IMG/VR virus record: IMGVR_UViG_3300008113_000146
Location: 1 to 52,875 of that record
From: a virus
DNA: 52,875 nt
Direction: 5' to 3' (one strand)
The translations under genes were made by a program, and so were the position numbers. This document shows, piece by piece, positions 1 to 52,875 of the stretch. How positions within the stretch are numbered: position 1 is the stretch's first letter; each line of letters begins with the position of its first letter. Below the pieces are notes generated by a model. It saw only the letters and a list, made by a program, of their open reading frames with translations. It made no database searches and was not told where the DNA came from.

Positions 1-95
1 CACATCTCTTTCATGTCTGCGATCATGTATCGCACACAATAGATGGCGGGAATAACTAGGGCTAATTGCACAAGGCTAGTTAGTAGTCTATTCAT
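1..95 (-). CDS. Small membrane protein, cut by window start
   Basis: I do not recognise this gene. It reads leftward from the ATG at 95 and runs off the left edge after 31 residues (MNRLLTSLVQLALVIPAIYC, then VRYMIADMKEM). Residues 4-20 form a hydrophobic stretch that could span a membrane. A purine-rich ribosome site (AAAGAAAGAAG) lies upstream, inside the end of the preceding gene. The upstream gene's TAA directly abuts this ATG, so the two are probably translationally coupled. Confidence 0.55.
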   Translation of the reverse strand, partial: MNRLLTSLVQLALVIPAIYCVRYMIADMKEM

Positions 96-248
96 TTATT
101 TATTCTTCTTTCTTTTATAAATCTTATAAGCGGTTATTAGTAGGGCGGAGATGATGATAGTGTGCCATGGTAGATAGATAGCCCCTAAGAAACTATCTAA
201 CTCTAATCCGTATTCGCTTAGTAGTAATTCTAATCCGTCGCTAATCAT
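96..248 (-). CDS. Small single-span membrane protein (50 aa)
   Basis: Unrecognised 50-residue protein. It has an acidic N-terminal half, one hydrophobic segment (about residues 21-41, including HTIIISALLITAY) and a very basic C-terminus (YKIYKRKKNK), the pattern of a membrane protein with a positive cytoplasmic tail. It starts 2 bases after the stop of the upstream gene (stop at 251-253) and ends exactly where the next gene begins. It belongs to a compact leftward operon of tiny ORFs. Confidence 0.6.
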   Translation of the reverse strand: MISDGLELLLSEYGLELDSFLGAIYLPWHTIIISALLITAYKIYKRKKNK

Positions 249-250
249 TA

Positions 251-418
251 TTAGTTATCCCAATCTAGTGTAAGAGATTTAGACAATTCATCTTCGTCAT
301 ATTCATCAGAGCCAAAATCTAAGCCCTCTTCTAGAGCCTTGTTATACATCTCTTCTTCATCTAGATACACATAGGCATCTGATACATCTGCTTGAATAGT
401 ATCCCATTTAGTCATCAT
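251..418 (-). CDS. Small acidic protein (55 aa)
   Basis: Unrecognised 55-residue protein, strongly acidic throughout (for example LDEEEM and GSDEYDEDELS) with several aromatic residues and no cysteine pair or hydrophobic span. Its start (MMTKWDTIQ) overlaps the upstream stop codon by one base in a TAATG junction, which suggests translational coupling. The acidic character resembles phage proteins that mimic DNA or bind host factors, but nothing here proves such a role. Confidence 0.6.
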   Translation of the reverse strand: MMTKWDTIQADVSDAYVYLDEEEMYNKALEEGLDFGSDEYDEDELSKSLTLDWDN

Positions 419-570
419 TACTTTACCTCTACTTCTCTAATGTTATAAGTGAAACCCTTACCGAGTTTATTTAGTTCAGCGATTACCGCTAAGATTTCTT
501 CGGGCTTGCTAGCCTTTTGATTAACGGCTAGTAGTTGGCTACCTTGCCATAGTGTGTAGGTTATTGTCAT
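418..570 (-). CDS. Small hypothetical protein (50 aa)
   Basis: Unrecognised 50-residue soluble protein (MTITYTLWQGSQLLAVNQ at the start, a central helix KPEEILAVIAELNKL, then GFTYNIREVEVK). The strand-helix-strand pattern suggests a small alpha/beta fold. An AAAGGAT-type ribosome site lies upstream. A leftward promoter (607-635) is placed to drive it and the genes downstream to its left. Confidence 0.6.
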   Translation of the reverse strand: MTITYTLWQGSQLLAVNQKASKPEEILAVIAELNKLGKGFTYNIREVEVK

Positions 571-606
571 TTTATTTTCTATCCTTTGTTAGTAGTTATA
601 GTTGGA

Positions 607-635
607 ATTGTAGCCGATAGGGCTGACATTATCAA
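607..635 (-). promoter_or_regulatory. Leftward sigma70-like promoter
   Basis: Read on the minus strand, TTGATA (635-630) and TACAAT (612-607) are separated by exactly 17 bases, matching five or more consensus positions in each box. It lies in the 92-base gap before the 418-570 gene. Confidence 0.5.
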
Positions 636-662
636 GCGACACGCCCCTAGTTAGTATGTGAG

Positions 663-803
663 TTAGCCCACATACTTAGAGCAGAGAGGATACTTAGAGT
701 GTATGGCTAGATACCCACACTCTGAGCAGATAGCGTCTCCTAGACGGGCTAAGAGTTGCTCTCTACTTTCTAGAGAGTTTCTATTCTCGAATAAAGAGTT
801 CAT
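663..803 (-). CDS. Small protein with Cys pair (46 aa)
   Basis: Unrecognised 46-residue protein. A polar helix (residues 8-22) is followed by ICSEC and a third cysteine near the C-terminus (PLCSKY), which looks like a partial zinc-binding site. A perfect AAGGAGG ribosome site precedes the start by a good distance. The ATG overlaps the upstream stop in a TAATG junction. Confidence 0.6.
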   Translation of the reverse strand: MNSLFENRNSLESREQLLARLGDAICSECGYLAIHSKYPLCSKYVG

Positions 804-973
804 TACTTAACCTCCTTAGAGATACACTCGATACAGTAGCAAGCCTTGCTACTTAGTAAGTCTCGCAAGATAGCCTTGCGAGTGTAGGCGTTTAAGCCAT
901 AAGATGACTTTACGCCACCATTGTGAAAATCATGCACGATAGTGCTGTATAAAGTTTCTGTAAGTTGAGTCAT
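803..973 (-). CDS. Small protein with Cys cluster (56 aa)
   Basis: Unrecognised 56-residue protein, the first gene of the leftward small-ORF operon. The C-terminal part holds three cysteines spaced C-x-C-x2-C (residues 45-50), possibly a metal site. The N-terminal half has one His-rich patch (VHDFHNGG). An AAAGGAG ribosome site lies 6-8 bases upstream. The stop codon shares a base with the next start. Confidence 0.6.
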   Translation of the reverse strand: MTQLTETLYSTIVHDFHNGGVKSSYGLNAYTRKAILRDLLSSKACYCIECISKEVK

Positions 974-1021
974 GTTCTGACTCCTTTCGTTTAAGTGTTA
1001 AGTATTTCTTAACTTCTTATA

Positions 1022-1050
1022 CCTATAACTATACATGGGGGGTCTGACAA
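1022..1050 (-). promoter_or_regulatory. Possible leftward promoter for the small-ORF operon
   Basis: On the minus strand TTGTCA (1050-1045) and TATAGG (1027-1022) are 17 bases apart. The spacer contains six consecutive C residues. It is placed about 50 bases before the first gene of the leftward operon. The -10 match is only moderate. Confidence 0.3.
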
Positions 1051-1064
1051 ATTGCAACTCGCAA

Positions 1065-1155
1065 ATCGGTCAAATCGGACATTTTAAATAAATAAGTTGT
1101 GATTTACACCACAAATAGCCTAATTATGGGCGCACTATCGGACAAATCGGACATT
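1065..1155. repeat. Two 19-bp direct repeats made of TCGGACA boxes
   Basis: ATCGGTCAAATCGGACATT at 1065-1083 and ATCGGACAAATCGGACATT at 1137-1155 differ at one base and start 72 bases apart. Each is itself two TCGG(A/T)CA boxes 9 bases apart. A weaker copy (TCTGACA) sits at 1043-1049. The arrangement suggests repeated binding sites for a protein. Confidence 0.6.
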
Positions 1156-1245
1156 CCCCAGGGTGTGTATCATACAAATTAAAAATATATTAACATTTTC
1201 TCAAATTTCAAAAGCGGGGTGCGGGAAAAATATTTTTTAGATCTA

Positions 1246-1275
1246 TTGACTTACGAAAATCTCAAATGTTATACT
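1246..1275 (+). promoter_or_regulatory. Strong rightward promoter
   Basis: TTGACT (1246-1251) and TATACT (1270-1275) are separated by 18 bases, and TG at 1267-1268 makes an extended -10. Transcription would start near 1282, about 245 bases before the HNH start at 1529. Confidence 0.55.
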
Positions 1276-1281
1276 GATAAC

Positions 1282-1528
1282 CTTGGACAGTTTTCGGAGA
1301 TAATATCAAGGGGTTAAACTCCAAGTGCGATGATGACGGAAGTTGTATTCTACAATATCTTTCAGATAAAAGCTATGGCCTACTATGGTTCAACCGATGA
1401 ATGGCGGATTTATAACCTGACCATTTCGGGGTTCTCTTTTAAAATACTAAAAGGGGTATAGGGGTTGTATGCTCAAATTCTGGAAGTTATCATTATAAAA
1501 ACAAATATATAATATATATAAGGGATAA
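1282..1528 (+). ncRNA. Candidate structured leader or small RNA
   Basis: The predicted transcript start is followed by several local inverted repeats: CTTGG (1282-1286) can pair with CCAAG (1321-1325), and two adjacent perfect hairpins with TTC loops lie at 1343-1355 (TTGTA/TACAA) and 1356-1368 (TATCT/AGATA). A further CTCTTTT/AAAAGGG pairing lies near 1434-1457. No ORF fits. I could not match it to tmRNA, 6S RNA, a group I intron core or a known riboswitch. It may be a leader controlling the HNH gene or an independent RNA. Confidence 0.3.
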
Positions 1529-1846
1529 ATGGCGAGATATACTAGAGGTCTATGTGCTTGTGGAAATAGACAAACATCGGCGGGAAGATATAAGGGCAAG
1601 CAAGTCTTTCATAGATATTGCTCTAGCTGCAAAGACAATAAACAGAGAAACTACACCAAGAAGACATCTTGTGAGAAATGTGGATTTGAGGCAGTAATTC
1701 AGCAGCAGCTGGATATTGATCATATTGATGGAAACCATTTAAATGATGATCCAAGTAATCTGCAGACTCTCTGTGCAAATTGCCATAGGCTAAAAACTTT
1801 TATCAATAAGGACTTTTTAAATAAAGAGTTCCAAAATGAAAAATAA
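1529..1846 (+). CDS. HNH endonuclease with zinc fingers (105 aa)
   Basis: Small HNH nuclease, probably a free-standing homing endonuclease of the phage type that cuts DNA at a recognition site. Cysteine pairs at C9/C11 with C31/C34, and at C48/C51 with C82/C85, form two zinc sites. The HNH core is DIDHIDGNH (about residues 62-70) followed by DDPSNLQTLCANCH, with the metal-binding His near residue 86. An AAGGG ribosome site precedes the ATG. No intron or interrupted gene is visible around it, so it would be an intergenic element. It follows the structured leader. Confidence 0.85.
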   Translation: MARYTRGLCACGNRQTSAGRYKGKQVFHRYCSSCKDNKQRNYTKKTSCEKCGFEAVIQQQLDIDHIDGNHLNDDPSNLQTLCANCHRLKTFINKDFLNKEFQNEK

Positions 1847-1904
1847 AATTTTATTAACATTTTGATATATTTGATATTCTAGTCGACTAATAATTTAGAT
1901 ATAC

Positions 1905-1910
1905 TATAAT
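1905..1910 (+). promoter_or_regulatory. -10 box for a leaderless HNH gene
   Basis: TATAAT ends only 6 bases before the ATG at 1917, so the transcript would begin at or near the start codon. A perfect 10-base palindrome TAGTCGACTA (1880-1889) sits near the -35 position and could be an operator. Confidence 0.45.
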
Positions 1911-1916
1911 TAGATC

Positions 1917-2201
1917 ATGAAGACTGAAAAGATTTCAGTTGCAAAACAAAAAGCACATCTGCATAAATATTTGCGGGATCTAAAAGATCGTACTCCATGT
2001 GCTGATTGTAAGATTCAATATCCATATTACGTTATGGACTTTGATCATGTAAGAGGCAAGAAACATGCAAATGTCATGGAACTTGTCCAAACTTTATCTA
2101 AGAAGAAGATAGATGAAGAGCTAGCAAAGTGTGAGATTGTATGTAGCAATTGTCACAGAATTAGAACTCATTTGAGAAAGTCTAATAAAGCAGTCAACTA
2201 G
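1917..2201 (+). CDS. HNH endonuclease (94 aa)
   Basis: Second small HNH nuclease. A helical N-terminus (residues 7-24) is followed by a zinc knuckle C28-x2-C31, the HNH core MDFDHVRGKK (catalytic D43-H44 region) and the second knuckle C76-x2-C79-H80 (VCSNCHRIRTH). It resembles the group of roughly 90-residue phage HNH proteins with the MDFDHV motif. It is not a copy of the neighbouring 105-residue HNH protein. There is no ribosome site, consistent with a leaderless message from the -10 box at 1905-1910. Confidence 0.85.
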   Translation: MKTEKISVAKQKAHLHKYLRDLKDRTPCADCKIQYPYYVMDFDHVRGKKHANVMELVQTLSKKKIDEELAKCEIVCSNCHRIRTHLRKSNKAVN

Positions 2202-2208
2202 GATATAT

Positions 2209-2343
2209 ATGAAGAAGAAGATAGCATTTTTCGTAATAACAGTAGCTTCTGGATTGCTATTGCAAAATTTTTTAAAAAAGGCGGGATGGGATAAAGTCTT
2301 TGACTTTGACCTACAAGAGGATATAGATGTACAAGAAGAGTAA
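2209..2343 (+). CDS. Small membrane protein (44 aa)
   Basis: Unrecognised 44-residue protein: basic N-terminus (MKKK), one hydrophobic span (about residues 5-18) and an acidic tail (FDFDLQEDIDVQEE). It could be a membrane-anchored or exported small protein. It starts 7 bases after the HNH stop. It overlaps the next ORF by 17 bases in another frame. Confidence 0.45.
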   Translation: MKKKIAFFVITVASGLLLQNFLKKAGWDKVFDFDLQEDIDVQEE

Positions 2344-2425
2344 GTTCTATCGTCCTCTACTCTGGTCCATATGGGTTTATATAGCTGTATATTTCATTGG
2401 GATCTATATCTATGTCAATCAATGA
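2327..2425 (+). CDS. Small membrane protein (32 aa)
   Basis: Unrecognised 32-residue ORF with a short basic start (MYKKSKFYRP) followed by a continuous hydrophobic, aromatic-rich span to the end. Overlapping start and stop with both neighbours suggests coupled translation, but an ORF this short could be chance. AAGAGG-like purines lie upstream. Confidence 0.35.
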   Translation: MYKKSKFYRPLLWSIWVYIAVYFIGIYIYVNQ

Positions 2426-2714
2426 TATTCTAGTCAACCAGTTAGTAGCAGAATATAAAGAAGCCAGATATAGAGAATGTAACTACTATATGGCAGATAC
2501 TTTGATTGCTAAGACTTCTCTGGAATGGGTCATAAAGGTCCTTCAGAGCCGTTTAGCCAAATGTTTGAATGCTGATAAGGGTTACTGTGACATCTGGTAC
2601 TTAGAATCCCATTCTAACTGTAAGTTACTAATGGATATCTTGTACGAATTTACAGAAGATCCTATCTATAGCGATAAGCCTAAGATGTATGTAAATGATA
2701 CTCTATGGGATTAG
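2412..2714 (+). CDS. Hypothetical protein (100 aa)
   Basis: Unrecognised soluble, mostly helical protein with four cysteines and many Tyr/Trp residues (MSINDILVNQLVAEYK at the start). I chose the ATG at 2412; a TTG five codons earlier (2397) keeps the frame open but has no better ribosome site. It is the last gene of the short rightward group and converges on the leftward oxygenase gene ending at 2768. Confidence 0.55.
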   Translation: MSINDILVNQLVAEYKEARYRECNYYMADTLIAKTSLEWVIKVLQSRLAKCLNADKGYCDIWYLESHSNCKLLMDILYEFTEDPIYSDKPKMYVNDTLWD

Positions 2715-2767
2715 GTGTCTCTTCTACTTCCGCCGCACTTTTTTCGCACTTTTTGCAATTGCACTAT

Positions 2768-3379
2768 TTAAGCAAGGAACCAATCACCATGCTTATATAC
2801 CCAGTCAATATGTGAGTATTTAATACCGCTTGTTACGGGTCTTGATGTATATAGTTCATTTTCTAAAATAGGTAGAATGTAGAGTGTATTCTCTTCAGGC
2901 TTAAATTCAAAGTTAATCTCTTTGCCATCTTTTTCTAATAGTACTAGCTCTCCGCCTTCCCATTCTCCAAAATAAAATATAGCTAAGTATTCAGCACTAA
3001 TCCAGCTGCCTTGGCCAAAGGTTTTAAGATCGTCACCAGGACGTACTCTATTAACACTCTTGTGCTCATTAGTCCAATACTCTGGCATAATCTCATCAAT
3101 AAATGTTGATATAAAGTGTTCAATTTTTAAATTTGTACTAATTTTTCCCTGGAAGTAAGATCCTACTGGATGAGTATTCCAATTTTCGTCAGGAAGATCT
3201 TCTGCTTGATATTTAATGAAGTTTAGATCTACTAAATCAAGAAAATTCTTTTTTGCAAGTATGCCATGACCAATATCTTCATATCCAGGCTTTTCATGCA
3301 TTTTTGTGTGAACTTGTACCAGAAACTCTGGAAGCTCCTCATTTAAATTAGAATCTTCGTTTGGAACTAGATCAACCAT
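2768..3379 (-). CDS. 2OG-Fe(II) oxygenase-fold protein lacking iron ligands (203 aa)
   Basis: The C-terminal half has the scaffold of the prolyl-4-hydroxylase-like double-stranded beta helix: RPGDDL (113-118), YLAIFYFGEWEGGELVL (131-147), FKPEENTLYILP and PVTSGIKYSHIDW. In the family an HxD motif follows the RPGD strand and a distal His precedes VTSG. Here the first position reads TFGQGSWIS with no His, and the distal position is YTSRPVTSG. Both iron-binding elements therefore appear lost, so the protein may be a non-catalytic partner or may bind a ligand. Its start shares a base with the stop of the intact oxygenase gene upstream (TAATG), so the two are made together. Confidence 0.7.
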   Translation of the reverse strand: MVDLVPNEDSNLNEELPEFLVQVHTKMHEKPGYEDIGHGILAKKNFLDLVDLNFIKYQAEDLPDENWNTHPVGSYFQGKISTNLKIEHFISTFIDEIMPEYWTNEHKSVNRVRPGDDLKTFGQGSWISAEYLAIFYFGEWEGGELVLLEKDGKEINFEFKPEENTLYILPILENELYTSRPVTSGIKYSHIDWVYKHGDWFLA

Positions 3380-3939
3380 TATAAGCTCCCCTTATCAACT
3401 AAAAATGAAGCATAAGCATATCTTATGCCAGATGTAACTTTTGCTACACCGTGTCTAATTAAAGCACCATGAATTAATAAATCTCCAGGAACTGGTTTAT
3501 AAGACATATTTAGTCCAGGGTAGTAAATCTCTCCGCCATCAAAATCGTCAGTTATATATACTACAACTCCGTATCTTGTTATTGCACATGTACCCATATC
3601 GTCATTTGATGTAGGCTCCATGTCTCCGCAAGTATCTTCATGCTCATGCATAGAGTCGCCAGGCAACATTCTTGTAAAAGATGCATTTGGAGTAGGCTCA
3701 TAATCTGGAGCGACTAGTTCACCAATCTTTTTGTTAATAGGCAAAAGCTTTTGAATGTATGGACTAGTTTTCCCGTTATACCAGGCATTAGCATTTTTAA
3801 TTGTATTCCAGTCCTCTTCAGTTAGACTGTTGGCTGTATCTAGTAAAGACTCAACCTCTTCTTGAGATAGAAAATTTCTGTATATCCAAATATCATCATG
3901 TAGTTTTTCTACATTGCTATTGTGATCAAAATTAAGCAT
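3379..3939 (-). CDS. 2OG-Fe(II) oxygenase, prolyl hydroxylase-like (186 aa)
   Basis: Predicted iron- and 2-oxoglutarate-dependent dioxygenase that would hydroxylate a protein or small-molecule substrate. The N-terminal helix region (WIYRNFLSQEEVESLL) is typical of the P4H-like family. Iron ligands are visible as H100-x-D102 (HEHED) and H163 (RHGV), with R173 in TSGIR as the likely 2-oxoglutarate carboxylate ligand. The core strand is VVVYITDDFDGGEIYYP. Its start overlaps the upstream 53-residue ORF by 8 bases, and its stop overlaps the next start. The substrate is unknown. Confidence 0.85.
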   Translation of the reverse strand: MLNFDHNSNVEKLHDDIWIYRNFLSQEEVESLLDTANSLTEEDWNTIKNANAWYNGKTSPYIQKLLPINKKIGELVAPDYEPTPNASFTRMLPGDSMHEHEDTCGDMEPTSNDDMGTCAITRYGVVVYITDDFDGGEIYYPGLNMSYKPVPGDLLIHGALIRHGVAKVTSGIRYAYASFLVDKGSL

Positions 3940-4093
3940 CTTTCTTCTTTCTCCAAAACATAATTTTAGACATTATCTTCTGGGTCTTAAGTTCTATTTT
4001 AGTTTCCATTTGCCCGCCAACAGTTTCTTCCTTATAGTATTTTGTTTGAAAATAAGGATTTTTCATTTGCTTAGAAATATGCCTTGGGGTCAT
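3932..4093 (-). CDS. Small basic protein (53 aa)
   Basis: Unrecognised 53-residue lysine-rich protein (MTPRHISKQMKNPYFQTKYY at the start, FWRKKKDA at the end). It is the first gene of the leftward unit that leads into the two oxygenase-fold genes, overlapping the next gene by 8 bases. A TATAAT box (4106-4101) lies 7 bases before its ATG, so the message looks leaderless. Confidence 0.5.
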   Translation of the reverse strand: MTPRHISKQMKNPYFQTKYYKEETVGGQMETKIELKTQKIMSKIMFWRKKKDA

Positions 4094-4100
4094 GTCTTCT

Positions 4101-4106
4101 ATTATA
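4101..4106 (-). promoter_or_regulatory. -10 box for leaderless leftward unit
   Basis: On the minus strand GGTGTATAAT ends 7 bases before the ATG at 4093. The upstream -35 region is weak. Confidence 0.4.
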
Positions 4107-4148
4107 CACCAAATGTCTCTCTAGTTTCGGCGCACTTTTTGCACTATT

Positions 4149-4427
4149 TTATTCGATTACCATAACCGCAACAGATATTGACTGTAAAGGGTCTTCTGAT
4201 ATTGCATATAATCTATCAGTAAATGGCATATTCTCTATAACCACAGGAGGCTGATCATGTTCTACCCTAAGACCATAATTTGTTAAAGACACATTTGGGC
4301 CACCGACTAGAATATGTTTATTTGCACTTGTGTTTGTAATAATTATTTTATAGTGTGCTTCAACTTCGTCTGCAAAACTTAGCTCTACAGGAGTTGCATT
4401 TGCTGTTACCAGTTTAGTTCTAATCAT
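4149..4427 (-). CDS. Small beta-rich phage protein (92 aa)
   Basis: Start chosen at the ATG at 4427 (MIRTKLVTANATPVELS). An upstream in-frame extension to 4496 would run through a transcription terminator and is unlikely. The pattern of alternating strands with ITNTSANKHILVGGPNVSLTNYG and DRLYAISEDPLQSISVAVMVIE resembles small beta-sandwich proteins common in actinophage and other tailed-phage genomes, often suspected to be virion-associated. The function is not established. A TATAAT box 6 bases upstream suggests a leaderless message. Confidence 0.6.
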   Translation of the reverse strand: MIRTKLVTANATPVELSFADEVEAHYKIIITNTSANKHILVGGPNVSLTNYGLRVEHDQPPVVIENMPFTDRLYAISEDPLQSISVAVMVIE

Positions 4428-4433
4428 AAAAAT

Positions 4434-4439
4434 ATTATA
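4434..4439 (-). promoter_or_regulatory. -10 box for leaderless beta-rich protein gene
   Basis: On the minus strand TTGTATAAT ends 6 bases before the ATG at 4427, just downstream of the terminator at 4453-4484. Confidence 0.45.
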
Positions 4440-4452
4440 CAACATAAAAAGC

Positions 4453-4484
4453 AAAAAACCCAATCGGAGGCGGATCCAATTGGG
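4453..4484 (-). terminator. Rho-independent terminator of the lysis operon
   Basis: On the minus strand, arms 4484-4475 and 4468-4459 form a 10-base stem with one mismatch or wobble and a 6-base loop, followed by six T residues. It ends the leftward operon that begins with the lytic enzyme. Confidence 0.85.
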
Positions 4485-4570
4485 CTTTGCTGCCATTTAA
4501 GGCATTTATAGGGAACATAATGCTCGACCTATAAACTTATTGTATTTTATTTGATATTTTAAGTCAATAC

Positions 4571-4765
4571 CTAGTCGACAGAAATCATTCCTCGTGCAAT
4601 TAATGCATCAACCATTCCAGAACACATTTGTCTGTAATGTGGTTGTGCCTGCAGAAGCATTTTTTCAAGTTCTACTAGATCGCCTTTTTGTTGTACAGTT
4701 GATTGTCTTGATTGAATATTAATTTGTTCAACCATTGTTTCTACTACTGCATCTTTAGTTGCCAT
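4571..4765 (-). CDS. Hypothetical protein (64 aa)
   Basis: Unrecognised 64-residue helical protein, rich in Gln and Met (VETMVEQINIQSRQSTVQQK, then a long amphipathic helix ending ALIARGMISVD). It is the last gene before the terminator at 4453-4484 and overlaps the preceding gene by 11 bases. Good purine-rich ribosome site (AAGGGAAAG). Confidence 0.6.
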   Translation of the reverse strand: MATKDAVVETMVEQINIQSRQSTVQQKGDLVELEKMLLQAQPHYRQMCSGMVDALIARGMISVD

Positions 4766-4976
4766 CTTCTTTCCCTTCTTCTATTGAATAGGACGGACTG
4801 GGACCCAGGAGGAATCCCTTTTCATGATATTGTATCATTTTTGATACTTCATCGCTACCTACTGATCCCTTAGCAATTAAGGTCATCATGTCGTAAATTC
4901 TGTGGAGCATAATATAGTTAACCATGTCCAAATTTGATTCTAAAGGCTCATCTACTGGCTCATTATTCTCAGTCAT
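4755..4976 (-). CDS. Hypothetical acidic protein (73 aa)
   Basis: Unrecognised 73-residue protein with an acidic start (MTENNEPVDEPLES), a Met/Ile-rich helix (VNYIMLHRIYDMMTLIAKG) and an acidic end. AGGGAG ribosome site 5-6 bases upstream. It overlaps both neighbours in the leftward lysis operon. Confidence 0.6.
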   Translation of the reverse strand: MTENNEPVDEPLESNLDMVNYIMLHRIYDMMTLIAKGSVGSDEVSKMIQYHEKGFLLGPSPSYSIEEGKEDGN

Positions 4977-5085
4977 TCTGTCTCCCTATATCTTCCCAAA
5001 AAATTTCTCTTCCCATAGCATCTGTTATGGGCATCGGCTTTGATTCATTTTCTATTTCTTCGCATTGACATTTATCGCATGGCAT
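4969..5085 (-). CDS. Tiny Cys-rich protein (38 aa)
   Basis: 38-residue ORF starting MPCDKCQCEE, where C3, C6 and C8 could bind a metal; the rest is acidic (PITDAMGREIFWEDIGRQND). A GGGGG stretch upstream acts as a partial ribosome site. It overlaps the gene before it by 14 bases and the gene after it by 8 bases, the usual packing in this operon. Confidence 0.5.
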   Translation of the reverse strand: MPCDKCQCEEIENESKPMPITDAMGREIFWEDIGRQND

Positions 5086-5284
5086 TTTTAACCCCCTTGT
5101 AGATATTATTATAATGCGTAGTACCTATGTATTTCTTATAATCGCATTCTAGACAGTATAAATAAATTTTTTCATCTAGATCTTGGTTACAAAAAAGAAG
5201 GCCCTGGTCTACTGGGCATAAAAGCTTTTCGACAAGGCCTTCTTCAGATAAGGATATGTATTTTGATACGTATTGTATCTCCAT
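5072..5284 (-). CDS. Small zinc-ribbon-like protein (70 aa)
   Basis: 70-residue protein with cysteines at 23, 32, 44 and 47 (CPVDQGLLFC and YCLECDYKKYIG), the layout of a zinc ribbon. It could bind nucleic acid or a host factor; no closer family is recognised. It starts 4 bases after the stop of the lytic enzyme, with an AAAGGGAT ribosome site inside that gene's end. Confidence 0.65.
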   Translation of the reverse strand: MEIQYVSKYISLSEEGLVEKLLCPVDQGLLFCNQDLDEKIYLYCLECDYKKYIGTTHYNNIYKGVKNAMR

Positions 5285-5288
5285 TTAC

Positions 5289-5840
5289 CTATCCCTTTAT
5301 ATCTGTAGGAAATTTCAAATAAAATTCCTTTGCTCTTGGGGTTAAACCCTTCCAAGCTGACCAATCACTGCCGCCATCGGTCATATAGTACGTTATCTCT
5401 GCGTTTGTTACTGGGTCGAATAACTCTCTGTTACTCTTTAGGTCGAATTTCTCAAGTCTTTCAGGACCAAGATCTCCGATCATATTAATCTGGAACAATC
5501 CGTAAGAATTGTCACCAGTTTTCCTATTCCCGTTATAGGCAAGCGGTCTTCCGTTAGATTCACGCTTTGCAATTGACCAAGCTTTTTTAAGGCTTGTCCC
5601 TTCGAATCCTACAGCCTTGAGTAAGTTTACTAACTCTTCGTCTGTAAGCATCTCAGATGGCTTGTAAATCTCTTTACTAAAACTATCCAAGACTTCTTGC
5701 TTCAATTGGGCTTCAGTTTTCACTAAAGGTTGTACTGTTAAGGCATGTGTAGGCTGTACAGGAAACAAAAATAATGTTATCATTACTATTGTTACCAGGT
5801 TATGAACCAAATCACTTACCTGTTGTTTTATTTTCTCCAT
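5289..5840 (-). CDS. Secreted lysozyme-like transglycosylase, probable endolysin (183 aa)
   Basis: Predicted cell-wall hydrolase that cleaves the glycan strands of peptidoglycan. The N-terminus has a hydrophobic signal or anchor segment (LVTIVMITLFLFPVQPTHAL), so it could leave the cytoplasm by Sec. The catalytic region follows the transglycosylase/goose-lysozyme pattern: AWSIAKRESNGRP with the catalytic Glu near residue 94, then SYGLFQIN and later NAEITYYM. I chose the Met at 5840 rather than 5846 because AGGAGG then lies 8 bases away instead of 2. It is the first gene of an operon running to the terminator at 4453-4484. It may serve lysis or release. Confidence 0.8.
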   Translation of the reverse strand: MEKIKQQVSDLVHNLVTIVMITLFLFPVQPTHALTVQPLVKTEAQLKQEVLDSFSKEIYKPSEMLTDEELVNLLKAVGFEGTSLKKAWSIAKRESNGRPLAYNGNRKTGDNSYGLFQINMIGDLGPERLEKFDLKSNRELFDPVTNAEITYYMTDGGSDWSAWKGLTPRAKEFYLKFPTDIKG

Positions 5841-5873
5841 TGGCATTTCCTCCTTTAGAGATAACGAACTATA

Positions 5874-5914
5874 ATAGTAGCATTGTAACTAAGTTACTGT
5901 CAAGTCAGTTGACT
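5874..5914 (-). promoter_or_regulatory. Lysin promoter with palindromic operators
   Basis: On the minus strand TTGACA (5903-5898) and TACTAT (5879-5874) are 18 bases apart. A perfect palindrome GTAACT-A-AGTTAC (5885-5897) fills the spacer, and a second, AGTCA-GT-TGACT (5903-5914), abuts the -35 box and lies just before the rightward glycosyltransferase gene. A repressor bound here could control both directions. Confidence 0.5.
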
Positions 5915-5925
5915 AGAAAGAAAAC

Positions 5926-6942
5926 ATGAATATATCTTATTATACGATCAAAGCAGGGCTTAATCCTGCTGTAGGATATGGTTACGCTGGTAAAAATATA
6001 GTTAAATCTTTAAATAATCTAGGATATGAAGTTTCTTATGCTAATCCAAAATCTAATATACAAATAAACTTTACACAACCACATCATTTTAAATTTCATA
6101 AAGGTCAGTATCAAATTGGATACACTCCATGGGAATCTACATCTATGCGACCAGATTGGGTTGAAAGATTTAACCTTTGCGATGAGGTATGGACAACATC
6201 AGAGTGGTGTGCACAGGTATTTAAAGATAATGGAATAACAAAACCAATATATGTTTATAAGCACGGCATAGAAGATTTTTGGAAGCCTAAAAAAAGAGTA
6301 TTAAGAGAAGGTCAGCCGTTAAAGTTTTTACATATTGGAGAGCCCGCACCAAGAAAAGATGCACAGGTAGCGGTAGAAACATTTGCAAAACTTTTTGGTA
6401 ATAATCCAAATTATCATTTAACAATTAAAGCTCATCATTACAATACAACAAGAGTCTATGGGCCAAATAATGAATTTGGAAGTCCAGAACAAGTTTACAA
6501 TAACATAACATTGATAACTGAAGAATATACTGAAGCTGAATTGTTAAATTTGTATTACAGTCATCACGTTCTTATCTATCCGTCCTGGGGAGAAGGATTT
6601 GGGTTTATTCCACTACAAGGATTAGCAACTGGAATGCCAGTTATCTCAACTTATGATTGGGCTCCATATGAAAAATACATTGGTCCTTTAAAATTAAAAT
6701 CTAAACTTACGGATGAGGGTTTGCCAAAGTCTGTTGGAGATCCATACATTGGAAAAATGTTTAAACCAGATAAAGAACATTTAGAAGAACTAATGTATGA
6801 AGCAGTAATTAATTATAAAGCTTATGCTGGATATTATTTTGCTCAGTCGACTAAAATTCATGAAGAGTATAACTGGGATCAGTTGACCAATAATGCTTTT
6901 AAAAGATTAAAGAAAAAATTTACAAAGCCTCTTCCCCTTTAA
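5926..6942 (+). CDS. Family 4-type glycosyltransferase (338 aa)
   Basis: Retaining GT-B fold glycosyltransferase that would move a sugar from a nucleotide-sugar to an acceptor. The N-terminal domain shows YGYAGKNIVKSLNNLGYEV. The donor domain shows FLHIGEPAPRKD (135-145), LITEEYTEAELLNLYYSHHVLIYPSW and GEGFGFIPLQG. The usual E-x7-E motif reads E223-x7-Q231, so the second Glu is replaced. It stands alone between the divergent lysin operon and the ribonucleotide reductase. The acceptor could be virion proteins, DNA or cell wall; the sequence does not say. Confidence 0.85.
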   Translation: MNISYYTIKAGLNPAVGYGYAGKNIVKSLNNLGYEVSYANPKSNIQINFTQPHHFKFHKGQYQIGYTPWESTSMRPDWVERFNLCDEVWTTSEWCAQVFKDNGITKPIYVYKHGIEDFWKPKKRVLREGQPLKFLHIGEPAPRKDAQVAVETFAKLFGNNPNYHLTIKAHHYNTTRVYGPNNEFGSPEQVYNNITLITEEYTEAELLNLYYSHHVLIYPSWGEGFGFIPLQGLATGMPVISTYDWAPYEKYIGPLKLKSKLTDEGLPKSVGDPYIGKMFKPDKEHLEELMYEAVINYKAYAGYYFAQSTKIHEEYNWDQLTNNAFKRLKKKFTKPLPL

Positions 6943-6951
6943 AACGTTGTT

Positions 6952-6960
6952 TGGTAGAAT
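6952..6960 (+). promoter_or_regulatory. Extended -10 promoter before the reductase
   Basis: TGGTAGAAT, identical to the box at 8952-8960. The leader (about 50 bases) contains a small CCGC-AAGG-CGG hairpin and a GAAAAGG ribosome site. Confidence 0.45.
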
Positions 6961-7016
6961 AGGATCTTCACACTAAATTAATCAAACCGCAAGGCGGAGA
7001 AAAGGTAGACTTATAA

Positions 7017-8951
7017 ATGTCAAAAACTATTGCTAACCCATATGAAAATTTCATTGCATTATCAAGATATGCAAGATGGATCTCAGAAGAAAATCGTCGT
7101 GAGACTTGGGGAGAAACAGTAGATAGATATTTTTCTTTTATGCTTAACCACCTTAAGCATAATCATAATTATATTCCAGATGAAAAGCTTGTTGCGGAAT
7201 TAAAAGACGGTGTATTTCAAAGAAACGTCATGCCATCAATGCGCTCCGTCATGACTGCAGGAGCTGCATTAGAAAGAGACAATGTTGCAGGATATAACTG
7301 CTCATTTGTTCCAGTAGACTCACCTCGTTCATTTGATGAGACAATGTATATTCTTATGTGCGGTACAGGTGTAGGGTTCTCTGTTGAATACAAGTATGTT
7401 AATAAGCTTCCTGCCCTTCCAGATTCATTTGAAAAATCAGATACAGTAATTGTTGTAGAAGATTCAAAGCAAGGCTGGGCAAAAGCATATCGTGAACTAC
7501 TTGCTTTGCTATGGACAGGACATATTCCAGCAATCGATGTTTCAAAAGTAAGACCAGCTGGTGCAAGATTAAAGACAATGGGTGGTCGATCATCTGGACC
7601 ACAACCACTTGTTAATCTTTTTGATTTTACAATTGCAAAGTTTAAGAATGCAGCAGGTCGTCAGCTAAAGCCAATTGAGGCACATGATATTATGTGTAAG
7701 ATTGGAGAAGTTGTTGTTGTCGGAGGTGTTCGTCGTTCAGCAATGATTTCACTTTCTAATATTAATGATATTGAGATGGCAGCAGCAAAGTCAGGTAACT
7801 GGTGGGAAAACAATACACAACGTGCATTATCAAATAATTCAGTTGCTTACTCTCGCAAACCAGAGATGGAGCAATTTATAGCAGAATGGAAAAATCTTTA
7901 TGATTCAAAATCAGGAGAACGAGGTATATACAATGTGGCCGCAGCTCAAGCCCAAGCAGCCAAGTATGGAAGAAGAGATCCAGATATTCACTACGGAACT
8001 AACCCGTGCTCAGAAATTATTTTACGTCCTTACCAGTTTTGTAATCTTTCAGAAGTCGTATTACGTGAAAAAGATACAGTTGAGGAGGTTGCAAACAAGG
8101 TACGCCTTGCAACGATTCTTGGGACATGGCAATCAACACTAACAGATTTTAAGTATCTTCGTAAAATTTGGAAAGACAATACTGAAGAAGAGCGTTTACT
8201 AGGAGTATCGCTTACAGGTCAGTTTGGCCATAAGTTCTTTTCTGGAAAACAAGATATTAATAAGCTTGAGCAGACATTGTCTGGTCTTCGTGAATATGCA
8301 AGAACAATTAATACAGAAGAGGCTGGGAAAATTGGGATTCCTGAGTCTGCAGCAATTACATGTGTAAAGCCTTCTGGAACAGTATCTCAATTGGTCGGGG
8401 TATCTTCAGGAATGCATCCATGGCATTCACCGTATTACATTCGTACAGTACGTGGCTCAAAGGGAGATCCAATCTCTACATTCTTAAAGGAAGTTGGTAT
8501 TCCAGTTGAAGATGATGTAATGAAGCCAAATGATACTTACGTATTTTCATTTCCAGTAAAAGCACCAGAAGGTGCAATTGTTAGAAATGATTTAACAGCA
8601 CTAGATCATCTAAATACATGGCTAGTTTATCAACGTGCATGGTGTGAACATAAGCCTTCAATTACAGTTTCTGTAAAAGAAGAAGAGTGGATGGAAGTTG
8701 GTGCTTGGGTTTATAAGCATTTTGACGAGGTATCAGGAATTTCATTCCTACCGCATTCAGATCACACTTATAAGCAAGCTCCATACCAGGAAGTTTCAAA
8801 AGAAGAATACGATGCCTTGCTTGCACAAATGCCAAAGTCTATCCGTTGGGAAGACTTGTCATTCTACGAGACAGAAGATGGAACATCTACCAATGCTACG
8901 CTAGCATGCACATCTGACGGCAATTGTGAGATTGTGGATATATCCGCTTAA
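7017..8951 (+). CDS. nrdJ: Class II adenosylcobalamin-dependent ribonucleotide reductase (644 aa)
   Basis: Reduces ribonucleotides to deoxyribonucleotides, supplying dNTPs for phage replication; class II enzymes use adenosylcobalamin and need no separate radical subunit. Visible hallmarks are C95 in GYNCSFVPV, the glycine-rich MCGTGVGFSVE, the NPCSEI loop with the thiyl radical Cys331 and Glu333, the partner Cys342 (QFCNLSE) and a C-terminal cysteine pair C631/C637 for re-reduction. It resembles the monomeric triphosphate reductase type of Lactobacillus, which is nearer 740 residues; this one is compact. No cobalamin riboswitch fits in the 74-base upstream gap. Confidence 0.92.
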   Translation: MSKTIANPYENFIALSRYARWISEENRRETWGETVDRYFSFMLNHLKHNHNYIPDEKLVAELKDGVFQRNVMPSMRSVMTAGAALERDNVAGYNCSFVPVDSPRSFDETMYILMCGTGVGFSVEYKYVNKLPALPDSFEKSDTVIVVEDSKQGWAKAYRELLALLWTGHIPAIDVSKVRPAGARLKTMGGRSSGPQPLVNLFDFTIAKFKNAAGRQLKPIEAHDIMCKIGEVVVVGGVRRSAMISLSNINDIEMAAAKSGNWWENNTQRALSNNSVAYSRKPEMEQFIAEWKNLYDSKSGERGIYNVAAAQAQAAKYGRRDPDIHYGTNPCSEIILRPYQFCNLSEVVLREKDTVEEVANKVRLATILGTWQSTLTDFKYLRKIWKDNTEEERLLGVSLTGQFGHKFFSGKQDINKLEQTLSGLREYARTINTEEAGKIGIPESAAITCVKPSGTVSQLVGVSSGMHPWHSPYYIRTVRGSKGDPISTFLKEVGIPVEDDVMKPNDTYVFSFPVKAPEGAIVRNDLTALDHLNTWLVYQRAWCEHKPSITVSVKEEEWMEVGAWVYKHFDEVSGISFLPHSDHTYKQAPYQEVSKEEYDALLAQMPKSIRWEDLSFYETEDGTSTNATLACTSDGNCEIVDISA

Positions 8952-8960
8952 TGGTAGAAT
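8952..8960 (+). promoter_or_regulatory. Extended -10 promoter before holin-like gene
   Basis: TGGTAGAAT begins at the reductase stop codon's last base. The leader holds two hairpins, TTGGGA/TCCCAA (8968-8984) and GGGC/GCCC (8992-9004), then an AAGGAG ribosome site. Confidence 0.45.
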
Positions 8961-9020
8961 ATTAGTATTGGGACAAAATCCCAAAATTCTAGGGCACACG
9001 GCCCAAAGAAGGAGATTAAG

Positions 9021-9248
9021 ATGAAAAAAGATCTTAACAAGGACGGAAAGGTTACAATGACAGAAGAGATTTTAGCAGCGCTTGGAACATATGCTCGTGC
9101 ATTTCTTTCAGCAGCAATTGCTCTTTACATGACTGGTAACACAAATCCAAAGGATTTGTTGATGGGCGGAATTGCAGCCGTCGCACCAGTAATCTTGAAG
9201 GCTCTAAGCCCTAGCAATAAAGAATTCGGCTTTAAGTCAGACAAGTAA
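9021..9248 (+). CDS. Holin-like membrane protein with EF-hand loop (75 aa)
   Basis: Two hydrophobic segments (about residues 22-38 and 46-61) separated by a short polar turn (GNTNPKD), with a charged tail (KEFGFKSDK), match the size and layout of small phage holins, which would permeabilise the membrane at lysis. The N-terminus contains a complete 12-residue calcium loop, D4-x-N-x-D-G-x-V-x-x-x-E15, which I do not know as a usual part of holins. AAGGAG ribosome site. It has its own promoter and terminator. It could instead be another small membrane protein. Confidence 0.6.
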   Translation: MKKDLNKDGKVTMTEEILAALGTYARAFLSAAIALYMTGNTNPKDLLMGGIAAVAPVILKALSPSNKEFGFKSDK

Positions 9249-9268
9249 TTTAATCTAGATTAGGAACG

Positions 9269-9298
9269 CTCCTGTGCTAAAATAAGCATAGGAGTTTT
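9269..9298 (+). terminator. Rho-independent terminator after holin-like gene
   Basis: Arms 9269-9278 and 9285-9294 form a 10-base stem with one G-U pair and an AAAATA loop, followed by TTTT. The stem-loop also contains an extended -10 promoter box (9275-9283). Confidence 0.8.
9275..9283 (+). promoter_or_regulatory. Extended -10 promoter inside a terminator
   Basis: TGCTAAAAT lies within the 5' arm and loop of the terminator at 9269-9298. It would start a short leader with a TAGGAG ribosome site before the ATG at 9321. Confidence 0.4.
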
Positions 9299-9320
9299 CC
9301 TATTTAGGAGATTTTAGCAA

Positions 9321-9668
9321 ATGGCAGTACAAAAAAATTTCGAAGTAGATCAAAATACTACTTTTAGTTTTACACTTGAATACAAAGACAATGCTGGCGC
9401 ACCAATTAATTTAACAGGCGCATCAGCAAAGCTTCAAGTACGTGATAAAAAAGGTGGTACTCAACTAGCCTTTTCTCTAACATCCCCATCTGGTGGCATA
9501 ACCATAGATCCTTTACTTGGTAAGCTAACAGTAAAAATGACTCCTACTCAAACAAGCAAGTTATTCTTTCCAAAGTCTGAATACGATTTAATGTTGACAG
9601 ATTCTAATTTAAATAAAACCAAATTACTAGAAGGATTTATAACTTTGAGTAGGAGTGTAACCATTTAA
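9321..9668 (+). CDS. Tail appendage Ig-like protein (115 aa)
   Basis: First gene of the tail fibre block. The all-beta pattern (FSFTLEYKDNAGAPINLTGASAKLQVRDKKGGTQL, LTVKMTPTQTSKL, EYDLMLTDSNLNKTKLLEGFITLSRSVTI) resembles the N-terminal domain of baseplate upper proteins (BppU-like), which anchor receptor-binding proteins to the tail tip. Likely a connector for fibre proteins. The stop shares a base with the next start (TAATG). Confidence 0.6.
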   Translation: MAVQKNFEVDQNTTFSFTLEYKDNAGAPINLTGASAKLQVRDKKGGTQLAFSLTSPSGGITIDPLLGKLTVKMTPTQTSKLFFPKSEYDLMLTDSNLNKTKLLEGFITLSRSVTI

Positions 9669-10141
9669 TGATTGAAAATGTAATTGTCAACCAAACCGTA
9701 AATCAAGTATCCGTAGTAGAAAATAAAAATGAGATAAAGATTGCCTCTCCTGGCCCACAAGGTCCTAGAGGACGTACTATTCTTAATGGAGTAGGTGCTC
9801 CAGCCGCAAATCTAGGAATAGAAGGAGACTTCTATTTTAATACTGAGAATAATAATTTCTACGGACCAAAGCTGTCAGATACCACTTGGTCTACAGCTAC
9901 AGTAATTGATATAGCAACAACATCAGATCTAGGAAAAATCATGTCGTGGGAAATTGGTCAGGTTACTGGCACTTCTGGGTCATACTCAGTTGTTCTCCAA
10001 CATAACCTCGGATTCCATCCAAATGTCACAGTAAAAACAAGTGCTGGTGATGTATTGGAAACTGGAATCGATTATAATAGTATTAATCAAATAACGCTGC
10101 TTATGGCTCAACCATTCGCAGGGACAGCGTACCTGTCTTAA
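9668..10141 (+). CDS. Tail fibre protein with collagen-like segment (157 aa)
   Basis: A short N-terminal beta region (IVNQTVNQVSVVENKNEIKI) is followed by a brief collagen-like stretch GPQGPRGR (about residues 30-37), a GDFYFNTENNNFYGPK motif typical of phage fibre modules and a C-terminal domain (VVLQHNLGFHPNVTVKTSAGDVLETGIDY) that recurs in fibre tips. It probably trimerises as part of a fibre. The proline/glycine segment is a potential substrate for the phage hydroxylases. Confidence 0.65.
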   Translation: MIENVIVNQTVNQVSVVENKNEIKIASPGPQGPRGRTILNGVGAPAANLGIEGDFYFNTENNNFYGPKLSDTTWSTATVIDIATTSDLGKIMSWEIGQVTGTSGSYSVVLQHNLGFHPNVTVKTSAGDVLETGIDYNSINQITLLMAQPFAGTAYLS

Positions 10142-10153
10142 GGAGTATAGAAA

Positions 10154-11716
10154 ATGGCAAGATTATTCGTAACAGGCATTAATTTAAACAAAAATGAATT
10201 ACAAAATGCCCGCATCCAAAACTTAGGTTCAGCACCTCTGTCACCAGTAGAAGGTCAGATTTATCACAATACATCAGACCACACACTTTATTTCTACAAT
10301 GGTTCTGAGTGGATCCCTGCTTCAGGTTCTGCTGAAGTAATTCAAGATATCATTGGTCAATACGTTCTAGGCGGAACAGCTTTATCAGCAGTATACGACG
10401 ACAATGCTGGAACACTAACATTAAACTTAGATAATACTGCAGTTGCAGCAGGTAATTATGGATCTGCAACAAAGATACCAACATTTACAGTAGATGCACA
10501 GGGCAGACTAACAGCTGCTGGTGAAGTAGATGTAGCAACAACTCTTGCAATTGCTACAGATTCTGGCACCTCATCAATTGATATATTAACAGAAACACTC
10601 ACAATTGCTGGCGGAGAAGGAATTGACGTAAGTGCTTCTGGCAATACAGTTACAGTGTCTGCAGAGGATGCAACTTCAAGTAATAAGGGTGTTGCAAGCT
10701 TTGATTCAACAGACTTTACAGTAACATCAGGCGCAGTAACATTAAATGCTGAGCGTGTACAAGATATTGTTGCTGATGAAATCCTTGGCGGAACAGGAAT
10801 CGATGCAACATACAATGATTCAACTGGAAAGATATCAATTGATATTGATTCAACAGTTGTAACTAAAGATGATCAGCAAACTTTAACAAACAAGGTTCTT
10901 GGAACTAACGTAGATCTTGGTGCAGATTTAGATGCTACATCGCATAAGATTATAAATCTTGCTGAGCCAGTTAACCCACAAGATGCAGCTACAAAGAATT
11001 ATGTAGATAGCGCAGTTTCTGGTTTAGACTGGAAGTCAGCAGTGCATCTTCTTTCAACATCAAATATTTCAGATTTGACAGATCTTGCATCACTAACAAT
11101 TGATTCACATCCATTAAATGATACACACATTGGATATAGACTGTTATTGTCTGGACAAACAACAGATGCAGAAAATGGTATTTACCATATTGTTGCTGGC
11201 GGAACATCAGGAACAATCAGTCTTGTAAGACCAACAGATGCAGATACACATCAGGAGCTTATTGGCTCAGCAGTATTTGTTATGGAGGGTACCAACTACG
11301 GTAACACATCTTGGGTACAGTCAAATCACTACCTAACGACATTTGCTGGACAAGATTGGGTACAATTCTCTGGTGCTGGAGCATACATAGCAGGCGCTGG
11401 TATGACTCAAGATGGAGTAACATTTAATGTTGCTACAACAGCTGGTTCTGGAATTATTGTAAATGCTAATGACATAGCAATTGACACAACTCTTGTTGCA
11501 AGAAAGTATATTTCTTCAATTGGAGACGGAACAGCTCTTTCTTACACATTAACACATAATTTAGGGACAAGAGACATTCAAGTTCAAGTCTATGATAATG
11601 CATCTCCATATGCTCAAGTTGAAACAGATGTAGAGCATACAAGCACAACAACTGCTACAATTAAGTTTGCAGCAGCTCCAACAACAAATCAGTATAGAGT
11701 AGTTATTGTAGGATAA
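10154..11716 (+). CDS. Tail fibre protein (520 aa)
   Basis: Repetitive Thr/Ser/Asp-rich beta protein typical of phage fibres. Visible modules: an N-terminal [26 protein letters not shown] motif (residues about 33-58), a [26 protein letters not shown] module, an [10 protein letters not shown] segment and [23 protein letters not shown] near residue 280, a common fibre linker, ending in a tip domain ([19 protein letters not shown]). The central region is closely related to the next long fibre protein, which suggests module duplication. Likely receptor-binding or structural fibre. Confidence 0.75.
10378..10760 (+). repeat. Duplicated fibre module (copy also near 12860-13260)
   Basis: The encoded segment from [10 protein letters not shown] through [15 protein letters not shown] matches, with substitutions, the segment from GTALTKIYDD through SAEDATAGNKGVASF in the 1454-residue fibre protein. 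The order of submodules is the same. Confidence 0.6.
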
Positions 11717-11718
11717 AA

Positions 11719-12144
11719 ATGTCAAAGAAATTTTTAACACCGATAGCGCCACCAGCACTTACTACAGATCCTTCTGTAGCAGTACCTGGTGCAATTTATT
11801 ATAATAGCGCTACTGGCAAGTTAAGAGTTTATTCTGGCACAGAGTGGGGAAATGTATCTGCTGGGGTTCCAGTTTTAGCGGAAGCACCAATTAATCCTTC
11901 TTTAGGAGAATTATATTTTGATACATCAGAAAATACATTTAAAGGGTATAATGGACAAGTTTGGTATGATGTTGCAGGACCAAAAGAAATCCTTGAGCAC
12001 ACACACAATGGAACGACTGGTATAGTTGAAGAAGTAAACTATGGTGAGTATGTTGATGATTCTAGAATTTTTGCAAATTCAGGAAATGTCTCTTCATCTT
12101 TTATAAATGATTATATAGACGGAGGTAATGCAAGTGGCAATTAG
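11719..12144 (+). CDS. Tail fibre-associated protein (141 aa)
   Basis: Two copies of the fibre motif with the pattern PGAIYYNSATGKLRVYSGTEW (residues about 23-43) and LGELYFDTSENTFKGYNGQVW (62-82), which commonly caps or joins phage fibres, followed by a His-containing LEHTHNGTTG segment. It sits between the 520- and 1454-residue fibre genes, starts 2 bases after the first stop and overlaps the next start. Probable adaptor in the fibre stack. Confidence 0.6.
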   Translation: MSKKFLTPIAPPALTTDPSVAVPGAIYYNSATGKLRVYSGTEWGNVSAGVPVLAEAPINPSLGELYFDTSENTFKGYNGQVWYDVAGPKEILEHTHNGTTGIVEEVNYGEYVDDSRIFANSGNVSSSFINDYIDGGNASGN

Positions 12145-15100
12145 AATTCAATTACGTAGAGATACAGCAGCAAACTGGGCTACATACAATCCCATTCTTC
12201 GTGCAGGAGAAATTGGTGTTGAGACAGACACACAAAGAATTAAGATCGGTGACGGAACAGGAACCTGGTCATCAAGACCTTATATTAACGTACTTCCATC
12301 AGAACTTACAGAACTATCTCAAGACGCAGTTAATTCAGCCCTTACAGCTGGAAACGGCATTACAAAAGTTTATGACGATGCAGCAAATACACTAACCCTA
12401 TCAGTAGATACATCTGTTATTGCAAATAAAACATATGTTGACACAGCAGTTTCTAATTTAATTGACTCAGCCCCTGGAGTATTAGATACACTTAATGAAC
12501 TTGCTGCAGCAATTGGCGATGATGCTAATTTTGTAACTACAATAACAAATAATATTGCAACTGCTAAATCTGAGGCTATAACTGCTTCAAATCTATATAC
12601 AGACGGTAGAGAGACAGCAGAAATTGCAGCAAGAAATGCAGCAATTCTAGTAGCTATCAATGCTCTTACAACAACAGATATAGAAGAAGGAACAAATCTT
12701 TATTTTACAGCAGAAAGAGCACAAGATGCTGTAAACGATGCACTTGTTGCTGGAAATGGTATTACAAAGTCTTATGATGACACAGCTAATACAATAACAA
12801 TTTCCGTAACTGACTCTGTTATTACAGAAGCCGCACAAGATGCAGTAAATTCTGCTTTAACAGCGGGAACTGCTTTAACTAAAATTTATGACGACTCAAC
12901 AAATTCTTTAACAATTAATTTAGATGATACAGCAGTAAATCCAGGAGCTTACGGGTCACAAACAAAGATTCCTACATTTACCGTAGATCAACAAGGTAGA
13001 CTTACAGCAGCTGGAGAAGCAGATGTTGCTACAACCCTAGGCATATCTGGAGATACTGGCAATACTTCTATCAATCTTTTGACAGAAACAGTTCAGGTAT
13101 CTGGTGGAGAAGGAATTGATGTTGCAGTAACTAATAATACAATTACTGTATCAGCAGAAGATGCTACTGCAGGCAACAAGGGTGTGGCATCGTTTAATAT
13201 AACTGACTTTACTGTAACAGGTGGAGATGTAGCAATCAACCATGAGATGATCCAAGACGTAGTTGGTGAAATGGTAAGCACAAACTCAGAATCTGGTATC
13301 TCTGTTACATACGATGACACAAATGGTAAATTAGATTTTAATGTAGCAGATCCAACAATCACACTTTCTGGAGATGTAACTGGTTCTGCAACAATGACTA
13401 ATCTTGGTAACGTAACAATTACCACTGCAATTGAGCCAAACTCTGTAGCTTTAGGTACAGACACAACTGGAGATTATGTAGGCTCAATTTCTGGAACAAC
13501 AAATGAAATTACAGTTTCTGGTTCTGGAGCGGAAAATGCTGCGGTAACAATAGGTCTTCCAGATGATGTAACAATTACTAATGACTTATCTGTAGGTGGA
13601 GATCTTGTTGTTAGCGGAGACTTTACTGTAAATGGCACTAACTTTGCAGCAAGCGCAACATCTATCACAATTGAAGATAATATGGTTCAGCTTGCCCATC
13701 AAAATCCAGCAAATACAGTTGACCTTGGTGTTGTAGTTGCTTACAATGATGGAACAGCAAAACACTCAGGTATTGTTCGAGATGTTTCAGAAGATAAATG
13801 GAAGCTTTTTAAGGGTGTAACAACAGAGCCATCTACAACAGTAGACTTTACACAAGGCTCACTTGATAATTTAAAGGTAGCTGGTTTAGAAGCTTCTTCT
13901 CTTACAGTGGGAGATGTTTCTAATACAGAAATTGGATATTTGAACGGAGTAACATCTGGAGTCCAAGGACAAATTGATCTAAAAGCACCTCTTGATTCAC
14001 CTGATCTAACTGGAACACCAACTGCTCCAACTGCAACTGGTACAACCAATACAACACAGATTGCAACAACAGCTTTTGTTCAAACAAAGCATGGCGAAGC
14101 ATTAGATTATACAGATGCAGCAATAATCACACTTGGAAATACTAGTACTAGCACTTATGTTCCTTTGTCTAGCCTTGAACAGCCAGACGGAGTTGCAACA
14201 TTAAATAGTTTAGGTAAAGTTCCACTTACACAAATTGATACCTCTTTAATCCAAGAAAGAGTTACAGGTATTACAGATACTGAAATTGGTTATCTAAATG
14301 GCGTTACATCAAATATTCAAACACAGATTGACACCAAGGCAAATTCATCAGATATTACCGAATTAGCGCAGGATGCAGTTAATACTGCAATTGTTGCTGG
14401 AACTGGTTTAGACAAAACTTATGATGATGTTGCAAATACAATTACAATAGACATTGATTCTACTGTAACAACAAATTCTGGCACACAAACATTATCAAAT
14501 AAGACGTTAGAAAGCCCAACTATCAATGGTGCAACTATTGGCGGAAACATTGTTCCGTCTTCTAATGGTGTTTATGACCTAGGATCAAGTACAAATAAGT
14601 TTAAGGATCTGTATTTATCAGGAGCTACACTATACTTAGACACAGCGGCTCTACAGCTAGATACTGGTAATATAAAGTTTAGCCATAGTGGAAATTCTAC
14701 AACAATTCCAATTGGTGGCGGAAACCATACAGTAGCTACACTTGATGGTGTACAGACAATAAATCATAAGACATTTAATACTCCAAAGATAAATGAAGAT
14801 GTTGCTTTAACCGCAACTTCAACAGAACTTAATATTTTAGACGGAGCAACATTATCTACAACAGAGTTAAATTATGTAGATGGTGTAACATCAGCAATTC
14901 AAACACAAATTGATACAAAGGCTCCGCTAGCATCACCAGCCCTAACTGGCACTCCAACAGCTCCAACAGCGACTGCTGGAACTGATACTACTCAAATTGC
15001 AACAACAGCATTTGTTCAAGATGCAATTGAATTAGTGGTTGGTGCAGCACCAGCAGCATTAAATACTTTGAGCGAATTAGCTGATGCATTAAATGATGAT

Positions 15101-16498
15101 GCAAGCTTTGCAACAACAGTAACAAATAGCCTTTCACTAAAGGCTCCGCTTGCAAGCCCAACATTTACTGGAACAGTTACACTTCCTCTAACTACAGAAG
15201 GATATGTCAAAACTTCAGCATCTGGTGTGATATCTTCATCTTCAGCAATAGCTCAAGCAGATGTAACTAACTTAACAACAGATCTTGCAGCAAAGGCACC
15301 TTTATCTGGGCCTACATTTAGCGGAACTGTTGTTTTGCCATCAACTACATCAATTGGCAATGTCTCAGCAATTGAGATCGGTTATATTGATGGTGTTACT
15401 TCAGCAATTCAAACTCAGTTAGATGCTAAAGCTCCGCTTGCAAATCCTACATTTAGTGGAACTGTAAGTCTTCCAAATAATACAGTTACAAATGCAATGC
15501 TTGCAGGATCTATTGCAAACAATAAGCTGGCTAACTCAAGTATTACAATTAACGGAACGGCAGTATCATTAGGATCATCCTATACTATTCCAGTAACATC
15601 TCAAGCAACCCCATCTGCTTTAGGAACCGTATATGGCTTAATGAATACTACATTAAACAACACAGCTATTGGAAATCTTTCTTCATCAAATATAACTACT
15701 GGTATAAATAACACCGCATTTGGAGAAGAATCATTAGCACTCCTATCAGTTGGATCAAATAACTCTATATTTGGTTATCAAGCAGCCTCTAACTCATTAG
15801 GAGCTAGTGATAACGTTATTGTCGGTTTCTTTGCAGGAGGCACCTTAGTAAATGGTCAAAATAATATAATTATTGGTTCTGGAGCAAATTCATCAGGCCC
15901 AGATGTTTCAAATGAAATTACTTTTGGTAACAATCAGATAACTGCATTTAGAATTCCTGGAATTGGTTTGAATTTAACATCAGCAAATCCAGTAGTTACA
16001 TTAACTGATGCACAAAACTTGACTAATAAAGTTTTAACAGAGCCTTCTATTATTAGTCCAGTATTTTCAGGAGGCGTAGTTGTTCCAGAGCCAACTCTGG
16101 ACTCACATGCAATAAATAAAGGTTATTTAACAGCAGAACTTGCTCAAGCAGTAGGTAGCGATATTATGCCGTTAGATGATTTATCCCCAACATTTGATGG
16201 ATCACAATCGAGGTTTAGATTGACGTTTAATGGTGATGCATTTCAACCACAAAACCCATATAAGCTTTTAATAACGATTAATGGTATAATTCAAATACTG
16301 GGAAACCAAGATCAACATTGGCTAAGTCAGATTCCAGCCGACGGTTATTTCTTTGATGAAGATGGTTATATTCAGTTTGGAGAACCAATTCCAACTGGAT
16401 CATCATTTGAAGGAAGATACATGTCAGGACCAGAATCACAAGACGTCAAAAAATCTAGATATCCATTTAGAGCAGTGGATATATTATTAGGAGATTAA
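12134..16498 (+). CDS. Giant tail fibre protein (1454 aa)
   Basis: The N-terminus (IRIQLRRDTAANWATYNP, then LRAGEIGVETDTQRIKIGDG) is the classic hyaluronidase/fibre N-terminal module. Long beta-rich repeats follow, including several copies of EIGYLNGVTS.IQTQIDTKAPL and LTGTPTAPTA...TTQIATTAFVQ, a YadA-like head roll with NTAIG and NTAFG repeats (about residues 1176-1200), and a C-terminal domain ending PFRAVDILLGD. I prefer the GTG start at 12134 because GGAGG lies 8 bases before it; an ATG at 12128 is only 2 bases from that site. Likely long receptor-binding fibre. Confidence 0.8.
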   Translation: MAIRIQLRRDTAANWATYNPILRAGEIGVETDTQRIKIGDGTGTWSSRPYINVLPSELTELSQDAVNSALTAGNGITKVYDDAANTLTLSVDTSVIANKTYVDTAVSNLIDSAPGVLDTLNELAAAIGDDANFVTTITNNIATAKSEAITASNLYTDGRETAEIAARNAAILVAINALTTTDIEEGTNLYFTAERAQDAVNDALVAGNGITKSYDDTANTITISVTDSVITEAAQDAVNSALTAGTALTKIYDDSTNSLTINLDDTAVNPGAYGSQTKIPTFTVDQQGRLTAAGEADVATTLGISGDTGNTSINLLTETVQVSGGEGIDVAVTNNTITVSAEDATAGNKGVASFNITDFTVTGGDVAINHEMIQDVVGEMVSTNSESGISVTYDDTNGKLDFNVADPTITLSGDVTGSATMTNLGNVTITTAIEPNSVALGTDTTGDYVGSISGTTNEITVSGSGAENAAVTIGLPDDVTITNDLSVGGDLVVSGDFTVNGTNFAASATSITIEDNMVQLAHQNPANTVDLGVVVAYNDGTAKHSGIVRDVSEDKWKLFKGVTTEPSTTVDFTQGSLDNLKVAGLEASSLTVGDVSNTEIGYLNGVTSGVQGQIDLKAPLDSPDLTGTPTAPTATGTTNTTQIATTAFVQTKHGEALDYTDAAIITLGNTSTSTYVPLSSLEQPDGVATLNSLGKVPLTQIDTSLIQERVTGITDTEIGYLNGVTSNIQTQIDTKANSSDITELAQDAVNTAIVAGTGLDKTYDDVANTITIDIDSTVTTNSGTQTLSNKTLESPTINGATIGGNIVPSSNGVYDLGSSTNKFKDLYLSGATLYLDTAALQLDTGNIKFSHSGNSTTIPIGGGNHTVATLDGVQTINHKTFNTPKINEDVALTATSTELNILDGATLSTTELNYVDGVTSAIQTQIDTKAPLASPALTGTPTAPTATAGTDTTQIATTAFVQDAIELVVGAAPAALNTLSELADALNDDASFATTVTNSLSLKAPLASPTFTGTVTLPLTTEGYVKTSASGVISSSSAIAQADVTNLTTDLAAKAPLSGPTFSGTVVLPSTTSIGNVSAIEIGYIDGVTSAIQTQLDAKAPLANPTFSGTVSLPNNTVTNAMLAGSIANNKLANSSITINGTAVSLGSSYTIPVTSQATPSALGTVYGLMNTTLNNTAIGNLSSSNITTGINNTAFGEESLALLSVGSNNSIFGYQAASNSLGASDNVIVGFFAGGTLVNGQNNIIIGSGANSSGPDVSNEITFGNNQITAFRIPGIGLNLTSANPVVTLTDAQNLTNKVLTEPSIISPVFSGGVVVPEPTLDSHAINKGYLTAELAQAVGSDIMPLDDLSPTFDGSQSRFRLTFNGDAFQPQNPYKLLITINGIIQILGNQDQHWLSQIPADGYFFDEDGYIQFGEPIPTGSSFEGRYMSGPESQDVKKSRYPFRAVDILLGD

Positions 16499-16502
16499 GA
16501 AT

Positions 16503-19500
16503 ATGGCAAGAAAAGTACTACTAGAAACATCTTATACATTTACTCCGTCAACACGGACTATTTCGATTCCAAAAACAATCCTCAGAGAGAGATTGCTTTT
16601 AATTACAAACGTAACATCAAATCAGGTTATTTATAACTTCTCAGACCCAAGCATGGGTGCAACATCATACTCTGCTACTACAGACACCAACATGGTTGAA
16701 AATACCACAATGGTTCTTGAGTTTAATACAGCCTCAATGTCTGCAACAGACAAGTTGATGTTTACAATTGATACATTTGATGAAAGCTTTACTCCAGCAG
16801 AAACTCAGCTAGACCCAACAAATAAGTTTAGAGTTTCTTCTCCACAGGCATTGATCGATACCGACTTTGAATACGGTACACAGGTTTCTAAGTGGGAAAA
16901 CTTAGGTCTTTATAACAACAGACCATTTTCATATGCAAAGCCAACTCCTATTTCAAATATCTCATCAATTAGCTTGCCATCAGATTCAAGAACTGTAACA
17001 GTAACTCTGTCATCTGGAACAGCTCCAGCAAACGGAACACCAATTTCAGTTATTGACACATTTTTGCAGATTGCAAATGGTAACTTTATTATTGAAAACG
17101 GTGGTGGATCAAACTCATTTACATACACAGCTGCCGCAAAAAACAGAACTACAATTACACAGATCTTAGATGCAAATAAAACAATTGTCCAAGAAGGAGT
17201 TTTGTTTAGTGGTGCTCGAATTGGAGCATCAGCAACATTGACCTACACTGGAAGAAAAATTACTGTAACCACAACAATTCCTCACGGCCTTGCTCTGGGC
17301 AATGAAATTGTTATTTTAGGTGCAACAGCAACAACAAACCCTCCAAATGGAAACCAAGAAGTTGCTCAAGTTATTAGCGCAACACAATTTGCTTTCTACC
17401 ATGATGCGGCCCCAACAGGAACATTAGGTGGAGGAGTACAGGTATATGTAAGACCACAGTCTACATTCTTCCACAGACCTCATGATGGCGGTGTGCTATT
17501 TGGTACTAACGCAGGATCAAACTATGCACAATGTATTCGTCAAACACGTCGTTACTTTAGATACCAGTCAGGTAAAGGCCTTCAGATGTCATCAGGTACA
17601 ATTCTAAAGCCTTACGCTGGAATTGAAAACATTACATCTAACAACTCAACAACTGTTACTGTTCAAACAAAAGAAAAGCATAATCTACAGCCAGGAACAG
17701 TAATTAAAATTGGTGGATGTACACAAACAGCATACAACGGTACGTTTACTATTAACAATATTTTGACAGCAGATAAGTTCCAATATACAGCTTTATCTAT
17801 TCCGTCAGCTACAGTTGCAACTGGAGAATTCTATGCATCTGTAGAAGGATGGTATGGTTGCCAAAACAAACTTGGAATGTTTGATAATCAAAATGGTTTA
17901 TACTGGGAATATGATGGAAGCCAGCTTTATGCAGTTCGTAGAAACTCAACATTCCAGCTATCTGGAAAGGTAACTGTAGCAGAAGGTTCAGCAACTGTTC
18001 TTCAAACAAGCGTTGATTTTCCAACATATTTCTCTAAGCAATTAATTCCAGGAGATTATATTGTTATTAGAGGTCAGTCCTATAAGATTCAAGACATTGC
18101 AACAGATACATCTATGACAATCAGCCCAGCTTATCGTGGAGCTAGCGCAACATACTGTATCGTTTCAAAAACACAAGAAAAGCGAATTCCTCAGTCAGAG
18201 TTCAACTTAGATAAGATTGACGGAACAGGACCATCTCAGTACAATATTGATCTTTCAAAAATGCAGATGTTCTACATCGACTACACATGGTACGGTGCAG
18301 GATTTATTCGTTGGGGTGTAAGAGGTCCAAAGGGTAACGTTATTTATGTACACAAGATGCCAAATAACAACATTAATACTGAAGCCTACATGCGCTCAGG
18401 TAACTTGCCTGGTAGATACGAATCTACAACTGTTCCGCCTTACACAATTATTACACAAGATGTATTAACAACAGACGCAGCACTAACAGTTGCATCAACA
18501 GCTGGATTCCCTAACTCTGGAACACTTGTTGTCAGAAATGCTACTACATATGAGTATATGAATTACTCAGGTAAATCAGCAACTTCATTTACTGGTCTTA
18601 CAAGAGCTAAGGCTGGAAATGATAACTTATCTGTTACAATTCAAGCAGGTTCAAGTACTGGAACAGTAGCAAGCAATACTGGTTTACAGGTTGGACAAAG
18701 AGTAATTTCAGATGCATTCCCAGAAGGAACATTTATTTCTTCTATCAGTAACCTAACAATTGGATTCAGCAAAGCAGCACTTACAAATGATCCAACTGGT
18801 GTTATTGTAGCTCCTATGGGTGCAACATCAGCACAACTCTTTACATATATATCAACCGCTCCAATTATGGTTGAACTTGCATATCCATCATTTGCAGCAT
18901 CTATCTCACACTGGGGTACATCGGTAATTATGGATGGTCGCTTTGATGATGATAAATCTCTCGTCTTTACATACGGACAGAGAACATCAACATCAGTATC
19001 GTCTGGTTCATCAAGAGCGCTGTTCTCAATTAGAGTGGCGCCTTCTGCAGACAACGGTATTGCAGCACCATTCGGTTCACGAGAAATTGTAAACAGAATG
19101 CAGCTCACACTTAAGGCTCTGGATGTTACAACATCTACTACAGGTGCAAACCTTCTTGTTACAGCAATTCTAAACGGAGTTCCTTCAACCTCCACAGCTT
19201 GGACAAATGCTGTAGGAAACGTTGCTGGTGTTGCTAACTCATCACTTGCACAAATTGCAGACTACTCTGGTGGATCAACAACAGTTTCTGGTGGAGAAGT
19301 CACAGCTGGTTTCTTCGTAGGATCTGGTGCAAACTCAATTGATTTATCAAACGTTCGTGATTTGGGTAACTCAATTCTCGGTGGAGGATCAACAGCAGCA
19401 AACACTGCAATTTACCCAGATGGTCCAGACGTCCTAACAATTGTTGTTCAAAATATTGGTGGATCAACTGCATCAGTGTTCGGACGACTATCATGGACAG

Positions 19501-19514
19501 AGGCTCAGGCGTAA
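16503..19514 (+). CDS. Large virion appendage protein (1003 aa)
   Basis: Long beta-rich protein of the kind found as phage tail or baseplate adhesins; no enzyme motif seen. Recognisable stretches include an N-terminal jelly-roll-like region (residues 1-115), a repeated 'number/position' beta module (residues about 240-300 and 380-430, TVQTKEKHNLQPGTVIKIGG style), a central segment with YFRYQSGKGLQMSSGT and a C-terminal region with several Gly-rich turns. AGGAG ribosome site. It lies between the giant fibre and the smaller fibre proteins and is probably co-transcribed with them. Confidence 0.65.
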   Translation: MARKVLLETSYTFTPSTRTISIPKTILRERLLLITNVTSNQVIYNFSDPSMGATSYSATTDTNMVENTTMVLEFNTASMSATDKLMFTIDTFDESFTPAETQLDPTNKFRVSSPQALIDTDFEYGTQVSKWENLGLYNNRPFSYAKPTPISNISSISLPSDSRTVTVTLSSGTAPANGTPISVIDTFLQIANGNFIIENGGGSNSFTYTAAAKNRTTITQILDANKTIVQEGVLFSGARIGASATLTYTGRKITVTTTIPHGLALGNEIVILGATATTNPPNGNQEVAQVISATQFAFYHDAAPTGTLGGGVQVYVRPQSTFFHRPHDGGVLFGTNAGSNYAQCIRQTRRYFRYQSGKGLQMSSGTILKPYAGIENITSNNSTTVTVQTKEKHNLQPGTVIKIGGCTQTAYNGTFTINNILTADKFQYTALSIPSATVATGEFYASVEGWYGCQNKLGMFDNQNGLYWEYDGSQLYAVRRNSTFQLSGKVTVAEGSATVLQTSVDFPTYFSKQLIPGDYIVIRGQSYKIQDIATDTSMTISPAYRGASATYCIVSKTQEKRIPQSEFNLDKIDGTGPSQYNIDLSKMQMFYIDYTWYGAGFIRWGVRGPKGNVIYVHKMPNNNINTEAYMRSGNLPGRYESTTVPPYTIITQDVLTTDAALTVASTAGFPNSGTLVVRNATTYEYMNYSGKSATSFTGLTRAKAGNDNLSVTIQAGSSTGTVASNTGLQVGQRVISDAFPEGTFISSISNLTIGFSKAALTNDPTGVIVAPMGATSAQLFTYISTAPIMVELAYPSFAASISHWGTSVIMDGRFDDDKSLVFTYGQRTSTSVSSGSSRALFSIRVAPSADNGIAAPFGSREIVNRMQLTLKALDVTTSTTGANLLVTAILNGVPSTSTAWTNAVGNVAGVANSSLAQIADYSGGSTTVSGGEVTAGFFVGSGANSIDLSNVRDLGNSILGGGSTAANTAIYPDGPDVLTIVVQNIGGSTASVFGRLSWTEAQA

Positions 19515-19526
19515 GGGAGCAAACAG

Positions 19527-20027
19527 ATGGCTCTTAATAAGGGTAAGTTTAATTACGATGCAGACCTACAGGTTAATTCAATATCTGTAAAGCAATCTGC
19601 AGGATTTTCAGGAAATACTACCCTAGCTGGAAGTATAAGGTTGACTGGGTCTCTCGATCTTTCGGGAGGCACAGTCACCTTTTCAGACGGTGTACAATCA
19701 AGACAAGCCGTTCCATCTTTAACAACAATCAATACTAAATACTATAGTTATACATTAAGCAACTTAAATGAAAGAGATTCAATTATTGATATGAGAATGA
19801 CTGCTGCAAATACAGTTACAATTCCAGCAGATACAATTGTAAACTTTCCAGTGGGTACGACTATAGATATTCTCCAATCTGGAGCTGGACAAACAACAAT
19901 CCAGGCAGGTGATGGAGTAGTATTAAACTTTACACCAGGTAAAAAATTAAGATTCCAGTGGTCAATGGCCACAATTTTAAAAAGAGATGCCAACACTTGG
20001 CTTCTATTCGGAGATTTAACAGCGTAA
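19527..20027 (+). CDS. Tail fibre tip-like protein (166 aa)
   Basis: The N-terminus (NKGKFNYDADLQVNSISVKQSAGFSGNTTLAGSIRLTGSLDLSG) resembles fibre shaft repeats. The C-terminal part (NTVTIPADTIVNFPVGTTIDILQSGAGQTTIQAGDGVVL, then WSMATILKRDANTWLLFGDLT) is the widespread phage fibre tip domain. GGGAG ribosome site 10 bases upstream. Likely a short tail fibre or distal module of the neighbouring appendage. Confidence 0.65.
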   Translation: MALNKGKFNYDADLQVNSISVKQSAGFSGNTTLAGSIRLTGSLDLSGGTVTFSDGVQSRQAVPSLTTINTKYYSYTLSNLNERDSIIDMRMTAANTVTIPADTIVNFPVGTTIDILQSGAGQTTIQAGDGVVLNFTPGKKLRFQWSMATILKRDANTWLLFGDLTA

Positions 20028-20041
20028 GAAAGGTTCTTTAA

Positions 20042-21661
20042 ATGGGAAAAAAAGTTGGTAGAAGAGCACAGTTATCTGGTGACTTTGAACTTCCAGTTCC
20101 ACCTATCAATGTAACATTAACTGATGTTGGAACAAACCGTCCATTTAATAATGCATCAGGAGTTGTTTCTTTTGAATATCCTCCAAATCAGCTACCAATT
20201 ATTAGCTATACAGCTGTAATTAATTGTGGTGCACAAGGAACATTTACAGAAGTTGGTACATCTTCTCCAATTACAATTATTGGTATACCAGCAAATGCAG
20301 TAGGTACAGCAAGAGTAACTGCAACTAACGCAAATGGAACATCTGATCCATCACTACCTTCTCTTTCTACTACATTTACAACGGTTCCAGCAGCTCCAAC
20401 TGGTGTTACTGCTTCTTCCACAACTACTGGCCCAGACCATAGCACAGCAGGAGATCAAACTACCACCCCAGGACAACGTGGACAAGATACTGTTACATGG
20501 AACGCTCCAAATAACGGTGGAAAAGCTTTAAGCAAATATATTATTACATCCTCAGACACAACAGTGCAACCAGGAGGATTATCATCTCCATACGAAGTTG
20601 TTGGAAATCCACCTGCAACAACAATTAACATTAGAGAAACAATGGCAAGTTCTCAAACATACACAGTTGTCGCTGTAAATGCTAATGGAAATTCTTTAAG
20701 CGCATCTTCTGGACAGGTTACAACATTCTTTTCCCCTCCATCATTCTTTGCACCTCCTAACTTCTTTGCCCCACCTAATTTCTTTGCTCCACCAAACTTC
20801 TTTGCGCCACCAAACTTCTTTGCCCCACCAAACTTCTTTGTGCCGCCACTATTCTTTGCACCACCAAACTTCTTTGTGCCGCCACTATTCTTTGCACCAC
20901 CATCATTCTTCACGCCACCAAGATTCTTTGCACCACCAGATTTCTTTGTGCCACCTAACTTCTTTCTTCCACCAGCATTTTTTGCTCCTCCGAGATTCTT
21001 TGCCCCTCCAGGCTTCTTCTCGCCTCCAAGATTCTTTGCCCCTCCAGGCTTCTTCTCGCCTCCGAGATTTTTTGCTCCTCCGAGATTCTTCTCACCTCCT
21101 AGATTCTTTGCACCGCCAACATTTTGTATTCCAGAAAATACAAATGTTTTAACAAAAGACGGTTACAAGAAAGCAAAAGATATCACAACAGAAGATACAT
21201 TGGTAACTGTTTTGTTTGATAATATTCCAGAAGGCGATCCAGCATGTACTGTCGGAGACATTACTAGAAGCTGTATTGAAGACGTTGCTTCTTGGAAAAC
21301 TATTGATTTAGGAAATCCAACATATAATGAATCAAAGGTATATAATATAACTGAAAGATTACACGAATATGTTGTAAGAATTAATAATGATGAAAAATAT
21401 GAGCTGTCTCAGAACGAACAAATTTTAGTTAAAAGAGATGGAAAATATATTTTGCCAGAAACAATAGATCTTAAAATTGGAGACGAAATTGTTTCATATA
21501 ACAATAATTCAATAGAATTAATTTTTATTGAAAATATTGAAACAGTTCCAAAGGAGTCAAAGGTATTTTTGATATATAGAGAACCTTGGGGACTCCTTGT
21601 AGCCGAGTCTATGCTTGCATATAACGGATGTAATGTTAATCAAACACCATTGACTAACTGA
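20042..21661 (+). CDS. FnIII-like, FFxPP-repeat and Hint-domain virion protein (539 aa)
   Basis: Three parts are visible. Residues 1-228 hold two fibronectin III-like beta domains (YTAVINCGAQGTFTEVG..., APTGVTASSTTTGPD...). Residues 229-360 are 22 uninterrupted hexapeptides of the form FFxPPx. Residues 362 to about 530 form a Hint (intein/hedgehog-like) domain: it begins at a Cys (CIPENTNVLTKDGYKKAKDI), has the ELSQNEQILVKRDGKYI and LKIGDEIVSY strands, and ends LLVAESMLAYNGCN. In self-splicing inteins the second block has T-x-x-H and the end has H-N before a nucleophile. Here these are S-Q-N-E and Y-N-G-C, so full splicing is unlikely. It lies directly before the oxygenase run. Confidence 0.75.
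   Translation: MGKKVGRRAQLSGDFELPVPPINVTLTDVGTNRPFNNASGVVSFEYPPNQLPIISYTAVINCGAQGTFTEVGTSSPITIIGIPANAVGTARVTATNANGTSDPSLPSLSTTFTTVPAAPTGVTASSTTTGPDHSTAGDQTTTPGQRGQDTVTWNAPNNGGKALSKYIITSSDTTVQPGGLSSPYEVVGNPPATTINIRETMASSQTYTVVAVNANGNSLSASSGQVTTFFSPPSFFAPPNFFAPPNFFAPPNFFAPPNFFAPPNFFVPPLFFAPPNFFVPPLFFAPPSFFTPPRFFAPPDFFVPPNFFLPPAFFAPPRFFAPPGFFSPPRFFAPPGFFSPPRFFAPPRFFSPPRFFAPPTFCIPENTNVLTKDGYKKAKDITTEDTLVTVLFDNIPEGDPACTVGDITRSCIEDVASWKTIDLGNPTYNESKVYNITERLHEYVVRINNDEKYELSQNEQILVKRDGKYILPETIDLKIGDEIVSYNNNSIELIFIENIETVPKESKVFLIYREPWGLLVAESMLAYNGCNVNQTPLTN
20726..21121 (+). repeat. 22 tandem 18-bp repeats encoding FFxPPx
   Basis: In-frame array of 18-base units, each encoding Phe-Phe-x-Pro-Pro-x, with x mostly Ala/Ser/Val then Asn/Arg/Leu/Gly. 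The 3' units (from about 20990) alternate FFAPPG/FFSPPR in a higher-order 36-base pattern, a sign of recent unequal duplication. Confidence 0.95.
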
Positions 21662-21669
21662 TTATAAAA

Positions 21670-21678
21670 TGCTATCAT
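21670..21678 (+). promoter_or_regulatory. Extended -10 box and palindrome at the oxygenase run start
   Basis: TGCTATCAT ends 7 bases before the ATG at 21686. A perfect inverted repeat (TATCATAT at 21673-21680, ATATGATA at 21684-21691) spans this box and the start codon. Confidence 0.4.
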
Positions 21679-21685
21679 ATTTGAT

Positions 21686-22324
21686 ATGATATATAATAAA
21701 CAGCAATTATATCCAGGAATCTGGAGATATCCAGACGTATTTAAAAAAGACCTAAATTTAATTGAAAGAATTGAAAAAGAGGTCTCTTTAGATAATACTA
21801 AATGGAATAAGGCTCAAGTTTCACTAGAAGAAACAGATTTAAATTACAGAGACTGCCAAGACTTTAAATTATCTGCTTTAGGTAAAGAGCATGATTTATA
21901 TAAAGATATATATAATTGTCAAAAAGATCCAGTAGAAGACTTTTGCAGTATGTATTCAATTAAAATGGATTTTTGGGAATGGACTAATATTATTAAGTAT
22001 TATCCAAACCAATTTTTTGAAGAACACGCTGATGATGGATGGTCTTATAAATGTGCCGTTTCATTAGTCGGATATCCAAATGATGGTTATACTGGCGGAG
22101 GCCTATATTTTCCAAAATTTGATTTATTAGTAGAGCCAAAACTTGGAGATTTAATTATATTTCCATCTTCATTTATTTACTCTCACGTTGCTTTACCAGT
22201 AGAGTCGGGAATAAAATATTGTTTTGTAACAATGCTTGATTATAATGATGATGCACATACAGAAGAATATGATAAATATATAGATATAAAATACAAAAAA
22301 GAAAGAGAATATTATGCTACCTAA
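21686..22324 (+). CDS. 2OG-Fe(II) oxygenase, prolyl hydroxylase-like (212 aa)
   Basis: First gene of the nine-gene run. Predicted dioxygenase that uses 2-oxoglutarate and O2 to hydroxylate a substrate. Iron ligands H114-x-D116 (EEHADD) and H167 (YSHVALPV), and K177 (ESGIKY) where 2-oxoglutarate would bind. Core strands VSLVGYPNDGYTGGGLYFP and EPKLGDLIIFPSSFIY. The usual GGEL reads GGGL here. It begins 24 bases after the FFxPP protein gene and overlaps the next gene by 11 bases. It is most similar to the next protein, so the pair looks like a duplication. Confidence 0.85.
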   Translation: MIYNKQQLYPGIWRYPDVFKKDLNLIERIEKEVSLDNTKWNKAQVSLEETDLNYRDCQDFKLSALGKEHDLYKDIYNCQKDPVEDFCSMYSIKMDFWEWTNIIKYYPNQFFEEHADDGWSYKCAVSLVGYPNDGYTGGGLYFPKFDLLVEPKLGDLIIFPSSFIYSHVALPVESGIKYCFVTMLDYNDDAHTEEYDKYIDIKYKKEREYYAT

Positions 22325-23054
22325 TGCTGAAACAATTTATCCTGGAATCATTGTTTATAGAAATGTTTTTCCAAAGGAGTATGAATTTGATAGAAGGCTA
22401 GAAGCCGTGCTCTCTAAAACTCAAGGCAAGAAGCATTGGAATTTAGCACAGACTGGCTATGATACACTAAACAAGGATTATAGAGACGCCTGGGATTTTA
22501 AAATTAAAGAGCACGATGGTGGATCTTTAATGCTTGGTAATGGAAACTTTGTTGAGCCAAAAGATTTTACTGAAGATGAAATTGAATTAAGACAAATCTG
22601 GAGAGAAGCAAAGTCTCTTCAAATGGCTGCGGTAGCAGACTACATGCAGATGTTTCAAATCCCACCACTAAACTATTGGGAATCTTTTAATTTTATTAAG
22701 TATGCAAAAGACCAACATTTTAATGTTCATTCAGATCATGGATATTCTTATGTTTGTGTGCTTTCTTCTGTAGGATATATTAACGATGATTACGAGGGTG
22801 GAGAGCTTTTCTTTGACAAGCTTGGGGTTAGTGTAAAACCAAAAGCTGGCGACCTATATTTATTCCCATCATCCTTTATATATTCTCATGCTGCAATGCC
22901 AGTAAAATCAGGAACAAAATATGCAATTGTTACAATGTTAGATTATCAAGAAGCTCCTCATACACCGCTATATAGAGAAATTGAAGCAAGCTACGAATAT
23001 AATCATACAACTGAAGGGAAGAAGTTTAAACCAGCAGAACAAAGGGACAGATAG
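22314..23054 (+). CDS. 2OG-Fe(II) oxygenase, prolyl hydroxylase-like (246 aa)
   Basis: Paralogue of the preceding oxygenase, sharing YPGI, YRDxxDFK, a YW/FWE strand, FPSSFIYSHxAxPVxSG and VTMLDY. Iron ligands H139-x-D141 (HSDHG) and H192, with K202 (SGTKY) as the likely 2-oxoglutarate ligand. It has the intact NDDYEGGELFF core. An extra loop near residues 70-95 makes it longer than its sister. The next gene begins at the base after its stop codon. Confidence 0.85.
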   Translation: MLPNAETIYPGIIVYRNVFPKEYEFDRRLEAVLSKTQGKKHWNLAQTGYDTLNKDYRDAWDFKIKEHDGGSLMLGNGNFVEPKDFTEDEIELRQIWREAKSLQMAAVADYMQMFQIPPLNYWESFNFIKYAKDQHFNVHSDHGYSYVCVLSSVGYINDDYEGGELFFDKLGVSVKPKAGDLYLFPSSFIYSHAAMPVKSGTKYAIVTMLDYQEAPHTPLYREIEASYEYNHTTEGKKFKPAEQRDR

Positions 23055-23753
23055 TTGATTAATTTTGATGCCTATAAGACTGATGGGCCAAAAACAATAT
23101 TGTCGCCGCTAAAATTGCAAAGAGATTGGATGCAAGACAACGAATATTCATATAACTGCTTTCCTTTGTCTTTAGCAAATAAATTGGGTTGGGGTATTTC
23201 TTTTCCAGAAGACATATCGTTTGTTTGGAATGATAGCAACAATGAGTCTGGCATAGAGATATTAAGTGGTGAAGAGTATTGCTATTTTGATCGTGGAGAA
23301 TCTGTAATTTGTTTTCCAACTGATCTTGTTTTTAAAACAAATTCAGATCTAAGCATTTTAACAATGCCAGTGCCAAACCAGATCATTGATGGTGTGCAAT
23401 GCTTAACTTCTGTAATATCATCTTCTTTTTATACAGCAGGATTCCAGGTAATATGGAAAGTTTTAACTAAAAATAAGGTTATTACTATTAAAGCTGGCAC
23501 ACCAGTAGCAGCCATAATTCCAATATCTTTATCTGTATTAAACGATTCTTCAATAACAGTTCACGATAAAACCATTCCAGATCAAAAGCATAATCAAGAC
23601 TATATGAAAAAAATGAAAGAATATAGTATAATTAAAGACAGGTTTACTGGCTGGTATAAAAATGCCACAGATCAGTACGGTAATATAATTGGCGAGCACG
23701 AGACAAAAAGCATAAAGCTTTATGTTATAGAAGAAAAGAAAAAAGATGATTAA
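23055..23753 (+). CDS. DUF6065-family protein (232 aa)
   Basis: Contains the family pattern KLQRDWMQDNEYSYNCFPLSLANKLGWGISFP (residues about 20-50) followed by SFVWND, matching DUF6065 as I remember it. Function unknown. The second half is beta-rich (TMPVPNQIIDG, FQVIWKVLTKNKVITIKAGTPVAAIIPISL), cupin-like in feel. The start is TTG, placed immediately after the preceding stop, with AAAGGG upstream. It overlaps its paralogue downstream by 8 bases. Its place inside an oxygenase run suggests a role in the same process. Confidence 0.7.
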   Translation: MINFDAYKTDGPKTILSPLKLQRDWMQDNEYSYNCFPLSLANKLGWGISFPEDISFVWNDSNNESGIEILSGEEYCYFDRGESVICFPTDLVFKTNSDLSILTMPVPNQIIDGVQCLTSVISSSFYTAGFQVIWKVLTKNKVITIKAGTPVAAIIPISLSVLNDSSITVHDKTIPDQKHNQDYMKKMKEYSIIKDRFTGWYKNATDQYGNIIGEHETKSIKLYVIEEKKKDD

Positions 23754-24459
23754 TATAGATGTCTACAAGATTTCAGACGACTCTGCAAATATTGAACCAC
23801 TTTCTGCAAAGAGAGACTGGATGGATGCAACCGATCATAAGCATGCATATAGATGTTTCCCATTAACATTAACTAACCAGCTAGGCTGGGGAATTTCTTT
23901 TCCAGAAGACATAACTTTTATGTGGGACGGAGTAACAAGTACATCTCCAGATAATGTTAAAGTTCTTCAAGGTGAAAAGTACTGTGAAACTGGAAGAGGA
24001 CATGCAACAATTAATTTTAAAACTAATTTAACAATTAGAACAGATTCTAATCACAGCTTATTATCTTTTCCAGTACCTAATAGCTTTACAGATGGAGCAA
24101 GCGCAGTTACAAGTATTTTAAGTACATCTTTTTTTGAAGGCACATTACCAGTAGCATGGAAAATTACAAGGCCATTTGTTCCAATCACAATTAAAGCCAA
24201 CCAACCACTTATTGCTGTTATGCCAATATCTCTTACTGATCTTAATAACTCTACAGCTAAAATGTATCCAGGGTATATGGCTCCAGCAATTGAAAGAGAA
24301 ATCCCATTGACACTAGAAGGTGCAATGGAGGCAGCAGCAAAAGCAAATGCAGAGGGAACCTGGACAGACTACTATAGAGAAGCCGTAGATTACATGGGTA
24401 ACAAACTTGGAAACCATGAGGTTAAATCAATTAAATTAAACGTAGAGAAGATGCTATAG
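23746..24459 (+). CDS. DUF6065-family protein, paralogue (237 aa)
   Basis: Close relative of the preceding protein: SAKRDWMDATDHKHAYRCFP, LTLTNQLGWGISFPEDITFMWDG, SFPVPNSFTDGASAVTSIL and VPITIKANQPLIAVMPISL align along the length, and both end with DYxGNxLGxHExKSIKL. Function unknown. The two copies differ mostly in the N-terminal 15 residues and in an Ala-rich helix (LEGAMEAAAKANAEG). Its stop TAG overlaps the GTG start of the next gene by one base. Confidence 0.75.
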   Translation: MINIDVYKISDDSANIEPLSAKRDWMDATDHKHAYRCFPLTLTNQLGWGISFPEDITFMWDGVTSTSPDNVKVLQGEKYCETGRGHATINFKTNLTIRTDSNHSLLSFPVPNSFTDGASAVTSILSTSFFEGTLPVAWKITRPFVPITIKANQPLIAVMPISLTDLNNSTAKMYPGYMAPAIEREIPLTLEGAMEAAAKANAEGTWTDYYREAVDYMGNKLGNHEVKSIKLNVEKML

Positions 24460-25172
24460 TGAAGATTACATTTAACTCAAATAGAATTTATAATAGCGAA
24501 AAAACAGCTCCTCTTCCCGCAAGAAAAACAACACCTTTTTGGTTTGCAAATGCTAGCAAGTACTGGACAGACGAAAATAACGAGCCACTCGTAATGCCTC
24601 CAGATAATTTAAAAGGACCAGGGTTTAAATCGTGTCCAGCCTTACATGATATTTTTTCAACAGGCTACATGTTTACAACTCCATGTGACGTTAGTGTTTT
24701 TAAATACGAAGGTGTCCCATATGTTCAACCAGAGCAGGGCTTTGAAGACTTTTGCGAGATAAGAACTCATATGGGAGAATTTCATTACCCAGAGGGTTAT
24801 TATAGATACAGTTATCATTGGTATCCAAATTGGGGGTTTACGTTGCCAGAAGGATACAGCGCCTTAGTGGTTCACCCAATAAATCACTTTGAGTTACCAT
24901 TTTTAACAACTGCGGGTATAATTGATAGTGACAGGTATGGAGCCCCAGGACTTACACCATTTTTTATTAAAGATGGTTTTCAGGGAATTATTCCTAAAGG
25001 AACTCCATACGCACAGATAATTCCTTATAAAAGAGAAGAGTGGACATCGGAGTTCAATCTTTTTACAAATGAAGAAATGATGAAAAGACATGAGGCTCAC
25101 GCAAGCATATATAGAACAAAGCCTGGCGGAGTATATAAAAAACAAACATGGGTTCCAAAAAAATATGAATAG
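24459..25172 (+). CDS. Conserved phage protein, possibly DUF6065-related (237 aa)
   Basis: Starts with GTG in a TAGTG junction. No named family is certain. The layout (KSCPALHDIFSTGYMFTTPCDVSVF, then HPINHFELPFLTTAGIIDSDRYG and GFQGIIPKGTPYAQIIPYKREEW) echoes the DUF6065 pattern of a conserved Cys-Pro near the start and a late P-x-G-x-P-x-A-x-I-I-P strand, so it may be a distant relative. Similar proteins occur in marine phage genomes. No catalytic motif is evident. It completes the three-gene block between two groups of oxygenases. Confidence 0.6.
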   Translation: MKITFNSNRIYNSEKTAPLPARKTTPFWFANASKYWTDENNEPLVMPPDNLKGPGFKSCPALHDIFSTGYMFTTPCDVSVFKYEGVPYVQPEQGFEDFCEIRTHMGEFHYPEGYYRYSYHWYPNWGFTLPEGYSALVVHPINHFELPFLTTAGIIDSDRYGAPGLTPFFIKDGFQGIIPKGTPYAQIIPYKREEWTSEFNLFTNEEMMKRHEAHASIYRTKPGGVYKKQTWVPKKYE

Positions 25173-25185
25173 GAAGGTAAAATAA

Positions 25186-25854
25186 ATGCAAGAAAATCCA
25201 TCAGATGTAAGAAATCATAGGACGTCAATTACGCCTTCAGGGTATTTTGGTTCTAGTAAAGATCATATTGTTGAAATCGAAAATTTTTTAACAGACGAAG
25301 AGTGTGAATATCTTTTAAACTTTATTAAAAATAATACAATTTGGGACGGCGGCCAGGATGTTGTTAATGAAAATGGTACTGTTATTTATCAGCACAACGT
25401 ATGGAAAGATAGAGTTGCAACAAAAGCTTCTTTAGAAAAGACAGATACAAAAGTTGTAGAAATGCTAGATGATATTATTAATAGGTTGAAGCCAATTATT
25501 GAAGATCATTTTGATGTTGAAGCTTATCCTACAGGCCCATGTTTAGTTAGATGGCCAGTTGGTTCAATGCAATGGCCACATGCCGATAAAGAATTGCATG
25601 AGGGTCCAGATGCAGGACAACCAGGTAACTTCCCATGGTATGATCTTGGAACTATCTTTTATTTAAATGAAGACTATGAAGGCGGACGACTTCATTTTCC
25701 AAAACAAGATGTTGCAATTAAGCCTAAAAAGAAAGCAGCATATTTTTTCCCAGGTGATTTAAATTACATTCATGGAGTTGATGTAATTACAGAAGGTGTA
25801 AGATATACTTCGCCTTGGTTCTGGACAATTAGTAAGTTAGGAAGAGATAAATAA
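25186..25854 (+). CDS. 2OG-Fe(II) oxygenase, prolyl hydroxylase-like (222 aa)
   Basis: Iron ligands H132-x-D134 (WPHADKE) and H196 (IHGVDV), with R206 (EGVRY) as the 2-oxoglutarate ligand. Core FYLNEDYEGGRLHFPKQDVAIKPKK. The N-terminal helix region IVEIENFLTDEECEYLLNFI is the standard P4H start. AAGGTAAAA ribosome site in a 13-base gap after the previous gene; the stop TAA overlaps the next ATG. It is closer to bacterial P4H proteins than to the 21686/22314 pair. Substrate unknown. Confidence 0.87.
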   Translation: MQENPSDVRNHRTSITPSGYFGSSKDHIVEIENFLTDEECEYLLNFIKNNTIWDGGQDVVNENGTVIYQHNVWKDRVATKASLEKTDTKVVEMLDDIINRLKPIIEDHFDVEAYPTGPCLVRWPVGSMQWPHADKELHEGPDAGQPGNFPWYDLGTIFYLNEDYEGGRLHFPKQDVAIKPKKKAAYFFPGDLNYIHGVDVITEGVRYTSPWFWTISKLGRDK

Positions 25855-26696
25855 TGAGTCAGTTTACAACAAAAACACTTTATCCAAGAATCGAAGTGTA
25901 CAAGGGTTTATTGCCAGATCACAAAGAAATTTTTGAGGTAATTAAATCAACCGAAAACAATACTGGAGAACACTACTTCAACCCTTGGACTAGATGGAGT
26001 GCCTTTGGAACGTATGCGGGAACAAAATTTAAAGGCGCCATACAAGATCGTCTTGGAGAGAATGAAGTTTTTGATAAAGAATATTGGGCAGCTGAAACAG
26101 TATATGATGCTTACAATATAGCAATTAAAGATTATATTGAAAAATATAATGTTGAATTGCCAGATAAGTGTGAGCTAGGATCTTCTTCTTTTTGCAAATA
26201 TGATACAAATGTTGATGCATTAAAAAATAATCTAACAATGCAATATCATACAGACTTTAAGCAAAGCGAAAAAGAAATGCCAGGAAAACAATTTTTCTTA
26301 ACCTGTACTGTTTATATCAATGATGATTACGAAGGTGGAGAGATTGAGTTCTACGTCGATGGCGAATTTGTGCCAGCCTATAAACCAGAAGCTGGGGATA
26401 TTATGGTGTTTCCTTCAACAGAACCATACTATCATGGCGTAAGAACAGCTACAAGGGGAAATAAGTATTTAATTAGAAACTTTATGATTTATCCATATCC
26501 AGGATCTAAGGAGTGGTTAGAAAATCAAATTGAATACGGGGCAGTAAGATGGGCCGAGATGGAAAAGAAAAGAATTGCTGCCGACATATATGGCGGTAAT
26601 TTAGTATTTAAAGATGGAGTTAAGGTAGAGCCAACAGAAAAAGAAATAGAAGATAGGTTGGACTATATTGAGAAAGCAGAAAAGGACGAATACTAA
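25854..26696 (+). CDS. 2OG-Fe(II) oxygenase, prolyl hydroxylase-like (280 aa)
   Basis: Longest of the eight. Iron ligands H132-x-D134 (YHTDF) and H194 (YYHGV), with K204 (RGNKY) as likely co-substrate ligand. The core strand VYINDDYEGGEIEFYVDGEF has an insert after it. The tail after residue 215 is a charged helix (RWAEMEKKRIAADIYGG, ending in an acidic/Lys-rich stretch), possibly for partner binding. Coupled on both sides by one-base TAATG overlaps. Confidence 0.87.
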   Translation: MSQFTTKTLYPRIEVYKGLLPDHKEIFEVIKSTENNTGEHYFNPWTRWSAFGTYAGTKFKGAIQDRLGENEVFDKEYWAAETVYDAYNIAIKDYIEKYNVELPDKCELGSSSFCKYDTNVDALKNNLTMQYHTDFKQSEKEMPGKQFFLTCTVYINDDYEGGEIEFYVDGEFVPAYKPEAGDIMVFPSTEPYYHGVRTATRGNKYLIRNFMIYPYPGSKEWLENQIEYGAVRWAEMEKKRIAADIYGGNLVFKDGVKVEPTEKEIEDRLDYIEKAEKDEY

Positions 26697-27403
26697 TGGA
26701 AGTTGTAAGCTTAAAGGATGATGTTTTTGTTGTTGATAATTTAATAACAGAACAAGAATGCAAGTCAATCATAGGATACCTAGATGGAATTGTTGCTGCT
26801 GGTTATTTAGACTGGAATCAAATTTCTTTTTACGGATCATTTGCTATGGGATACTGGCCTCACGACGATAATCTTTTGCTTTTTGGACTTCCAAGAGATT
26901 ATTTTTCACAGCTAAAAGAAAAAATTAAAAAGGCTGGCGAAGAGTGTTTTGGAAGAGAGCTATCAGAGGTAAGCTACCATGCTCAAAAGTGGGTAGTTGG
27001 AGCCTTTGCTGGATTCCATTCAGACAACACTCATGAAGATGGAAGGCCATCTGCTTTTTATAAAAGTAAGTATGCGGGGTTTCTGTATTTAAATGATGAT
27101 TTTGAAGGTGGTGCTTTAAACTTTAAACATCATGATATTACAATCAAACCAAAGCCAGGAAGACTGGCCTTCTTTAAGGGCGGTTATGGAAATGAGCATG
27201 AGGTAACTACAGTTCAAAAGGCAGAGAGATATACCGTTGGATCTTTTTGGGATAACGCAGATGCAGTATATACCCCAGAGCAAGTAGCAGAATGGGAAGA
27301 AGAGTTAAAGGAAACAAGAGCAGCTCAAGAAGAAACATATAAGGAGTGGGAAGAATCTACTAAAAAAGGTATGATTCCACAGTACAAGGGCAAATATGAT
27401 TAA
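26696..27403 (+). CDS. 2OG-Fe(II) oxygenase, prolyl hydroxylase-like (235 aa)
   Basis: Iron ligands H108-x-D110 (FHSDNTHEDG) and H168 (NEHEV), with R178 (AERY) as co-substrate ligand. Core YLNDDFEGGALNFKHHDITIKPKPG. The usual FPS before the distal strand reads FFKGG. The C-terminal tail is a charged helix (EWEEELKETRAAQEETYKEW). It starts in a TAATG overlap and overlaps the next gene by 8 bases. Confidence 0.87.
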   Translation: MEVVSLKDDVFVVDNLITEQECKSIIGYLDGIVAAGYLDWNQISFYGSFAMGYWPHDDNLLLFGLPRDYFSQLKEKIKKAGEECFGRELSEVSYHAQKWVVGAFAGFHSDNTHEDGRPSAFYKSKYAGFLYLNDDFEGGALNFKHHDITIKPKPGRLAFFKGGYGNEHEVTTVQKAERYTVGSFWDNADAVYTPEQVAEWEEELKETRAAQEETYKEWEESTKKGMIPQYKGKYD

Positions 27404-27992
27404 AGAAATTTTGCATCCAGATATTTATTACTATAAAAATATTATTCCAAATCCTAATGATATTGTAAAAGAAATTGAGGAGATGGATCAATACCAAAAG
27501 TTTGGCTCTCAAGTCTCTAAATGGGAAACGTGGACTCCACACTCTAACAAAGATGTGGTGTTTGGGAAGGTTAAACATTGCTATTTAAATCTATTTGCAA
27601 ACGATACAGATGCAGATAGGCATAACTCAAAATTAATGGGTATGCTTACTTACCTTGCGCTTACAATGGCAGAAGAATATGCAAAAGATCATGACATTGA
27701 ACTAGGATATTTGCCAGTATATTTTGGATTAAACAAGTATAATGTTGGTGTTGAAATGGGTCCTCATATGGATTCTGGCTACGGAGCAGATGACAAATCT
27801 ACAGTTTCAATGGTTATATACTTAAATGATGACTATGAGGGCGGAGAGATTGAATTTCCAGACCACAATATTTTATTAAAGCCAGAGGCAGGAAGCGCAG
27901 TTGTATTTCCATCAGTAGGTTGCTTGCATGATCCAAAAGCTACTGTCAATGGGACAAAATACATGGTTCCGCTATTTTTCTTCAAAAGATAA
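27396..27992 (+). CDS. 2OG-Fe(II) oxygenase, prolyl hydroxylase-like (198 aa)
   Basis: Last gene of the run. Iron ligands H124-x-D126 (PHMDSG) and H178 (LHDPKATVNGTKY), with K188 as the likely 2-oxoglutarate ligand. Core MVIYLNDDYEGGEIEFPDHNILLKPEAGSAVVFPS is near the family consensus. It starts 8 bases inside the preceding gene. The following LamG gene has its own -10 box, so the unit may end here. Confidence 0.87.
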   Translation: MIKEILHPDIYYYKNIIPNPNDIVKEIEEMDQYQKFGSQVSKWETWTPHSNKDVVFGKVKHCYLNLFANDTDADRHNSKLMGMLTYLALTMAEEYAKDHDIELGYLPVYFGLNKYNVGVEMGPHMDSGYGADDKSTVSMVIYLNDDYEGGEIEFPDHNILLKPEAGSAVVFPSVGCLHDPKATVNGTKYMVPLFFFKR

Positions 27993-27996
27993 ATAA

Positions 27997-28007
27997 TGGT
28001 ATATAAT
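27997..28007 (+). promoter_or_regulatory. -10 box for leaderless LamG gene
   Basis: TGGTATATAAT ends 7 bases before the ATG at 28015, with no ribosome site between. Confidence 0.45.
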
Positions 28008-28014
28008 AATAAAT

Positions 28015-29754
28015 ATGTCATATCAATTAAAAGTAATCAAAGATAACCCGATAGGATTCTGGCACTTAGACGAGACCTCTGGGTCAATTGCTTATGACAA
28101 ATCTGGCTGTTCTAACAACGGAGAATACGTAGGAGCACTAGCAACAAATATTTTGCCGTTGGTATCTGGCGGAAGCCTATCTACAAAAATTACAAATACA
28201 TCTTATGTTAATTTGCCAACAACTAAAAATTATTATGGACAAACAGGTAAAGGTGGATTTGGAAAATCTGGAACCTCAGACAACGACTTTTCTCTAGAGG
28301 TTTGGTTTTTTCCAAACATATCAACATCTGCTAGAACACCTATTTTTGCAGATGCTATAAATGGTGTTGGAATATTTTATGAAAACAAATCAATTGTATT
28401 TAAGCTTAACGAAGAAGAAGTTTATTATACATTAAATTATTTTAATAAATCAATACATGTAATTGCTACATATAACACAACATCAATGTCCTTATATGTA
28501 GATGGAGCTTCTGTTGCCTCAAAATCTCTAAATGCTTTTAGCTTTACCAATTCATCGCTGTCCCTGGCTTTGGGTCCAACAACCTCATCATCTGATTCGT
28601 TTTTGGTTGATGCACCAGCAGTTTATAGATACGGATTAACTTCCATCCAGTCGTTAGATCATTTTCAAAATGGAATATCTTATGTCAACCCTATTCACAT
28701 AGTAAAGCCAGACGGAGGAAAATTATTTTCATTAAATGATGAGAATATGCCTACTGTTTATCAATACGAATATTCTGTAAATCAATTTAGAAAGTTTATT
28801 ACAGAAGATGTATATTATAATAATGATGAAAAGTATATTACTTTTTATAAAACAGATACGGCTGTTGCAAAAGAATTTATAATTAATGATGTTATTATTG
28901 TTCCAGCAGGTATACCAGTAACCTCTTCAAAAATAGAGTGGCGTGGAGAAAACGGTATTACGGTAGAGTACAGTAGTGACGGAACAGCATATGATCCTTG
29001 TGTAAATGGAGCGGCTCTTCCAACATATAGCAAAGATTCAGCAATAACTATTGCTCCAATTTATATAAGAATTACAATGTCCACTACAGATGCATCAAAA
29101 TATCTGCCAAAACTGTCATTATTTAGAATACGTTTTTATTCAAATAAAAATTGTTATTCTGATAATTCAGGATTTTTTATTGAATCTGCAAATGAATATG
29201 CCCTAGGTTCATTTAATTATCCTCCATTATCTAGACACTATACAAATGGGCTTAGAACGTCAGCTACAGGTGGCTTTAAAATAGCCGTAGATGAGGCTGT
29301 AAGGTCCATAGAATTCTTTTTAACAGCATCAGCATTATCTGCAACCACTTTGATCTCAACCACTGCTACAGGCGATTACAGCGCTTCTAGCCTAAGTTGG
29401 AGCGGGGCTGGCACAATATCTAAAACCAATATTAAGAAGATATATGTTAATGGGGTAGACAAGACATCTCAAACAAATATATCTAATCTAATTGATGTTA
29501 ATAATATGGCTCATATCATTATATTGTTTAATGACCCTGTCTCAGGGGATATTGTATTTAATAACTCTGGACCATCAAACCTATATAACCTAGTATCAAT
29601 TTATGCTTCTGAGCTTACAGCCCTACAAATTAGCACCCATTATTCTTTATATATTCAAAAGCCATCTATCCAGTCTAACAATTCGTCATTTACACTGACA
29701 GAATCTGGCCCAACGTATTTTAATAATGATTGGGTTGTCTTCTCTACAATCTAA
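28015..29754 (+). CDS. LamG-like tail adhesin (579 aa)
   Basis: The N-terminal 210 residues carry a concanavalin/LamG jelly-roll: GFWHLDETSGSIAYDKSG, FSLEVWFFP (about residue 95), HVIATYNTTSMSLYVDGASV and SLALGP. This domain binds sugars in many phage and bacterial surface proteins. The rest is beta-rich with a second jelly-roll-like part (residues about 360-560). It is likely a virion protein that contacts the host surface. It stands apart from the fibre block, separated by the oxygenase run. Confidence 0.7.
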   Translation: MSYQLKVIKDNPIGFWHLDETSGSIAYDKSGCSNNGEYVGALATNILPLVSGGSLSTKITNTSYVNLPTTKNYYGQTGKGGFGKSGTSDNDFSLEVWFFPNISTSARTPIFADAINGVGIFYENKSIVFKLNEEEVYYTLNYFNKSIHVIATYNTTSMSLYVDGASVASKSLNAFSFTNSSLSLALGPTTSSSDSFLVDAPAVYRYGLTSIQSLDHFQNGISYVNPIHIVKPDGGKLFSLNDENMPTVYQYEYSVNQFRKFITEDVYYNNDEKYITFYKTDTAVAKEFIINDVIIVPAGIPVTSSKIEWRGENGITVEYSSDGTAYDPCVNGAALPTYSKDSAITIAPIYIRITMSTTDASKYLPKLSLFRIRFYSNKNCYSDNSGFFIESANEYALGSFNYPPLSRHYTNGLRTSATGGFKIAVDEAVRSIEFFLTASALSATTLISTTATGDYSASSLSWSGAGTISKTNIKKIYVNGVDKTSQTNISNLIDVNNMAHIIILFNDPVSGDIVFNNSGPSNLYNLVSIYASELTALQISTHYSLYIQKPSIQSNNSSFTLTESGPTYFNNDWVVFSTI

Positions 29755-29799
29755 TTTGTCACATTGTTGTACCAAAAGCTGGACTTTGACTTACTATAG

Positions 29800-29808
29800 T
29801 GGTAAAAT
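29800..29808 (+). promoter_or_regulatory. Extended -10 box at the head operon start
   Basis: TGGTAAAAT ends 8 bases before the ATG at 29817. TTGACT (29786-29791) is too close to act as its -35. Confidence 0.45.
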
Positions 29809-29816
29809 AAGTATCT

Positions 29817-30158
29817 ATGGATATTAACAGAATGAATACCAAGATCCTCCAAGAAGAATCTACACTTGGAGTTTATGTTTGGGAAATGCCAGATGGCAGA
29901 TGGATTGGAGACGATGATGGTAACTTTCTTTCGATCACGTCCAAAAAAGGTAATCGATCCAGAATCGATGCTCTGGCTAGAGAGGTTCGCTCATACGGTG
30001 TATATGAGGGCGGGCCTAAATTTCTTTCTGCAAGAAGAAAAATCGATGATGAAGAGTTTGAACATCAAAAGCAAAGATTAGAATGGGGACTAATTCCAGA
30101 TCCACTGGATATCGGTAACTATAAAGATGAAATGAAAAAAATGGGTGGTATGAAATGA
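29817..30158 (+). CDS. Conserved phage protein upstream of portal (113 aa)
   Basis: Unrecognised 113-residue protein. N-terminal strand pair (LGVYVWEMPDGRWIGDDDGNFLSI), a basic helix (NRSRIDALAREVRSYG) and a charged C-terminal half (KIDDEEFEHQKQRLEWGLIPDP). Its position just before the portal suggests a small head or packaging-related role. The stop overlaps the portal start in an ATGA junction. The message appears leaderless. Confidence 0.6.
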   Translation: MDINRMNTKILQEESTLGVYVWEMPDGRWIGDDDGNFLSITSKKGNRSRIDALAREVRSYGVYEGGPKFLSARRKIDDEEFEHQKQRLEWGLIPDPLDIGNYKDEMKKMGGMK

Positions 30159-31732
30159 TTAGATTTGAAGAAGATGACGACAACGATACAGTAATCGATA
30201 TTACTAATAATTCAGATTGGTTTTCTTTTAAAAAACAAGAAGTCAGTAATGACCCATTTTCAGTAGGACTACAAGAATTAAAAAAGGTAAAAGGCTTAGG
30301 CGCATCATTTAGAAGAAAAGTAAACAGAGACTTTTCAAAATCATTTACTGGTATTGATGAAACAAAGACTCAGCAGAATCTGCTTGCACAAGCAATTACT
30401 GGCTATGCAATGTTTGATCTTATTGAGCCTCCATACAACCTTGAATATCTATCTAAGGTATATGAAATTTCAACTTATAACTATGCAGCAATTAACGCAA
30501 AGGTTGCAAACATTGTTGGATTAGGTTATGACTTTATTGAAACTAAAAAAACAAATGATGCTTTTGATTCAATTACAGATGATAAGCAGCTCGAAAGAGC
30601 CCGTCGTAAGTTAAATAAATTAAGACAAGAATTGCATTTGTGGCTAGATCAAACAAATGATGAAGATACTTTTACTCAAACACTTATCAAGGTGTACACC
30701 GACCTAGAAGCAACAGGTAACGGATTCCTAGAAATAGGTAGAACAAGCGCTGGAAACATCGGTTACATTGGCCACATTCCAGCAAAAACAATGCGTGTTC
30801 GCAGACTGCGTGATGGGTTTATTCAGTTGCTTTACGGCAAGGCTGTATTCTTCCGCAACTTCGGAGATACAGAAACAGAAAATCCAATTGCAGGACAAGA
30901 GGATCGACCAAATGAAATTATTCATTTAAAGAAATATACCCCAATGAATAATTATTACGGAATTCCAGACATCATCGCAGCACAGGTAGCACTTGCAGGT
31001 AACGAATTATCTGGAAGATATAACCTAGATTATTTTGAAAACAAAGCGGTACCACGTTACATTATTACTGTTAAGGGAGCAAAGCTTTCTCCAGAGTCAG
31101 AGCGCAAGCTACTTGAGTTTTTCCAGGTTGGATTAAAGGGCAAAAATCATAGATCTCTTTATGTGCCTCTACCAGCAGACAGCCCAGACTCTAAAGTTGA
31201 ATTTAAGATGGAGCCAATTGAAGCTGGAAGTCAGGAAGGCTCATTTGAGAAATATCGTAAATCAAATAGAGACGAAATCCTACTGGCTCACCGTGTACCA
31301 ATTAATAAAATTGGAACACCAGAGGGTGTAAATTTGGCTGCAGCTAGAGATGCAGATAAAATGTTTAAAGAGCAGGTTTGCAGACCTTCACAGATGATTT
31401 TAGAGAAAAAAATAAATAGAATCTTTGAAGAAAAAACAGATGCTTTAATTTTAAAGTTTAACGAGCTAACTCTTACAGACGAAGATACTCAGTCCAAGAT
31501 TGATGAGCGTTATTTAAGAATGCAGGTAATTACCCCTAATGAAGTTAGAATTAGAAAGGGTATGATCCCTCTAGACGGCGGAGATGAAGTCGTAGACCTT
31601 CAAGCACAAGCCGCCGAAATTAAAGCTCAGGCATTGGATAGCCGTAAAAGAGATCAAGACCGTTCCGCAACTTCCCCAGATGTTTCAGGGGAAGGCAGAA
31701 ATGCAAAGGGTGACGGAAGACAGGTTGACTAA
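30155..31732 (+). CDS. Portal protein (525 aa)
   Basis: Forms the dodecameric ring at the capsid vertex through which DNA enters and to which the tail attaches. It follows the PBSX/HK97-like portal pattern: YNLEYLSKVYEISTYNYAAINAKVANIVGLGYDFIE, DLEATGNGFLEIGR, HIPAKTMRVRR, NEIIHLKKYTPMNNYYGIPDIIAAQVALAG and PEGVNLAAARDADKMFKEQVCRPSQMILEKKIN. The C-terminal tail after residue 480 is polar and Arg-rich. It is followed by the protease, as in many siphophages. Confidence 0.9.
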   Translation: MIRFEEDDDNDTVIDITNNSDWFSFKKQEVSNDPFSVGLQELKKVKGLGASFRRKVNRDFSKSFTGIDETKTQQNLLAQAITGYAMFDLIEPPYNLEYLSKVYEISTYNYAAINAKVANIVGLGYDFIETKKTNDAFDSITDDKQLERARRKLNKLRQELHLWLDQTNDEDTFTQTLIKVYTDLEATGNGFLEIGRTSAGNIGYIGHIPAKTMRVRRLRDGFIQLLYGKAVFFRNFGDTETENPIAGQEDRPNEIIHLKKYTPMNNYYGIPDIIAAQVALAGNELSGRYNLDYFENKAVPRYIITVKGAKLSPESERKLLEFFQVGLKGKNHRSLYVPLPADSPDSKVEFKMEPIEAGSQEGSFEKYRKSNRDEILLAHRVPINKIGTPEGVNLAAARDADKMFKEQVCRPSQMILEKKINRIFEEKTDALILKFNELTLTDEDTQSKIDERYLRMQVITPNEVRIRKGMIPLDGGDEVVDLQAQAAEIKAQALDSRKRDQDRSATSPDVSGEGRNAKGDGRQVD

Positions 31733-31772
31733 CCTTACTCAACCATTATTTGCGTTATGATATATACAAGTA

Positions 31773-31778
31773 TAAAAT
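31773..31778 (+). promoter_or_regulatory. -10 box for leaderless protease gene
   Basis: TAAAAT (within TATAAAAT) ends 7 bases before the ATG at 31786. This supports the internal ATG over the in-frame ATG at 31750. Confidence 0.4.
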
Positions 31779-31785
31779 AAAGCAT

Positions 31786-33108
31786 ATGAATATTGAAAAA
31801 TCTATGTGGTCCAGTCATGGCGATAACATATCGCTATCTGTTCCGTTTACAAAAGTAAACCGTGAGAACAGAACTGTTTCTGGATTTGCTACGCTTGATA
31901 ATATCGATCAAACAGGTGATGTTGTAACTGCTGAAGCAAGCGTAAAAGCTTTTGAAAACTTCAGAGGCAACATCCGTGAAATGCATGGGTCAAACGCAGT
32001 TGGCAAAATGGTTTCATTTAAGCCAGAAACATATTATGATCCAAAAAATGGAGAGTTCTACAGCGGAGTTTATGTAACTGCTTACATCTCAAAAGGTTCA
32101 CAAGACACATGGGAAAAATGTTTAGATGGCACACTATCTGGATTTTCAATTGGCGGAAAGATTATTGAATCAGATAACGAAGTCAATAAGTCAACAGGAC
32201 AACCAGTAAGATTTATTAAGGATTATGTTTTAATGGAGTTATCTGTAGTAGATTCTCCAGCAAATGAACTTTGTAATATTCTTTCTATTCAGAAGATGAA
32301 TGGAAAATTAATTTTTAAAGGAATCGCAGCAGAGACAGCAGTAGAAAATATTTTTTATTGTGAAGAAAGCGATTCTATTTTTCTTTCATCAGAAAAAACA
32401 TACACGTCTCCAGTATCTGGAAATCCAGCAGAACTAATCGGTTGGATTGAAAAAGATGATTCTAATAAAGCAAAAGAAATAAATAAGATTCTTGATGCGT
32501 ACAAGCAATCAAGATTTACGTTGCCTGATACACAAACAATTGCAAAACAGGCAAACGCAGAAGGAGGTAATGAAGTGTCAGAAAATACAGAAAACGTAGT
32601 TGCAGAAGATGCAGTAGCACCAGAAGCAGCCGTTGAAGAAACACCAGTTGCTGCTGAAGAAGCACCAGCTGAGGCTCCTGCAGAAGATGCAGCAGCAGAC
32701 GCTCCTGCCGAAACTCTGGAGAAAGCAGCCGACGTATCAGAAGTTGAGGTTGATGAACCTGATTTTGCAAAGATGTTAGGCGATCTAAAAGGCTTTTTCT
32801 CAGAAACTCTAAACAAGGCATCTGAAGCAAATGCTGCACAGGTAACAACAATCCAAGAGACTGTTGAAGCTTTTAGCAAGAGCGTAGATGCTAGAATTTC
32901 AGAGTTGGCAGAACAACACACAGTTCTTTCAAGTGCTGTAAGAGATATCAAAAACACGATTGATAGTGTTGAAAAGCGTGTTGACGCAGTAGAATCAGAT
33001 ACTGCAATTAAGAAGTCCTCAGACCTTGGCGGGTCTCAGGAAGTAACAATCAAAAAATCCAAATGGAACGGTTCTTTCCTCGGTTCCGTGAATGATATAT
33101 TCAACTAA
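31786..33108 (+). CDS. Capsid maturation protease fused to scaffold (440 aa)
   Basis: The N-terminal 160 residues match XkdF-type prohead serine proteases: NRTVSGFATLDNIDQTGDVV, H67 in IREMHGSNAVGKM and the Ser in GTLSGFSIGGK (S118 or S121). The protease trims capsid proteins during head maturation. Residues about 255-310 are Ala/Glu/Pro-rich, and 320-420 are coiled-coil forming, as in scaffolds. Start chosen at MNIEKSMW (31786), not 31750, on the promoter position. The major capsid gene follows. Confidence 0.85.
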   Translation: MNIEKSMWSSHGDNISLSVPFTKVNRENRTVSGFATLDNIDQTGDVVTAEASVKAFENFRGNIREMHGSNAVGKMVSFKPETYYDPKNGEFYSGVYVTAYISKGSQDTWEKCLDGTLSGFSIGGKIIESDNEVNKSTGQPVRFIKDYVLMELSVVDSPANELCNILSIQKMNGKLIFKGIAAETAVENIFYCEESDSIFLSSEKTYTSPVSGNPAELIGWIEKDDSNKAKEINKILDAYKQSRFTLPDTQTIAKQANAEGGNEVSENTENVVAEDAVAPEAAVEETPVAAEEAPAEAPAEDAAADAPAETLEKAADVSEVEVDEPDFAKMLGDLKGFFSETLNKASEANAAQVTTIQETVEAFSKSVDARISELAEQHTVLSSAVRDIKNTIDSVEKRVDAVESDTAIKKSSDLGGSQEVTIKKSKWNGSFLGSVNDIFN

Positions 33109-33131
33109 AATAAGGTAGGTGAAATAAATAA

Positions 33132-34181
33132 ATGAGCAATGAAACATTAGAAAAAGCAATTGCATCTGGCACAACAGCCACAGGCACATTCGCTTCTACA
33201 ACTGGTGGTTCAGGAGTACACGTAGCTAGCGAGTCTGGCAACGGCGGTCTTCTTAACCCAGAACAGTCTGCTCGCTTCCTTGACTATATGTTCGATGCAA
33301 CCGTTATCGGTAAAGTAGCACGTACAGTTAGAATGAAGGCAGACACAACCGAGATTGATCGTATGTCCGTTGGTGAAAAGCTTATGAAGCTTGCAACTGA
33401 AGGAGATAATGATGCTGCTAACTCAGCAGTAACTTTCTCAAAGATTTCTTTAACAACAAAGAAACTTCGCATGGATTGGGAGCTTTCAACAGAGTCTCTA
33501 GAAGACAATATTGAAGGTGCTGATCTTGAAGATCATATTGCACGTTTGATGGCAACACAGGCAGGAAATGACATCGAAGATGTTATCCTTAATGGTGATA
33601 CAGCCCTTTCAAGCGATGCACTTTACAAGTCATTTAATGGTGTTGTAAAGAAGGCAAAGACAAGTGCACACGTAGTTGATGCAGCTGGAGCTAATATCTC
33701 CCGTGCAGTATTCAACTCAGCGCTAAAGGCACTTCCACGTAAGTACAAGCAGCGCCGCACAGATCTTCGCTTCCTATCAGGTTCAAACTTGATCCAGGAT
33801 TACTTATATGCAACTTCACAAAACATTCAGAACGTTAACCCACAAGATATTGCTTCTGGCATTATCCGTGGTGATGTTCCAGTTCTTGGAGGTCCAGCAG
33901 GATACGTAGCACCATATGCTTTCGGTATTCCAATTGTTGAAGTTCCACTTCTTCCAGAGACACAGACTGGTTCATACTCAGGAGCATCTGGTTCACACGG
34001 TGACGTCCACTTGACATTCCCAAATAACGTAGTTATTGGTATCAAGCGTGACGTAACAGTTTACCGCTTCTTCTGGCCACGCAAGGACAGCGTCGAGTAT
34101 ACACTTTACACTCGTGTTGGTGTACAAATCGAGCAGGCTGACGCTTGGGTCGTTGTTAAGAACGTTAAGGTCGCTTCATAA
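33132..34181 (+). CDS. Major capsid protein, HK97 fold (349 aa)
   Basis: Main shell subunit. Placement directly after the protease/scaffold and before connectors supports it, as do family-like stretches: LLNPEQSARFLDYMFDATVIGKVART, MKLATEGDN, TKKLRMDWELSTESLEDNIEG, LEDHIARLMATQAGNDIEDVILNGD and the late VVIGIKRDVTVYRFFWPRKDSVEYTLYTRVGVQI. It resembles the XkdG-like group. A strong bidirectional terminator follows. Codons look favourable (CGT, CGC, AAG) compared with the neighbours, consistent with high expression. Confidence 0.9.
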   Translation: MSNETLEKAIASGTTATGTFASTTGGSGVHVASESGNGGLLNPEQSARFLDYMFDATVIGKVARTVRMKADTTEIDRMSVGEKLMKLATEGDNDAANSAVTFSKISLTTKKLRMDWELSTESLEDNIEGADLEDHIARLMATQAGNDIEDVILNGDTALSSDALYKSFNGVVKKAKTSAHVVDAAGANISRAVFNSALKALPRKYKQRRTDLRFLSGSNLIQDYLYATSQNIQNVNPQDIASGIIRGDVPVLGGPAGYVAPYAFGIPIVEVPLLPETQTGSYSGASGSHGDVHLTFPNNVVIGIKRDVTVYRFFWPRKDSVEYTLYTRVGVQIEQADAWVVVKNVKVAS

Positions 34182-34206
34182 TTTAAATTTGAAGTAGATT
34201 TGCAAG

Positions 34207-34236
34207 AAAAGCCCCCAATTTATTTTGGGGGCTTTT
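34207..34236 (+). terminator. Terminator after major capsid gene
   Basis: Perfect 12-base stem (34207-34218 with 34225-34236), six-base loop, C5/G5 core flanked by A and T runs. It could work in both directions. Confidence 0.92.
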
Positions 34237-34252
34237 CATTTTAATTTATCAA

Positions 34253-34261
34253 TGCTATAAT
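34253..34261 (+). promoter_or_regulatory. Extended -10 promoter for connector operon
   Basis: TGCTATAAT just after the capsid terminator. The leader has an AAAAAGGAG ribosome site before the ATG at 34288. Confidence 0.5.
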
Positions 34262-34287
34262 AAACATACCTAGAAAAAGGAGAATAT

Positions 34288-34695
34288 ATGTCATTCGAGA
34301 CATTGAAAGTTGCAGAACTAAAGCAGATCGCAGAAGATTTTGCAGTAGAGACTGAAGGTCTAAAAAATAAAGCAGACATTATTGCTGCATTATCTGAAGA
34401 AGGCGTAACATGGTCGGTATATCAAAAAACAATTAAGGACCTAGAAGACGCATCAGAAGAGGAAGATTCAGCAGTAGAAATTCTTCCAAAGTTCGATCCA
34501 AAGAAAGATATTTCTAAAGATCAGATTTTGGTTAAGATGACAAGAGAGAACTTTAGATACGATATTTTGGGATTCACATTTACAAAAGATCACCCATTTG
34601 TTGCAATGTCTGAAGATGATGCTCAAAAAATCTTTGATGTGGAGGAAGGTTTCCGTTTAGCGACACCAAAGGAAGTTCAAGACTTTTATAGCTAA
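34288..34695 (+). CDS. SAP-domain phage protein (135 aa)
   Basis: Residues 5-36 (LKVAELKQIAEDFAVETEGLKNKADIIAAL) fit a SAP-like helix-extension-helix, a DNA-binding or protein-contact motif found next to phage head genes. A central acidic linker (DASEEEDSAVE) leads to a C-terminal beta region (ILVKMTRENFRYDILGFTFTKDHPFVAMSEDDAQKIF) like that seen in small head proteins. Possible head decoration or assembly factor. Own promoter and good ribosome site. Confidence 0.65.
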   Translation: MSFETLKVAELKQIAEDFAVETEGLKNKADIIAALSEEGVTWSVYQKTIKDLEDASEEEDSAVEILPKFDPKKDISKDQILVKMTRENFRYDILGFTFTKDHPFVAMSEDDAQKIFDVEEGFRLATPKEVQDFYS

Positions 34696-34710
34696 ACGTT
34701 AACTATATAA

Positions 34711-35697
34711 ATGGCAGAAGTATATAAGAATAGTAACGCCCCAGCTTCAACAAAAATATTTTGGGGTGGAGCCATAGTTGATGCAGATAGCAGTGTCCTT
34801 GTTGATATTTATGATACAACACAGGATCCAGCAGTTGTACCTTCTATTAACCCGCTGACACCTATACAGCAAAATATAGTTGCAGTAAAATCAGAAGTTG
34901 ATTATGGATCATATGAAATAAATATTCCTTATGCCATTACAAATAGAAATAAAAACCTTAAGCTTGTCTGGAAATATGCTATTCAGGGAACCCAAGTATC
35001 TCATGAAACATTCGTAGACGTTGTAACTCCATATGCATCCCTGGCGGAAGTAATACAGGACCTAGGATTAGGAACAGACCCATCTGATCCAAATTACAAG
35101 AGCTACCACGAATTGGTTATGGCTGAAAAGTTTGCAAGAAAAGTAATTGAGAATTATACTGGGCAAAGATTTTACCTATATGATGGAACAGAAACAATCA
35201 TGGGTTCTGGATCAGACATTTTGCCACTGCCATTTAAAATAGATACGCTTCATGAGCTATATCAAAATGACATACTTCTAGTAGACAACATCAACAATGT
35301 TAACAACTGGATCTCTAGTCCGCTAGTTTCTGAAACTGGATTTGGACTTAGGGTAGATAGATCCAATACTTTAGATAACACCGTATATGTAGCAAATGGA
35401 ATGGTTCCACCATCTATAAATGATTATTATGGCGGAGCATTTATGAAGGATGCAAAGTATCGTGTTCAAGGTAAGTTTGGTTGGGCAGATGTTCCAGATA
35501 ATGTTGAGCAAGCTACAATTCAGCTTATTGGAGATTATTTCTCTAAAGACAGAATCTGGACAAACAAATATCTTAAATCAATTAAGACATTTGACTGGCA
35601 GTTCGAATATTTGTCAGATGCCTACAGGGGAACTGGAAATGCATATGCAGACCAGCTCTTGTATCCTTATGTCATAACCTCTATGGTTGTAATATAA
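34711..35697 (+). CDS. Head-tail adaptor with N-terminal Ig-like domain (328 aa)
   Basis: Residues 1-110 form a beta domain (PASTKIFWGGAIVDADSSVLVDIYD, LKLVWKYAIQGTQVSHETFVDVV). Residues about 115-150 (LAEVIQDLGLG, KSYHELVMAEKFARKVIENYTGQRF) are the helical signature of head-completion adaptors (gp6/gp15-like). The C-terminus continues KFGWADVPDNVEQATIQLIGDYFSKDRIW, also typical. It binds beneath the portal to connect head and tail. The fused beta domain is an addition to the usual 100-200 residue adaptor. Confidence 0.75.
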   Translation: MAEVYKNSNAPASTKIFWGGAIVDADSSVLVDIYDTTQDPAVVPSINPLTPIQQNIVAVKSEVDYGSYEINIPYAITNRNKNLKLVWKYAIQGTQVSHETFVDVVTPYASLAEVIQDLGLGTDPSDPNYKSYHELVMAEKFARKVIENYTGQRFYLYDGTETIMGSGSDILPLPFKIDTLHELYQNDILLVDNINNVNNWISSPLVSETGFGLRVDRSNTLDNTVYVANGMVPPSINDYYGGAFMKDAKYRVQGKFGWADVPDNVEQATIQLIGDYFSKDRIWTNKYLKSIKTFDWQFEYLSDAYRGTGNAYADQLLYPYVITSMVVI

Positions 35698-36122
35698 TGT
35701 ATGACATTGTTAATTCAATTCTTACAATGTCTCTTGATCTTTATAAGCAAATAGATCAGCAAGACGAAAATACTGGCGCAATAAAGAAGCAATGGATATA
35801 CTATAAGACAATACCATGCCATGCAAAGGGCATCATTAGCAACTCTTCCAGCACAAGAACTGGAAACCAGCAAACCTTCTCCAATCAGTATACAAATGAA
35901 CAAACATTACAAATAAGAACTACAGAAAAATTAAGCCACAGAGTTAAGATAACCAACATTAGAGATTCTTACAATAATGTTGTTTGGTCTGAAATTAACT
36001 TCCCTTCCGACACTCCAACAGTTTTTGAGGTTACAGGGATTACTCCAATTACAGATCCATTCGGCGGAGTTCTTGGCTATAACAATAATGTTAAGAGATC
36101 GGAAAATCAGACAATTGGATAA
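35697..36122 (+). CDS. Head-tail stopper/closure protein (141 aa)
   Basis: Small beta-rich protein following the adaptor, the usual place of head-closure proteins. Features: YKQIDQQDENTGAIKKQWIYYKTIPCHAKGI, then TTEKLSHRVKITNIRDSYNNVVW and FEVTGITPITDPFGGVLGYN, which fits the stopper barrel. It starts in a TAATG overlap and overlaps the next gene by 35 bases. Confidence 0.65.
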   Translation: MYDIVNSILTMSLDLYKQIDQQDENTGAIKKQWIYYKTIPCHAKGIISNSSSTRTGNQQTFSNQYTNEQTLQIRTTEKLSHRVKITNIRDSYNNVVWSEINFPSDTPTVFEVTGITPITDPFGGVLGYNNNVKRSENQTIG

Positions 36123-36900
36123 CAGTGCCCTTTTAGTTCAAGCCGCAAGTGGTCTTCACAAACACCTTGGCGGCACAAAAGGCACGTCTGTATTAAAGGA
36201 TAGCACGGTTGCTCAAATATCTGCTGCTATTTATTATCAAGCAAGTGTATTGTCAAAGATAACTGGCGATGCAGGATTTCAATCTAAATTTAGAACAGTA
36301 ATATTTAAGCAGCTTCAAAAAGATTTTGGCGAATACATAGATGCACAAGCAAGAGCAAATCCATCTACGTTACACCATGTTTACGAATGGAAGAAGGTTG
36401 GCTCATCAAATGCTAGATTATTTGAGCTTCAAATTAATTCTACAGAGGGATTATCATTTACTATAACTTCATCATTCAAGCCATCAAAATCAATAGTGCC
36501 AACATCATTTGGAAAGTCAAGACATGTTTTTACAAATAAAGCAATTGTTATGGAAAATGGTTCTCCAGTTACAATCAAGCCTAGAAATTCTAGAAGGCTT
36601 GTTTTTGAAATTGATGGTCAGGTAATTAGAATGCCAGAGGGCAAATCTGTAACTGTTAAGAGGCCTGGCGGTGGCAAAGCAACTGGTAGATTTCAAATAT
36701 CATATGCAAGATTCTTTACTGGCAACCTAGTAAGTTTATCAATAAAAAAGTCTGGCTTTCAAAGAATTTTTAATTCAGATGTTACAAAAGCCTTAAAGGT
36801 TCCATTTGATGTAAAAAAGGTAAAGTATTCTTTTTCACCAAACACATTAAATATGCAGGCAGAGTCAGCTGTTAAGGCAGCATTTGGAGGTTCACTATGA
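36088..36900 (+). CDS. Neck/tail completion protein (270 aa)
   Basis: Located where tailed phages encode the neck protein that joins stopper and terminator. Start chosen at MLRDRKIRQL (36088); an earlier in-frame ATG at 35977 would read through the preceding gene out of its frame for 110 more bases and gives low-complexity sequence. The protein has helices (NSALLVQAASGLHKHLGG) and a beta-rich, basic second half (IVMENGSPVTIKPRNSRRLVFEIDGQ). No exact family assigned. The stop overlaps the next start (ATGA). Confidence 0.6.
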   Translation: MLRDRKIRQLDNSALLVQAASGLHKHLGGTKGTSVLKDSTVAQISAAIYYQASVLSKITGDAGFQSKFRTVIFKQLQKDFGEYIDAQARANPSTLHHVYEWKKVGSSNARLFELQINSTEGLSFTITSSFKPSKSIVPTSFGKSRHVFTNKAIVMENGSPVTIKPRNSRRLVFEIDGQVIRMPEGKSVTVKRPGGGKATGRFQISYARFFTGNLVSLSIKKSGFQRIFNSDVTKALKVPFDVKKVKYSFSPNTLNMQAESAVKAAFGGSL

Positions 36901-37409
36901 CAGTAGATTATAAGCTAGATGTAATGTCAGATTTAAGAAAGCACCTATGGAGCGTATTAGTTGCATCCGATATATTTGATCCTAACGACTACTATAGCGA
37001 CAACCTAGGTACAGAGCTAGTTCCAATATTCCCTGTGCAACAGCAGGCAGAAATGGATCAGTTCTTAAGCGGCAAAAAGCATATTGTTTACGATAAAATA
37101 GGAATGTCATATGAAGACAATTGGGTCATTTGCTGTGAGCAGGTTTTATTCACAATATATGCAACTGACTATTCAGAGATTACTGAAATAAGAAATTTTA
37201 TAACAGACCAATATCGTAGAATGGACGAGTCTGCCAGGGACACAAATTTGTATTCTGGCATATCAAATAAATTTAAATTCTATAGCATCTTCGTGGCTGA
37301 CATATCAGAGACTGGGCCATCTGAAGAGGTGGCGGGATTCCTATCAGCAGACATAATTCTTGAGGTTAAATACGCAAGACATGTTGGAATTGATGGTAGA
37401 TTTTTATAG
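36897..37409 (+). CDS. Tail terminator-like protein (170 aa)
   Basis: Alpha/beta protein in the tail terminator position before the tail tube gene. The N-terminal helix LDVMSDLRKHLWSVLVASDIFD, central VICCEQVLFTIYATDYSEITEIRNFITDQYRRMDESARD and late FYSIFVADISETGPS, ADIILEVKYARHV follow the fold of gpU/gp17-like terminators, which cap the tail tube. Assignment rests on position and pattern. Confidence 0.6.
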   Translation: MTVDYKLDVMSDLRKHLWSVLVASDIFDPNDYYSDNLGTELVPIFPVQQQAEMDQFLSGKKHIVYDKIGMSYEDNWVICCEQVLFTIYATDYSEITEIRNFITDQYRRMDESARDTNLYSGISNKFKFYSIFVADISETGPSEEVAGFLSADIILEVKYARHVGIDGRFL

Positions 37410-37530
37410 TTTGCCTTTGGGCGTATTATACTCTAAAATTGTACCTAGAGGAAAGGGCCTAGCCAGCCACAGATTAAACGATTGAAACAATAATATATAT
37501 ATATATTTTTGAAACAGGAGGTAAGACACA
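37410..37530 (+). promoter_or_regulatory. Tail tube gene leader, possible promoter
   Basis: TATTATACT (37424-37432) may be a -10 region without a clear -35. An alternating AT tract (about 37491-37507) lies between two TTGAAACA copies, then a perfect AGGAGG ribosome site 10 bases before the ATG. Confidence 0.3.
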
Positions 37531-38081
37531 ATGGCATTTAACTCAGCCAAAAATATTCTTGTGGGAGCTTCACCGCTTTACATCTCGAATTCAGATTCAA
37601 CTGTAACAGGTTATGTTGAAAACCAAGAGCCAGGTATTGCTAAAGTAGCAACATCTGGAAAGAAAGACGGAGTACCAGCATTTTCATCATCTGCTTCATA
37701 CCGTACAACTCTTGATGCAGCACAGTCTGTTGCAGACAATGCTTACCGTAACGTTGGTTATACAAACAATGGTCTTCAGATCACTTATAACCCAACTTAC
37801 GATTCAGTAACTGTTGACCAGTTGCTTGATACAGCAAAGCTATTTAAGTCTGCGATGGAAGTTATGATCGCAACAGAAATGGCAGAAGGAACACAACAAC
37901 TTCAGCTACTTCAGAGCGTATCTACTATGCACGTCGTGTATTGTCTGTACAACAGTCACAATTCTCACTTGCACGTAATACACCAACATCATTCCCAGTA
38001 ACATTCCGTTTGCTTCCAGACGCAGGTTACACAGGTTCAGAATACGGAAAGATCATTGACCGTACTTGGACACCAGCTTAA
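37531..38081 (+). CDS. Major tail tube protein with internal frameshift
   Basis: Frame 1 (37531-38001) starts MAFNSAKNILVGASPLYIS and reads as a tail tube protein to about residue 121 (SAMEVMIATEMAEGT), then turns into low-complexity sequence (a run of His/Ser). From about 37894 the -1 frame continues sensibly, TTSATSERIYYARRVLSVQQ then LARNTPTSFPVTFRLLPDAG and IIDRTWTPA, ending at the TAA at 38079-38081 just before a terminator. The switch lies in GGAACACAACAAC, where one lost A in an ACA run would explain it. No slippery heptamer is seen, so a sequencing error or mutation is likelier than programmed shifting. Confidence 0.75.
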
Positions 38082-38097
38082 TTAATTATTAAGTAAA

Positions 38098-38123
38098 TAA
38101 AGCCCCCAGAAATGGGGGCTTTA
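38098..38123 (+). terminator. Terminator after tail tube gene
   Basis: Perfect 11-base stem (38098-38108 with 38113-38123), GAAA tetraloop, C5/G5 core and flanking A/T; usable on both strands. Confidence 0.9.
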
Positions 38124-38146
38124 TTGTTGTAGTATTAGAATCTATA

Positions 38147-38155
38147 TGTTATAAT
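38147..38155 (+). promoter_or_regulatory. Extended -10 promoter for tail chaperone operon
   Basis: TGTTATAAT after the tail tube terminator; the leader has AAGGAGG before the TTG start at 38183. Confidence 0.5.
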
Positions 38156-38182
38156 AATTAAGACAATCCAAGGAGGATTAAA

Positions 38183-38515
38183 TTGGCAAATACAGTATAT
38201 GACGTAGAAGAAATTACGTTACAAAATGGTTCGACAGTTAAGTTAAAACCACTTACAATCAAAGAGCTACGCAAGTTTATGGTAGCTATTCAGAAAACTG
38301 CAGAAGTAACATCAGAAGAAGAAACACTCACAATACTAATTGACGCATGTGCAGTTGCACTAGAAAAGCAGCTACCAGATTTAGTCAAAGATAGAGATCA
38401 ACTTGAAGATGCACTAGACGTACCAACTATTAATCGAATTCTTGAAGTTTGCGGTGGAATTAAACTTGACGACCCAAACCTACTAGCGGCAGCGGTTCTG
38501 GCTGGTCAGAACTAG
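38183..38515 (+). CDS. Tail assembly chaperone G (110 aa)
   Basis: Small acidic helical protein starting at a TTG codon after AAGGAGG. ITLQNGSTVKLKPLTIKELRKFMVAIQKT and the late DDPNLLAAAVLAGQN are typical of the upstream tail chaperone of siphophages, which coats the tape measure protein during tail assembly. It is also the N-terminal part of a frameshift fusion. It lies between the tail tube and tape measure genes, as in lambda-type phages. Confidence 0.8.
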   Translation: MANTVYDVEEITLQNGSTVKLKPLTIKELRKFMVAIQKTAEVTSEEETLTILIDACAVALEKQLPDLVKDRDQLEDALDVPTINRILEVCGGIKLDDPNLLAAAVLAGQN

Positions 38516-38841
38516 ACTTAGCCGCTTTAGAAGGGGAAGTTTTTCTTTTAGGTAATTGGAAAAATTACGAAGAGCTAGAAGAAAATCTTTCAATGCCAGA
38601 ACTCATTCAGACATTACAAGCTTATAAGAAAAAAGAAAACGAAGATAGAAAGTTTTTAGCAAGTCTTAAAGGCATAAAGATTGATGAGGAAGAAGAACAA
38701 GAAGGTCCTAGTTTTGAAGATATACAAAGAAGAGTGATGGGTGTAGATGCTGATAAAGATGACATCTTGTCTTTACAGGGAACATTTGCACAGAACGCAG
38801 GATTCGGTATAGGAGCTGGATTAGGATACACCAAGGAGTAA
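38183..38841 (+). CDS. Tail chaperone GT fusion made by -1 frameshift
   Basis: After a -1 slip at CCCAAAC (38473-38479) translation leaves the G frame and continues as PTSGSGSGWSELDLAALEGE then VFLLGNWKNYEELEENLSMP and on to GLGYTKE at 38841. The T part has the usual acidic, helical composition (KKKENEDRKFLASLKG, DEEEEQEGPS). The -1 frame has a TGA just upstream of the slip and is open all the way after it, and no good independent start exists before 38593. The small GT amount recruits tube subunits to the tape measure. Confidence 0.8.
38473..38479 (+). other. Programmed -1 frameshift slippery site
   Basis: CCCAAAC is read C-CCA-AAC in the G frame (codons 38474-38476 and 38477-38479), a perfect X-XXY-YYZ heptamer. 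The slip joins G to the open -1 frame. Confidence 0.8.
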
Positions 38842-38850
38842 TACATATCG

Positions 38851-41800
38851 ATGGCTGATGAGAACATAGTAACGAATATAGTCGCTAATGCAGACTTCTC
38901 AGGTCTTATTGCAGATGTCAATAAGGTCACAGCCTCGTTATCTAAATTACAACAGCAGATTATCCAATCTGATACTAAGCTTACAAACCAAGTAGCTTTA
39001 ATCAATAGATCTTTTGCTGAAAGTCTAAGACGAACTGGACAGTTCTCTACACACTTTGTAACACTAACATCAGACGTAGAAAAGTTTGGTAAGAATCTTG
39101 ATGGCGGAAAGCTAAAGCTAAGAGATTACTTTAGAACATTTCAGGATCACACAAAGACATCTGGTGGTTTGATTAGAGAGCTTGCAAAACAGCAAGTAGC
39201 ATTACAAAATGCCATAGTTCAACCGCTTGGAAAAAATGCCCAAGGATTAATGCAATACAATGTGCATATTCCTCAGGGTTTAAATGCTGTAAAGAATAAG
39301 GCAGCAATAGCAAGACAAGAACTCCAAATCATGAACAAGGTTATTCAGGATGGTGGAGTTCAATTAATTAACTGGGGTAAAAATACACAGTGGGCTGGTC
39401 GCCAGTTAACAGTCGGTTTAACTGTGCCATTAGCAGCATTTGGTAAGGCTGCAGCAGATGCGTTTAGAATGGCAGATGCAGAACTAACAAGATTAACAAA
39501 GGTTTATGGTGGACTTGCAAAGTCATCAGCAGCAGAACTTTCACAAATACGAGATGAAGTTTCAGCAACAGCAAGAGAGCTTTCTGCAGGATACGGAGTT
39601 TCGTTTAAAGAAACAATCTCTTTAGCTGCAGACATTGCAGCAACTGGAAAGCAAGGAAATGACTTACTTGCTTCTGTAAAAGAAACATCAAGACTTGCAG
39701 TTCTTGGAGAAGTAGATAGACAAGAAGCAATGAAAGCAACTCTTGCAATCCAGTCTGCATTCAAGCAAAATACCGAAGAGCTTTCACAATCAATTAACTT
39801 TTTAAACGCAGTTGAAAACCAAACATCAACAACTCTAAACGATTTAGTGGAAGCAATTCCAAAAGCTGGACCAGTAATCAAGGGCTTGGGTGGAAGCGTA
39901 CAGGATTTAGCTTTATATTTAACAGCAATGAGAGAAGGCGGAATTAATGCATCAGAAGGTGCAAATGCATTAAAGTCAGCTCTTGCTTCTTTGATTAACC
40001 CTACAGATGTTGCAGTAGCTAAGTTTAAAACATTTGGTATTGATCTAATTGACGTAGTAAATAGCAACGCTGGAAATCTTACTGGAACACTATTAGCACT
40101 TCAGGGATCACTTGATAAATTAGATCCTCTACAAAAGCAACAGGCTATTGAACAGCTATTTGGTAAGTTCCAGTTTGCAAGATTAAATGCTTTATTTGAA
40201 AACTTAGGAAAAGAAGGAAGCCAGACACTGCAGGTCTTAGACCTAATGAAGGCAAGCACACAGGATCTTGCAAATGTGGCTGATCGAGAATTAAAGCAGG
40301 TAACAGAGTCAGCGGCTGGTAAATATAACAGAGCAGTTGAATCATTGAAGGCAAACCTTGCAGAAATTGGCGAAGAATTTTTAAAGGTACAGACATTCTT
40401 CATAGGTGTAACTGATAGCATTGTAAAGTTTGTTAACAATCTTCCAGGTCCAGTAAAACAAATATTAACTTTTGCAGGAGGATTAACCGCAGTTATTGGA
40501 CCACTTATTATGTTAACTGGTGTACTTGCTAACTTCTTTGGATATGTAATTAAGGGTGTATCACATTTCAGAGCATTGTTCCGTGGCGGAGAAGGCTGGA
40601 AGATGCTTACTCCAGAAATTCTTGCAGCAGAAAAAGCTGGAAGCCTAGTAGAAAAAACATTCTATAGCGATGCAAAGGCTGCCTCTGTACTTAAAACTTC
40701 AATCGAAGGATTAATTGCTGAGTTTACATTATTAGAGCAAAAAGCAAAAAGCGGTTCAATTTCATTAGCCCCAGCATTTTCAACGATGGCTGGAAACCCA
40801 ATAGGTATTGGAAGACAAGTAGATCCAAACCATCCATTACTAAGTGCAACAGATACAAGATCAATGTCTCATTTAAATCCAGTTGCTGGAATGACTGCGG
40901 ATGAAAAATTAAGACAAACAATTTTTGGCGTTGTACCAGGTGCACCTAAAGTAAATCAGAAAATTGGAAATACCCCTCAGATGTACATGTCTGGAGATTT
41001 GCCAAAGATTCCAGGATTTACATCCGTAGGAGGAGCATCTACTGGTATTGTTGCTGAAGAGGCAGCTAAATGGCATGCAATGACTGGTGCACTTGCAATG
41101 CAATCTCAAGATGAAATTGCTTTATTAAAGAAAGAAGTTGCGACAACAGGACTTATAACAGCTGAACTATCTGCTTCATACCAAGCATTACTTCCATCAA
41201 TGACAATGCTTACACAAAAAGCAGCACAAGAATCTGCAGCAATTGTAGGCGAATTGCAAGCAGGCAAGATAACAGTAGATCAGGCAAGATCAAAAATTAT
41301 TCAGCTTAATGCACAAGTAGAAGCAATGATTGCAGAATCAGCAACAATGATTGCTGGTCAGCAAGGCAGAGCAATAAACCTTACATCTGTTCCACTTCTT
41401 AATCAGCCTGTGGTAAATGCAGCTGGTAAATCTAATATGAAAGAGTTGGCAAGACCAGGAAGAACAAGAGATTTATTAAATAAAATTGCCAGAGGCTTAG
41501 GCGTAAAAACATTTGGTGCACCTTACAGCATAGAAACAACCAGACCAAGAAGAATGAATTCTGGCGGTTACGTATATACAATGAATGATGGAAACATTGT
41601 TCCAGGACCAAATGTAAATGCAGATGTTGTTCCAGCAATGCTTACACCTGGAGAATTTGTTGTAAATAGAGAAGCAGCACAAGCAAACCTTCCACTATTA
41701 ACAGCAATAAATGGTGGAGGCGGATCTAATGGTCCAGGATATATAACTGGCGGGCAGATAAAAACACTACTTGGGATGCCAGAAGAATTCTTGAGAAGAT

Positions 41801-44800
41801 CCTTGCTTGTGAGCGGTGCTAGAAGAACAGATACAAGATCAGGAAGAGCAGTATTCAGTCCAGGTGCACAAAACTATGATCAGATGGGTAGCCGTGCTGG
41901 AAGAAATGCCGTATGGACAAATCCAATACTTGCAGCTGGCAGACCAAATAAAGATGAAGTAGTTGGCCACATATACAGCAATCAATTCTACAGACAGTTT
42001 GGTGGACCAGGCGGAACTGGATCTTCACCTAGAGCTACTGGTGCAGAATTTACAAGACTAACTGGCTTATCTTTACCAGCATCACGCTCAGGATATGCTG
42101 GAACTTATGACATATTGCCAAATCAATTTATGACAATATCTAGATCATTTAATACTAGATTAAATCGTGGTGGAGCAACTGCAGCGGATTGGTTTGCAAG
42201 TCAAAGAAGACCAGAGCATATGCTTTCATTGATGGAGCTTTTAACTTCACAAGGAATTGCTCCAAGACAGGCTGCTGGAATTGCACAAAGAGTTTTAGGT
42301 AGAATTAATACAAACATTGGTAAGTTGCCACCAAATGCAGTATTAAACGAAAGAATGTTTGGAAATATTGTAACAAATAGTACTAGACAAGAGATGATGC
42401 GCCTTAGAGGAATAGGCGAATTAAATCAAAGACAGGCAGCTGCAGCACCAGTTCTTCCTAGAGGAACATACACTCCTGGAGCTTATAGAGGATATAACAG
42501 AAGAAATTCTGGTGGAATGATTAGAAGATATAACAGAGGCGGAATGGTTGGTGGTGTTCAATATTTAAATAACGGTGATGAAGTAAGGCCTACATTGAAT
42601 CAAGGATTTATGGCCAATGCAAGATACTCAAGAAGCAGAATGACAAGCTTTGGCTCAAACGCAAGTATGGGTAGTGGTATGGCTGCACAGATGGGCATAG
42701 GATTAGGTTCAACAGTTGCTGGCTCAATGATAGGCGGAAGCACTGGTCAAGCAATTCAGATAGCTGGTCTTGTAGCTTCATTTATGCCAATTAACAGAAT
42801 CTTTACTGCTATAAAGGGAATTGTATCAAGTGGAAGTGGATTGAGAACAATTGCAGGACTTCTTGGAAGACTTGCTCCGCCAGTTGCTGTTGTTTCAACA
42901 ATTGTTGCTATTGGCGCAGGATTATTAAAGTTTAAGAAGCATCTTGAGGATGTTGGTCAAGCAAATAGAGCAGCATTTGGCCCAACAGAGAAAACACTTC
43001 AAGAGGCTGGTTTAAGCTATACCTCATTCTCTGATAAGCTTAAGGGAATACAAGAGCAGTTAAAGCTTACAAAGGAAACAAATATATCTGCATTCCAGTC
43101 TCTAAATAGAACTGGTGTGAGTGGGCTAACATTAACAATTAAAGAATTAAATGATGCAATTAAAGATGCAAAAGAAAATGCATCAGAAACAGTAGGCAAC
43201 TTTAATAAAGTCAGTGGACGTCAGGATACACTTAAGTTGGCTGCATCATTAAAGCAACAATACATTTCTGCAGGCATGAGCGTAGAGGAAGCTACAAATA
43301 AGATCTATGCTTTGATCAAAGCTTCTAATAAGGGAGCATATGCAATATCAGCAATTACAACTGAGGCGTTTACTGGTATAACAGATAAAGCTTCTGCAGC
43401 ACAATATCAGGTAGAGCTTTTAATTAAAACACTTTCAGACAAGAAGGGCTTTAATGCAGAGGAGCTTTCTGTGGGTATTGATAACATGCTTAACTCATTG
43501 ATCTCATACCAAGAATCTTTGGTCGGAACTAAAGATAAGAATAATGAAGTTATTACTCAAACAAAGGCTGTCCAAATGACCTTAGATAAGATTAAGGGAA
43601 TTAAGGGAAGCAATTTAAAACTTGATGAAAAGACTGTTGATCAAATTAAATCACAGAACCTAGCACTTGGCAGCGTACTTGCTAAAAATGAAACATTGCT
43701 TGGAGTATATGCCAAAGCACAGCTACTAATGAATGGTTTTGGAAGCAAGCTAAATCTTTCTGCAATGGATTCTAATACCGCATCAGATATTGCTAGCGGA
43801 ATGCAAGCATGGGGATCAGCAGCAACTGCTGCAGCTGAAGATACAAAGGGACCATTAAGTTCATTAAATAATAAATATAATGATCTTACTAAATCAATTA
43901 AGAATTCAAACAAGGCTATGAAGAGCCTTTCTGATACAAGCAGTATTGATGCTCAAATAAAGGCTCTTGATAAACTTATTAAGAAGATTAAAGAAGAAAC
44001 TGATGCAAGACTTAAGTCTCTTGATGTTGAACAAAAAAATGCAGATATTCAAAAAGAAATACAAGATGCACAAATGGAATATCAGCAAGCCGTGGCTGTC
44101 GGAGATATGGCAGGCGCAGCACGAGCAAAGCTTAATATGCAAAAGCTTATGGATGATCGTGCAAGAGAACTTGCAAGACAAGCAATTATTGATAAATCAG
44201 ATGCAGAAATAAAAGCAGCTCAGGATAAAAGAGATAGACTTGCAGAGCAGGCCGATAAAGATCAGCTTGCTGCAGGAAGAGCTGGAGTAAACGCAACAAA
44301 CAACGCTGCAGCACAGACAGCGCTTGGAACATTTAGAGCGACTATGGCACAGCTTGTTGCTGGTGAAACAAAAGATACTCTAGCCGCAAAACTAAAAAAT
44401 CCTAAGGCATCTCAAGAAATAGCTGGTGCTGTAGATAGAGCACTTAAGGCTTTAATTGATGCAGGCGGAGCAGCAAAAACAGAAGCAGAAAGAATTAAGA
44501 AGCAGTATGGAATTGATGGAAAGGGTAGCGCAACTGGCGAGTTTAAGCTTCTAACTGAATTAACAAAGCTTACAGGAGACAAGGCTTCAAATGGAGCATT
44601 CTCTGATGCAGTAAGCAAGTTCGTTTCTGCTGTTAATAAATTTGCAAAATCAAATCCACTTGGCGGAGGAACTTCTAAAAATCCATACGCAATGGGAAGA
44701 GTAGCTGGACTTAACCCAGCAGGATGGCAGACACCATTTGGTGGAATTGGAGCAAACAGCGATAGACAGCAAATTAAAAAATATGCTGAGCAACAAGGCT

Positions 44801-45333
44801 TTATGGCTGGAGACCATTTCACTCTTGCATCTGGTAATAAGTCAGACAAAACATACAAAGAATATAAATTTAGAGTGCAAGACGATGGAAACATTATGCT
44901 CATTGATACTAAAATGGGCGGATATGCAATGGGCGGATTAATTGGAAGAAAGAAGTATGCCACAGCTGGACTAATTACTGGACCAGGAACTGGAACATCA
45001 GATAGTATTCCAATTATGGCTTCTAACGGCGAGTATATGTTTAGCGCATTAGCTGTTAAAAATATAGGTCTAGATAACCTTGAATTTTTACATAATCTTG
45101 GTAAAATGGGTATGCCAGCATATAATATTCCGCAAAACTCTAAGTTCTCTGCAGGTATTTATGGTGGAGACTCAAATGGCGGAATGACAGTCGTTAATAA
45201 TATGTCTGTGTATGCACAGCCAGGACAAGATGCAAGAGAAATTGCAAACATTGCAGTTTCAATGATCGAAACAAAGACTGCAAGATCTATAAGACAATCT
45301 GGTTCTACCGTATCGTATGGAGGAAATGCGTAA
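38851..45333 (+). CDS. Tape measure protein (2160 aa)
   Basis: Sets tail length and is ejected with the DNA. The N-terminus is helical (VNKVTASLSKLQQQIIQ). The TP901-type core is clear at about residues 200-400 (SAYGVSFKETISLAADIAATG-like pattern, YLTAMREGGINASEGANALKSAL). A hydrophobic zone near 530-575 and another near 1270-1360 could insert in membrane. Three related turns with NSGGYVYTMNDGN, VPAMLTPGEFVVNREA and IPIMASNGEYMFSALAV recur. A Lys/Gln-rich coiled coil lies near 1680-1810. At about 0.15 nm per residue this predicts a tail of roughly 320 nm. Confidence 0.93.
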   Translation: MADENIVTNIVANADFSGLIADVNKVTASLSKLQQQIIQSDTKLTNQVALINRSFAESLRRTGQFSTHFVTLTSDVEKFGKNLDGGKLKLRDYFRTFQDHTKTSGGLIRELAKQQVALQNAIVQPLGKNAQGLMQYNVHIPQGLNAVKNKAAIARQELQIMNKVIQDGGVQLINWGKNTQWAGRQLTVGLTVPLAAFGKAAADAFRMADAELTRLTKVYGGLAKSSAAELSQIRDEVSATARELSAGYGVSFKETISLAADIAATGKQGNDLLASVKETSRLAVLGEVDRQEAMKATLAIQSAFKQNTEELSQSINFLNAVENQTSTTLNDLVEAIPKAGPVIKGLGGSVQDLALYLTAMREGGINASEGANALKSALASLINPTDVAVAKFKTFGIDLIDVVNSNAGNLTGTLLALQGSLDKLDPLQKQQAIEQLFGKFQFARLNALFENLGKEGSQTLQVLDLMKASTQDLANVADRELKQVTESAAGKYNRAVESLKANLAEIGEEFLKVQTFFIGVTDSIVKFVNNLPGPVKQILTFAGGLTAVIGPLIMLTGVLANFFGYVIKGVSHFRALFRGGEGWKMLTPEILAAEKAGSLVEKTFYSDAKAASVLKTSIEGLIAEFTLLEQKAKSGSISLAPAFSTMAGNPIGIGRQVDPNHPLLSATDTRSMSHLNPVAGMTADEKLRQTIFGVVPGAPKVNQKIGNTPQMYMSGDLPKIPGFTSVGGASTGIVAEEAAKWHAMTGALAMQSQDEIALLKKEVATTGLITAELSASYQALLPSMTMLTQKAAQESAAIVGELQAGKITVDQARSKIIQLNAQVEAMIAESATMIAGQQGRAINLTSVPLLNQPVVNAAGKSNMKELARPGRTRDLLNKIARGLGVKTFGAPYSIETTRPRRMNSGGYVYTMNDGNIVPGPNVNADVVPAMLTPGEFVVNREAAQANLPLLTAINGGGGSNGPGYITGGQIKTLLGMPEEFLRRSLLVSGARRTDTRSGRAVFSPGAQNYDQMGSRAGRNAVWTNPILAAGRPNKDEVVGHIYSNQFYRQFGGPGGTGSSPRATGAEFTRLTGLSLPASRSGYAGTYDILPNQFMTISRSFNTRLNRGGATAADWFASQRRPEHMLSLMELLTSQGIAPRQAAGIAQRVLGRINTNIGKLPPNAVLNERMFGNIVTNSTRQEMMRLRGIGELNQRQAAAAPVLPRGTYTPGAYRGYNRRNSGGMIRRYNRGGMVGGVQYLNNGDEVRPTLNQGFMANARYSRSRMTSFGSNASMGSGMAAQMGIGLGSTVAGSMIGGSTGQAIQIAGLVASFMPINRIFTAIKGIVSSGSGLRTIAGLLGRLAPPVAVVSTIVAIGAGLLKFKKHLEDVGQANRAAFGPTEKTLQEAGLSYTSFSDKLKGIQEQLKLTKETNISAFQSLNRTGVSGLTLTIKELNDAIKDAKENASETVGNFNKVSGRQDTLKLAASLKQQYISAGMSVEEATNKIYALIKASNKGAYAISAITTEAFTGITDKASAAQYQVELLIKTLSDKKGFNAEELSVGIDNMLNSLISYQESLVGTKDKNNEVITQTKAVQMTLDKIKGIKGSNLKLDEKTVDQIKSQNLALGSVLAKNETLLGVYAKAQLLMNGFGSKLNLSAMDSNTASDIASGMQAWGSAATAAAEDTKGPLSSLNNKYNDLTKSIKNSNKAMKSLSDTSSIDAQIKALDKLIKKIKEETDARLKSLDVEQKNADIQKEIQDAQMEYQQAVAVGDMAGAARAKLNMQKLMDDRARELARQAIIDKSDAEIKAAQDKRDRLAEQADKDQLAAGRAGVNATNNAAAQTALGTFRATMAQLVAGETKDTLAAKLKNPKASQEIAGAVDRALKALIDAGGAAKTEAERIKKQYGIDGKGSATGEFKLLTELTKLTGDKASNGAFSDAVSKFVSAVNKFAKSNPLGGGTSKNPYAMGRVAGLNPAGWQTPFGGIGANSDRQQIKKYAEQQGFMAGDHFTLASGNKSDKTYKEYKFRVQDDGNIMLIDTKMGGYAMGGLIGRKKYATAGLITGPGTGTSDSIPIMASNGEYMFSALAVKNIGLDNLEFLHNLGKMGMPAYNIPQNSKFSAGIYGGDSNGGMTVVNNMSVYAQPGQDAREIANIAVSMIETKTARSIRQSGSTVSYGGNA

Positions 45334-45803
45334 TGGCAATAACACTACCTAGAGGCTCTATGCTTTTAATTGAAGCTAAAGATCTACTTGCTACACCTGC
45401 TGGTACTACTGCTACCTGGAATAAGGTTACAGAGCATAACAGAAGAGAGTTTAATTTAGATACACAAAGAATTGAAAAAGTACAAAGAATGTCTAATGGC
45501 ACATTAAGAAAAATGTTTATTGCAGATAAAAAAAGATTTAGCGTTTCTTGGACAATGCTGCCTTCGTATAGAACTTTAACTGTTGATAATAGCTGGGGAG
45601 CAGAAGACCTCAGAGCTTTTTATCACAGTACAGAAGGACAAGGCACATTTAAGATTAGAATTAACTTTGCAAAAACTGGATCAAGTCAAGAGTCTTCTGG
45701 GTACGAGGAGTATACAGTTTCATTTACAGACTGCTCATTTTCAGTTGTTAAGCGTGGCTTGCAACCATTTTGGGATGTCTCTATCGCTTTGGAAGAGGTA
45801 TAA
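45333..45803 (+). CDS. Minor tail protein (156 aa)
   Basis: First gene after the tape measure, in the distal-tail region. Beta-rich: RREFNLDTQRIEKVQRMSNGTLRKMF, KKRFSVSWTMLPSYRTLTVDNSWGAEDL and YTVSFTDCSFSVVKRGLQPFWDVSIALEEV. This pattern resembles small tail tube-like or tail-tip proteins of phages infecting Gram-positive hosts. TAATG overlaps at both ends tie it to its neighbours. Confidence 0.65.
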   Translation: MAITLPRGSMLLIEAKDLLATPAGTTATWNKVTEHNRREFNLDTQRIEKVQRMSNGTLRKMFIADKKRFSVSWTMLPSYRTLTVDNSWGAEDLRAFYHSTEGQGTFKIRINFAKTGSSQESSGYEEYTVSFTDCSFSVVKRGLQPFWDVSIALEEV

Positions 45804-47809
45804 TGATTACCGTACCATCAAGAGTCACAGATATCTTAAAAAACAACGCCAGCGTTAGCTATAATATAGGATGCACATATGACATCAACGTTAACTCTAT
45901 GGTTGATTTTAATTATTCAACAATTACCAGCACAAGCTCATATACAACAATTAATGGACGGCAGCCATTTAAAAAGCTTTTTCCACTAGATACAATTGTT
46001 AAAAACTACAGGCCAACAGGATCTGGAATTAAATATGCAATTGATGGCGACATTGCAGCTGGCACATGGACGGATCCAAAAAATTTAACGTATAATCCAA
46101 AATCAGGAAACAAGTATAGAGTTTATTATCCATCAGCTGACCTTTATTATAAGTATTGGATAACACCAAAGGATACAAATGCTGGAATAACAATTGCCTA
46201 TAAGAATTCAGATGCTTCTGCTAAAAACGTTCTTGCAAATAAAATTGTTATCAAGTTTGAGATTTCTCATGCAACGCCATCTGCATGGACTGTGTTGCTA
46301 GATGGTTCACAGGTAGCCTCTGGCACATCGTCAGCAATTACCAGCTTTACTTCAGCTCCATACGAGGCTGGAATATTAACACTTTATTATAATGGAACTA
46401 CGTGGTCAACAACAGAGTCGTCTTTAAACTTATCTGCTACAAAATCTTTTAATACTATTTCTATGACTGCAACTAACCCAGGCGGGTACATAGGAGTTGT
46501 TGAGGTAGCCCCACATTGGATTCAAGATCTAACACCTTATATGGTATCAATGGATATAAATAAAGAAAGCTCTTCTAGCTCAGAAGACATGTTGCCAGTT
46601 GGCACAGTAACTGCAAATTCATGTGTAATGGATTTAAATGCATATCAAGCAAGTTCAATTAAGTTTAAAACATACACAAAAACTAATACAATATCTGCAG
46701 ATAACATTTACTTATTAAAGGGATCTGAAATTAAGGCATTTATAAAGATGTATGATTCTCAAGGTACAAGCACAGACTCAAATGGAAACTATTTTAAAAT
46801 TAATCAGGGTTTATTTTTAACGGATAGTTGGTCCATATCTGAGTACGGAGATGTTCAACTATTCTCCATGGACTCTGCAAAAATTTTACAAGAAACAATA
46901 TGCCCAGATATTGTCTGTGAAAAATACTCTGCTGCTGCAATTATAAGACACATGCTAGACTCAGTGGGATTTGTTAATTATAATTTTAACTACAAGATGT
47001 CTGGAACCAATATTGTTGATACATCAATAATCTCACCGAACTATTGGTGGAGCGATAGTAACGAAACTGTATGGGGAAATATTCAAGAGCTATGTCGTGA
47101 TGCACAGATTAGTGCAGTTGTTGATGAGAATAATATCCTACAGTTTTACACAAGAGACTATCTATATGACACAAATCGCACATCAGCCTGGGCATTTAGA
47201 AATGAAAAAAGTGGAAACGAATTACCAAATATTATTTCTATGCAAAAGGATATTATACCAACTGCAAACCAAGTTAAGGTAATCTACTATACAACATCAA
47301 TTGCAACATACGAAAACAGTAGCCATAAGATTTGGGATTCTGGAGATACTTGGTTAGCTGCTGCTTCTTTGCAAGGAGATCTGCTTGCAACAAGTGATCC
47401 AGCAACCAACTCTTCAATTAAGCACTATATAACTTTGCAGCCAATTGATTTATACGAAAATGCTATCAATAAAGATGACGTGCTATACAGCTTCTCTGGC
47501 TACCTATTAATTAACTCTGAAATTGTTGAATACGATGCGATACAATATTCTTATAAACAAATAGGTACGTTAACAACAAAAGAGGTAGATATTACAGGAC
47601 CAAGCGATTTGTTAAAATATAAAGGCGACGCATATGTTGAACAAACTTTAGACGGTACATCTTTTGTACCTTCCATGAAGCCAACAGGAAAGTATCGTAT
47701 TAAAACAAGAGGAGCATTGGGAACAAATAAGGTTTCCCATTATGTAAGTTCTGCTGACACATTAGATGGATGGGTTGGAAAAGCAAATATTAGGTGGGCA
47801 ACAAAATGA
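45803..47809 (+). CDS. Distal tail / baseplate protein (668 aa)
   Basis: Start chosen at the ATG at 45803 (MITVPSRVTDILKNNASVSY) in a TAATG overlap; an upstream in-frame start at 45770 lies inside the previous gene. The second half resembles tail-hub proteins: EDMLPVGTVTANSCVMDLNAY, SEYGDVQLFSMDSAKILQETI, AAIIRHMLDSVGFVNYNF and WGNIQELCRDAQISAVVDENNILQFYTRDY. Likely a hub or lysin-like baseplate component. The stop overlaps the next ATG. Confidence 0.7.
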   Translation: MITVPSRVTDILKNNASVSYNIGCTYDINVNSMVDFNYSTITSTSSYTTINGRQPFKKLFPLDTIVKNYRPTGSGIKYAIDGDIAAGTWTDPKNLTYNPKSGNKYRVYYPSADLYYKYWITPKDTNAGITIAYKNSDASAKNVLANKIVIKFEISHATPSAWTVLLDGSQVASGTSSAITSFTSAPYEAGILTLYYNGTTWSTTESSLNLSATKSFNTISMTATNPGGYIGVVEVAPHWIQDLTPYMVSMDINKESSSSSEDMLPVGTVTANSCVMDLNAYQASSIKFKTYTKTNTISADNIYLLKGSEIKAFIKMYDSQGTSTDSNGNYFKINQGLFLTDSWSISEYGDVQLFSMDSAKILQETICPDIVCEKYSAAAIIRHMLDSVGFVNYNFNYKMSGTNIVDTSIISPNYWWSDSNETVWGNIQELCRDAQISAVVDENNILQFYTRDYLYDTNRTSAWAFRNEKSGNELPNIISMQKDIIPTANQVKVIYYTTSIATYENSSHKIWDSGDTWLAAASLQGDLLATSDPATNSSIKHYITLQPIDLYENAINKDDVLYSFSGYLLINSEIVEYDAIQYSYKQIGTLTTKEVDITGPSDLLKYKGDAYVEQTLDGTSFVPSMKPTGKYRIKTRGALGTNKVSHYVSSADTLDGWVGKANIRWATK

Positions 47810-49548
47810 GTCTAACAGTTAATGCGATTGGTTTCGAATTAGATTTTGAATCTACAACAAGCGGTACAGTCGCAATTGTGGCATCTACAGATACAGCCAG
47901 CGTTGTTGTTGGAAGGCTAGCATACCCATTTACTGGAACGCACCAAGAAACTACTGTAAACCTAACATCTGGACAGGGTGTTTACCAAATGCCAAATGTT
48001 GCACAAAACGGAATTTATAGTTTAAGAATAAGACCCTACTCTGGAGCCAACGCAACTGGAACAGCTGGAACATATCAATACTTTACGGTATATGTGCCAG
48101 TACTATCAAATTCTATTATAGGACAAAAAACTACTTCAACTTATCAGTATAATGGTGCAGAAGATGCTGTAACAAAAGCAGCCCTTGCAAAACTATTATC
48201 TGAGTCGGTAGGATACCAGGCATCTCAATCAGACGATGATGATTTAAAAGAAGTAGATACTGGCATAACAATAGGACAAGCAGGCACCGTTTCAAAATCA
48301 TTATTAACTATTAGCAAAAATAATGAGGATCCACAGACTATTTCTATGGCGATAAAAAACACTGGCATGAATATTTCTGGATCATTGCCAGCGTACTATT
48401 CTTTTGGAACAACCATGTTCTTCAAGGCTACGACATCTGAGTCAAAGCAAAGCGGAGGAATGGGATTCTTTGTAAATCAGACGGGCAACACTGGATATTT
48501 CCTTAATATAAGAACAACAGAAACAGCAAGCACCCGTGGAGATACGGAAGTTAAGTTAATTAAAGTTAACAAGGGAAACAATATTAATGTTCCAGATTCT
48601 CAGGTATTAAATACAAATTCACAAATTAAAGGTATTTATGGCCCAGAGTCTTATAAGGTTGATATTAATGTTAAGGTTGAAGCAACTAAGATTAGTTTTA
48701 TTATATTTGTAAATGGTTTTAAGATTACTGCAACTGATACTCAGAAAAGCCCGTCATCTATTAAAAATGATATTCTTTCAAGAACACAGCTGATTGGTCT
48801 ATACTCATCGCTAGGCACAACAAACTTTGACTATGTTTACGCCATGCCAATTTCAAAAGATAAGTATGATAACTCAGAGCTTATGAATATCTATGAAGAT
48901 GATTTTGCGGCGGCTACAAGTTCAATTGCCTATGGAGATCTTTTTATAACTGGATTAGCAAATACAAACACAAGCACTCAAAATCCATTTATTCAAGAGT
49001 TTGGGCCAGTGGCTAGAGAAATCAGAAACATTAATTTCAGATACTCTACTACACCTGCATTCCCTAAATACCCAACAACTGCAGCAAATAAATTTGTTAA
49101 GATATTAGGAACCAACCTATCTTCATTTAATGCTGAGATGTACATATTAAATAATGCTGGAACCTATATACCTTTAAATGGAGATACAAAAACTACCATC
49201 AGCATCCTGGGCAACTCTATTGATCAAAGCAGCCCACTTGAATATATGGACGAAGAGATTAACCAGTATATATCTCAGGAGCCAATTACGTTTAATTCAA
49301 AATGGATTCAAAAATATGATGATGCTAAAAATCTATCAACATGGATTAAGGGCCAGCTTAAAAATCAACAGATTAAAGTTGTGTTAAAGGCATTTGGAAA
49401 TCCATTGATTTCAGTAGGAGACATTATATCAATATCATATCCGTTTAACGATTTGTCAGGAACAGAAAAGTTTTTAGTTACTAATGTAACTCAATCATGG
49501 AATGAAGGGTTAGAAACTACTATAGCAGCTAGATCTATTTATAGTTAA
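47806..49548 (+). CDS. Minor tail protein (580 aa)
   Basis: Start chosen at MSLTVNAIGF (47806) in an ATGA overlap. Beta-rich with a central jelly-roll-like segment (SLPAYYSFGTTMFFKATTSESKQSGGMGFFVNQ, IGLYSSLGTTNFDYVYAMPI) that may bind sugar, and a C-terminal domain (GNPLISVGDIISISYPFNDLSGTEKFLVTNVTQSWNEGLETTIAARSIY) like those of tail-tip proteins. Probably part of the baseplate. Confidence 0.65.
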   Translation: MSLTVNAIGFELDFESTTSGTVAIVASTDTASVVVGRLAYPFTGTHQETTVNLTSGQGVYQMPNVAQNGIYSLRIRPYSGANATGTAGTYQYFTVYVPVLSNSIIGQKTTSTYQYNGAEDAVTKAALAKLLSESVGYQASQSDDDDLKEVDTGITIGQAGTVSKSLLTISKNNEDPQTISMAIKNTGMNISGSLPAYYSFGTTMFFKATTSESKQSGGMGFFVNQTGNTGYFLNIRTTETASTRGDTEVKLIKVNKGNNINVPDSQVLNTNSQIKGIYGPESYKVDINVKVEATKISFIIFVNGFKITATDTQKSPSSIKNDILSRTQLIGLYSSLGTTNFDYVYAMPISKDKYDNSELMNIYEDDFAAATSSIAYGDLFITGLANTNTSTQNPFIQEFGPVAREIRNINFRYSTTPAFPKYPTTAANKFVKILGTNLSSFNAEMYILNNAGTYIPLNGDTKTTISILGNSIDQSSPLEYMDEEINQYISQEPITFNSKWIQKYDDAKNLSTWIKGQLKNQQIKVVLKAFGNPLISVGDIISISYPFNDLSGTEKFLVTNVTQSWNEGLETTIAARSIYS

Positions 49549-49553
49549 CTAAA

Positions 49554-49562
49554 TGGTATAAT
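49554..49562 (+). promoter_or_regulatory. -10 box for leaderless tail gene
   Basis: TGGTATAAT ends 6 bases before the ATG at 49569; the bases between are all A. No ribosome site. Confidence 0.5.
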
Positions 49563-49568
49563 AAAAAA

Positions 49569-49943
49569 ATGAGAGAAAAAATATCATCATCGCAAATCGA
49601 CAAGAACGATACCTTATTCCTGCTTCCTGGAGATAAAGCAATTCAAGATGCAGATCAAAATATTGTAAGAACAATTGATGGCAAGGTATTAGACAAGTTT
49701 AAAGAAGCGTATGGATATTCCTCAATATATGGAAATCAGGATACTGATGTAATCTATATACCGCCAGACGATCCAGGAGTTGGTGGAGAGATTGCAGCCT
49801 TGTTACCACAGCTCGGCGACATATCAATCAAGTCACAAACTGTTAACTACAATACAAATCCACCAACAGTCACTGTGGTCTTAAAAATAAAAAATTCCAC
49901 AGGTAAAACAATTATTGGAATGAAAGGTAAAAAGCCAGCATGA
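49569..49943 (+). CDS. Hypothetical tail-region protein (124 aa)
   Basis: Unrecognised 124-residue protein. N-terminal LPGDKAIQDADQNIVRTIDGKVLDKFKEAYG followed by IPPDDPGVGGEIAALLPQLGDISI and a beta C-terminus (NPPTVTVVLKIKNSTGKTIIGMKGKKPA). Position points to a small tail-tip or fibre-linked protein. The stop overlaps the next start in ATGA. Confidence 0.6.
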   Translation: MREKISSSQIDKNDTLFLLPGDKAIQDADQNIVRTIDGKVLDKFKEAYGYSSIYGNQDTDVIYIPPDDPGVGGEIAALLPQLGDISIKSQTVNYNTNPPTVTVVLKIKNSTGKTIIGMKGKKPA

Positions 49944-52875
49944 TAACAAAATTTGGAAAAAGATTTATTACATCATATCTAGCAGGAATGGTTTCATTTC
50001 CAAAGCAAGATATAGCTATCGGTATATCGTCTACAGCACCAGACTCTTCAGGCAATGATACTAGATTAGGTTTTGAGTTCTACAGGCTACCGTCAGCATT
50101 TGGAAGCATAGACATTCAAACAGACGAGCTTGGAGCAACCACATATGCGGTTGTCTATAAAACAACATTGCCACAGGATGTTGCGGGAGTTATTAAAGAG
50201 ATTGGTTTGTATCCTTCGTCTAGAACTTCTATCAATAATTACGATAGTAAATTTTTATCAGATTTTGAAAACCATCTATTATGGTCGGATGCAAACGGAG
50301 ACAAGCCACTACTAGTTCAATCAACAACAGGTTTGTCGGTGCCATCCATCGGTGCTTATTTTATTAAATCATCTGCATCAGCGAGCTCATCTACAGAGTA
50401 TGTTGCATCAATTGCTAACATAGATTTATCTGGATACAGCTCAAGCGATTCAATTAGCCTAGCATTTAACCAAGAAGATTTAAATCTAAGCAGTATTAAA
50501 GTTAAACTGTATAGTTCTGACACAGCTTATCACTATGTAACATTTGACGGTACAGAGATAAACACAGGTACTGGCAATAAGATTTTAAATAGAGCTTTGT
50601 CTACACTACAAACAACAAATAGCCCAACTTCATCAATAATTAAAATAGGTGTTGAGGTAACAGCCAAGTCTTCGGGAGAAGCGGTTGTTTATTTTGATGG
50701 GCTAAGAGTTAATGATGAAGACACATTTGATCCGAAGTTTGGATTAATCTCAAGATCAGTTTTATCTACACCACTTGAAAAGGTGGCTCTATCTTTTACA
50801 GGTGCAGTTGATCCATCAGATAAAAATTACTACAATCTGACTGTTTCAAATTTGCTGCCTGCAACTGAATATGATCTTCAGTTTCAATGGATATTTTCAG
50901 ATAAGACATTAAATACAAAGGTCGGAAACAACTGGTCCAATATCTATAGTCTTACTACAAGCGGAAAGGCTAAGCCAAGCGCAGTCACTAGCTTAACTGG
51001 TACATGGACATCAAAAGGTGCACTTAAGGTTTCTTTTACACATGACACAAATTTAAATAGTGGTTCTGTTAATAATATATATACAACTTTATATAAGATT
51101 CAATTAACGGCTGGCGGAATTACAAAAGTATATACTACTCCAGCAAATAGAACAACAACATCTCAAGAGTGGCAGCTAGACTCATTAGCAAACAAAAGAG
51201 ACTTTTTATTATTTAAATCACAATTTACCATTACGGTAACTGCCCTAGATTCTTATAATACTGAAAGCACACCAGTAACTATAACATCTTCAATGTATGC
51301 AACTCCACTATCAGCTCCAGTAATTTCTGTAGCAGCAGGAGAATACTCATATAGTGTTACGTGGAATAATCAAGATCAAGAAATTCTTGAAGGAATTTAT
51401 ATTGAAGAGGTTGTAAGCAGCGCATCAACGGCACCTTCTTCTGGGTATACGTTTAAGAAGAAATCAGTAGATAATCCAACATATGTTCCAGCATCGGTAT
51501 CAAAAAGATGGGTTAGGGCATACTTTGTTGATTCTAATGGATCGCAATCCCCATACAGCAACATTATTTCTGTTACTCCAATTAGCGCAGATGCTAGTGA
51601 TACAACTCCTCCAGATGCTCCAGCTACCTTATCTGGAATTGGCTATAACGATACTAGCGACCCTTCTGGAAACGTTGGATACATAGTGTTGTCTTGGGCT
51701 GCAAGTACATCTGCAGATACAAAAACATATACAGTAAAATTTGGCAGAGCCGCAAATGATTTAAGCACATACGTAACATTTAGTGGAACATCAGGAAGAT
51801 TAGATAATTTAAGATCAGGCACAACATATTATTTTCAAATTGCTGCAAATGATGGTGTAAATGATAGTAGTTTTATTCCATCAACCCCAGTGTCTGTTTC
51901 AGTTCCTGGTGATACAACTGCTCCAGTTGCACCAACAGGGCTAGTCGCAATTGCTGGATTTAATAACATAGTGGCCTACTGGTCAAGAAACTCAGAGTCC
52001 GACGTCGACCTTGGAAGAGGAACTTATCAGTTCCAGCTATCTACATCAAGCACATTTGCAACTACTCTTCAAGATCAAACAGTAACAGGAACAGTAGCAA
52101 CATTTACTGGCTTAACAACTGGAACACAATACTATGTGCGTGTAAGAGCAATTGATTCATCAGGTAACATAGGTCCATTTTCTACTACAGCAACTGCAAC
52201 ACCAGGCACAATAAATGCTGGAACATCAATTACAAATGGAACAATTGTTGGAGATTTAATTGCTGCAAATACAATTGTTGGCGATAAGATAATCGCTAAT
52301 ACAGTTGATGCAGATAGATTAAAAACAAACAGTATTATTACTGGTAAAATAAATGTTGGCGGTGCAGGCAAAGTTGTCATTGATGGAACTGCAGTAGATC
52401 CAGCCATTTATATTGGAACTGGTACATATGCAAATGCCAATACACCAGTCTATCTGGCCAACTCATCTGGAGTCGGAAGATTTAGCTTAGGTGATAAGCT
52501 AACATGGAATGGAAGCACTCTTTCAGTTACTGGAGGATTTACCGTAACTGGCAGTAGCTATATAACAACAGGCGAACTTGGTGTAACTGGCGCAGGAGCT
52601 TCTATATTTGCTGGAGCAGATTCTGGAACTGGCAAGCGTGTAAAGATGACATTAAACGGATTGTTTGGATACGACGGCGCAACAGAAACATTCTCAATTT
52701 CAAACAATACAGGTAATGCAGTATTTAGCCGTGGTTCTATTGCTGGCTGGGATGTATCTGGAAATCAAATTTATAAAAATGGAATTACATTAGACTCAAG
52801 CTCAGGATATGTAAGCACTTCAACAACACTAAGCTCATTAGGATATTCTGCAGGTATTATTTCTCCATCAGCAGC
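49940..52875 (+). CDS. Large tail fibre / receptor-binding protein, cut by window end
   Basis: Open from the ATG at 49940 to the window end (978 complete codons). N-terminus MITKFGKRFITSYLAGM is a common phage tail-protein start, and residues up to about 100 (IAIGISSTAPDSSGNDTRLGFEFYRLP, GVIKEIGLYPS) form an attachment domain. Several fibronectin III-like domains follow (SDTTPPDAPATLSGIG, GDTTAPVAPTGLVAIAG near residues 550-750), then shaft repeats (GTIVGDLIAANTIVGDKIIAN, LTWNGSTLSVTGGFTV). Likely the main receptor-binding or central fibre protein. Confidence 0.8.
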   Translation, partial: MITKFGKRFITSYLAGMVSFPKQDIAIGISSTAPDSSGNDTRLGFEFYRLPSAFGSIDIQTDELGATTYAVVYKTTLPQDVAGVIKEIGLYPSSRTSINNYDSKFLSDFENHLLWSDANGDKPLLVQSTTGLSVPSIGAYFIKSSASASSSTEYVASIANIDLSGYSSSDSISLAFNQEDLNLSSIKVKLYSSDTAYHYVTFDGTEINTGTGNKILNRALSTLQTTNSPTSSIIKIGVEVTAKSSGEAVVYFDGLRVNDEDTFDPKFGLISRSVLSTPLEKVALSFTGAVDPSDKNYYNLTVSNLLPATEYDLQFQWIFSDKTLNTKVGNNWSNIYSLTTSGKAKPSAVTSLTGTWTSKGALKVSFTHDTNLNSGSVNNIYTTLYKIQLTAGGITKVYTTPANRTTTSQEWQLDSLANKRDFLLFKSQFTITVTALDSYNTESTPVTITSSMYATPLSAPVISVAAGEYSYSVTWNNQDQEILEGIYIEEVVSSASTAPSSGYTFKKKSVDNPTYVPASVSKRWVRAYFVDSNGSQSPYSNIISVTPISADASDTTPPDAPATLSGIGYNDTSDPSGNVGYIVLSWAASTSADTKTYTVKFGRAANDLSTYVTFSGTSGRLDNLRSGTTYYFQIAANDGVNDSSFIPSTPVSVSVPGDTTAPVAPTGLVAIAGFNNIVAYWSRNSESDVDLGRGTYQFQLSTSSTFATTLQDQTVTGTVATFTGLTTGTQYYVRVRAIDSSGNIGPFSTTATATPGTINAGTSITNGTIVGDLIAANTIVGDKIIANTVDADRLKTNSIITGKINVGGAGKVVIDGTAVDPAIYIGTGTYANANTPVYLANSSGVGRFSLGDKLTWNGSTLSVTGGFTVTGSSYITTGELGVTGAGASIFAGADSGTGKRVKMTLNGLFGYDGATETFSISNNTGNAVFSRGSIAGWDVSGNQIYKNGITLDSSSGYVSTSTTLSSLGYSAGIISPSA

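Follow-up and report, generated by a model that had tools for sequence, protein, structure and literature searches.

Gene content and organization of the locus

The window analysed here is the whole of a 52,875-base IMG/VR fragment. The ORF listing contained nine ORFs at 21686-27992, all on the + strand and placed as in an earlier note on this sequence. The junctions between successive genes measure, in order, -11, 0, -8, -1, +13, -1, -1 and -8 bases, most of them being overlaps. The nine genes form one tight operon, which sits within a structural cassette and consists of six prolyl-hydroxylase-type 2-oxoglutarate (2OG) oxygenases (ox1 to ox6) and three DUF6065-like genes (duf1 to duf3).

All six oxygenases matched PF13640, five of them above the Pfam cut-off, and ox3 was half a bit short of it (score 26.5 vs. 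27). An HxD...H triad and a Lys or Arg as 2OG ligand are present in each, and these metal and 2OG ligands were invariant or nearly so in all six classes (33-141 non-redundant orthologues per class). In ox1 (21686-22324, +; PF13640 1.4e-6) they are H114, D116, H167 and K177, conserved in 32-33 of 33 orthologues; in ox2 (22314-23054, +; 1.3e-11), H139, D141, H192 and K202 (128-129 of 129); and in ox3 (25186-25854, +), H132, D134, H196 and R206 (141 of 141). The corresponding residues are H132, D134, H194 and K204 in ox4 (25854-26696, +; 1.6e-9), with the metal ligands kept in 78 of 78 orthologues, and H108, D110, H168 and R178 in ox5 (26696-27403, +; 8.9e-11; ligands 79/79). The loosest class is ox6 (27396-27992, +; 9.1e-11; H124, D126, H178 and K188), in which the metal ligands were found in 65-66 of 68 orthologues.

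The AlphaFold model of ox2 is a double-stranded beta-helix with the iron triad. Its nearest structures in Foldseek were an algal P4H with a (Ser-Pro)5 peptide, a bacterial P4H, PHD2 and the viral P4H of PBCV-1; its neighbours also included the P. putida P4H complexed with EF-Tu and the P4H of B. anthracis. Profile matches of ox3 were to prolyl 3-hydroxylase 1 (6.8e-12) and the B. anthracis P4H (2.2e-11). For ox2 and ox3, the two proteins compared, the closest relatives with an established function are peptidyl-proline hydroxylases. Judged from sequence and model, ox1 to ox6 belong to the prolyl-hydroxylase group of the 2OG-Fe(II) superfamily, and prolyl hydroxylase activity is predicted for them.

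Two of the DUF6065-like genes, duf1 (23055-23753, +; 1.9e-28) and duf2 (23746-24459, +; 1.4e-32), exceeded the Pfam cut-off for PF19541. Three copies are unusual; most relatives have two, and duf1, which few of them carry, is a probable local duplicate of duf2. The third, duf3 (24459-25172, +), had no Pfam match and is a divergent relative, matching phrog_7084 (4e-33) and homologous to DUF6065 by profile comparison (hhalign E 1.8e-11). Its AlphaFold model (pLDDT 92) suggests a dUTPase-like fold: all 50 PDB matches listed for it belong to the dUTPase/dCTP deaminase superfamily, with a best E of 6.1e-4 and low TM-scores (about 0.3/0.5). A sequence-level search of PDB with duf3 gave no match. By eye, two of its conserved motifs, GIIDxD and GTPxxQ, look like motifs of dUTPases, with the Tyr after the second Asp absent and the other dUTPase motifs not identified.

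The earlier note had described tightly packed, mostly overlapping genes, six intact hydroxylases with a visible triad and Lys or Arg, and three DUF6065-like genes, and each of these points held, the third DUF6065-like gene by way of phrog_7084 and profile comparison. Its two further 2OG-fold genes at 2768-3939 stood only in part. oxB (3379-3939, -; phrog_61 1.9e-11) is a separate oxygenase outside the block, with a triad that looks intact, but oxA (2768-3379, -) has neither the HxD nor the second His, gave no match in family searches and, on inspection of its sequence, is a possible degenerate oxygenase-like protein. The search of related phage contigs that the note had proposed recovered 176 related loci, in which the block kept a canonical gene order or a variant of it.

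A repeat protein upstream of the block

Directly upstream of the block lies the gene of a protein, R (20042-21661, +), which the earlier note did not mention. It has an Fn3-like N-terminal region, 22 tandem FFxPPx hexapeptides (20726-21121, +) and a C-terminal Hint-like tail. In the repeat DNA, 19 of the 22 units differ; in the hexapeptides F, F, P and P are invariant. R orthologues matched fn3 above the Pfam cut-off, Hint_2 and Intein_splicing weakly, and phrog_38766 (virion structural protein); from these profile matches, R is probably borne on the virus particle. The 40 main window proteins counted have 38 Pro-Pro pairs between them, and 25 of these are in R. We regard it as the likely substrate of the block.

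The R proteins of relatives have [FYH]FPP repeats, and aromatic residues beside PP were kept in every repeat type. A collagen-type Gly-X-Y substrate was also sought in the window and dropped, none being present among its proteins. Searches of named phages with the block at the DNA level gave no match, nor did those with duf2, an FPP-type DUF6065 and the N-terminus of R; full oxygenase arrays, DUF6065 and the repeat partner were seen in none of the named phages searched.

Aromatic/Pro-Pro repeats are coupled to the oxygenase array

As a natural control, we used R homologues picked from IMG/VR by their Fn3 region alone, regardless of repeats. All 51 homologues with aromatic-PP repeats had 3-8 oxygenases downstream, and all 17 with other repeats had 0-1. 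DUF6065 accompanied 51 of 51 in the former group vs. four of 17 in the latter. The array was also absent from aromatic-rich homologues without PP (FYNYYN, GAF, GFSPF). When all scans were pooled, 95 non-redundant Fn3 proteins were obtained: 77 with PP repeats, with 2-8 oxygenases and DUF6065 in all, and 18 without, with 0-1 oxygenases and DUF6065 in four. In scans for the repeat DNA only, an oxygenase lay within 2.5 kb downstream in 86 of 101 cases and upstream in one of 69. Repeat proteins without the Fn3 region likewise showed the coupling. The array is coupled near-perfectly to an adjacent aromatic/Pro-Pro repeat protein, and the hydroxylase and repeat-protein genes, present in one virus, are linked beyond chance.

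The loci in these counts are related, Fisher P values ignore descent and phylogenetically independent contrasts are few. On a tree of the upstream structural gene, repeat presence matched oxygenase presence in 28 of 28 cases, with three changes of state; the Fn3 tree gave three well-supported contrasts, and with such numbers a sign test cannot reach significance. Clustering of the N-termini gave no count of independent origins because nearly all the repeat proteins share Fn3-like regions. PF13640 was absent from 16 of the 50 repeat-protein contigs checked, most of them below 15 kb and three above 30 kb. Some repeat proteins that lack PP likewise have a single oxygenase nearby, and DUF6065 lies downstream of some R-like proteins that have no oxygenase. 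In haloviruses, too, a duf3 homologue is found, next to thymidylate synthase or ribonucleotide reductase (RNR), in genomes with no PF13640.

A probable dedicated protein-hydroxylation system and its alternatives

The earlier note had proposed a dedicated modification pathway. The conserved gene order, the retained catalytic residues, the prolyl-hydroxylase-like structure and the coupling to the adjacent repeat protein all point that way, and from them we infer the chemistry. It seems probable that with this block the phage encodes a protein-hydroxylation system devoted to the neighbouring R, itself probably particle-borne. The enzymes and R would probably be produced together as late proteins. 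The six oxygenases, encoded as ox1 and ox2 and then ox3 to ox6, would hydroxylate the long aromatic/Pro-Pro tract, which is FFxPPx here and [FYH]FPP in relatives, and the classes would probably differ in the position or atom that they modify. The DUF6065 proteins, usually encoded after ox1/ox2, may be accessory subunits, docking subunits or chaperones. The particle might in this way gain a stalk that is stiff and hydrated and possibly adhesive or open to glycosylation, presumably to the benefit of the phage.

An alternative, which we consider unlikely, is that the oxygenases hydroxylate some other protein, for instance EF-Tu of the host or a different virion protein, and are linked to R as shared late-operon cargo. 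Synteny would allow the block and R to travel together, and the ox2 neighbours include the complex with EF-Tu and the EF-Tu-modifying B. anthracis enzyme. However, within one R family the array tracks the repeat type rather than the presence of the gene, and the coupling extends to repeat proteins without the Fn3 region. A single site also fits five or six paralogues less well than a repetitive substrate does.

Modification of nucleotides or DNA bases, by TET/JBP-like oxygenases together with dUTPase-fold DUF6065 proteins, is very unlikely. The predicted fold of duf3 is in keeping with it, as are an RNR at 7017-8951 in the window, a weak Tet_JBP match of ox2 (0.004, below the cut-off) and the position of the halovirus homologues beside thymidylate synthase or RNR. 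But the matches of ox2 and ox3 are to prolyl hydroxylases rather than to TET or AlkB, and the block lies among structural genes and its presence tracks a protein repeat.

We give as little credence to the idea that the repeats are modified but some or all of the enzymes act on Phe/Tyr or on variable residues instead of Pro. The classes differ in Lys/Arg and in sequence, so their chemistries may differ, and aromatic residues flank PP throughout; the closest structures are nevertheless prolyl hydroxylases, and the aromatic-rich homologues without PP lack the array. Least probable of all are auxiliary metabolic genes tuning host 2-oxoglutarate or nitrogen metabolism, which is the usual description of phage 2OG oxygenases (e.g. 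PMC4164917) and the PHROG placement of phrog_61, but which predicts neither six conserved classes, nor the structural-operon position, nor the DUF6065 pairing, nor the repeat coupling.

Comparison with known systems

Viral proteins of the chlorella virus PBCV-1 have proline-rich repeat peptides that its P4H hydroxylates, and we know of no array or DUF6065 alongside this enzyme. In structure, the virus-encoded P4H (PDB 5c5t) ranks with the best matches to ox2; it is a single enzyme of an algal virus with different repeats, whereas the block has six classes. Mimivirus carries collagen-like repeat proteins and hydroxylases that modify them (PMC9546862). The likeness lies in having both in one virus, seen here at the level of genes, but mimivirus is a giant virus with Gly-X-Y collagen and lysyl/prolyl hydroxylases, and here a tailed phage has aromatic-PP repeats and an operon of six P4H-type classes. 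The 2OG-Fe(II) oxygenases of cyanophages (phrog_61) share the broad enzyme family with the block; ox2 matches in cyanophages adjoin primase/helicase or recombination genes where annotated. Our literature search turned up nothing relevant on hydroxyproline or P4H in phages, and nothing at all on DUF6065.

In some Alphaproteobacteria, fusions join DUF6065 (PF19541) to a 2OG-type hydroxylase domain, which is Cupin_8/JmjC-type and not P4H as in the phage block. The neighbours examined of solo bacterial DUF6065 genes included no common hydroxylase. A DUF6065 DNA signature gave five matches in bacterial genomes, and PF19541 was absent from the four genomes checked.

Implications

A bolder reading, which we offer tentatively and hold to be rather less likely than not to be true, is that an assembly line is widespread among phages: five or six prolyl-hydroxylase-type enzymes, each specialised, and a repurposed dUTPase fold (DUF6065) would make the aromatic/Pro-Pro tracts of virion stalks heavily hydroxylated, like collagen or mussel glue. 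Protein hydroxylases in general, those of bacteria included, might then have DUF6065 as a partner.

Phage oxygenases of this class usually pass for metabolic genes. This analysis gives them a likely substrate, and on this reading genes usually filed as metabolic look instead like tailors of the phage particle. It also proposes the first fold and the first hydroxylase connection for DUF6065. The results suggest that structural repeats made by tailed phages are heavily hydroxylated and, if this is right, would also supply co-evolved sets of prolyl-hydroxylase-type enzymes, together with the repeat substrates that match them.

The gene block and its relatives

The tailed-phage structural cassette of this 52,875-base IMG/VR virus fragment comprises portal, head protease, tape measure and minor tail genes. 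Large Streptomyces siphophages have head proteases that share about 44% identity with the one encoded here. Nine genes lie on the same (+) strand at 21686-27992, with junctions of -11 to +13 bases. Six of them (ox1 to ox6) matched PF13640, two were DUF6065, and the third was a divergent relative (phrog_7084) that a profile comparison showed to be homologous to DUF6065 (E = 1.8e-11). The tightly packed run of six 2OG-Fe(II) hydroxylases and three DUF6065-like genes (duf1 to duf3) described in an earlier note was thus confirmed. Its claim of two further 2OG-fold genes at 2768-3939 held only in part: oxB (3379-3939, - strand) keeps the triad, but oxA (2768-3379, - strand) lacks the HxD and the second His and had no match in family searches. 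oxA may be an oxygenase-like protein paired with the intact oxB, perhaps as a pseudo-enzyme partner. A glycosyltransferase (phrog_2170, 1.1e-60) adjoins ribonucleotide reductase at 5926-8951, upstream of the fibre genes; it could act on hydroxylated residues.

The earlier note had also proposed a search for the block in related viral contigs. It was found there between the same flanking genes, in the order R - ox1 - ox2 - D - D - ox3 - ox4 - ox5 - ox6 or a variant, where R is the gene directly upstream and D a DUF6065-like gene. Each class was represented by 33 to 141 non-redundant orthologues, and in all six the residues that bind iron, as well as the Lys/Arg, were invariant or nearly so. The 2OG residue was class-specific, being Lys in ox1, ox2, ox4 and mostly ox6, and Arg in ox3 and ox5. 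This is the pattern that six separately needed active enzymes would be expected to leave. Against the PDB, the ox3 profile matched prolyl 3-hydroxylase 1 (6.8e-12) and B. anthracis P4H (2.2e-11), and the ox2 profile also matched the latter. The top structural match of the ox2 AlphaFold model (pLDDT 91) was an algal P4H solved with a (Ser-Pro)5 peptide, followed by P. putida P4H with EF-Tu, B. anthracis P4H, PHD2 with a HIF peptide and a chlorella-virus P4H.

The repeat protein R

In R (20042-21661, + strand), 22 FFxPPx hexapeptides in tandem (20726-21121) lie between an Fn3-like region and a Hint-like tail. The two Phe and two Pro are invariant, while codons and x positions vary and 19 of the 22 DNA units differ; therefore, the repeat pattern is held at the protein level. 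The 40 window proteins counted have 38 Pro-Pro pairs; R accounts for 25 of these pairs and for less than 4% of the residues. Gly is the commonest sixth residue among 94 non-redundant homologues, giving Pro-Pro-Gly, a context favoured by collagen P4H. Several R orthologues matched Fn3 above the Pfam cut-off, and orthologues matched a PHROG of virion structural proteins; from this, and from its position inside the structural cassette, we infer that R is a virion protein.

The C-terminus is often Hint/intein-like, with Cys first, directly after the repeats (21125-21658 in the window; comparison loci L416, L437 and L474). It suggests that the repeat stalk may process itself; the Pfam matches behind this (Hint_2 or Intein_splicing) are weak and confined to orthologues. 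The same Fn3 protein carries exchangeable tracts of FFxPPx, FFPP, GFSPF/APFGAF, GAF or FYNYYN (L060, L411-L490, e.g. L434, L436, L474), and the tract seems to be swapped between phages as a module.

Coupling of repeats to oxygenases

IMG/VR DNA was scanned, blind to neighbours, for three successive FFxPPx units and, in a second scan, for [FY]FPP units. Among the matches listed from both scans, 101 repeat genes were followed by 4 kb or more of available sequence; in 86 of them an oxygenase lay no more than 2.5 kb downstream, and in 77 a DUF6065-like gene lay within 4 kb. By the same score, other ORFs in these loci reached 185/536, and an oxygenase lay upstream of the repeat gene in 1/69. PF13640 was present elsewhere on the contig in 34 of the 50 contigs whose fetched piece showed no oxygenase; most of the others were short. 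The exceptions above 30 kb were L243, L307 and L331; for L243 and L331 the protein concerned has about 900-1000 residues, and the F/P stretch takes up a short segment of it.

As a control blind to repeats and enzymes, 80 loci were chosen by the Fn3 region alone, 68 of them with enough downstream sequence. Aromatic/Pro-Pro (PP) repeats occurred in 51, all with 3-8 oxygenases and all with DUF6065. The other 17 had other repeats (single-Pro GFSPF/APFGAF, GAF, FYNYYN) and 0 or 1 oxygenase each, with DUF6065 in four. When all scans were pooled and near-duplicates removed, 77 PP proteins were followed by 2-8 oxygenases each and 18 others by 0-1. Repeat proteins without the Fn3 region (e.g. L131, L155, L159, L169, L179, L329) also had oxygenases and DUF6065 downstream.

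Among 67 rows chosen by the upstream structural gene (66 loci and the window), PP repeats were accompanied by oxygenases in 28/28, which fall in three separate tree parts with different repeat types (FFxPPx; FFPPFFPF; [FY]FPP). No oxygenase was found in 30 of the 39 rows without PP repeats; in several of the remaining nine, oxygenases follow other Pro-rich low-complexity proteins. In L103, L114, L116 and L117, oxygenases and DUF6065 follow such proteins (PGNPGNPG...NPP; His/Pro/Asn-rich), which may point to additional kinds of substrate. The loci are related by descent, and the trees give three well-supported contrasts; wherever the second trait differs the direction is the same, with three contrasts being too few for a sign test to reach significance. 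The oxygenase profile was built from the compared loci, and the independent PF13640 gave a similar picture.

DUF6065

In phage blocks, the gene before a DUF6065-like gene was ox2, ox1 or another DUF6065 in 268/278 cases. Our bacterial sample was 385 genomes of one class, Alphaproteobacteria (that of a Rhodobacteraceae MAG); 45 of them had DUF6065. At least four bacterial proteins (L372, L378, L382, L397) have a Cupin_8/JmjC-type hydroxylase domain fused C-terminally to DUF6065. The block order and these fusions therefore favour a partnership with protein hydroxylases. Evidence against an obligate partnership comes from R-like genes that lack PP repeats: downstream of some of these lies a DUF6065-like gene but no oxygenase. 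It also comes from haloviruses HRTV-7 (L491) and HF2 (L492), where the duf3 homologue, annotated as hypothetical, has tail genes on one side and thymidylate synthase or RNR on the other, and where PF13640 is absent from the whole genome. Solo bacterial DUF6065 genes point the same way: no hydroxylase was found among their neighbours.

All 50 PDB matches listed for the duf3 AlphaFold model (pLDDT 92) belong to the dUTPase or dCTP deaminase superfamily, with a best E of 6.1e-4 and low TM-scores; the GIIDxD and GTPxxQ kept in the family resemble two dUTPase motifs, and the halovirus homologues would by homology share a dUTPase-like fold. Binding or presentation of the repeat protein by DUF6065 would fit most of the evidence; a nucleotide role is less likely.

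Proposed mechanism and known systems

Because of the conservation, the structural matches and the repeat-oxygenase coupling, action of the block enzymes on R is the best reading of these sequences. R would be made with long aromatic-PP tracts, which ox1/ox2, helped by DUF6065, would hydroxylate first; ox3-ox6 would act next, with a separate site or carbon for each enzyme class. After modification, the tract might form a stiff or adhesive stalk, possibly glycosylated later. We infer how the classes would share the work, in which order they would act and what the phage would gain.

In phages, 2OG oxygenases are generally presented as metabolic (PMC4164917). Two viruses, both non-phage, resemble our proposal in hydroxylating their own repeat proteins. 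Chlorella virus PBCV-1 reportedly does so. Mimivirus hydroxylates its own collagen-like repeat proteins (PMC9546862). In the part of the literature covered, neither DUF6065 nor hydroxyproline in tailed phages was the subject of any paper that we found. Therefore, the block would be a variant on a known theme: hydroxylation by viruses of their own repeats is already known outside phages, and the putative phage version appears to be new.
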